Part shown: one piece after another, positions 1-37,851 of the stretch
Numbering within the stretch: position 1 is the stretch's first letter
Layout: each line of letters starts with the position of its first letter
From: Oscillatoriales cyanobacterium
GTDB lineage: Bacteria; Cyanobacteriota; Cyanobacteriia; Cyanobacteriales; Laspinemataceae
Assembly: GCA_011390955.1 (NCBI GenBank)
Contig: JAABRM010000069.1
Location: 1-37,851 of the forward strand
Length of the DNA stretch: 37,851 bases
Direction of reading: 5' to 3'
Position numbers and translations under genes: made by a program
The notes under the pieces: model-generated
What the model was told of the DNA's origin: nothing
Seen by the model: the letters and a program-made list of their open reading frames with translations, nothing else
The model's database searches: none

Positions 1-441
1 CGATCGCTGTCTCATAAGACTGTATTAAATACTTGGAAATATGCGGATAATCGCTATCATGTGGAAATGCAGAAAACCCAGAAAAATATTCCCAGTTTTG
101 GTCGGACAAAAGAGATTGCCCCAGAAAGTGTTTTTGAATGTTTTATGATTGCCAATCGGGAATTAAAATTACCCCGGTGGATTCGTTTAGGCAAATGGAT
201 GAGTAAGGCAAAAGTGACGCTTGTCAAGAAAGAAGAGGTAAAGCGATCGCAGTCTGAAACGGATTTTCTCTATCCCTATCCTTTGAATCCATTGGATGTC
301 ATGTTTACCCATCAAGTATTTAGTTATGATACCATTAATATGCCCCCAGTAAGTTTAATTAAAAATGTCAAATTGCGAGGGCAATATTATGACACTCTCT
401 GGGGTAAAATACCGGCAAATATGGCATATCGTTTTAGTTGA
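1..441 (+). CDS. csc1: Type I-D Cascade subunit Csc1 (Cas5-like), 3' part
   Basis: The reading frame is open from base 1, so the 5' end lies outside the window; a GTG at 61 is in frame but is probably not the true start. Csc1 is the Cas5-type subunit of the type I-D interference complex, which holds the 5' handle of the crRNA. The C-terminal part reads FDxxFxxQ-like segments followed by VKLRGQYYDTLWGKIPANMA; the ending on an IPANM-type stretch is what I recall for Csc1. Position supports the call: it lies directly before cas6, cas4, cas1 and cas2, the usual I-D order (cas10d, csc2, csc1, cas6, cas4, cas1, cas2). Family assignment is by recall and context, not alignment. Confidence 0.72.
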   Translation, partial: RSLSHKTVLNTWKYADNRYHVEMQKTQKNIPSFGRTKEIAPESVFECFMIANRELKLPRWIRLGKWMSKAKVTLVKKEEVKRSQSETDFLYPYPLNPLDVMFTHQVFSYDTINMPPVSLIKNVKLRGQYYDTLWGKIPANMAYRFS

Positions 442-594
442 TTGTTGTTGGTTGATTGTTGTTGGGTGATTGTTGTTGGTTGATTGTTGTTGGTTGATTG
501 TTGTTGGTTGATTGTTGTTGGTTGATTGTTGTTGGTTGATTGTTGTTGGTTGATTGTTGTTGGTTGATTGTTGTTGGTTGATTGTTGATTGTTG
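438..594. repeat. 14-bp tandem repeat (two heptamers) between csc1 and cas6
   Basis: About eleven copies of TTGATTGTTGTTGG start at the csc1 stop codon and degrade into TTGATTG units. The 14-mer is two related heptamers, like the short tandemly repeated sequences known from filamentous cyanobacteria. A pyrimidine-rich stretch (TCCTCTATCC units) follows up to the cas6 start. No gene is seen in this gap. Confidence 0.95.
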
Positions 595-649
595 ATTACT
601 CTTTACTCTCTCCTCTATCCTCTATCCTCCAAACCCCCACACCCAAATT

Positions 650-1480
650 ATGCCCTATAGTTTAGTTTTGAATTTAATCCCTACTTCCCCAATTTATCCT
701 CAGTATTTAACTGGGCGACATTTTCACGCGCTATTTTTAACTTTGGTATCTGCGGTCGATCGCGAACTGGGGGATTTATTGCATGAGTCAAATAGCGATA
801 AAGCCTTTACCTTGAGTCCGCTGCAAGTGACTCATGTTCCTAAACCTGAGAATTATATCCATTGTTTACAATGGCAACATTCTCAGCCAATTTCTCCCGG
901 AACTCCCTGCTGGTGGCGAATTTCTCTGTTAGACGATCGCCTATTTCAGCGATTAACTCAATTGTGGTTATCCCTGGATTTAGAAAATTCTTGGCATTTA
1001 GGATCGGCGGTTTTGAAGATTACCAGTATTTTAACCAATCCTAACCCCAATCAGCCTTGGGCAAAAGCCATGAGTTATCAGCAAATTTATGAGGAAGCCT
1101 CAGAAAGCGATCGCAAATTTAGCTTAATTTTTTGTACCCCGACCAGTTTTCGTCAGGGAAAATATGATTGTGCTTTGCCCAACCGAGAGGCGGTATTTCA
1201 GAGTTTAATTAATCGCTGGAATAAATATAGCATGATGCCGTTTAATTCAGAGTCATTTGACCAGATATTTCCCAGCTTTTTTGATATTAAAACGGAATTA
1301 GTCCAGGATAATCGGAGTAAGTTTATCGGTTGTGTGGGCAAAGTTGGTTATCAAATAATGGGCAATCTTGACCCTTTAATTGTTAAACAAATCAATGCCC
1401 TAGCTGACTTTGCTTTATATGCTGGAGTGGGTCGAAAAACCACAATGGGTATGGGCATGGTTCGGCGGTTTAACCGATAG
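650..1480 (+). CDS. cas6: CRISPR pre-crRNA endoribonuclease Cas6
   Basis: 276 residues. Cas6 cuts the pre-crRNA within each repeat to release crRNAs with an 8-nt 5' handle. The N-terminal part has the ferredoxin-like beginning seen in Cas6 (LTGRHFHALFLTLV, residues about 20-34, with histidines), and the C-terminus carries the glycine-rich loop typical of RAMP proteins (AGVGRKTTMGMGMVRRF, about 258-274). It lies between csc1 and cas4, as expected for I-D. The ATG at 650 has no clear Shine-Dalgarno sequence; the upstream region is C/T-rich repeat DNA. The likely substrate is the array at 4473-9109, whose repeat ends in ATTGAAAC. Confidence 0.88.
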   Translation: MPYSLVLNLIPTSPIYPQYLTGRHFHALFLTLVSAVDRELGDLLHESNSDKAFTLSPLQVTHVPKPENYIHCLQWQHSQPISPGTPCWWRISLLDDRLFQRLTQLWLSLDLENSWHLGSAVLKITSILTNPNPNQPWAKAMSYQQIYEEASESDRKFSLIFCTPTSFRQGKYDCALPNREAVFQSLINRWNKYSMMPFNSESFDQIFPSFFDIKTELVQDNRSKFIGCVGKVGYQIMGNLDPLIVKQINALADFALYAGVGRKTTMGMGMVRRFNR

Positions 1481-1490
1481 TTTTTGCCTG

Positions 1491-1558
1491 GTAGGGTGCG
1501 TTAGGCGGTCAGTTTTACCAGAGATTTATCAAGGTTGATTAAACCGCCGTAACGCACC
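1491..1558. repeat. Palindromic MITE-like element (GTAGGGTGCGTTAGGCGG type)
   Basis: Terminal inverted repeats GGTGCGTTAGGCGGT and ACCGCCGTAACGCACC (one interruption) enclose about 35 bp. Same family as 1570-1848 and 18325-18498. It begins 10 bp after the cas6 stop codon. Confidence 0.8.
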
Positions 1559-1569
1559 GATTATAAAAT

Positions 1570-1848
1570 GGTGCGTTACGGCGCTGAATCTAATTTATTT
1601 GCTGGGAATAATTAAGTTAACTCAGCGCCTAACACACCCTACGAAATTAACGATTATTAACGATTATAAAATGGTGCGTTACGGCGCTGAATCTAATTTT
1701 TTCGCTGGGAGTAATTAAGTTAATCCAGCGCCTAACACACCCTACGAAATTAACGATTATTAACGATTATAAAATGGTGCGTTACGGCGCTAAATCTAAT
1801 TTATCCGCTGGGAATAATTAAGTTAACTCAGCGCCTAACACACCCTAC
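1570..1848. repeat. Three tandem copies of a 103-bp MITE-like unit between cas6 and cas4
   Basis: Units start at 1570, 1673 and 1776, an exact 103-bp period. Each has a palindromic part beginning GGTGCGTTACGGCGCTGA and ending CAGCGCCTAACACACCCTAC, and linkers made of ATTAACGATTATTAACG. Internal sequence differs slightly between copies. No gene is seen in 1481-1874. Confidence 0.95.
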
Positions 1849-1874
1849 AAAACTACTAATATAGGTAACAATCC

Positions 1875-2474
1875 ATGAATGAATCAGAGTATATTCCCAT
1901 TGCGGCATTAAATCATTATGCCTATTGTGAACACCGTTGTTGGCGGATGTTTTGTGCTGGTGAATTTAGCGAAAATCAGTACACCATTGAGGGGACAAGT
2001 TTACACGATCGCGTCCATACAACCAGCTATATAACCAGTGAAAATAACCGAGAAGAAACGGAACAAGTCCGGGCAATTTGGTTAAAGTCAGCGCAGTATC
2101 AATTAATCGGTAAGTCGGATTTAATTGAGTCTAAAGATGGGCAATTGTACCCGGTGGAATATAAACGAGGCAACCGGGGAGAGTGGGATAATGATGCGTT
2201 GCAAGTGGTGGGTCAAGCCTTATGTTTGGAAGAAATGACCGGCAAAAAAATTGACCAAGGTTTTGTCTATTATGCCCATTCCCATCAGCGAGTTTCCGTC
2301 GATATTTCCCCGGAAATGCGGCAAGAAGCGATCGCGATTATTGGGAAAATTCAAGCCTTATTTACAACCGGAAAAATGCCCCCATCGGTGTATAGCCAAC
2401 GGTGTCAAGGGTGTAGTTTATTCAGTCAATGTTTGCCCCAAGCGGTGCAAAAAGTTGGGCGATATCAAGAATAG
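1875..2474 (+). CDS. cas4: CRISPR-associated exonuclease Cas4
   Basis: 199 residues, normal for Cas4, an iron-sulfur RecB-like nuclease that trims prespacers and helps select PAM-bearing DNA with Cas1-Cas2. Visible motifs: an N-terminal cysteine in NHYAYCEHRCW (about residues 13-23), the RecB motif PVEYKRGN (about 93-100), a QAL/GQALCLEEM segment, and the C-terminal cysteine cluster CQGCSLFSQC (about 176-185) for the 4Fe-4S cluster. It is followed 18 bp later by cas1, so the two are probably co-translated; the 5' gap instead holds repeats. The start ATG has only a weak upstream AGG. Confidence 0.95.
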   Translation: MNESEYIPIAALNHYAYCEHRCWRMFCAGEFSENQYTIEGTSLHDRVHTTSYITSENNREETEQVRAIWLKSAQYQLIGKSDLIESKDGQLYPVEYKRGNRGEWDNDALQVVGQALCLEEMTGKKIDQGFVYYAHSHQRVSVDISPEMRQEAIAIIGKIQALFTTGKMPPSVYSQRCQGCSLFSQCLPQAVQKVGRYQE

Positions 2475-2492
2475 AAACCAAGGAGAAAAAAT

Positions 2493-3497
2493 ATGGGAAC
2501 CGTGTACATTACGCAAGAAGATGCGTTAATTGGTAAAACCGATGAACGATTAAACGTCAAATTCCAAAAAGAGAAGTTATTAGATGTGCCCTTGATTAAA
2601 ATTGATGGGGTGGTGGTTTTGGGTCGGGCGACAGTTTCTCCAGCGGTGGTGACAGAGTTACTAACTCGGAAAATACCCCTAAGTTTTTTAACCAAAAATG
2701 GTAAATATTTAGGTCGCTTAGAACCAGAAGTGACCAAGAATATTTTTGTCCGTAAAGCCCAATGGCAAGCAGCGGGAGAATCAGCCAAAGCGGTTCATGT
2801 GGTGCGGGCTTTTGTCCGAGGCAAATTGAAGAATTACCGCAGTAGTTTGATGCGCTGTCAACGGGAAAATTTGGGAGTAGATTTAAGTTTAAGTATTGCC
2901 CAAATTAAGCAAAGTATTGAATCCCTGGAAAATACTAATTCTATTGATTCATTGCGGGGATATGAAGGGGCAGGAAGTGCGGCGTATTTTGGCTGTTTTC
3001 ACCGCTTAATTCGCAACCCAGAATTTACTTTTAAAACCCGCAACCGGCGACCTCCCACTGACCCGGTAAATTCCCTGTTGAGTTTTGGTTATGCGTTGCT
3101 GCGTCACGATGTTCAAAGTGCGGTAAATATTGTGGGGTTCGATCCATATTTAGGCTATCTTCATGTGGAACGTTATGGTCGCCCTTCTTTAGCCTTAGAT
3201 TTAATGGAAGAGTTTCGCCCTTTGGTAGTGGATGCAATGGTGCTGGCTGCGATTAATAAAGGGGCTTTATGTCCCGCAGATTTTGTCAGCGAACCGATTA
3301 GTCGGGCGGTGTCTTTGACCCCGGATGGGTTGAAAACTTTTCTGCGCCTTTATGAACAGAAAAAGCAGTCAACGTTTAAGCATCCGGTGATGGGACGGCA
3401 ATGCACTTATCAGGAGGCTTTTGAATGGCAAGCCCGACTTTTAGCCAAGTATTTAATGGGAGAAACCGATAAATATCCGCCGTTGGTGTTGAAGTAA
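2493..3497 (+). CDS. cas1: CRISPR adaptation integrase Cas1
   Basis: 334 residues, full length. Cas1 integrates new spacers at the leader end of the array together with Cas2. The metal-binding residues are recognisable: glutamate in RGYEGAGSAAYF, histidine in GYLHVERYGRPSLALDLMEEFRP, and the acidic residues of MEEFRPLVVD. The N-terminal beta domain (MGTVYITQEDALIGKTDERL) is typical. A strong Shine-Dalgarno AAGGAG precedes the ATG. It sits downstream of cas4, but a MITE and a heptamer repeat separate it from cas2 by 371 bp, an unusually wide gap for these two genes. Confidence 0.97.
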   Translation: MGTVYITQEDALIGKTDERLNVKFQKEKLLDVPLIKIDGVVVLGRATVSPAVVTELLTRKIPLSFLTKNGKYLGRLEPEVTKNIFVRKAQWQAAGESAKAVHVVRAFVRGKLKNYRSSLMRCQRENLGVDLSLSIAQIKQSIESLENTNSIDSLRGYEGAGSAAYFGCFHRLIRNPEFTFKTRNRRPPTDPVNSLLSFGYALLRHDVQSAVNIVGFDPYLGYLHVERYGRPSLALDLMEEFRPLVVDAMVLAAINKGALCPADFVSEPISRAVSLTPDGLKTFLRLYEQKKQSTFKHPVMGRQCTYQEAFEWQARLLAKYLMGETDKYPPLVLK

Positions 3498-3514
3498 TGA
3501 GCCAAGCGATCGTT

Positions 3515-3654
3515 TACAGCAATTTTCTATTGAATCTACCACAAACACCTGTAGGGGCGAAGCATGACCGCAGACAAATTATTGCTGAAAATATTAATTT
3601 GAATCCGGTCATGCTTCGCCCCTACCGTGGTTTATTAATCTGAAAACCGCTGTA
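3515..3654. repeat. MITE-like element between cas1 and cas2 (family with GTAGGGGCGAAGCATGACCG core)
   Basis: The core at 3551-3625 has perfect 20-bp inverted ends, GTAGGGGCGAAGCATGACCG and its complement. Outer imperfect inverted ends (TACAGC...TTTTC and GAAAACCGCTGTA) extend it to about 140 bp. A reverse-complement relative lies at 15775-15890. It carries no ORF. A second decayed palindrome with GGCGAAGC and GCTTCGCCCC ends occupies 3659-3756. Confidence 0.85.
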
Positions 3655-3760
3655 TGTCAGGGCGAAGCATTCGGGTAATAAATTTTTGGTTTTTTCCTAT
3701 ATATTTTTTGCCCGGTAAGCGAAGCCATGCCGTCAGGCTTTATGCTTCGCCCCTACAGAT

Positions 3761-3866
3761 TCAACAACGAACAACGAACAACCAACAACAACCAACAACC
3801 AACAACCAACAACCAACAACCAACAACCAACAACGAACAACCAACAACCAACAACCAACAACCAAC
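3761..3866. repeat. Heptanucleotide CCAACAA tandem repeat ending at the cas2 start
   Basis: About 14 units of CCAACAA (some CGAACAA) run up to 3 bp before the cas2 ATG at 3869. The place where a Shine-Dalgarno sequence would lie is therefore repeat DNA with no AGGAGG-like element. Confidence 0.95.
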
Positions 3867-3868
3867 CG

Positions 3869-4141
3869 ATGTATATAGTCGTTTCCTATGATATTTCCGA
3901 TGATAAACGGCGCACCAAAATCCATAAAACGCTCAGTTCTTATGGACAGTGGATGCAGTATAGTTTGTTTGAATGCTCGCTGAGTGAGACGGAGTATGCG
4001 AAGTTACGGGCAAGACTGAGTAAGTTGATTAAGTCAGAGGAGGATAGTATCCGGTTTTATTTTCTTTGTGGTTGCTGCCAGGGTAAAATAGAACGAATTG
4101 GGGGCGAACAGCCAATGGATACGACGGTGTTTTTTGCCTGA
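3869..4141 (+). CDS. cas2: CRISPR adaptation protein Cas2
   Basis: 90 residues, normal for Cas2, the dimeric scaffold of the Cas1-Cas2 integrase. The ferredoxin-like fold start MYIVVSYDISDDKRR carries the conserved aspartate (residue 8), followed by the helix RTKIHKTLSSYGQWMQYSLFEC and the strand RFYFLCGCC. It is the last cas gene before the leader and array. The start is chosen because the protein begins exactly with the conserved first strand; no ribosome-binding site is visible because the heptamer repeat abuts the ATG. Confidence 0.95.
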   Translation: MYIVVSYDISDDKRRTKIHKTLSSYGQWMQYSLFECSLSETEYAKLRARLSKLIKSEEDSIRFYFLCGCCQGKIERIGGEQPMDTTVFFA

Positions 4142-4145
4142 TTCG

Positions 4146-4271
4146 ATGACTGGCGCCCTGGAGTGGCTGGCTAACCGGCTTTCCCGGAAGCCTCGGTTTG
4201 AGGATGAGATGAGGCGGTATTTTGCGCGGAGGGGTGGCTGTAAAATAAGCCCAGGGGATTTTTTCCTCTGA
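4146..4271 (+). CDS. Possible 41-residue basic peptide just after cas2
   Basis: An ATG 4 bp after the cas2 stop opens a frame reading MTGALEWLANRLSRKPRFED, then a basic EMRRYFARRGG segment, with a TGA at 4269-4271. It is not recognised. The short spacing would allow translational coupling with cas2, but there is no independent Shine-Dalgarno sequence and the peptide lies in what should be the distal leader. It may be a chance ORF. Confidence 0.22.
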   Translation: MTGALEWLANRLSRKPRFEDEMRRYFARRGGCKISPGDFFL

Positions 4272-4472
4272 AGCCTTTACAGGGTGAAGGTTTGCGGCTT
4301 TAGGATTGGTGAACCGATTCGCGCAAATGCTAAAACTCTCTCCCCGCTTAGGTTTCCCCTGATTCGTGTTTGAGGGATGTTGACAAGTTTTGGGGTTTTC
4401 ATGGTATGATTAAGTCGATTCGCGCAAATGAACCTGGAAAACTAAATAAATCAAGGGTTCCGAGCCCCGGGA
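4272..4472 (+). promoter_or_regulatory. CRISPR leader with duplicated CGATTCGCGCAAATG
   Basis: The non-coding stretch between the cas2 region and the first repeat contains two exact copies of CGATTCGCGCAAATG, at 4315-4329 and 4416-4430 (101 bp apart). The array end with perfect repeats faces it, and the degenerate repeat is at the far end, so this is the leader side where new spacers are expected. The duplicated 15-mer is a candidate leader element; its role is inferred. Confidence 0.7.
4380..4410 (+). promoter_or_regulatory. Predicted pre-crRNA promoter
   Basis: TTGACA at 4380-4385 and TATGAT at 4405-4410 with a 19-bp spacer, slightly longer than the 17-bp optimum. Transcription would start near 4417, inside the second CGATTCGCGCAAATG copy, about 55 bp before the first repeat. 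It is on the strand that makes crRNAs ending in the ATTGAAAC handle. Confidence 0.55.
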
Positions 4473-7400
4473 GTTGCAACTATATTGAATCCCTATCAGG
4501 GATTGAAACAGGAATCTAGCGAGTTATCGTCTAGCTCTCAGCAGGTTGCAACTATATTGAATCCCTATCAGGGATTGAAACTTGAACTCCGAAGATAAAA
4601 AAGTAGCGCTTCTGAAGTTGCAACTATATTGAATCCCTATCAGGGATTGAAACTCCCGCTTGCTTTTGTATTATTCCCGCTGCTATGTTGGTTGCAACTA
4701 TATTGAATCCCTATCAGGGATTGAAACGCCTATTGAAGAGTAAATTAAAAAGCCCGGTATTTCGTTGCAACTATATTGAATCCCTATCAGGGATTGAAAC
4801 TGGACTATCGATCCATGTTTATCGCCCTCTGCGAGCCGGTTGCAACTATATTGAATCCCTATCAGGGATTGAAACAATCGATTACGAGCATCCGCCAAAA
4901 ACGACGCCGCGACGTTGCAACTATATTGAATCCCTATCAGGGATTGAAACTTTTTTGATATATTGGGACAGTCCCGCACAGTCCCGGTTGCAACTATATT
5001 GAATCCCTATCAGGGATTGAAACATCGCCGGATGAGGCTCAATTACGCTGGGGGATTAAGGTTGCAACTATATTGAATCCCTATCAGGGATTGAAACCCG
5101 GAATGTCCCGGAACGTGCGGGAATGTCCCGGTTGCAACTATATTGAATCCCTATCAGGGATTGAAACATTCTAGGCTTTGGGACAGGTGCAATTGGGATA
5201 ATGTTGCAACTATATTGAATCCCTATCAGGGATTGAAACTGCAATTAGTCTTTTCCCTAGCGCGATCGCTGTCTCGAGTTGCAACTATATTGAATCCCTA
5301 TCAGGGATTGAAACGAGACTGAAACCGAAGCGATCGCCGAAGCCAAAGCAGAGGTTGCAACTATATTGAATCCCTATCAGGGATTGAAACTAACAGGATA
5401 TCTACTATCGACTGGAAGGCTTGCGGTTGCAACTATATTGAATCCCTATCAGGGATTGAAACTGCGGAGGTGGGATTGATGGGATAAATCAGCATGAGTT
5501 GCAACTATATTGAATCCCTATCAGGGATTGAAACAGAACTTATGGCTATTGCTCTTACTACTTAATCAAGGGTTGCAACTATATTGAATCCCTATCAGGG
5601 ATTGAAACAGTCTATCAGGTTGACCCAAATTTTGCCCTAGGTGGTTGCAACTATATTGAATCCCTATCAGGGATTGAAACTAAATTCAAATTCGTGATTT
5701 GCTAGTTCCCGCCACCGTTGCAACTATATTGAATCCCTATCAGGGATTGAAACGTTGCAAGGCATGGATTTAGCTGCTAATCGCTCAATGGTTGCAACTA
5801 TATTGAATCCCTATCAGGGATTGAAACCCTTGCTTGCCCCCTCGCTCTCCCCGCCCCCGCGTTGCAACTATATTGAATCCCTATCAGGGATTGAAACTGG
5901 TCTCTATTTTGTGGATCGAGATTCTTTAGATATTGTTGCAACTATATTGAATCCCTATCAGGGATTGAAACACTTTAATTGTGAAGACTCCAAACACAAC
6001 TGACCGAGTTGCAACTATATTGAATCCCTATCAGGGATTGAAACCCGGCTCCTACATATAAAGTATTTACAGAGCGGTTGGTTGCAACTATATTGAATCC
6101 CTATCAGGGATTGAAACAGCGGTGGCGGGTTTACCAGTTGCCGTTCCGGCTCCTGTTGCAACTATATTGAATCCCTATCAGGGATTGAAACGCTAGATTC
6201 CTTAAGATTAAAGTAAGTTAATCGTGAGTTGCAACTATATTGAATCCCTATCAGGGATTGAAACATAAGCTTTTCTTCTTCGACCACCACGTTCTTCCCG
6301 TTGCAACTATATTGAATCCCTATCAGGGATTGAAACACCTTTGCATCCGACGCTAACTACGAAGCCCCCGGCGAGTTGCAACTATATTGAATCCCTATCA
6401 GGGATTGAAACGCCTCCGCAAATTGAGAAAGCTCGGTTTCGGACAGAGTTGCAACTATATTGAATCCCTATCAGGGATTGAAACCTCAACTCTTCTATCT
6501 AGAAGACGAGGAGCTATATGTTGCAACTATATTGAATCCCTATCAGGGATTGAAACCCGCATTCGGAGTATGGTGCAACCAGCACGTGAAGTTGCAACTA
6601 TATTGAATCCCTATCAGGGATTGAAACAATTTTTGGGGAAAATGGTACACCAAACCCTGACGCGTTGCAACTATATTGAATCCCTATCAGGGATTGAAAC
6701 TATTGAAGACTTAATCTCTTGTAATACTCGCTTCGCCGTTGCAACTATATTGAATCCCTATCAGGGATTGAAACGTGGGAGGACGGCCATCTTCTCACCG
6801 GCGGCATTAGGTTGCAACTATATTGAATCCCTATCAGGGATTGAAACTGAAAAAGTTTGTTTATGGGCGGAATTAAAACACCAATGTTGCAACTATATTG
6901 AATCCCTATCAGGGATTGAAACATGAGCAAGCCAAAGAGTGCAGCAATTCCGGTGGGTTGCAACTATATTGAATCCCTATCAGGGATTGAAACGTGGGAT
7001 TTCGATTTTTATCCCACATTAAATTTCAAAGTTGCAACTATATTGAATCCCTATCAGGGATTGAAACTTATTTGAGGATCAGACCAAGTATTTATGTGGT
7101 GAGTTGCAACTATATTGAATCCCTATCAGGGATTGAAACTCGGTGTTTGTGGGTTGCGCCCCTGGGCTCGATTCCGTTGCAACTATATTGAATCCCTATC
7201 AGGGATTGAAACTTCGCTTCCTCTGCTCCTCTGGAAATTTACTGGGATGTTGCAACTATATTGAATCCCTATCAGGGATTGAAACCCGCTAGTGGCTAAA
7301 GTGCCTGATCGGATCGCTGGTGGTTGCAACTATATTGAATCCCTATCAGGGATTGAAACTGTACCCTTGATCCTCTCCTCCTCCGGATGCGATTGCGTTG

Positions 7401-9109
7401 CAACTATATTGAATCCCTATCAGGGATTGAAACAAACCTAAGCATTTAGAAAAGTGGCAGAAAGCGATCGTTGCAACTATATTGAATCCCTATCAGGGAT
7501 TGAAACTTGGCTACCGGATCTAGCTCCATGCGCCGCCCCTGGAGTTGCAACTATATTGAATCCCTATCAGGGATTGAAACGTTTTCATCCAATAGAGACA
7601 ACTGTTTCATCTTTTGTTGCAACTATATTGAATCCCTATCAGGGATTGAAACAAGGGAACGTGCAGTTATTGGGTAAGGACAACCTAAGCCGTTGCAACT
7701 ATATTGAATCCCTATCAGGGATTGAAACATCAAACAAATGCTGGATTTACCAACCTTATACCGCAAGTTGCAACTATATTGAATCCCTATCAGGGATTGA
7801 AACATCGCAGACAATACACTATCAATACCCATAACTTAGTTGCAACTATATTGAATCCCTATCAGGGATTGAAACAAGTTAGCTTATCAGGTTGAGCGGA
7901 TTGACTTGTTTGTTGCAACTATATTGAATCCCTATCAGGGATTGAAACAGGTTTGGGGAACTGATAGGGATGCCTATGTATCCCGTTGCAACTATATTGA
8001 ATCCCTATCAGGGATTGAAACGACTTTGAAAGGTTCGAGGCATTCGGTGACACCGTAGTTGCAACTATATTGAATCCCTATCAGGGATTGAAACGCTGAC
8101 CGGATTCGTTCCTAGCAATCACCACGAAAGGGTTGCAACTATATTGAATCCCTATCAGGGATTGAAACAACTCAGGTGATGCGCTATGGCGGTTACATCG
8201 CAGAGTTGCAACTATATTGAATCCCTATCAGGGATTGAAACAAATGGTAGTCCGTGGCTTTGAAAACGAGCGAGTTTGTTGCAACTATATTGAATCCCTA
8301 TCAGGGATTGAAACAGCCGCTAGTGCTGATGGTCAATTTATTAGAATCAGCCTGTTGCAACTATATTGAATCCCTATCAGGGATTGAAACAAATTGTGAT
8401 AGTTTGACAGTGACATGGATGGGACAAGGTTGCAACTATATTGAATCCCTATCAGGGATTGAAACTAGAGGTTAGGGTACTTGACTCAACGCGACCCTTG
8501 GGGTTGCAACTATATTGAATCCCTATCAGGGATTGAAACTTGACGAAACACTAGGTGAATTTACGGTCAACGAATTGGTTGCAACTATATTGAATCCCTA
8601 TCAGGGATTGAAACGAATCCTTGTTAAGCAATCTTTAATTATTAAAATACTTGTTGCAACTATATTGAATCCCTATCAGGGATTGAAACAGACAGGTCCG
8701 CCGGAAGCTATGCAAGCTGTATCCCCTCGTTGCAACTATATTGAATCCCTATCAGGGATTGAAACGGGCAACTGACTGGATATAGCGGCGACGGCCATAC
8801 GTTGCAACTATATTGAATCCCTATCAGGGATTGAAACGCTCTGCCGCCGTGGTTGCCGCTGTCGGCGCCGGTGGCGTTGCAACTATATTGAATCCCTATC
8901 AGGGATTGAAACACAGGCTTTCTATCTCGATCTTCCGAGAAATTAAGTTGCAACTATATTGAATCCCTATCAGGGATTGAAACCGACTCCGGGCGATCGC
9001 ATTCCCGAACAGGGAAAATCGTTGCAACTATATTGAATCCCTATCAGGGATTGAAACTCCCCAAATTTTGCCCTTGCAACTATACTGAATCCTGATTAGC
9101 GACTGAAAC
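4473..9109 (+). CRISPR. Type I-D-associated CRISPR array: 63 identical repeats, 62 spacers, plus a degenerate terminal repeat
   Basis: I located repeats starting at 4473, 4545, 4617, 4691 and so on to 9021, 63 in all, each 37 bp and apparently without variation. The repeat begins GTTGCAAC (an 8-bp palindrome), contains the 7-bp stem AATCCCT-ATC-AGGGATT and ends in ATTGAAAC, the usual crRNA 5' handle. Spacers are 33-39 bp. After repeat 63 (9021-9057) only 15 bp separate it from a degenerate copy at 9073-9109 with 7 mismatches that destroy the stem, marking the old end. Transcription is left to right from the leader. Repeat-bridged reading frames in the array are not genes. Confidence 0.99.
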
Positions 9110-9121
9110 AAAGAGGAAAGT

Positions 9122-10189
9122 ATGACAAAAATGCGGGTGGGGCTGTTATTTGGCGGTCGTTCCGGGGAGCACGAAGTCTCGATTATCTCAGCCAGAGCGA
9201 TCGCCCGTGGGTTGAGTCAGGGCAACAACGCGGATAAATATGAAATGCTGCCGTTCTATATCCAAAAAGATGGCTTGTGGCAAGGGCCAGAGGTGGCGCA
9301 ACAGGTACTAGAAACCGGAGAAGCGATCGCCTGCCCCAGCAGTATCGAACAGCGATCGCGCTTATGGCAATTCCCGGCAGCCGCTGCGTCCGTAGATGTG
9401 TGGTTTCCCATCATCCACGGGCCAAACGGGGAAGACGGCACCATTCAAGGGCTCTTGACCTTAATGCAAACCCCATTCGTGGGCAGTGGGGTGACGGGTT
9501 CGGCGGTAGGCATGGACAAATTAGCCATGAAAGACGCCTTCGCCCAAGCGGGGTTATCCCAAGTAAAATACATGAGTGTCAGTCGGTCAGAAGTTTGGTC
9601 AAATCCTTGTGTTTTTCCCAAACTCTGCGACAAAATCGAGGAAACCCTGGGTTATCCTTGTTTCGTCAAACCAGCTAACTTAGGGTCGTCGGTGGGCATT
9701 TCCAAAGTGCGATCGCGCAGTCAACTAGAAGCCGCCTTAGACAAAGCAGCCGCCTTTGACCGTCGCCTCATCGTGGAAGCGGGAGTAGTCGCCAGAGAGG
9801 TAGAATGTGCGGTACTGGGCAATGACCAGCCAAAAGCCTCGGTGGTGGGGGAAATTACCTACCAAAGTGATTTTTACGACTACGAAACCAAATATACGGA
9901 CGGCAAAGCCCAACTGCATATTCCGGCATCTTTAAGCCCGGAAATTTCCGCCCAAATTCAGGAAATGGCCACCAAAGCATTTTTAGCCATTGATTGTGCG
10001 GGGTTAGCGAGAATGGACTTCTTCTATGTCGAAGCAACGGGAGAAATCTTAATTAATGAAGTAAACACCCTGCCCGGTTTTACCTCATTGAGTATGTATC
10101 CCCAACTTTGGGCAGCCACGGGCATTCCCTTTCCCGAATTAGTCAATCGCTTGATTCAACTGGCCTTAGAACGACATCCTGGGAGTTAA
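9122..10189 (+). CDS. ddl: D-alanine--D-alanine ligase
   Basis: 355 residues, normal for Ddl, the cytoplasmic ATP-grasp enzyme that joins two D-alanines for peptidoglycan precursors. Visible motifs: [17 protein letters not shown] (start), [55 protein letters not shown] (ATP-grasp), and the C-terminal [21 protein letters not shown] with the metal ligands. The ATG has a good Shine-Dalgarno AGAGGAAAG. That site starts only 3 bp after the degenerate terminal CRISPR repeat, so no room is left for a local promoter unless it lies inside the array. Confidence 0.97.
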
Positions 10190-10220
10190 AATTTCCCAGC
10201 ATCATTAAATCTTTTTCTGC

Positions 10221-10348
10221 TAAGTAGGTGAACATAATTAATTGCACTTTTCTGTTCCCACCGATAGGCTGTGGATTCCCGCATTCGCGGGAATGACAGT
10301 TTTTTTCTGGTATGGTCTGTGGTGCATTTATTTCTGCCCGTAAACTTA
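10221..10348. repeat. MITE (TA-AGTAGGTG family), copy A, decayed right end
   Basis: Left end TAAGTAGGTGAACATAATTA is intact; the right end reads CTGCCCGTAAACTTA and has lost the CACCTACT core. Internal palindrome ATTCCCGCATTCGCGGGAAT. Confidence 0.85.
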
Positions 10349-10463
10349 TCTTTCAGGAACCGTTGGACCGATCGATCGCTAAAGGTGAAATTTGTTCTGG
10401 GATCGTTGATAATTGATCCTGGAGCATTACAGCAATTTTCTCCGCGATTAAACCACACCCGTC

Positions 10464-10511
10464 GGGGATTAAAATCCCCGCCTGTAGGGGTCAACGGCTG
10501 TTGACCCCTAC
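10464..10511. repeat. Two adjacent perfect hairpins
   Basis: GGGGATTAAAATCCCC at 10464-10479 and a 12-bp-arm hairpin GTAGGGGTCAAC / GTTGACCCCTAC at 10484-10511. They lie downstream of ddl without a T-run, so they look like repetitive palindromes more than a terminator. The rest of 10349-10573 shows nothing recognisable. Confidence 0.7.
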
Positions 10512-10573
10512 TAAAAGCGGCGGGAATTCATTATCCGGGCGGTTATAGTGATTTCAATTAAGATTGATATAAC

Positions 10574-10728
10574 TAAGTAGGCGAACATAATTAATTGCAC
10601 TTTTCGTTCTCCACCGTAAATCCTTGGATTCCCGTCGGAGTTTACCCCCGCGAAGGCCGCCATCGGCGGGAATGACAGTTTTTCTCCCGATCTGGTCTGT
10701 AGTGCATTTATTTCTGCCCACCTACTTA
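10574..10728. repeat. MITE (TA-AGTAGGTG family), copy B
   Basis: Ends TAAGTAGGCGAACATAATTA and CTGCCCACCTACTTA are inverted, bounded by TA on both sides. The interior is nearly the same as copy C (11915-12064), including CCGTCGGAGTTTACCCCCGC. No transposase. Confidence 0.9.
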
Positions 10729-10730
10729 TT

Positions 10731-10798
10731 TAGGGGCGCAAGCATTGCGCCCCTACAGCAAATCAACATATATTGTAGGGGCGCAATGCTTGCGCCCC
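10731..10798. repeat. Two GC-rich palindromes (GTAGGGGCGCAAGCATTGCGCC type)
   Basis: TAGGGGCGCAAGCATTGCGC... at 10731-10756 and its near inverse at 10775-10798. They directly follow MITE copy B. A tail like the cas1-cas2 MITE end (GAAAACCGCTGTA) occurs at 10853-10865. No gene is seen in 10190-10973. Confidence 0.75.
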
Positions 10799-10973
10799 CT
10801 GATGTTTTATCGAAATCACAATTGAAATAACTATAATGTAGTTTACTGATTAGAAAACCGCTGTAATATTTAACGTTTAACGATTAATCGGTCATTTCCA
10901 TTCATTGCCAGAAAACGCCAGAAAACGCCAGAAAACGCCAGAAACTAATTCCCAGACAAAATTCCCAGAAACA

Positions 10974-11666
10974 ATGATGAATTCACCTGATGCACAATCA
11001 TTTTTCAGCCGATCGCCCACCATTCAGCCATTGAATTCAATATCAAGCTGGAAAACTGAAGACTGGTACGATCGCGACTCTTATCAGCAACGGCAGCTAA
11101 AGCGGTTGCAGGCGTTGGTTCCCCCGGTGCAACCACCCCCTTTGCAGTTGGGTTACTTGACGCCAAACCAAGAATATCAGGTGCAACGGTTACGGCGTTT
11201 AGTCCCACCAGCGCAGCCCATACCGACTTTTCGGCGTCGGCGGCCCCGGACACAGCCCCGGACAGTGGGTGGAGTCAGCCAGATCCCCCCGACAGCAGAC
11301 ATTTCCGTGACGCGATCGGTCCGTACCCCAGGTGTCAGCCCAAGACCCCGCAAAAACCGGATGCGTCGTCCGGCAAGAGGCGTCACCAGATCGTACCCAA
11401 GGCTAAGGGTATTGTCCAATATAATCACCCGTTATGGCTGGGGTATTTGTGCGGGAACTTGGATTGTTTTGGTGATTAGCGGTGGACTGGCGGGTAAAGT
11501 GTTAATGAATCCTGAATATGCGACGACTTATTCCGCTTCTTATGAGTCCCCGGCAAGTGAAATGCCAAGTCAACAAACAGAAAACCCCTGGTCATTATAT
11601 GGTGCGATCGGGCTAGGTGGTGCGGGAGTGACTTGGCTGATTTCTCAATGCTTCAAACCGAACTAA
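10974..11666 (+). CDS. Unrecognised basic, proline-rich membrane protein
   Basis: I do not recognise this gene. From the ATG at 10974 it encodes about 230 residues. The frame is open further upstream to a TTG at 10905, but that extension translates a CCAGAAAACG tandem repeat, so the ATG is preferred. Visible: two similar segments (RQLKRLQALVPPVQPPP and YQVQRLRRLVPPAQPIP, about residues 44-60 and 71-87), an Arg/Pro-rich stretch to about 155, then two hydrophobic helices (GICAGTWIVLVISGGLAGKV near 155-175 and LYGAIGLGGAGVTWLIS near the end). It looks like a cytoplasmic basic tail anchored by two C-terminal helices. No Shine-Dalgarno sequence is clear. Confidence 0.6.
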   Translation: MMNSPDAQSFFSRSPTIQPLNSISSWKTEDWYDRDSYQQRQLKRLQALVPPVQPPPLQLGYLTPNQEYQVQRLRRLVPPAQPIPTFRRRRPRTQPRTVGGVSQIPPTADISVTRSVRTPGVSPRPRKNRMRRPARGVTRSYPRLRVLSNIITRYGWGICAGTWIVLVISGGLAGKVLMNPEYATTYSASYESPASEMPSQQTENPWSLYGAIGLGGAGVTWLISQCFKPN

Positions 11667-11673
11667 GAAACGA

Positions 11674-11914
11674 ACTCAGAAACCGGGTTTCTTATTTGCC
11701 TAAAACAGATAACCTTAATTTTCACCACAGAAACCCGGTTTCTAGGTTATCTGCGAGGGACTCAGAAACCGGGTTTCTTATGTGCTTAAAACAGATAACC
11801 TTAATTTTCACCAAAGAAACCCGGTTTCTAGGTTATCTGCGAGGGACTCAGAAACCGGGTTTCTTATTTGCTTAAAATAGATAACCTTAATTTTCACCAA
11901 AGAAACCCGGTTTC
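11674..11914. repeat. Tandem repeats with AGAAACCGGGTTTCT palindromes
   Basis: About three units of 86 bp, each with CAGAAACCGGGTTTCTTAT, ACAGATAACCTTAATTTTCA, and the near-inverse AGAAACCCGGTTTCTAGGTT. The same unit recurs at 15500-15730 and 15885-15923, and fragments flank 27597-27677. Confidence 0.92.
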
Positions 11915-11916
11915 TA

Positions 11917-12062
11917 AGTAGGTGAACATAATTAATTGCACTTTTCGTTCTCCGCCGATAGGTTTTGGATTCCCGTCGGAGTTTACCCCCGCGAAGGCCG
12001 CCATCGGCGGGAATGACAGTTTTTCTTCTGATATGGTCTGCATTTATTTCTGCCCACCTACT
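11917..12062. mobile_element. MITE (AGTAGGTG family), copy C, with TA target duplication
   Basis: A 146-bp element begins AGTAGGTGAACATAATTAAT and ends CTGCCCACCTACT, flanked by TA at 11915-11916 and 12063-12064. The homologous site beside the second Uma2 gene (15922-15923) is empty and has a single TA in the same context, GGTTTC-TA-GGTTATTG. This shows an insertion that duplicated TA, as IS630/Tc1-mariner elements do. There is no ORF, so it is non-autonomous. Confidence 0.88.
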
Positions 12063-12066
12063 TAGG

Positions 12067-12693
12067 TTATTGAAAAATTTGGGCTGCGGTTAATTGTAAT
12101 TCTGGGAAAGCCAAAGACTCGATGATTTGATCGTCGCGAAATTGCTTAACTTCATATTCCCCATCGACCATAGTATAAACGGAAATAGTCGGTGATTTCG
12201 CATCACCAATAAAGCGGCGACCACCTAAACCCAGATAGTCTACAATCCAGTATTCTGGTATCCCCATTAACTCATAATCCCCGACTTTTCTCTGATAATC
12301 ATTTTGCCAATTAGTGCTAACAACTTCTACCACTAACCGCACTGTACTGCCTAAAGTAACGATCGACTCTTTTTGCCAACGAGGTTCATCACTTAACTTC
12401 TGTTTATCTAGGACAATAATATCAGGTTGATAACCCGATTCATCATCAAAGGGTTTCAGCAAGCAATCACCCGGAATAGAATAGGGTAATTCTTTACGGT
12501 CAATTTGCACTCCTAGTTTTAAGCTAATAAAACCAGTAATATTAGAGTGAGAACCTGTTGCTAAGGGCATTTCTACAATCCTTCCGTTGTGTAATTCATA
12601 TTTAACCACTGCATTTTCTGGATACCAGGATACAAATTCATCAAAGGAGATGGGTTTTGTAAACAAGGTGGGTTTTGTAATTGTCTGAGTCAT
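12067..12693 (-). CDS. Uma2 family (DUF820) PD-(D/E)XK nuclease-like protein, copy 1
   Basis: 208 residues. Uma2 proteins are abundant in cyanobacteria and have a restriction-endonuclease-like fold; their biological role is mostly unknown. Motifs: YQPDIIVLDKQ (about residues 92-102, catalytic aspartate), VRLVVEVVSTNW (about 118-129, ExV core), and YELMGIPEYWIVDYLG (about 140-155). The ATG follows no strong Shine-Dalgarno sequence. A second copy with only 18 differences of 208 residues lies at 15926-16552 in the same orientation, so this gene bounds one side of the NACHT module. Confidence 0.9.
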   Translation of the reverse strand: MTQTITKPTLFTKPISFDEFVSWYPENAVVKYELHNGRIVEMPLATGSHSNITGFISLKLGVQIDRKELPYSIPGDCLLKPFDDESGYQPDIIVLDKQKLSDEPRWQKESIVTLGSTVRLVVEVVSTNWQNDYQRKVGDYELMGIPEYWIVDYLGLGGRRFIGDAKSPTISVYTMVDGEYEVKQFRDDQIIESLAFPELQLTAAQIFQ

Positions 12694-12846
12694 GGTTTTT
12701 TTACTTATGAGTAATGAACGGGAAAAAGCAACTTTCTGAGAATTTTTTCGTGACTTGCCATTGGTTCAGGGTAACTTCAATGATCTATCAATAATATATA
12801 ATTTAGTATATAATTTAAAACTGGTAAATGACTGGTGAGGGTGGCA

Positions 12847-14994
12847 ATGAGGAAACAACAAAGTCCGGCTTGGCGCTATCTGCGGTTAGGGTTTGTGGCA
12901 TTGGCATTTGTGCTCTATCCCTATTTTGTGAGTCAAATGCCTACTTTAGCCAAACTGTTGGCAAATGTGCGGAATTGGGCGGTAACTGTTGGCGCACTTT
13001 TTTTTGCAGCGATCGTGTTCGTTTTTGAGCAGGAACTGCTGCACGAAAACTCCGCATCTGACTCAGAGGAGTTGTTACAAAAATTAGCCAAAGAAGATCG
13101 GCAGACGATCGGAGACCGACTGAAAAGTTCTCTGGATCAATATGCTTATATTCCGGTTAGCAGTATTGACTCGCCACAACATTTGGGGCGTCCTCCAGCG
13201 GTTGACTTGCAACGACAATTGCAAAATATGGAAACCGAAGCAGTCACCGACGTAGAAACCAGTAAACCAATTTTAGAGATTTTTGAGGAAGCTAACCGAC
13301 AGTTGCTAATTTTGGGAGAACCGGGCAGTGGCAAGACTACGAAACTGCTGCAACTGGCGGCAGCTTTGGCTGAAGTCGCCAAAAAAGATCCAGAACAGCC
13401 TATCCCGATTATTTTTGAACTGTCCGCATGGCGAGGAGAACCCATGCTGGACTGGATGGCAGAACAAATGACAGGGCAATATGGTGTAGATGTCCAGATT
13501 TGTCGGGATTGGTTAAAGAAAGGTAGAATCGTGCCGTTGCTGGATGGCTTGGATGAGTTGGGTGATGATCCAGATGGGAAATATGGCATTGAACAAGCGA
13601 TTCAGGCGATCGACCGTCTCCAAGAAGATTACCAAGAACAGCAGCCCGCTTTAGTCATCTGTTGTCGGATTAAAGACTATGAAGCGGTCAAAGACGACCA
13701 ACAAGATCCCATCCGGGTGAAAAAAATCGATCGGGCGGTGCGGCTTTGCCCTTTAAGCGATCGGCAAATTCAGGATTATTTAAGCCAACGACTGGGACTG
13801 CACCTGTGGCAGGAGTTGTCCAACTACCCAGGGTTGATGGAGTTAGCCCGGAATCCCATGTTATTAAATCTGATGCCGACCACATATCCCGATGAATTTC
13901 CCAAAGATTCTCCTCAAGACCCGCAAACTTGCCAAAATCGGCTATTTGAAGATTTTTTACAGCAAAAACTCCAGTCTCAGCCTCTGGAAGCATATCGCCC
14001 TAAACAATCCCAACATTACCTCGCGTGGTTGGCTGCCAGTATGCAGCGAGAAGGAATCAATCAACGAGAATTTTTAATCGAAGGATTGCAACCCACTTGG
14101 TTAGAAACTGTCCAACAATGGCGACAATATCGGCTGATCGGCGGGCTGATCGGCGGGCTGATCGGCGGGCCGATCTTTGGGCTGATCTTTGGGCTGATCT
14201 TTGGGCTGATCGGCGGGCTGATCGGCGGGCTGATCGGCGGGCTGATCAGCGGGCTGATCTTTGGGCTGATCTTTGGGCTGATCTGGGGTATTTCCGATAA
14301 CTCCGATAACATTGAACTGACAGAAGCCCTGGATCTATCTTGGCATGGAATTAAGCGCGGGCTGATCTTTGGGCTAATCGGCGGGCTAATCGCAGCGCCG
14401 ATCAACGGGCTGATGTTTGGGCTGATGTTTGGGCTGATCTTTTTCATGCTGTTTGGGCTGATCGTCGGCCCGATCGCAGGGCAGATCGGCGGCTCGATCG
14501 CAGGGCTGATCGGCGGACTGATCCTATGGCCGATCGGCGGGCTGATCGGCGGGCTGAAAGCGGAACTGAAAGTCAGAACCTATCCCAATCAAGGGATTTG
14601 GGAAACAGGGATGAAAACTCTAATTACTATTGGTTTAGCCTTGCCTCTTTGTCCCCTGATATTTATTGTGCCGAATTGGGCAACGGGACAAGAAGTGAAT
14701 CTGACTGACGCGTTGATTCTAGGGGGATGTGCAGGGATTTTACTGGGATTTCAGATGGGGGGTGGTGTGGCAATGGTGCAACATTTTGCCTTGCGGTGGG
14801 TGTTGTCTCGTCGGGGTCGAATGCCCTGGAATTATGCCAAATTTCTCACTGCCGCCAGTGATGCAGGTATCTTAAAACAATCGGGCGGACGTTATCGGTT
14901 TTATCACGATAAATTGCGGGAATATTTAGCCCGTGGCATCGAGTTAAAAATTGAGCCGAAACCGATTTCTCCAATGGATAACCCGGTCAATTAA
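12847..14994 (+). CDS. NACHT-domain NTPase with glycine-zipper membrane repeats
   Basis: About 715 residues from the ATG at 12847, preceded by GAGGG; a GTG at 12835 is the alternative. Two hydrophobic segments lie at the N-terminus (about 10-60). The NACHT NTPase follows: Walker A GEPGSGKTT (about 157-165), Walker B VPLLDGLDEL (about 228-237), and CCRIKDYEAV (sensor region). Residues about 429-570 are a tetrapeptide array of GLIG and GLIF units, hydrophobic with a glycine every fourth residue. The C-terminal part ends in YRFYHDKLREYLARG, a motif common at the end of cyanobacterial NACHT proteins. STAND NTPases act as molecular switches, often in defence; that role is inferred here. The next gene follows in the same frame after the TAA. 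Confidence 0.85.
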   Translation: MRKQQSPAWRYLRLGFVALAFVLYPYFVSQMPTLAKLLANVRNWAVTVGALFFAAIVFVFEQELLHENSASDSEELLQKLAKEDRQTIGDRLKSSLDQYAYIPVSSIDSPQHLGRPPAVDLQRQLQNMETEAVTDVETSKPILEIFEEANRQLLILGEPGSGKTTKLLQLAAALAEVAKKDPEQPIPIIFELSAWRGEPMLDWMAEQMTGQYGVDVQICRDWLKKGRIVPLLDGLDELGDDPDGKYGIEQAIQAIDRLQEDYQEQQPALVICCRIKDYEAVKDDQQDPIRVKKIDRAVRLCPLSDRQIQDYLSQRLGLHLWQELSNYPGLMELARNPMLLNLMPTTYPDEFPKDSPQDPQTCQNRLFEDFLQQKLQSQPLEAYRPKQSQHYLAWLAASMQREGINQREFLIEGLQPTWLETVQQWRQYRLIGGLIGGLIGGPIFGLIFGLIFGLIGGLIGGLIGGLISGLIFGLIFGLIWGISDNSDNIELTEALDLSWHGIKRGLIFGLIGGLIAAPINGLMFGLMFGLIFFMLFGLIVGPIAGQIGGSIAGLIGGLILWPIGGLIGGLKAELKVRTYPNQGIWETGMKTLITIGLALPLCPLIFIVPNWATGQEVNLTDALILGGCAGILLGFQMGGGVAMVQHFALRWVLSRRGRMPWNYAKFLTAASDAGILKQSGGRYRFYHDKLREYLARGIELKIEPKPISPMDNPVN
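14131..14286 (+). repeat. 12-bp coding tandem repeat (GGGCTGATCGGC / GGGCTGATCTTT)
   Basis: Thirteen or so in-frame 12-bp units encode GLIG or GLIF in the NACHT protein; a second, more diverged block continues at 14358-14562. Copy number can change by slippage without shifting the frame. Confidence 0.93.
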
Positions 14995-15501
14995 TTGGTT
15001 GGCATCATTGTTCTATTATTTTTAGGAGTTTTATTACCTCGAATTGCATCAAGCACAATTGCGTTTAACCCAGGTTCGGTGATGGCGATGCATCCGGTAA
15101 TTCAAGCCAGCGATCTAGTCTGGTATGACCGAATCACTTATCCCCGTTGGCGGTCTCCCCAGCGGGATGATGTAGTTGGTTTTTCCACGAAAGACTTAGC
15201 CGCAGAATTTGATTATTCATTCGCATTTCGTCGGATTATTGCTTTACCGGGTGAAACCATTGAAATTCACTCAGGCAAAATCATCATCAATGGCAAACCT
15301 TTCACCCACCCGGACATTAAATTACCGGCCAAATTTGCTCAACCTGAGATTACTCTTAATGCTGATGAATACTATGTGATTGGCCATAACCCCGATTATC
15401 CCGATATGTCAACTTTCGGCGCGGTGGTTCCCCGCGAGAATATTCGGGCTGAGTTAGTGTTAAGAATTTATCCGTTAAATCGGTTTGGTTGGATTCGTTA
15501 G
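14995..15501 (+). CDS. S26 signal peptidase I-like protein lacking the catalytic Ser and Lys
   Basis: 168 residues if started at the TTG at 14995, which directly follows the TAA of the NACHT gene in the same frame. A hydrophobic N-terminal anchor (VGIIVLLFLGVLLPRIA) is followed by the signal peptidase fold: box B region GSVMAMHPVIQASDLVWYD, box D FRRIIALPGETIEIHSGKI, INGKPF, and the C-terminal GHNPDYPDMSTFGAVVPREN. In active enzymes box B has S-M-x-P and box D has K-R-V; here these read A-M-H-P and R-R-I, so both catalytic residues appear replaced, and GDN-x-x-x-S-x-DSR is also altered. It is best read as a pseudoenzyme. It may be a separate coupled gene or the C-terminal part of a former fusion. 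Confidence 0.75.
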   Translation: MVGIIVLLFLGVLLPRIASSTIAFNPGSVMAMHPVIQASDLVWYDRITYPRWRSPQRDDVVGFSTKDLAAEFDYSFAFRRIIALPGETIEIHSGKIIINGKPFTHPDIKLPAKFAQPEITLNADEYYVIGHNPDYPDMSTFGAVVPRENIRAELVLRIYPLNRFGWIR

Positions 15502-15730
15502 AAACCGGGTTTCTTATTCGCCTAAAACAGATAACTGTGATTTTCACCACAGAAACCCGGTTTCTAGGTTATCTGCTTAGACTCAGAAACCGGGTTTCTT
15601 ATTTGCCTAAAACAGATAACTGTGATTTTCACCACAGAAACCCGGTTTCTAGGTAGTTTCTTATTTGCCTAAAACAGATAACCTTAATTTTCACCAAAGA
15701 AACCCGGTTTCTAGGTTATCTGGGAGGGAC
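15502..15730. repeat. Further AGAAACCGGGTTTCT tandem units
   Basis: Same unit as 11674-11914, starting immediately at the end of the signal-peptidase-like gene. The first hairpin could stop transcription but has no long T-run. Confidence 0.9.
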
Positions 15731-15774
15731 TCAGTAAATTTTTGCCCACCCTACAATATAAATACTAAACGATC

Positions 15775-15890
15775 GGGCGAAGCATGACCGGATTCAGATT
15801 AATATTTTCAGCAATAATTTGTCTGCGGTCATGCTTCGCCCCTACAGGTGTTTGTGGTTTACTCAACAGAAAAGCGCTGTAAAACAGATA
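15775..15890. repeat. Reverse-oriented relative of the cas1-cas2 MITE
   Basis: 15781-15845 is the reverse complement of the interior of 3551-3625 with very few differences, and the homology continues through CAGGTGTTTGTGG into the outer end (GAAAAGCGCTGTA). The other outer end is missing. Confidence 0.85.
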
Positions 15891-15925
15891 ACCTTAATTT
15901 TCACCAAAGAAACCCGGTTTCTAGG

Positions 15926-16552
15926 TTATTGAAAAATCTGGGCTGCGGTTAATTGTAATTCTGGGAAAGCCAAAGACTCGATGATTTCTTCCCCTCGAAA
16001 TTGCTTAACTTCATATTCCCCATCGACCATAGTATAAACGGAAATAGTCGGTGATTTCGCATCACCAATAAAGCGGCGACCACCTAAACCCAAATAGTCT
16101 ACAATCCAGTATTCTGGTATCCCCATTAACTCATAATCGCCCACTTTTCTTTGATAATCATTTTGCCAATTAGTGCTCACAACTTCTACCACTAACCGCA
16201 CTGTACTGCCTAAAGTAACGATCGCCTCTTTTTGCCAACGAGGTTCATCACTTAACTTCTGTTTATCTAGGACAATAATATCAGGTTGATAACCCGATTC
16301 ATCATCCCAGGGTTTCAGTAAGCAATCACCCGGAATAGAATAGGGTAATTTTTGCCGTTTGATTTCAAAATGGATTTCACCAGTAATAAAACCAGTAATA
16401 TTAGAGTGAGAACCTGTTGCTAAGGGCATTTCTACAATCCTTCCGTTGTGTAATTCATATTTAACCACTGCATTTTCTGGATACCAGGATACAAATTCAT
16501 CAAAGGAGATGGGTTTTGTAAGCGAGGCGGGTTTTGTAATTGTCTGAGTCAT
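15926..16552 (-). CDS. Uma2 family (DUF820) PD-(D/E)XK nuclease-like protein, copy 2
   Basis: 208 residues, the near-identical partner of 12067-12693 with the same motifs (YQPDIIVLDKQ, VRLVVEVVSTNW, GIPEYWIVDYLG). Of 18 differences, ten fall in residues 57-68 (SLKLGVQIDRKE in copy 1 versus TGEIHFEIKRQK here), so divergence is patchy, suggesting gene conversion or recombination with another family member. The 3' flank is also homologous to copy 1 apart from the MITE inserted there. It is on the opposite strand to the NACHT gene. Confidence 0.9.
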   Translation of the reverse strand: MTQTITKPASLTKPISFDEFVSWYPENAVVKYELHNGRIVEMPLATGSHSNITGFITGEIHFEIKRQKLPYSIPGDCLLKPWDDESGYQPDIIVLDKQKLSDEPRWQKEAIVTLGSTVRLVVEVVSTNWQNDYQRKVGDYELMGIPEYWIVDYLGLGGRRFIGDAKSPTISVYTMVDGEYEVKQFRGEEIIESLAFPELQLTAAQIFQ

Positions 16553-16635
16553 AGTTTAGGGTAATTTTAATGCTCTATTATTACTCAATATTATATCAAT
16601 AATTGATTAATTTGACAACCACAATCAGTCTAATT

Positions 16636-17107
16636 TTATGGCAAAAAGTCATCATTTAATATTTCCTCAACGGCATAAGGACATTCTGGGGGAAATAAAT
16701 TCAAAGCTAAACCAGTTTCTTGGTGGGCTTGTTTACGCGCACTCTGATAACATTTTTCTAATCCGTCAGCGATCGCGGACTTAAGACTGGGCGAATCATC
16801 TAATGAATCAAGAATACGTCGTCGATATTCGGCAATACTTGCAGCCCAACTCCCGGTACGATGTTCCGGTTGAAATTGCCATTTAAGTAAATGCAGTAAA
16901 ACTATCACGATATTACTTCTAATCGCCTGACGTTCTCGCTTGCCCATATCCTCAATTTCTTCTAGTAAATTTTCCCAATCTACCTTTTCATAATTGCGAT
17001 TACCTCCGGTAGGCTCCGCCAACGCGCAATAGTTGTAAAGTGGCTTCTATCCATTGCACATAATCTTGGTCGTAAAGAGTTTTTTGCTTAATTTGAGATA
17101 ATGTCAT
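16636..17107 (-). pseudogene. DUF29 gene split by a 22-bp insertion, copy 1
   Basis: The ancestral start is the ATG at 17105-17107 (MTLSQIKQKTLYDQDYVQWI). After residue 32 a 22-bp insertion (17001-17022) shifts the frame and creates a TAA. The downstream part is open from a TTG inside the insertion at 17022 (MAEPTGG then NRNYEKVDWENLL) to 16636, 128 residues. DUF29 proteins are small helical proteins common in cyanobacteria, function unknown. The conserved core EIEDMGKRERQAIRSN and HLLKWQFQPEHRTGSW is intact, so the second part could still be made from the TTG. An automatic annotation may call only the 128-residue ORF. Confidence 0.75.
17001..17022. repeat. 22-bp small dispersed insertion inside a HIP1 site
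   Basis: The sequence TACCTCCGGTAGGCTCCGCC plus AA sits between GCGAT and CGCGC. Removing it restores GCGATCGCGC, the sequence present at the same codons of the intact DUF29 gene at 17750-18226. Confidence 0.85.
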
Positions 17108-17180
17108 AGTTCTACCTGTGAAACATAATTTTATGACTACAGTAGATTAAGTGTGGTAGGGACACGGCAATGCCGTGTCC

Positions 17181-17679
17181 CTACTCTGGCCAAAACTGGC
17201 GATATTGCATCCGCAACGCTTCGCGATCGAGTACATCAGTAATTTGATAGGGACAGTCTATGGGAAAGGTTTCCTGGGGTAATCCAGTTTCTAAATAAGC
17301 TTGTTCTCTAGCATCCTCATAACATTCAGAAAAAATGCTGTCAATATAGGCGATTAAACTGGGAGAATCTTTTAATAACTTGGCGATTCTTCTGCGATGT
17401 TCAGCAATAATTACCGACCAGCTACCAGTTCTATGTTCCGGTTGAAATTGCCATTTTAACAGGTGCAATAAAACAATCACTAGATTACTTTCTAAGCTAC
17501 GGCGATCGCGCTTACCCATATCCTCAATTTCTGCTAACAAATTTTCCCAATCTACCTTTTCATAATTGCGATTACCTCCGGTAGGCTCCGCCAACGCGCA
17601 ATTGTTGTAAAGTTGCTTCTATCCATTGCACATAATCTTGTTCGTAAAGTTTTTTTTGCTTAATTTGAGATAATGTCAT
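17181..17679 (-). pseudogene. DUF29 gene split by the same 22-bp insertion, copy 2
   Basis: Starts at the ATG at 17677-17679 (MTLSQIKQKKLYEQDYVQWI) and is frameshifted by an insertion at 17573-17594 identical in sequence and position to copy 1. The downstream ORF (17181-17594, TTG start, 137 residues) contains EIEDMGKRDRRSLESN and HLLKWQFQPEHRTGSW. Its C-terminal half differs strongly from copy 1, which makes the shared insertion notable. A 50-bp palindromic GGGACACGGCAATGCCGTGTCCC-like element (about 17159-17181) abuts its 3' end. Confidence 0.75.
17573..17594. repeat. 22-bp small dispersed insertion inside a HIP1 site, second copy
   Basis: Identical to 17001-17022 and again placed between GCGAT and CGCGC in a DUF29 gene. 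Confidence 0.85.
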
Positions 17680-17749
17680 AGTTCTACAGAGTAAATATAA
17701 ATGAAGCGATTTTTTTTATTTGCCAGATGATATTTTTCTGGCAGATTTA

Positions 17750-18226
17750 TCATTGATTTCCCGGCCAAAATTTATCATCTAATATTTCCTCAACTAAATA
17801 TGGACATTCTTCGGGAAAAATCGGCAACATCAAACCCGTCTCATCACTAGCTTGCTGTCTTGCCCGTGGATAAGCCCATTCTAATGCTGTCTGTAGATAA
17901 TTTTTTAAACTCGGTGAGTCTACCAAATTATTTAAAATTCGCGTCCGATGTTCGGTAATACTTCCTGCCCAACTGCCGGTACGATGTTCTGGTTGAAATT
18001 GCCATTTAAGTAAATGCAGTAAAACGATGACCAAATTACTTCTAATCGCCTGACGTTCTCGTTTACCCATATCTTCAATTTCTTCTAATAAATTTTCCCA
18101 ATCCACCTTTTCATAATTGCGATCGCGCAACTGTTGTAAAGTCACCGCCACCCATTGCAAATAATCTTGTTCGTAAAGATTATTTGTGTCCTGAATTTTT
18201 GCATAATCAGCTAAAGTCTGTCTCAT
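17750..18226 (-). CDS. DUF29 family protein, intact copy
   Basis: 158 residues. The full family layout is present: an N-terminal LYEQDYLQWVAVTLQQLRDRNYEKVDW segment (about residues 18-44), then the core EEIEDMGKRERQAIRSN and HLLKWQFQPEHRTGSWAGS, and a C-terminal FPEECPYLVEEILDD. The codons for LRDRN contain GCGCGATCGC, the uninterrupted HIP1 site that is split in the two neighbouring copies. Function is unknown. The three copies lie head to tail on the minus strand, upstream of the second Uma2 gene. Confidence 0.88.
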   Translation of the reverse strand: MRQTLADYAKIQDTNNLYEQDYLQWVAVTLQQLRDRNYEKVDWENLLEEIEDMGKRERQAIRSNLVIVLLHLLKWQFQPEHRTGSWAGSITEHRTRILNNLVDSPSLKNYLQTALEWAYPRARQQASDETGLMLPIFPEECPYLVEEILDDKFWPGNQ

Positions 18227-18324
18227 TTTGATTTCTCCACATTTTTTAATTTTTGCTCAAATTAAACGTTAAATTAAACGTTATTTTTTTATAATTTATT
18301 ATTCAAGTTTTTGGTGATTAATTT

Positions 18325-18498
18325 GGTGCGTTACGGCGGGAATGAATATTTTACTAGAATAGCAAAAATTTTCGCCCGCCTAACACACCCTACCGGCTAC
18401 TATACACACCCTACAGACTGATTAATTCGGTGCGTCTAGGCGGGAATGAATATTTTACTAGAATAGCAAAAATTTTCGCCCGCCTAACACACCCTACC
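18325..18498. repeat. Two copies of a 70-bp MITE-like palindromic element
   Basis: 18325-18394 and 18429-18498, starting GGTGCGT and ending CCCGCCTAACACACCCTACC, nearly identical (GGTGCGTTACGG versus GGTGCGTCTAGG at the left end). Same end sequence family as 1491-1848. They lie just past the 3' end of acnB. No gene is seen in 18227-18512. Confidence 0.9.
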
Positions 18499-18512
18499 AA
18501 CCAAATATCGGC

Positions 18513-21194
18513 TTATTTAGCGCCGACTGGGATGCCTAGAATATCTTCAATTTTGGGCATTTGTTCCAGAGGAATTACGCGACCTTCATCTTCAAAACCA
18601 GCAATTTGGTCAAAGTTGAGATAGCGATATAAATCTCCGGCAAAGGGGTCAATTTTCTTGCCCACAATGTCCATATATTCCTCAACAGTGGGAATGCGTC
18701 CCAACAGGGCACAAACTGCCGCTAATTCGGCAGAACCAAGATAAACTTGCGCGCCTTTACCCATGCGATTATTGAAGTTACGAGTAGAGGTAGAAAACAC
18801 CGTTACTCCATCTTCAACTCGCGCTTGGTTGCCCATACAAAGAGAACATCCGGGCATTTCGGTGCGGGCTCCGGCAGCGGCAAAAATGCCATACATTCCC
18901 TCTTCCCGCAGTTGTTGTTCATCCATGCGAGTGGGGGGACAAATCCACAGGCGAACTTTCACCGGCCCTGCCCCTTCTAATACTTTGGCGGCAGCGCGAT
19001 AATGGCCGATATTGGTCATACAAGAACCGATGAAAACTTCATGGATTGTATCCCCAGCACATTCGGACATTAATTTAACGTTATCCGGGTCATTGGGGGC
19101 GGCCACAATGGGTTCTTTAATCTCGCTGAGATTGACTTCTAAAATTTCGGCATATTCCGCATCAGGGTCTGCCGACATTAATTCTGGATTGGCTAACCAT
19201 TGTTCCATTTTAGCGACCCGGCGCATGATGGTTCGCCCATCTTGATAACCTCGTGCGACCATATTTTTTAATAGGGCAACGTTCGATCGCAGATACTCAG
19301 AAACCGTCTCAGTACCTAACTTAATGGTAGAACCAGCGCAAGACCGTTCTGCCGTGGCATCGGTTAATTCAAAAGCTTGTTCAACTTTCAAATCTGGCAA
19401 TCCTTCCATTTCCATAATGCGCCCGGAGAAAACATTTTTCTTATTCTGTTTCTCCACGGTTAATAAACCTTTTTGGATGGCTACTAATGGAATGGCATTG
19501 ACAATATCCCGCAGGGTGACGCCCGGTTGCAGTTCACCCGTAAACCGGACTAAGACCGATTCTGGCATATCCAAGGGCATCAATCCCAAGGCAGAGGCAA
19601 ATGCCACCAACCCAGAACCTGCCGGGAAAGAAATTCCCAAGGGGAAACGGGTGTGAGAGTCGCCTCCGGTGCCCACGGTGTCGGGCAATAACATCCGGTT
19701 TAACCAGGAGTGAATGATGCCATCCCCCGGACGCAAGGCTACCCCACCACGAGTGGAGAAGAAATCGGGCAATTCTTTATGGGTTTTGATATCCACCGGC
19801 TTGGGATAGGCAGCGGTGTGGCAGAAACTCTGCATGGTCAAGTCGGCGGAGAAACCGAGACAGGCGAGTTCTTTGAGTTCGTCGCGAGTCATGGGGCCGG
19901 TGGTGTCTTGGGAACCCACGGTGGTCATTATGGGTTCGCAGGAAGTGCCGGGACGAACGCCTGGGAGTCCGCAAGCTTTACCCACCATTTTTTGCGCGAG
20001 GGTGAAGCCTTTGCCGGTGTCCGCAGGCAGGGCGGGACGGATGAATAGGTCGCTGGGCTCTAAGCCCAAAGCGGCGCGGGTTTTGTCGGTGAGGCTACGA
20101 CCAATTAATAAAGGAATCCGACCGCCAGCGCGAACTTCGTCGGTGATGGTGTCTGGTTTGAGTTTGAAGGTGGAAATGATTTCGCCATTTTCGTTGGTGA
20201 TTTCCCCTTTATAAGGATAAATGGTGATGACCATGCCGGTTTCCAGGTTGGTGACATCACATTCAATGGGCAGGGCGCCGGAGTCTTCGGCGGTGTTGAA
20301 GAAAATCGGCGCGATCGCACTTCCCAGAATATAGCCCCCGCCCCGCTTATTGGGGACAAAGGGGATATCATCGCCAATATGCCACAACACGGAGTTAATG
20401 GCGGATTTGCGGGAAGAACCCGTCCCCACCACGTCTCCCACGTAGGCGACGGGATGGCCTTTTTTCTTTAATTCCGCGATCGTGGCTAAACCGTCGGGCA
20501 TCCGGGATTCCAACATGGCCAAAGCGTGCAAGGGAATATCCGGTCGGGTGGTGGCATGAGGGGCTGGGGATAGGTCGTCGGTGTTGGTTTCCCCTGGGAC
20601 TTTAAACACGGTGACGGTAATGCTTTCCGCTAAGGGCGATCGGCTGGTGAACCATTCCGCCCCTGCCCAAGCATCTACCACTTGTTTGGCATAGGGGTTG
20701 GTTTGCGACAGTTCTAATACGTCGTTGAAAGCGTCGTAAACTAGGACTATTTTGCTGAGGGCTTTGGCGGCAGCAGCGGCCAGAACCCCCCCTTGCCCCC
20801 CCTTAATAAGGGGGGGTTCAGAGGGGGAGTGCCCCCCCTTAATAAGGGGGGGTCCGCCATCGGGATCCGATACTTGCAATAAGTCAATCAGGGATTGGAT
20901 ATTGTAGCCACCAATCATCGTCCCCAGGAGTTCGATCGCTTCTAGGGGCGAAACCAGGGGGCTGGAAATTTCCCCTTTGGCAACGGTGGTGAGGAAGGAA
21001 GCTTTGACATAAGCAGCTTGGTCTACTCCAGGGGGGACGCGATCGCGCAATAAATGCAATAACGTCTCTTCTTCCCCAGACGGCGGATTTTTCAGCAGTT
21101 CGCACAAATCGGCGGTTTGTTCGGCATTCAAAGGCAACGGCGGAATGCCTAAAGCGGCTCGTTCTGCAACCTGCTGACGATATAATTCCAACAT
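18513..21194 (-). CDS. acnB: Aconitate hydratase B (bifunctional 2-methylisocitrate dehydratase)
   Basis: About 893 residues from the ATG at 21192-21194, chosen because GGAGAG lies 7 bp upstream and the protein then starts [17 protein letters not shown] like other AcnB proteins; the frame is open to 21302. It isomerises citrate to isocitrate in the TCA cycle using a 4Fe-4S cluster. Cluster cysteines are visible in [10 protein letters not shown] and [10 protein letters not shown]. Other landmarks: [65 protein letters not shown]. Family proteins are around 865 residues; the excess is an in-frame insertion at residues about 113-137 with two PPLIKGG peptides coming from repeat DNA. Confidence 0.97.
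20785..20857. repeat. CCCCCCTTAATAAGGGGGG repeats inserted in frame in acnB
   Basis: Two palindromes of the CCCCCCTTAATAAGGGGGG type, at about 20798-20816 and 20832-20852, encode GGPPLIKGG and [11 protein letters not shown] on the acnB strand. Such palindromes are common dispersed repeats in filamentous cyanobacteria. Confidence 0.85.
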
Positions 21195-21690
21195 AAAATA
21201 ACTCTCCATTTCGGCCAACGGTGATTCAAGACTAATTCGATCGGTAGATCGGCAGCTTTTACATCGGGCCGCGAAAATCAGCGATCGATGATTCCCCGGC
21301 AAGCATAAAGCTGGGCAAGCTAACTACTGAACTTTGCCTTTACTCATATCTTCCATTATTCAACCTTTACCGCTACAGTTTCTCTGATTTAAGTTATCAG
21401 ATTTCAACATTTAGACCGGAGTTCACGGTTCACGATTCACTGTTGGGTGAAGTTGTGGGCGGTTCCCTTAACAAATAACAAATAACAAATAACAAATAAC
21501 TTAACAAATTTTGCTAAAACTTAACAAAAAATTGCTAATTTTTATGTTTTATTAAGAGATAATATGAAAAATTTTTTTTACTTTACACACAAGTCCGGCA
21601 TTGCCAATATTGTTTGTGTGTTGAGCGTTGTGTTCGGATATCGGGGCATCACAGGTTGTCAGTAACCAAGATGTTATTAGGTGTTTGTTA
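21195..21690. other. Intergenic region between divergent acnB and the GGDEF-EAL gene
   Basis: Contains AGTTCACGGTTCACGATTCA direct repeats (21419-21440), an AAATAAC heptamer repeated four times (21471-21500) and an AT-rich stretch at 21510-21600 that could hold both promoters. No gene is seen. Confidence 0.6.
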
Positions 21691-24600
21691 ATGTTTTCTA
21701 AAAACCAAAATCATTTAGGATGGATGTCCAAAGATTTTCAGGCTAGAGTGAAACGGGAATTACGCCCAGGGAATTATCTCCCTAAAAGACAGGGCAAGAC
21801 CCCCAAAACTACTATTGGCCAAGAATCTATACAATATAGACAAGAAGAATTACAGGAAGAAGTTTGTGTGCCAGACAGCCAGATAGGTGAATCGATAAAC
21901 CCATCATTAGAGTTATCATTATCGCTGCCAGGGTCATTGGCGGAGATCGCCGGTGCAATGCCGGTTCCGTTGTTAATTAGTCGAGTGGTGGATGGGGTGA
22001 TTTTATTCGCCAATTCCCATTACTGTGAAACCTTGACTTTTCTCCCAAGGGAAATTTTGGGAATTCATATCTCTGATATTTACCCTAATGCAGAAATTTA
22101 TCAACAATGGCAAGCAGTTCTGAAAAAAAACGGTGGAGTTACTGACTATGAAATAGAGGTGCAGAAAGGCGATCGCACTGCGGTGTGGATGGCAGTATCT
22201 GCAAAAATGCTCACTTTTGAGGGCGATCGCTTCCTGCTAACGACTTTCACTCCCATTAATCGTCCCATTAATCGGCCTATTAATCGCCCCACTAAAAATA
22301 ATCCCGAATCTGATGAAAATCTGCAAAAATTAATCGCCGAAACCGCATCAGTAATTGGCGTTGATTTTTTCGCGGAATGTGCCCGTTATTTGTCTACCGC
22401 ATTGGGCGTGCGGGACGTAATAATTGCCGAGTTAATTGGCAAAAAACAAGATCAGTTACAGGTACTCGCTTTTAGCCAACATGGACTAATACAATCAAAC
22501 TTTACATATTTGATTTCAGAAACACCTTGTGAAATGACCATCAAAAGCGGAGAGTTTACTTGTCCCGAAGGAGTGACAGCAAAATTTCCGCAAATGCAGA
22601 TGATTAAACAATTAGTTGGGGCAGCAAGTTATTTCGGCATTGAATTAGTCGATAGCGGGAAAAAAACTATCGGGGTGCTTTGTATTTTGGATGATAAACC
22701 CCTCGTTTTAAATCAGCGATCGCGATCCTTGGTGAACATTTTTGCTGCCAGAACCGCTGCTGAATTAGAACGACACCAAATAGCCAAAGTCCGCCTAGAA
22801 AATGAGACGCGCTTACATTTGGCCTTGAAAGCAGCCCATAAGGGAGTTTGGGATTGGGATTTGACCACGGGCATAATTAGTTGGTCGAAAGAAGTCGCCT
22901 GGATTTTGGGATTTCCTTTACATTTGGGTCAAGGGTCGGCGGAAACTTTTCTGCACACCATCCACCCAGAAGATCGCTATCAGGTAGAAGCGGCGATCGC
23001 CAGTGCGATTTCCGAAGGGACAGAATACCATGTAGAATATCGCATTATTCATGCCTTAACCGGCCAAATCCATTGGATTGCTTGCGATGCCAACATTGTT
23101 TGTGAATTGAGCGATCGCGATGTTCGCATCATGGGGACGATTTCTGATATTTCCCAACGCAAAGAAACTGAATCAGCCTTAATTAAATCAGAAGCGAATT
23201 TAAGAGCAATTTTCAACTCTTCAACCCAAGGAATTTTACTGATAGATCGATACCATAAGATTCAAGCTTTTAACCCTAAAGCTAATCAGATTATTCAACT
23301 AATTTGGCCAAGAAAAATTGAGCAAGGAGAGTCAATTGATAGTTATTTAATCACCGACAAAAACCGGAAAGAATTTCAGAAAGATTTTCAAGATATTTTA
23401 AGAGGAAAAACCCTAGTCAGAGAGAAAAATATTGAAGGAATCAACCATAAAGATTACTGGTTTAAACTAAACTATCATCCCGTGTTTGACGCCAGCGGTA
23501 AGGTGATGGCAGTTTGTTTGATTATTTTGGATATTACCGAAGAGAAAAAAGCGGTTGATGCCTTAATTAATAGTGAAGAACGGTTTAGATCCCTGGTACA
23601 AAATTCTTCAGATATTATCACCATTTTGGAACAGAATGGGATGATTCGTTATGAAAGTCCGTCAATTACCCGCATTTTAGGTTACGATCCCGACGAGCTA
23701 TTGGGGCATAATGCCTTTGATTATATTCACCCTGAAGATCGCGATCGCACTCAGGCCATCTTTGTCAAAGCGATGGAGAGTCCAGGTTCAGAGGTAGAAA
23801 TACAATTGCGATTTCGTCATGCCAATGGTCATTGGGTTTATTTAGAATCAATCGGCAGAAATTGGCAAGACGATCCGAAAATTAATGGGTTTGTGGTGAA
23901 TTCGCGGGATATTAGCGATCGCCGAGAACAAGAAGAACGGTTACAACTCTTGGAACGGGCGATCGCTGCCAGTAAAAATGGGGTCACGATCACCGATGTC
24001 CGAGACAATAATCGACTGGTTTATGTGAATCCGGGCTTTGAACAAATGACTGGGTACTTAGCGGCTGACGTGCTCGGAAGTAACTGCCGATTTTTGCAAG
24101 GACCAGAGAGAAATCAACCAGAATTAGACCGATTACGCGCCGCCATTAAAGCCGGAAAAGACTGCACCGTTGTCTTGCGAAACTATCGGAAAGATGGCAG
24201 CTTATTTTGGAATGAACTACAACTTTCCCCGGTATATAACGGGCAAAATCAACTGACCCACTTTATCGGGCTCCAAACCGATATCAGCGATCGCAAAAAA
24301 GTTGAAGAACAACTAACTCATCAAGCATTTCACGACCCCCTAACGGGTTTAGCCAATCGTTCCCTGCTAATTGAGCGATTGCAAAAAGCCGACTTAAAAG
24401 CCCAGCAAAACCCAGGTTATTTATTCGCCCTATTATTCCTGGATTTGGATCGGTTCAAAGTGGTCAACGACAGCCTCGGTCATGCGGTCGGCGATCTACT
24501 TTTAATTGTCATTTCCTTACGGTTACAAAGTTGTTTAAAACCTAGCGATACTCTGGCTCGAATCGGTGGCGATCATTTCGTGGTTCTCTTAGAAGATATC

Positions 24601-25677
24601 CAGGATACCTCTGATGCGATTCAAGTTGCCGAACAAATTCACGAACAACTCCAAGAACCGTTTACCCTGAAAGGTCACGAATTCTTTATTTCCGGCAGCA
24701 TCGGCATTGCCCTCAGTTCAATGGGTTACGAACGTCCGGCGGATCTCTTGCGAGACGCGGATATTGCCATGTATCGGGCGAAACAAAACGGCAAAGCCAA
24801 ACACGCGGTGTTTGATAAAGCCATGCACGACCGGGTACTTGCCCGGTTGAACCTGGAAAATGAATTGCGTCATACCATTGAAGCGGTACAAAGCGGCGCC
24901 AGTGATGCTCTGTGGTTAGCTTATCAGCCGATTGTTTGTCTTCGCACGGGCAAACTGAAAGGCTTTGAAGCCCTGGTGCGTTGGCACCATCCAGAACAGG
25001 GTTTCATTTCCCCCGCAGAATTTATTCCGATCGCCGAAGAAAGTGGCTTAATTATCCCTTTGGGGATGTGGATCTTACGGCAAGCTTGTCGTCAATTGCA
25101 GGAATGGCAATCTTTTCTAGGGAATGGCCACGCCACGGCATCGGATCAACTGACGATGAGTATTAATTTGTCTGGAAAACAATTTTTACAACTAGATTTG
25201 ATTCAATTAGTAGATGAAATTCTCGCTGAAACAGATTTAGTCCCATACACCGTGAAGCTGGAAATCACAGAAACGGCGATCGTGGAAAATATGGAATATG
25301 CCCTAGAAACTCTCTCACAACTGAGAAAAAGACAAATTTTGTTGTCCCTGGATGACTTCGGGACCGGTTATTCTTCTCTAAGCTACTTACACCAGTTTCC
25401 CTTGGATACTTTAAAAATTGACCGTTCTTTTGTCAATTGTATTCATCAGGAAAGTAAACACCAAAAAATTATCCAAGCCATTGTCACCTTAGCCCATGCT
25501 TTGGGGATGGATGTGACGGCGGAAGGATTAGAAACCACCGAGCAACTTCAACAGTTGAAAATGCTCGACTGCGAATTAGGTCAAGGATACTTTTTCTCTA
25601 AACCCCTCGATCGCCTTGCCGCTTCCCGTTTACTTTTGAAGCCTTCTCAATGGTCAATCCAGAATTCTAATGGATAA
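21691..25677 (+). CDS. Multi-PAS/GAF/LOV protein with degenerate GGDEF and intact EAL domains
   Basis: About 1328 residues from the ATG at 21691 (AGGTG 8 bp upstream); a GTG at 21628 is the alternative. Order: PAS, GAF-like (about 215-365), a PAS with HPEDRYQVEAAI, two further PAS, then a PAS with GSNCRFLQG around Cys799, the flavin-binding signature of LOV blue-light sensors. The GGDEF domain follows (FHDPLTGLANRSLL, LFLDLDRFKVVNDSLGH), but its signature reads GGDHF (about 959-963), so cyclase activity is doubtful. The EAL domain is complete: EALVRW at 1093, LEITETAIVEN, DDFGTGYSS at 1221, TLKIDRSFV. It most likely hydrolyses c-di-GMP under light or ligand control, with the GGDEF domain as a regulatory unit. 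No membrane segment is seen. Confidence 0.93.
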   Translation: MFSKNQNHLGWMSKDFQARVKRELRPGNYLPKRQGKTPKTTIGQESIQYRQEELQEEVCVPDSQIGESINPSLELSLSLPGSLAEIAGAMPVPLLISRVVDGVILFANSHYCETLTFLPREILGIHISDIYPNAEIYQQWQAVLKKNGGVTDYEIEVQKGDRTAVWMAVSAKMLTFEGDRFLLTTFTPINRPINRPINRPTKNNPESDENLQKLIAETASVIGVDFFAECARYLSTALGVRDVIIAELIGKKQDQLQVLAFSQHGLIQSNFTYLISETPCEMTIKSGEFTCPEGVTAKFPQMQMIKQLVGAASYFGIELVDSGKKTIGVLCILDDKPLVLNQRSRSLVNIFAARTAAELERHQIAKVRLENETRLHLALKAAHKGVWDWDLTTGIISWSKEVAWILGFPLHLGQGSAETFLHTIHPEDRYQVEAAIASAISEGTEYHVEYRIIHALTGQIHWIACDANIVCELSDRDVRIMGTISDISQRKETESALIKSEANLRAIFNSSTQGILLIDRYHKIQAFNPKANQIIQLIWPRKIEQGESIDSYLITDKNRKEFQKDFQDILRGKTLVREKNIEGINHKDYWFKLNYHPVFDASGKVMAVCLIILDITEEKKAVDALINSEERFRSLVQNSSDIITILEQNGMIRYESPSITRILGYDPDELLGHNAFDYIHPEDRDRTQAIFVKAMESPGSEVEIQLRFRHANGHWVYLESIGRNWQDDPKINGFVVNSRDISDRREQEERLQLLERAIAASKNGVTITDVRDNNRLVYVNPGFEQMTGYLAADVLGSNCRFLQGPERNQPELDRLRAAIKAGKDCTVVLRNYRKDGSLFWNELQLSPVYNGQNQLTHFIGLQTDISDRKKVEEQLTHQAFHDPLTGLANRSLLIERLQKADLKAQQNPGYLFALLFLDLDRFKVVNDSLGHAVGDLLLIVISLRLQSCLKPSDTLARIGGDHFVVLLEDIQDTSDAIQVAEQIHEQLQEPFTLKGHEFFISGSIGIALSSMGYERPADLLRDADIAMYRAKQNGKAKHAVFDKAMHDRVLARLNLENELRHTIEAVQSGASDALWLAYQPIVCLRTGKLKGFEALVRWHHPEQGFISPAEFIPIAEESGLIIPLGMWILRQACRQLQEWQSFLGNGHATASDQLTMSINLSGKQFLQLDLIQLVDEILAETDLVPYTVKLEITETAIVENMEYALETLSQLRKRQILLSLDDFGTGYSSLSYLHQFPLDTLKIDRSFVNCIHQESKHQKIIQAIVTLAHALGMDVTAEGLETTEQLQQLKMLDCELGQGYFFSKPLDRLAASRLLLKPSQWSIQNSNG

Positions 25678-25741
25678 TTGATAATTGATAATTGACAATT
25701 GATAATTGATAGTTTTTTGTCATTCCCGCGAAGGCGGGAAT
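25674..25741. repeat. ATAATTG heptamers and an ATTCCCGCGAAGGCGGGAAT palindrome
   Basis: ATAATTG repeats four to five times from the stop codon region, then the 20-bp palindrome at 25722-25741. The same palindrome occurs at 35100-35119 and 35149-35168. It could act as a hairpin terminator but lacks a downstream T-run. Confidence 0.85.
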
Positions 25742-25854
25742 CCAGAAAACCTCTGTACTTCATTCGGACAATAACCGCTATAATTGACGATTTTCTTATT
25801 CCCTCTATCCTCTTTCCTCTTTCCTCTTTCCTATTCATTTTCAGGAGTTTCCCC

Positions 25855-26217
25855 ATGCGATCGCCCATTAGCCGTCGAATCATTCAGCCCAAATTCAGCA
25901 CCATGCCTCGGCAAAAAAATCAGGCAACGGTTTACCTAGAAATCTATCAACTGGCTGTGGAAAAAAACCGTCTCCAAGCGGAATTACAAGCCATAGAAAA
26001 GCGAAAAGTTAATATTTCTCAGCGACTAGAAGCGATCGCCGAACAAATTGATTTTCTAGAAAAATCCGCCCATGAAATTAAGAGTAATTCCCCGGAAAGC
26101 GAAAGCCCTCAAGCCGAAACAACTCAAGACCCGGTTCAGTCCCCGGCTGAAAAAAAATCAGAACCAAAAGATCCTCAACCGGGCTATCATTTGGAAACGA
26201 TGACTTTGGATTATTAA
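25855..26217 (+). CDS. gvpV: Gas vesicle protein GvpV
   Basis: 120 residues from the ATG at 25855, preceded by AGGAG; the frame is open upstream through TTCCTCT heptamer repeats that are unlikely to be coding. The sequence has RIIQPKFSTMPRQKNQATVYLEIYQL followed by a coiled-coil-like EKNRLQAELQAIEKRKVNISQRLEAI (about 30-75) and an acidic, proline-rich tail. It matches my memory of cyanobacterial GvpV, a minor gas-vesicle assembly protein. Context agrees: gvpG and gvpF lie convergently just downstream. No gvpA, gvpC, gvpN, gvpJ, gvpK or gvpW is in the window. Confidence 0.72.
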   Translation: MRSPISRRIIQPKFSTMPRQKNQATVYLEIYQLAVEKNRLQAELQAIEKRKVNISQRLEAIAEQIDFLEKSAHEIKSNSPESESPQAETTQDPVQSPAEKKSEPKDPQPGYHLETMTLDY

Positions 26218-26384
26218 GTTATTTGTTGTTTGTTGTTGGTTGGTTGTTGGTTGTTGTTTGTTGTTGGTTGGTTGTTGGTTGTTGTTGGTTGTTAGTTGTT
26301 AGTTGTTCGTCAACCATCAACCAACAACAATCAACAATCAACAATCAACAAAAAATTATCAATTATCAATTATCAATTATCAAT
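26218..26384. repeat. TTGTTGG, TCAACAA and TTATCAA heptamer tracts
   Basis: TTGTTGGTTGG-type units on the left face CCATCAACCAACAACAATCA units on the right, so the tract could fold on itself, then TATCAAT heptamers run into the gvpG stop codon. It lies between the convergent gvpV and gvpG genes. Confidence 0.92.
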
Positions 26385-26632
26385 TATTCCTCTTCTTCTC
26401 TTAATTCTTCTTCTAAAGCCTCGATCGCCAATAAAAGTTCCTCTTCTTGGGCATCATAATCCTCTTCAGAAATATCCCCCAAGTCAAAAGCTAACTGTAA
26501 GGCTAACAATTGTTTTTGTAAATTTTCTTTACTGTCTAATTCCCCACTGGCTCGTTCTAAAATTTGTTCCCCCATCCAGAGAATTCCTTCTAATGGGCCA
26601 GCGATCGGTAAGGTTAATAAGCGTAAAATCAT
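26384..26632 (-). CDS. gvpG: Gas vesicle protein GvpG
   Basis: 82 residues, normal for GvpG, a small accessory protein of gas-vesicle assembly. Recognised by the start MILRLLTLPIAGPLEGILWM and the glutamate-rich end (AIEALEEELREEEE), with FDLGDISEEDYDAQEEELL between. A Shine-Dalgarno GAGGAAAA lies upstream. It follows gvpF on the same strand across a 164-bp gap full of heptamers, so the pair is probably one operon. Its TAA stop codon lies in a TAATTGA heptamer. Confidence 0.92.
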   Translation of the reverse strand: MILRLLTLPIAGPLEGILWMGEQILERASGELDSKENLQKQLLALQLAFDLGDISEEDYDAQEEELLLAIEALEEELREEEE

Positions 26633-26660
26633 AATTTTTTCCTCTAATTATTTAGGACAA

Positions 26661-26806
26661 TAATGTTGGTTGTTGGTTGTTGTTTGTTGGTTGTTGTTTG
26701 TTGTTCGATCAAATAACCAACAACAATGAACAATCAACCATCAACCATCAACCAACAACAAACAACAATGAACAATCAACAATCAACCATCAACCATCAA
26801 CCATTA
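26661..26806. repeat. TTGTTGG / AACCATC / AACAATC heptamer tracts between gvpF and gvpG
   Basis: Left arm of TGTTGGTTGTTGTTTG units, right arm of CCAACAACAA and CAACCAT units, able to form a long imperfect hairpin. The right end overlaps the last codons of gvpF. Confidence 0.9.
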
Positions 26807-27540
26807 GGTTGAAGTTGAGCAAAATTGTAAGGGGCAGTAAAGTTGTTATAACGAATCCGCAGCCGTCCATCAAATTGTCGATCCAAAAGTTCCACTTGAC
26901 TGCCGAATTCTGCCTCACTATCCCAAGGAATTAAATAAGCCGCATTGTAAATCATGGCCTCTGTCAGCAGGTCATTTTCCACAATTTCTGTGGCCAAAGG
27001 GTTTAAGATTTTCTGAAATTCTGCGATAATGGTATCTTTTCGATCTTGCAGCGATCGCTCAATTTCTTGGCCAATAGAAATCACCTGTTCCATACTTAAT
27101 TGCTTTCCTTCCAGGCGATCGCGTTTAGCTTTTAGGGGCTCATTTTCTGCCAACAGTTGCTGTAACTCAGCATTAGTTTCCCACAAAATTTTAATCCCCA
27201 CTTCCCGTTTCCCCGCTAACTTAGCAAACAATTCTTTTAACTGTGAACTAGAAGGAGTAATTAAATCCGATAAAACCGATTCCCAACTAGGGACAATCGA
27301 ACCAAACTGCAACGGTAATAAAGTGCGATAACCTTGGTGCATCACCGCTTCGAGCACCTCTTCATGTTTCAGCAGATTACGACGAGAAGCTAAATAGCGC
27401 TTTTTCTGGGCTGCGGAATACAAAAAAGCAAAGTCATTCAGAATATGAAATTGCACAGGTTGCTGGTCTAACCCTTCTAGCTGCACATTTGCTGGGCCTG
27501 GTGCCGGAAAAATACCATATAAATATAAGCCATATCCCAT
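26797..27540 (-). CDS. gvpF: Gas vesicle protein GvpF/GvpL family
   Basis: 247 residues. GvpF/L proteins are required for gas-vesicle formation and are thought to sit at the vesicle or chaperone GvpA. Family features: MGYGLYLYGIFPAP start, NDFAFLYSAAQKKRYLASRR, the LKHEEVLEAVMHQGYRTLLPLQFGSI block, and KREVGIKILWETNAELQQLL, with a C-terminal AYLIPWDSEAEFGSQVELL and GRLRIRYNNFTAPYNFAQL. It is first in a gvpF-gvpG pair on the minus strand. Its TGA stop lies inside an AACCATC heptamer repeat. Confidence 0.93.
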   Translation of the reverse strand: MGYGLYLYGIFPAPGPANVQLEGLDQQPVQFHILNDFAFLYSAAQKKRYLASRRNLLKHEEVLEAVMHQGYRTLLPLQFGSIVPSWESVLSDLITPSSSQLKELFAKLAGKREVGIKILWETNAELQQLLAENEPLKAKRDRLEGKQLSMEQVISIGQEIERSLQDRKDTIIAEFQKILNPLATEIVENDLLTEAMIYNAAYLIPWDSEAEFGSQVELLDRQFDGRLRIRYNNFTAPYNFAQLQPNG

Positions 27541-27596
27541 ATTTTAATTTGCTTTAAATTACTCTAAATTACTTTAACTGATTGCTTTTCCTTCAA

Positions 27597-27677
27597 TAAA
27601 CCCGGTTTCTTTATTTATTGGCAACAACCAACAAACAACAAACAACCAACAACCAACAACCAGAAACCGGGTTTCTT
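27597..27677. repeat. AGAAACCGGGTTTCT-type ends enclosing CCAACAA heptamers
   Basis: AACCCGGTTTCTTTATTTAT at the left and AGAAACCGGGTTTCTTTATT at the right, with about seven CAACAAC-type heptamers between. The right end abuts the PfpI gene's 3' end and could form a hairpin with a short T-run for minus-strand transcripts only weakly. Confidence 0.85.
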
Positions 27678-27685
27678 TATTTGTA

Positions 27686-28267
27686 TTAATGGTCAATTTT
27701 CGTGCCCAAAACCGTGAGAAACTCAGCTAACCAACGGGGATGGGCTGGCCATGCGGGGGCTGTCACCAAATTTCCATCAGCGATCGCCTCATCAACGGCA
27801 ATTTGCACATATTTGCCACCTGCTGCGGTCACATCTGGGCCACAAGCGGGATAAGCGGTGCAGGTTTTCCCAGTAAGCACACCTGCGGCTGCCAACAGTT
27901 GCAACCCATGACAAATGGCGGCAATAGGTTTATTTGCATTAGCAAAATGGCGGGTAATTTCCAGAACTTTGGTATTTAAGCGGATATATTCTGGGGCTCT
28001 GCCACCGGGAATCACCAGGGCATCATAGTTAGAAGGATCGATCGCATCAAACGTGGCGTTCAGGGTAAAATTATGTCCCGGTTTTTCGCTGTAAGTTTGA
28101 TCTCCTTCAAAATCATGCACCGCAGTGCGAACCTTGTCCCCGGCTTTTTTGTCTGGGCAGACCGCATGAACACTGTGGCCCACCATTTGAAGTGCCTGGA
28201 ACGGCACCATAACTTCGTAATCTTCTACAAAGTCACCAACTAACATCAAAATCGTCTTAGGAGCCAT
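27686..28267 (-). CDS. DJ-1/PfpI family protein
   Basis: 193 residues. The family includes glutaminase-like cysteine enzymes (deglycases, proteases, stress chaperones). Motifs: [19 protein letters not shown] with the conserved acidic residue, [16 protein letters not shown], and the nucleophile elbow [17 protein letters not shown] with Cys-His (about residues 115-131), then [13 protein letters not shown]. The ATG has a good Shine-Dalgarno AAGGAAAG. The exact activity cannot be told from sequence alone. petN lies upstream on the same strand, 141 bp away. Confidence 0.92.
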
Positions 28268-28408
28268 TTCAACTTTCCTTTTTTCCGATGATTAGTTCGT
28301 ATTTTTTGGAGGGGGCGGCGATCGCCCAAAGGCATTGCCCCCCACTGTAATTTAGTTGCCTTTGACGAGAAAGGCTCGAACTCTTAAGGTAAGGAGTTTT
28401 TCAGGAAA

Positions 28409-28498
28409 TTAGAAGCCGTTGCGACCCCAAACCACCATCGAGATGGAAAAGGTAAACACAACCATCAGCGAAGCCCAACCCACTGTCAAAATATCCAT
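28409..28498 (-). CDS. petN: Cytochrome b6f complex subunit VIII (PetN)
   Basis: 29 residues: [20 protein letters not shown] then MVVWGRNGF. PetN is a single-helix subunit needed for stability of the cytochrome b6f complex in the thylakoid membrane, and its length and ending (MVVWGRNGF) are diagnostic. It is too short to be found by usual ORF cut-offs. On the minus strand a TATGAT-type -10 element lies at 28542-28547 about 45 bp upstream; no clear -35 element was seen. It confirms an oxygenic phototroph. Confidence 0.95.
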
Positions 28499-28656
28499 AG
28501 CTAAAAAGTGAATCAATAATCTTGAACGGTACTAGGAGACAATCATACCGTATGAAAGTAAGATTATTTGCTATTTGTCATCTGACAATGGGGGCCGCCA
28601 TCGGTGTAGGGTGTAGGGTCAAACAATTAACAATTGATAATTGACAATTGACAATT

Positions 28657-28790
28657 AAATACCATGATCGATGATCGATGATCGATGATCGATGATCGAT
28701 GATCGATGATCAATTATCAATTATCAATTATCAATTATCAATTATCAATTATCAATTATCAATTATCAATTATCAATTATTCTCTCTTCC
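28657..28790. repeat. GATCGAT then CAATTAT heptamer tandem repeats
   Basis: About six units of GATCGAT (28666-28709) run directly into about ten units of CAATTAT (28710-28780). Two different 7-bp repeats joined end to end. Confidence 0.95.
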
Positions 28791-28902
28791 CCTACACCCT
28801 ACACCCTACACCGATGGCGGCCCTACACGACGGCGGCTTCCCTACACCCTACACCCTACACCCTCTCAAACCCCTGCACCCCTACACCCTGCACCCTACA
28901 CC
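28791..28902. repeat. CTACACC heptamer tract
   Basis: CTACACC/CTACACCCTACACC units interrupted by GATGGCGGCC and GACGGCGGCTTCC. No gene is seen between petN and 29483; 29006-29482 otherwise shows only AT-rich DNA that may hold the kinase promoter. Confidence 0.9.
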
Positions 28903-28989
28903 CTTGATGATTTCGCGAGTGGCGATATTCGCGCCAACAATCAAACAAGTAGATTGGAGAATGATCTATGTGTTTTTAGGCTCATATTA

Positions 28990-29005
28990 GGTGACAGATG
29001 TCACA
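28990..29005. promoter_or_regulatory. Candidate CRP-type binding site
   Basis: GGTGACAGATGTCACA is a palindrome matching the CRP consensus TGTGA-N6-TCACA in all but the first base. It lies 480 bp before the kinase gene and 490 bp before petN, far from both, so function is uncertain. Confidence 0.3.
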
Positions 29006-29482
29006 TTTGAACAGTTACTTGGATCGTCTTGGCTACGGCTTAAACCTACCCATGAAATATCGGGGATCCTTGTATTTAATTATCATAAAAGATCCACATT
29101 ATTTTATGATTGGACTAGATCCTTTTGGTTCAGCGAGGCTCCTCGATGCGGTAAATTGTGACTTTTGATACCAAAAAACGCTAGACTAGGTGAATTAAAG
29201 GTAGAAGACCATGTTTTTTTCAGCGCAGATCCGCAGACATTGCTCTATAGGGCTCGGCGATCGCGCTACCTCTGCTTGTTAGCGTATTTTTTAGCCATTG
29301 ATTTTATGTTAAGAATCGTAACTCATGGGATATTCTGGTAAACCGATAGAAATAGACTGTAAAAAATAATTTTTATCAGAAAATTCAGAAACATAAAACA
29401 ATTTTTATTCTTAGATAGTCACAAAAAAAAATGACATAAAAAATCTTAGCTAAGAAATCAATTAAATAAACCAGGAGAAAAA

Positions 29483-32400
29483 ATGATTGAATTGCCTTTA
29501 GTAATTTCCCCGTCAACATCGGTGGCATCGACAATTGTACTAATGAGTCAATTGAGATATAGTAGTGTATTAATTGTGGATAGTAATTTTGATACGTTTA
29601 AAGACCATAATTTTAAAATAATATCCGCAGCGTTGCCAGCAATATATTACAAGGTTGAGAAATTTCCGGCGGTATCATTAATGGGAATTTTTACCCAGAG
29701 TGATGTCCTCCGTTTAGCCGCCAATGGGGATTTGAATAATCAGAATTTGACGATCGGAGAAGTAATGACTGCTCCCGTGATTACCCTAAATTTATTAGAG
29801 GTTATGCCGGAGATTGCCGGATGTGTTGAAAATTTTGATGATTTAATAAATTCAAATAACTGTAACTCTAAAGGACTGATTAAATCGGCGATTAAAATAT
29901 TTCAATTAAGACAAATTAGTCACTTACCCTTGATCGATGTTAAAGGAAAGATTTTTTATGTACTAAAAACCGATTTTTTCCTGAAGTATTTTGGTGAAAT
30001 CGCAGAAGATACTAAGTGGGAGTCAGATAATAATCATTATCGCGTCGATCGCCCAAATAAAAAAAACGAACTGAAATTAAGCGGAGATTGTTTTGGCCAA
30101 AATTTAGGTAATGCGACGGCAACTCAAACAAGTTTATCCCCTCCATCCCCTTCATCCCCTTTATCTCCACAATATCTCAACGATCTAGATCGGACGATCC
30201 GCAACCAAGAACAGGGTAAAGATTTTCGGTTAGAAGTAAAAAGAACCATCATAAATGAATTAGATATTTCCACAATTTTGAACCAGGAATTGACCTTATT
30301 ATTGGGGATAGATCGAGCCGGAATCATCCGAATTACAGAAGGTAATCAGCCCCTCAAAGGTTGGCAAGGAAGCGAACTGGTTGGGCGAAATTTTTTGGAG
30401 TTAAATCTGGATGTCCCAGAGGCGATCGCGCAACTGCGGCATTGCCTTGCCACTGGAGAAGATATTGAAGCAATGGCAGAACTTTCCTTAATGTTTGTGT
30501 CAGAAAGTTATGGCGGTCGATTTTACCAGTGGAGATATTTACCTTGGCACAATTCCCAGGGAGAATTAGTGGGGGCGATCGCCCTAGCAACGGATATTAC
30601 CAAACGGCATAAAACGGAAGCGGAACTGCGATCGCTTTTCCGGGCAATGACTGATATGGTTTTTGTTCTCGATCGCGACGGACGCTATTTAAATATTGCC
30701 CCGACAAACAGTAACTTGTTCTACAAGCCACCAAGAGAATTGCTGGGAAAAACTTTATTAGAAGTGTTGCCCCTAGAAACAGCGGTACTAATTCTAAGTA
30801 GGATTCAATTTGCTTTAAATCAGCAGGAAACCGTTCAGGTAGAGTATAGTTTGCCGATTCAAGGTCGGGAATTTTGGTTTGACGCCCGGATTTCACCGTT
30901 TTTAGAAGACTCGGTGATTTTTGTAGCGCGGGATATTAGCGATCGCATTAAAAGCGAGCAGAACCTAAAACAAGCGCAAGAATTTTTACAACAGATTATT
31001 AATGCTATCCCCGACCCAATCTTTGTCAAAAATGAAAACCATGAATTTGTCATAGTCAACCGGGCTTTATGTGAATTGATTGGCTATGCTCACTCCGAAC
31101 TAATCGGTAAAACCGATCGGGAATTAGCCAAGTTACCCTCCAGCCAAATCGAGAGTTTTCGGCAGGTAGATTTAGAAGTATTAGAAACGGGACTAGCTTA
31201 CACAAGTCAAGCAAACTTAACTGATGCTCAGGGCAATACTCATGTGATTTCGACGAAGAAAATTCGGTTTCAAGATCGTGAAGAAAATAAATTTTTAGTG
31301 GCCGTGATTCGAGAAGTGACCGAGCAAGTAAAAATTACCGAAGCCCTGAAACGCAGTGAAGAACGCTATCGGGCTTTTATCACGCAAAGTTCTGAGGGCA
31401 TTTACTGTTGGGAATTTCACCCACCGATTCCGATAGATCGGCCAGAAGCAGCCCAAATTCAGCAAATTTTTGACAATGCTTACATTGTGGAATGTAATGA
31501 TGCAATGGCCAAAATCTATGGGATGAGTTGTGGTTTAGATATGATCGGTACACCTGTTAGCAAATGGCGCTCTGCTAATGAACCAGAAACTTTAGAAAAA
31601 ATCAGTGATTTTATTCGTTCGGAATACCGGTTAAATAAAATCGAAACTACATTGAGTGGGGGGGAGAAGGGAGGGGGTCACTATTATTTGCAGACTCTAT
31701 TAGGGATTATTGAAGAAGGTTGCTTGCAGCGGTTGTGGATTACTAAGCTTGATATTAGCGATCGCAAACAAGCCCAAATTGCCCTAGAACAAAGTGAAGC
31801 CCGTTACCGAGGGATGATTGAATCGCAACAAGACTTAATTGTCCGAATTAATCCCGCTGGTGAATTAACTTTTGTCAATGATGCGTATTGTGCATTATTT
31901 GGCCGTCCTCGGTCAGAATTACTCGGTCAAAGTTATTTTGCTCTCGTGCATCAAGAGGAGCAAGCACATACCTTAGACGTGATGAAATTACTGGAATTTC
32001 CGCCCTATCGAGTTAGTTTTGAGCAGAAAGCTTGGACTCCCCAAGGCTGCCGCTGGATTGCTTGGGAAAACTACGCCATCCACAACGAACAGAGAGAAAT
32101 TATAGAAATTCAGGGAGTCGGACGGGATATTACCAGTCGCAAAGAAACAGAATTAGCATTAAGAGAAACGGAAAACTTACTGGAACTATTCTTCTCTCAA
32201 TCCCTGGAAGGCTTCTTTTTTATGATGCTGGATGCACCAGTGCAATGGGACGACACGGTGGATAAAGAACAAATTTTGGATTATGTATTTGCTCATCAAC
32301 GAGTCACTAAAGTCAATGATGCCATGTTAGAGCAATACAAAGCCAGCCGTGAAGAATTTATTGGTCTAACCCCCAATGATTTATTTGCCCATAATCTTGA

Positions 32401-34156
32401 GTATGGGCGAAAACTTTTGCGACGCTTGTTCGATCGCGGCAAGTTGGAAATTATCGCTGATGAACGGCGTTTTGATGGCACCCAAGTGTGGATTTCAGGG
32501 GAATATATTTGTCTGTACGATGACCAAGGCCGAATTAAGGGCCATTTTGGGGTGCAACGAGATATCAGCGATCGCTATCGGACGGAAGCCGCGTTGCGAG
32601 AATCAGAAGAACGCTTCCGACAAATTGCCGAAAATAGCCAAGAAATTTTCTGGATTGCTTCACACAATCGCCAAAAATTACTTTATGTCAATTCGGCTTA
32701 TGAGACAATTTTTGGTCAGACCTGTGAAAGTCTATATGCAGATCCTCTCGGTTGGATTGACCGGATGATTCATCCCAGCGATCGCTATCGAGTTCTCGGC
32801 GCAGTGATGCAGCAAATCCTTGACCCCCAAGAAATCAGTCACGAATATCGAATTATTCGGCCCGATGGCAGCATTCGCTGGTTATGGGAACGAATTTTTC
32901 CTATTCGGAACGAACAAGGAGAAGTTTATCGTCAAGCGGGTTTGGTTTCAGATATTACCCAGCGCAAAAATATGGAAGAAACCCTCCGAGTCACCCAAGA
33001 AAGATTGGGTTATTTAATTACGCGCAACCCAGCAGTCATTTATAGTATGGAACCTTGGGGAAATTGTCGCATCACCTTTATCAGTGACAATGTGAAAACC
33101 TTGCTGGGTTATGAACCAGAGAAATTCCTGAAAAATCCTGGTTTTTGGATCGATCGAATCCACCCAGAGGATCTCCCGGACATATCCAGTCCCATTGAGT
33201 CAGGGTGGCAACCAGGTCAAAGCATGAGTTATGAATATCGGTTTCTTTGCGATCGGGGTAATTATCGCTGGATGCGAGATGAAAATCGGCTGCTGTTAGA
33301 TGAACAGGGCAACCCTCTGGAAGTGGTGGGTTATTTGGCGGATATTACCGAACGGAAGCAAGCGGAGGAAGAAATTCGCAAGGCGATGAAAAAAGAACGC
33401 GACTTCAACTCGCTAAAAAGCCGGTTTATTACTATGACTTCCCATGAATTCCGCACCCCGTTAGCGACGATTTTATCTTCCGCAGATTTGTTAGAAGTCT
33501 ATTTGCATACTGGGGCGCTCGAAAAAAGCAGTCAACATATCCAACATATTCAAGCGGCAGCGGAACATTTAACTAATATGCTGAATGATATTCTGGAAAT
33601 TGCTAATTCCGAAGCTCGTCAAAAAGACTTTGAGTCTGGTTCCGTTGATTTAGCTGCGTTATGTCGTGAGATTATTTCAGAAGTCAAAAGCAGTTATCCG
33701 CACCGTAGCGCGATCGCATTTACTTGCCGCCGCGAATCGGAAGATCGCTTATCTCAAGCGCTGGTGGATATCACCTTAGTCCGACAAATTCTGGTCAATT
33801 TATTGTCCAATGCCCTGAAATATTCCGGGCGAGATAGTCAGGTTGAGTTAGCCTTAAGTGACGATCGGGAGATATCCGAGGAAAACTCACCGCCGAGCGC
33901 TGAAACTAGATCCAGATTAGCAATTTTCCAGGTTAAAGATACCGGGGTCGGGATTGAACCGGGAGAGCAAGACCGAATTTTTGATGCATTTTATCGCGGT
34001 AATAATATTGGCAATATTCCCGGCACTGGTTTAGGTTTGGCGATTGTTAAACACGCCGTAGATTTACATGGGGGAAAAATTACTTTTAATAGTACCGTCG
34101 GGGTAGGGACTACTTTTACGGTGACATTACCTTTGAGTTTTAATAGTGAAAAGTGA
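29483..34156 (+). CDS. CBS / multi-PAS sensor histidine kinase
   Basis: 1557 residues, AGGAG Shine-Dalgarno upstream. N-terminal residues 1-170 resemble a CBS pair ([47 protein letters not shown]), a likely ligand-sensing unit. A linker follows, then about eight PAS/PAC modules from residue 275 to 1290, with repeated DISDRKQ-type ends. The kinase core has the H box [10 protein letters not shown] with phospho-acceptor His1321, N box [12 protein letters not shown] (about 1436-1447), G1 DTGVGIEP, and G2 [18 protein letters not shown]. No transmembrane helix, receiver or HPt domain was seen, so it is a soluble kinase that should phosphorylate a separate response regulator, none of which is in the window. 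Confidence 0.95.
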
Positions 34157-34318
34157 AAAGTGAAAAGGCAACAGGCAACGGGGAACAGGCAACGGGGAAC
34201 AGGCAACGGGGGATCCGGTGTAGGGGCGATCCGATGGCGGTGGTCGCCCCGGAGCGGGGGAGCTTTCCTATTTCCTATTTCCTATTTCCTATTTCCTATT
34301 TCCTATTTCCTATTTCCT
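34145..34318. repeat. AAAAGTG, GGCAACGGGGAACA and TTCCTAT tandem repeats
   Basis: The 3' end of the kinase gene runs into AGTGAAA units, then GGCAACGGGGAACA 14-mers, then about eight TTCCTAT heptamers (34264-34318). The reading frame from 34153 that joins these repeats to the next gene is not taken as coding. Confidence 0.9.
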
Positions 34319-34407
34319 CCCTGCTTTGGGCAGGAATCAAGCATCAGGAATCAGGCGAAAAAATAACAGTCAACAGTAAACATAAAATATCAAATATAAA
34401 TATAAAT

Positions 34408-35016
34408 ATGAAATATATTCTATTTTACAAACCCTATAATGTTGTCAGTCAGTTTAGTGATGTCGGGTCAATTTCTGGTGACATTGTAAGTGAAAAAATT
34501 AGTGAAAAAAATTATCAAACCTTGAAAGATTATGTCCCGGTTCCTGATGTTTATCCTGTGGGTCGTTTAGACCGAGATAGTGAAGGATTGATGTTATTAA
34601 CTGATAATGGTCAGGTACAAAATCGGTTATGTTCCCCCAAATTTGCTCATCCTCGGACTTATTGGGTTCAGGTGGAACGCATCCCCGATGAAAAGGCGAT
34701 GCAAAAGTTAAGAAATGGGGTGAAAATCGCTGATTATCGGACTCGACCGGCAAAAGTGCAATTGTTGGAAGGTGAACCAACGTTACCACCACGGGATCCG
34801 CCGATTCGGTTTCGGAAAACGGTGCCGACCGCATGGTTAGAGATAACTCTGACTGAGGGAAAAAATCGCCAAGTGAGACGCATGACCGCAGCGGTGGGCT
34901 TTCCCACGTTGCGACTGGTGCGAGTGGCGATCGCGCATCTCCGGTTAGATGGGCTAGAACCCGGTCAGTGGCGGGATTTGACCCCGGAAGAGCGATCGCG
35001 TCTTTTAAAACTGTGA
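34408..35016 (+). CDS. rRNA pseudouridine synthase, RsuA/RluE type
   Basis: About 202 residues from the ATG at 34408, which begins the conserved [16 protein letters not shown]; the upstream open frame is repeat DNA. The enzyme converts a specific uridine in rRNA to pseudouridine. The catalytic aspartate lies in [20 protein letters not shown] (about residues 50-69), followed by [10 protein letters not shown] and the C-terminal [19 protein letters not shown] and [15 protein letters not shown]. The absence of an N-terminal S4 domain and the short length fit RluE (23S rRNA) better than RsuA. There is no clear Shine-Dalgarno sequence in the AT-rich leader. Confidence 0.88.
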
Positions 35017-35094
35017 ATGCTTCGCCCTGAAAACGCTTCAGCCACAAGCACCCAATCTAGGGTTTTTCTTACTTATCAGGTAGACAATCTTTTT

Positions 35095-35168
35095 CTGTCA
35101 TTCCCGCGAAGGCGGGAATCCACAGACCCCATTAGAGAAAAAACTGTCATTCCCGCGAAGGCGGGAAT
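35095..35168. repeat. Two ATTCCCGCGAAGGCGGGAAT palindromes in a 49-bp direct repeat
   Basis: CTGTC + palindrome + CCA at 35095 and 35144, 49 bp apart. The second is followed by AAAAGTGCTAAGTAGG, a remnant of the AGTAGGTG MITE end. Confidence 0.85.
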
Positions 35169-35317
35169 CCAAAGCCTATCTGCGGGGAACGAAAAGTGCT
35201 AAGTAGGACTGCTGTAACCGCTATATCATTCGGCTTTATCATTGCATATTACTAACTTGATATAGAATTATCGTCTCTGGAAAAATGTGACCTAAATTGT
35301 CACCTTCGTGTGACTGT

Positions 35318-35440
35318 TCCTTGAACGATCCTTGAATGATCCTTTGATGTTCCTTGAATGATCCTTTGATGTTCCTTGAATGATCCTTTGATGTTCCTTG
35401 AATGATCCTTGAATGTCACTTTAATGTGACCTCCGCCGTG
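35318..35440. repeat. 22-bp tandem repeats upstream of the AraC-type gene
   Basis: About four units of TCCTTGAATGATCCTTTGAT plus GT, then GTGACCTCCGCC twice. An inverted GTGAC-N7-GTCAC lies just before (35287-35303), and GTCAC-N6-GTGAC at 35415-35430. They occupy the region 210-365 bp upstream of the gene at 35651. Confidence 0.88.
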
Positions 35441-35650
35441 ACCTCCGCCGTGAATTTTGTGTCTTTTTATTTTCGCTCTATTTAATGGCTTTTTTGTATT
35501 TTTTGATCTATAGTGTTTACAGAGGAGTTTTGAGATTTTCTTGCCCAAATCTGGCCAGATGTTTGGCAACATTGATTTGCTTTCCTCTAATTTAAAAAAT
35601 ATCTCTGATGATATTTTGTGACTCAAACCAGGTAGAAACTCTCAAGAATA

Positions 35651-36649
35651 ATGGTTAACCGAATCAATCTTCACAGTCCGACGCGCTCTGAGTTCAACTC
35701 GCGATCGGCTCTAGTTCTTGATGCTTATAATCAAGTGTTGCCCAGTTGGGTAAACCCTTGCCAGTTGGGAGAAGGAGCCTTCCGCATTGAACATCGGGAA
35801 ATGGCGTTTCCCGGTATGGAAGTGGCCTATTTTTTTACGGAGAATACTTTTAGCGATCGCCTGGTAATTCCCCCAGGGGAAACTCATTTTGCCTTGGCAC
35901 TGTTCCCCCATATTCCGGTGCTCTCTTGGATGGGATATAATGATGTAACAGCAAACGCGATCGCGGTTCATCGCAATAATAATGTGGAATATACTTCCGT
36001 GATGCCTCCGGGTTGGATGGGGCTGTATATTTGCATGAATAATGAATTAATCGCTAATCTGGACTTGCTGCCGGAAAAGTTTTGGCAACATAGCCGCGAT
36101 CCAAATCAGGCGGTTTTGCAAGTAGATCCAATATTGCTCGATCGCTTTCGGCAATTCATGCGATCGTGGTTTGTGCGGGCACAAGATTTACATATTCGCG
36201 GTTGCCTCAACCCCCAACAGGCAGTAATTCTCCGGGAAGAACTGATCGGCGAATTTCGGCAACTACTCGATCGCACTTTTCAACAACGGGGCGATCGCGC
36301 CATCTTCAAGCCTTCTCGACGCTATTGGATTTTTGAGGCTGTCTGTGCAATGCTGGACGCTAATTTAGCCCAAAACCTGACCACCGAGGAGTTTTGCCAA
36401 CAGCTTGGGGTGTCTCCGCGAGCATTGCAATACGCTTTCCAGGATATTACAGGGATGGGACTTCAGCAGTATATCCGAGCTCGCAAACTCAACGCAGTTC
36501 GGGAAGAACTGATCCGCCGTCACCCGGACGAAACTACCGTGAGTGCGATCGCTGCCAAATACGGATTTTTCCACCCCGGTCGCTTCTCCCAACAGTTCCA
36601 TCGTCAGTTTGGCATCCATCCCTCAACTATTCTGCAACATCGTCCTTAG
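35651..36649 (+). CDS. AraC family transcriptional regulator
   Basis: 332 residues. The C-terminal third (about 235-330) has the two helix-turn-helix motifs of AraC proteins: TTEEFCQQLGVSPRALQYAFQDITG and VSAIAAKYGFFHPGRFSQQF followed by FGIHPSTILQ. The N-terminal part (FPGMEVAYFFTEN..., VIPPGETHFALALFP) is a cupin-like sensory domain as in EutR-type regulators; the ligand is unknown. No Shine-Dalgarno sequence is obvious. A terminator follows 48 bp after the stop codon, so it is probably transcribed alone. Confidence 0.9.
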   Translation: MVNRINLHSPTRSEFNSRSALVLDAYNQVLPSWVNPCQLGEGAFRIEHREMAFPGMEVAYFFTENTFSDRLVIPPGETHFALALFPHIPVLSWMGYNDVTANAIAVHRNNNVEYTSVMPPGWMGLYICMNNELIANLDLLPEKFWQHSRDPNQAVLQVDPILLDRFRQFMRSWFVRAQDLHIRGCLNPQQAVILREELIGEFRQLLDRTFQQRGDRAIFKPSRRYWIFEAVCAMLDANLAQNLTTEEFCQQLGVSPRALQYAFQDITGMGLQQYIRARKLNAVREELIRRHPDETTVSAIAAKYGFFHPGRFSQQFHRQFGIHPSTILQHRP

Positions 36650-36655
36650 TAGTAG

Positions 36656-36673
36656 GGTGGGCAAAAGCCCACC
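36656..36673. repeat. Small hairpin GGTGGGC-AAAA-GCCCACC
   Basis: A perfect 7-bp stem directly after the AraC gene, sharing its arms with the terminator at 36697-36729. Confidence 0.8.
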
Positions 36674-36696
36674 TTACTTTCTCTAGTCCCTAGTCA

Positions 36697-36729
36697 GGTG
36701 GGCAAATTTTTGCCCACCCTACTTTTTTT
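36697..36729 (+). terminator. Rho-independent terminator after the AraC gene
   Basis: Stem GGTGGGCAAA / TTTGCCCACC with a short loop, followed by CTAC and seven T residues. It is the clearest terminator in the window. The remaining gap to 36901 holds an AAGTCTCTCTACGGG segment and no gene. Confidence 0.8.
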
Positions 36730-36901
36730 CATCTTTGCTCAAAAAGTTGCGCGAATCGGATAGGCGATCGCTCTAAACAAAAATAAGCTGATAAATAGGC
36801 GTAGAGAAACTTGGCGAAAAGTCTCTCTACGGGACGTAGCAACACCTTTGTCAGCAGGCATCTACCAATCGACCCGTTAATCTAAGATTCAGAACTGAAC
36901 C

Positions 36902-37851
36902 ATGAAGCCCGAGCCGGACACAAGTGTAGATGCCGTCTTTTGGTCGCAGTGGCAAGAACACCAAGACTATCTTTATCGCTGTTGTCTGAAGCACCTGGGC
37001 AACCCCACGGATGCCCAAGATGCCCTCAGTGAGGCGATGCTGAAAGCCTGGGACAAAATAAGCACCACGGCTCAACCGATTCAGAATATTAAAGCCTGGT
37101 TAGTCAAGCTGACCTCCCATCACTGTATCGATATTCGGCGAAAGCGCAGTAAAGGTGCAGTGGCGATCGGGGATTTGGAGGCGATCGCTCCTGAAGCGGA
37201 GTCAGTCAGCCAGGAAGAAACACCAGTTGGCGCCGCTACGCGGCGCCAATTCGAGTTATTTTTTTGGGATGCCATAGAGAACTTATCGCCGAAACTGCGG
37301 GAAACTTTTCAGCTTTATCTGGAGCAGAAATATTCTTTAAAAGAAATCGCCCAACAACTTAACATTTCTTATGAAACTGTCCGCCAGCGAATTTCCCAAG
37401 GGCGGAAAATTTTGCGCCAGCAGTGGCATGAGTATAACGGAATCCCCGAAATCCCCTCCCCCGTAGACCCGGCACCTGGGGTCGAGCATTCTCATTCCCA
37501 GGCACAGCCTAGGAACGAGGAAAAACATGGCGCCCCCGTAGGGACTTGGGCCAGCCGTGTCCCTACTCCTCGTTCCCAGGCTCCAGCCTGGGAATGCCCT
37601 CCCGGAGGCTCTGCCTCCCGTGACTTCTCTCTAGCTCACAGACATACAGACGAGGCAGAGCCTCTGAATTCTCATTCCCAGGCACAGCCTAGGAACGAGG
37701 AGATGGCACCTGGGGTCGAGCATTCTCGTTCCCAGGCTCCAGCCTGGGAATGCCCTCCCGGAGGCTCTGCCTCCCGTGACTTCTCTCTAGCTCACAGACA
37801 TACAGACGAGGCAGAGCCTCTGAATTCTCATTCCCAGGCACAGCCTAGGAA
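36902..37851 (+). CDS. Sigma-70 family (ECF-type) RNA polymerase sigma factor, 3' end outside window
   Basis: The ATG at 36902 opens a frame with no stop through base 37851 (316 codons). Region 2 is visible at about residues 12-90 (YLYRCCLKHLGNPTDAQDAL, SEAMLKAWDKI, IKAWLVKLTSHHCIDIRRKR) and region 4 at about 128-182 (LSPKLRETFQLYLEQKYSLK, EIAQQLNISYETVRQRISQG). These allow promoter recognition by RNA polymerase. Between the regions a palindrome is inserted in frame (37227-37249). After residue 185 the frame runs through repeat DNA encoding SHSQAQPRNEE and SQAPAWECPPGGSASRDFSL twice, so either the protein has a long repeat-derived tail or the frame continues into another domain beyond the window. 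Confidence 0.82.
   Translation, partial: MKPEPDTSVDAVFWSQWQEHQDYLYRCCLKHLGNPTDAQDALSEAMLKAWDKISTTAQPIQNIKAWLVKLTSHHCIDIRRKRSKGAVAIGDLEAIAPEAESVSQEETPVGAATRRQFELFFWDAIENLSPKLRETFQLYLEQKYSLKEIAQQLNISYETVRQRISQGRKILRQQWHEYNGIPEIPSPVDPAPGVEHSHSQAQPRNEEKHGAPVGTWASRVPTPRSQAPAWECPPGGSASRDFSLAHRHTDEAEPLNSHSQAQPRNEEMAPGVEHSRSQAPAWECPPGGSASRDFSLAHRHTDEAEPLNSHSQAQPR
37227..37249. repeat. 23-bp palindrome inside the sigma factor gene
   Basis: Arms TTGGCGCCG and CGGCGCCAA around CTACG. The reading frame is kept, adding VGAATRRQ between regions 2 and 4. Confidence 0.85.
37571..37851. repeat. 156-bp-period direct repeat within the sigma factor frame
   Basis: 37571-37695 and 37727-37851 are identical over all 125 bp visible, with CGTTCCCAGGCTCCAGCCTG and ATTCTCATTCCCAGGCACAG segments. 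GCACCTGGGGTCGAGCATTC also occurs at about 37472 and 37706. 156 is a multiple of three, so both copies are read in one frame. Confidence 0.93.

Follow-up and report, generated by a model that had tools for sequence, protein, structure and literature searches.

Gene organization of the locus

The window analysed here is the whole 37,851-nucleotide stretch of contig JAABRM010000069.1 (GenBank assembly GCA_011390955.1) from an Oscillatoriales cyanobacterium of the family Laspinemataceae. Two of its ORFs lie in a single reading frame. The stretch 12847–15498 is open except for one TAA codon at 14992–14994, which is followed directly by TTG at 14995, and a TAG at 15499–15501 ends the frame. We refer to the upstream NACHT part as the head and to the downstream part, which carries a signal-peptidase-like (S26) domain, as the tail. 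The features of the module and its borders are listed below.

12063..12698, minus strand: Uma2 gene with flank, first of two copies, to the left of the module
12835..14994, plus strand: NACHT head ORF, 719 aa from GTG 12835, with ATG 12847 also in frame; TAA stop
12967..13044, plus strand: N-terminal hydrophobic stretch, residues 41–66 (hydropathy)
13297..13626, plus strand: NACHT NTPase core with Walker A GEPGSGKT and Walker B LLDGLDEL (Pfam and head alignment)
14143..14298, plus strand: glycine-zipper run of 13 consecutive GxxxG tetrads (residues 433–484), encoded by a 12-nt tandem repeat
14359..14556, plus strand: second hydrophobic GxxxG-rich stretch, residues 505–570
14824..14931, plus strand: winged-helix-like end of the NACHT module (NYAKFL...GGRYRFYHDKLREYLA; head alignment)
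14992..14994, plus strand: in-frame TAA, the 21st codon past the winged-helix motif
14995..15501, plus strand: tail ORF with membrane anchor and pseudo-S26 domain, 168 aa, TTG start and TAG stop
15085..15087, plus strand: Ala in the column of the S26 nucleophile Ser (alignment)
15229..15231, plus strand: Arg in the column of the S26 general-base Lys (alignment)
15922..16557, minus strand: Uma2 gene with flank, second copy, 96% and 98% over repeated stretches of 300 and 174 nt

A preliminary description of this DNA had reported that the NACHT and S26-like frames are one frame split by a single TAA, and re-reading confirmed this. It had also pointed to a glycine-zipper region, which can now be defined as the uninterrupted run of 13 tetrads listed above.

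Head module

The window head matches the Pfam NACHT model with an E-value of 3.9e-6 and 27.2 bits (cut-off 26.7). It thus combines Walker A and B motifs with a NACHT match above the cut-off, the features of NACHT-clade STAND proteins; the NACHT scores of G470 and L035 are 31.5 and 30.6 bits. The motif around GGRYRFYHDKLREYLA at the end of the head is conserved in 12 aligned heads and may be a winged helix. Four NACHT paralogues encoded in the same genome (C83, C107, C108, and C56) stop within a dozen residues of the winged-helix motif and have no tail. Hydropathy analysis of nine family members identified one to three membrane stretches close to the N-terminus in eight (none in G093), several membrane stretches in the GxxxG region in all nine, and a membrane stretch before the S26 domain in seven, the corresponding segment being below the threshold in G648 and G470. 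An AlphaFold2 model of a fused relative of 869 aa (L054), built from an alignment of eight rows, had a pTM of only 0.25.

Tail domain

The window tail is recognized by the Pfam Peptidase_S26 model (E-value 2.7e-12, 47.4 bits, cut-off 22.9), and NCBIfam would name it signal peptidase I (TIGR02227, 62.5 bits, cut-off 47). Its AlphaFold2 model, based on an alignment of 31 rows of which 23 are S26 proteins outside the fusions, has a pLDDT of 88.9 and a pTM of 0.82, and the S26 fold is retained in this predicted structure. In a Foldseek search with the model, the best PDB match by E-value was SipA (4n31); SpsB and LepB were also matched, and the TM-scores to the three proteins were similar (about 0.5–0.6). 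The nearest solved structure by sequence is an ordinary signal peptidase (4me8, E-value 2e-15), with SipA at 0.005.

The catalytic columns were read from an alignment of 22 family tails and 161 other distinct S26 ORFs; the latter are 163 ORFs minus two fused copies and include a remnant from Spirulina described below. The nucleophile Ser is missing in all 22 tails, its column being occupied by Ala (8), Gly (6), Met (5), and Thr (3), and the general-base Lys is missing in 17, with K in the other five. Both catalytic residues are kept in 145 of the 161 other S26 ORFs, and the genome of the window encodes three other S26 proteins, each with Ser and Lys. Judged from these columns, the family tail is a predicted catalytically dead signal-peptidase (S26) domain. 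The possibility of an active signal peptidase was rejected, as the window tail has Ala and Arg at the dyad and Ser is found in none of the 22 tails. Behind the Lys column, four positions are invariant in the 13 tails of the first alignment (A1) and vary in the full set of 22 (G470, G648, G458, and G459 differ).

A single protein kinase (G044) has a pseudo-S26 domain as well, an arrangement that is the layout of a putative receptor. When 388 genomes were searched for kinase-S26 proteins, only the starting protein had a frame longer than 400 aa among the matches listed. In viral contigs, 34 stretches fit a pattern, and three encode weak S26 relatives (25–43% identity).

Distribution of the fusion

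A first tail search covered 99 related genomes, and the ten closest tail places outside the window all lay within frames of 801–977 aa. A profile of A1 was then run against 388 genomes of the order, giving 22 tails in 21 genomes with E-values of 1e-38 or better. Seventeen of these tails share one open frame of 801–977 aa with a NACHT part. The other five are those of the window (168 aa) and G470 (173 aa), one interrupted by an N gap (G068), and two at contig edges (G530 and G459). As the last three are continuous across the head-tail junction, the junction is continuous in 20 of the 22, all except those of the window and G470. The ORF was inspected at 20 of the 80 named loci. Fusion members include Oscillatoria sp. 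SIO1A7, Oscillatoria sp. HE19RPO, Oscillatoriales cyanobacterium USR001, Laspinema sp. D2d, Roseofilum acuticapitatum, and Geitlerinema sp. P-1104. When 388 genomes were drawn across the class, the genome of the window and G021 alone separated from ordinary signal peptidases (2.5e-65 or better vs 2.5e-38 for the next match). No members were added by four family searches, which covered 10, 61, 20, and 13 genomes with some overlap, and the module is absent from the congeners G001 and G002.

The NACHT-pseudo-S26 fusion is therefore a real and recurrent architecture, since 17 of 22 tails are fused, Ser is missing in all 22, and Lys is missing in 17; it was seen only in cyanobacteria of this order. 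The preliminary description had suggested a fusion cut by one nonsense codon, a proposal that would fall if the homologues were always two genes. The 17 fused tails support the proposal, and the homologues are not always two genes. Its further suggestion of a switch ATPase joined to an inactive S26 fold gains support from the loss of the nucleophile in every tail. In the window copy, head and tail do not form one continuous reading frame, because the TAA intervenes; this copy is a split member of the fusion family.

Breaks in the linker

The window is one of four loci in which the gene is broken behind the head. G470 belongs to the same genus as Roseofilum acuticapitatum (G046). Its gene contains a single in-frame TGA directly behind the winged-helix motif, followed by an open tail in the same frame; three sister loci have a sense codon at this site. 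In Spirulina sp. CCY15215, the head is whole, a stop follows 13 residues beyond the motif, and what remains of the S26 sequence is 59 aa in another frame. In a second gene of Laspinema sp. D2d (C17), the head is also whole and the frame is lost in the linker; no tail was found in the 4.6 kb behind it. All four breaks are located 1–27 codons behind the winged-helix motif and leave the head whole. Conversely, among the 22 tails, none adjoins a head known to be broken, with three heads not judgeable. The search for tail-less heads was confined to the 14 genomes of the family, and one more entered through its S26 remnant. The head of G013 (L233) runs into a contig edge and is uninformative for tail loss.

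In trees of 19 heads and 22 tails, the splits of the window and G470 are placed in separate clades, so that two events are required. With even placement, the chance that both in-frame stops fall in the linker is 8e-4, a figure that is weak evidence because genes broken within the head may be destroyed and then lost. We read the loci as a series from the fused gene, through a split gene with a whole tail and a split gene with a decayed tail, to a gene whose tail is gone. Recurrent loss of a dispensable tail fits these data best. For the window, we consider that the two ORFs are probably the halves of one gene of the NACHT-pseudo-S26 family, in which the linker stop detaches the tail, and that an early stage of tail loss is the most likely state.

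Interpretation of the in-frame stop

The dN/dS ratios of the window tail were 0.16 and 0.20 in the two computable pairs (three more were not computable, and synonymous sites are near saturation). Those of the G470 tail were 0.23–0.32 in four pairs, and pairs of intact tails gave 0.23–0.64. The window tail thus has no sign of decay, as its ratios are not above those of intact pairs. At the level of sequence, this would fit a recent stop and also a tail that is still translated.

An error of sequencing or assembly at the TAA, which would make the gene an ordinary intact fusion, appears unlikely. Such an error would agree with the fused state of the relatives and with a tail that is otherwise undamaged and as constrained as intact tails. 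However, an open frame was read in each of the other long genes scanned in the window. Three other loci are independently broken in the same linker, and a real break at this place in the window is therefore not improbable.

The stop could also separate a working pair of proteins, the tail acting in trans after translation that reinitiates at the TTG, begins at an inner start, or reads through the stop; we regard this as quite unlikely. The TTG is directly behind the TAA, the tail ORF is intact in both the window and G470, and constraint on the tail is not relaxed. An inner ATG at 15082 has a high-scoring stretch (−7.4 kcal/mol), though the start codon itself lies partly within this stretch and translation from there would leave out the anchor. 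On the other hand, there is no Shine-Dalgarno-like site before TTG 14995 (−2.9 kcal/mol, the background median), which says little because cas6 and the gene at 21628, two of the six other genes checked, are also without one. The stop in G470 is a different codon at a different place, and two other loci have a detached tail that is already decayed. The stop-start coupling or readthrough raised in the preliminary description has accordingly found no positive support at the TTG or in these related loci.

Finally, the idea that a NACHT gene and an unrelated, ordinary signal peptidase gene came to share a frame by chance is extremely improbable despite the NCBIfam name of the tail, and was rejected in view of the 17 fused relatives, the missing catalytic residues, and the three other S26 proteins of the genome that have both.

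Histories of head and tail

The head and tail may differ in history, as far as the trees indicate. In Oscillatoriales cyanobacterium USR001 (G648), the head groups with that of G005 (support 96/96) and the tail with the Roseofilum group (100/99). Among the heads, that of G648 is nearest to the window head (67%), whereas the tails of these two are only 43% alike; the nearest relatives of the window tail are those of G005, G007a, and G008 (51–52%), with the placement of the window poorly supported in both trees. Because the heads and tails of G648 and the window have different nearest relatives, these sequences suggest exchange of tails. The tail diverges faster than the head in several pairs (39% vs 50% between the window and G511) and is the better conserved part in others (94% vs 78% between G007a and G008).

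Comparison with known systems

The head resembles bNACHT proteins and other NACHT-clade STAND NTPases in its NACHT core with Walker A and B motifs and in the order of a central switch followed by a C-terminal domain. It differs in that a GxxxG-rich membrane region precedes the winged-helix-like end and that the C-terminus is a dead S26 domain. No curated antiphage NACHT model of PADLOC or NCBIfam matched the window beyond partial, weak matches to antiphage ATPases. The NCBIfam scores are far under the cut-offs for EruA (cut-off 1000; 31.2 bits for the window, 39.1 for L035) and HyoA (13.9 bits in L035, cut-off 1200). The best PADLOC match in the window was mad8 (E-value 4e-4 over 37 residues), which in the G470 head reached 8.5e-7 and 26.8 bits over residues 209–368, the ATPase part only.

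The tail shares the membrane anchor and S26 beta domain of signal peptidase I (LepB and SpsB; S26A) and passes the Pfam and NCBIfam cut-offs, but the family has lost the nucleophile throughout and the Lys in most members. A precedent for such a loss is SipA of Streptococcus pyogenes, described in PMC4049620 as a protein of S26 fold that lacks the catalytic Ser and Lys, has a peptide-binding cleft, and is essential for pilus assembly. The window tail likewise has an S26 fold without the dyad (SipA: PDB 4n31 and 4k8w). Unlike SipA, a separate protein of a pilus locus, the dead domain here is part of a cyanobacterial NACHT protein, and a Pfam scan of 15 other ORFs of the window identified neither a sortase nor a pilin.

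STAND and NACHT NTPases with variable domains are known from conflict systems of multicellular bacteria (PMC7159879 and PMC8195603); the terms "signal peptidase" and "S26" are absent from the main texts of these two papers in a word search. We found no description of a NACHT domain combined with a signal peptidase or peptidase S26 domain in the open-licence literature of PubMed Central. Each element is known by itself, be it the NACHT NTPase, the dead S26 protein, or the STAND protein with variable domains; we found no description of them combined in these sources.

Proposed role

The protein is likely an NLR-like switch embedded in the membrane, with an outer dead-peptidase domain that would bind peptides or sense the state of the envelope. 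The NACHT part would be cytosolic, and the pseudo-S26 domain would face the periplasm or thylakoid lumen, as in signal peptidases, where it may bind peptides or signal-peptide-like segments without cutting them. Binding by the tail could then switch the NTPase and lead to oligomerization, with the GxxxG segments acting in the membrane. Since heads without a whole tail exist, the tail would be a modulator rather than a core part, and a simple model in which the tail keeps a killer quiet is disfavoured by the heads without a tail.

It is doubtful, though conceivable, that the tail is a mere extra membrane anchor or scaffold and not a ligand sensor. Loss of catalysis, the dispensability of the tail, and its faster divergence in pairs such as the window and G511 agree with such a role. 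The S26 beta fold is nevertheless predicted to be kept, the tail is the better conserved part in pairs such as G007a and G008, and about 130 extra residues would be needless for a plain anchor.

In some plant NLRs, a copy of a host protein is joined to the NLR-type switch as an integrated decoy. The layout of the present fusion is similar only by analogy. On this view, a dead copy of signal peptidase I, which the NACHT switch would hold outside the membrane, might guard protein export, and the docking of a phage product or toxin might trigger the switch and the GxxxG segments; we offer this as speculation that is rather improbable as it stands. The trigger would bind or block signal peptidase, or flood it with signal peptides, and the split in the linker would allow the decoy module to be lost or exchanged.

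If the role proposed above, a switch with an outer dead-peptidase domain, is true, an NLR-like protein would have gained a new input, either the export machinery or the membrane's outer face. The family would also provide a testable case of a pseudo-enzyme as a bacterial sensor, with natural fused, split, and tail-less variants. As a warning, automatic annotation would name the tail signal peptidase I even though its catalytic residues are gone.

Genomic neighbourhood

The window also contains cas6, cas4, and cas1, and a CRISPR array that ends about 4 kb before the NACHT gene; this neighbourhood is compatible with a defence role and proves nothing. No clean empty site was found in a comparison with the congener G002. 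The genes of the left flank (Ddl) and the right flank (DUF29 and aconitase) are 5.5 Mb apart in the G002 contig, or about 1.7 Mb the other way round if the contig is circular. Among the 20 loci compared, no gene adjoins the fusion in more than four. The most widespread neighbour, present in G021, G458, G093, and G508 (two families), presumably resembles an antitoxin of the Phd/YefM type.

S26 domains without the catalytic pair

The pseudo-S26 tail of the window (14995-15501) is an annotation trap, scoring above the cut-off of NCBIfam TIGR02227 despite the loss of the catalytic residues. A second signalling enzyme, a protein kinase, also carries a dead S26 tail, with Gly in the column of the nucleophile Ser and Ser in that of the general-base Lys:
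L047, 1826-3508: protein kinase with S26 domain
The Ser-Lys pair is also missing in the S26 proteins of six loci from Lachnospiraceae and other Clostridia (L069, L070, L093, L105, L106, and L124).

Genes and repeats surrounding the NACHT genes

The NACHT-S26 module is bracketed by a direct repeat of two Uma2 genes, whose copies are 96-98% identical:
12063-12698: Uma2 gene
15922-16557: Uma2 gene
Copies of an 86-nt repeat also lie on both sides of the module. In the congener G002, the counterparts of the region's two flanks are 5.5 Mb apart by coordinates.

In the G093 group, a small gene is located directly upstream of the NACHT-S26 fusion, with similar genes in loci L201 and L202:
L045, 7922-8314: small upstream gene
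It has no match in Pfam; a GxYVEGDYY-like motif occurs both in this gene and at the beginning of the NACHT protein. A small gene that looks similar to Phd/YefM antitoxins occurs near the fusion in four loci, which belong to two families:
L040, 4493-4858
L045, 9145-9468
L196, 3076-3465
L202, 2575-2898

On contig C83 of the window's own genome (G000), a caspase-domain gene adjoins a NACHT paralogue, and a similar linker is common to the end of the former and the start of the latter:
L164, 203-3384: caspase-domain gene (Pfam Peptidase_C14) next to NACHT paralogue

In the window, cas6, cas4, and cas1 precede a CRISPR array; a gap of approximately 4 kb separates the end of the array from the NACHT gene to its right:
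650-3497: cas6, cas4, cas1
4473-8912: CRISPR array, 37-nt repeat
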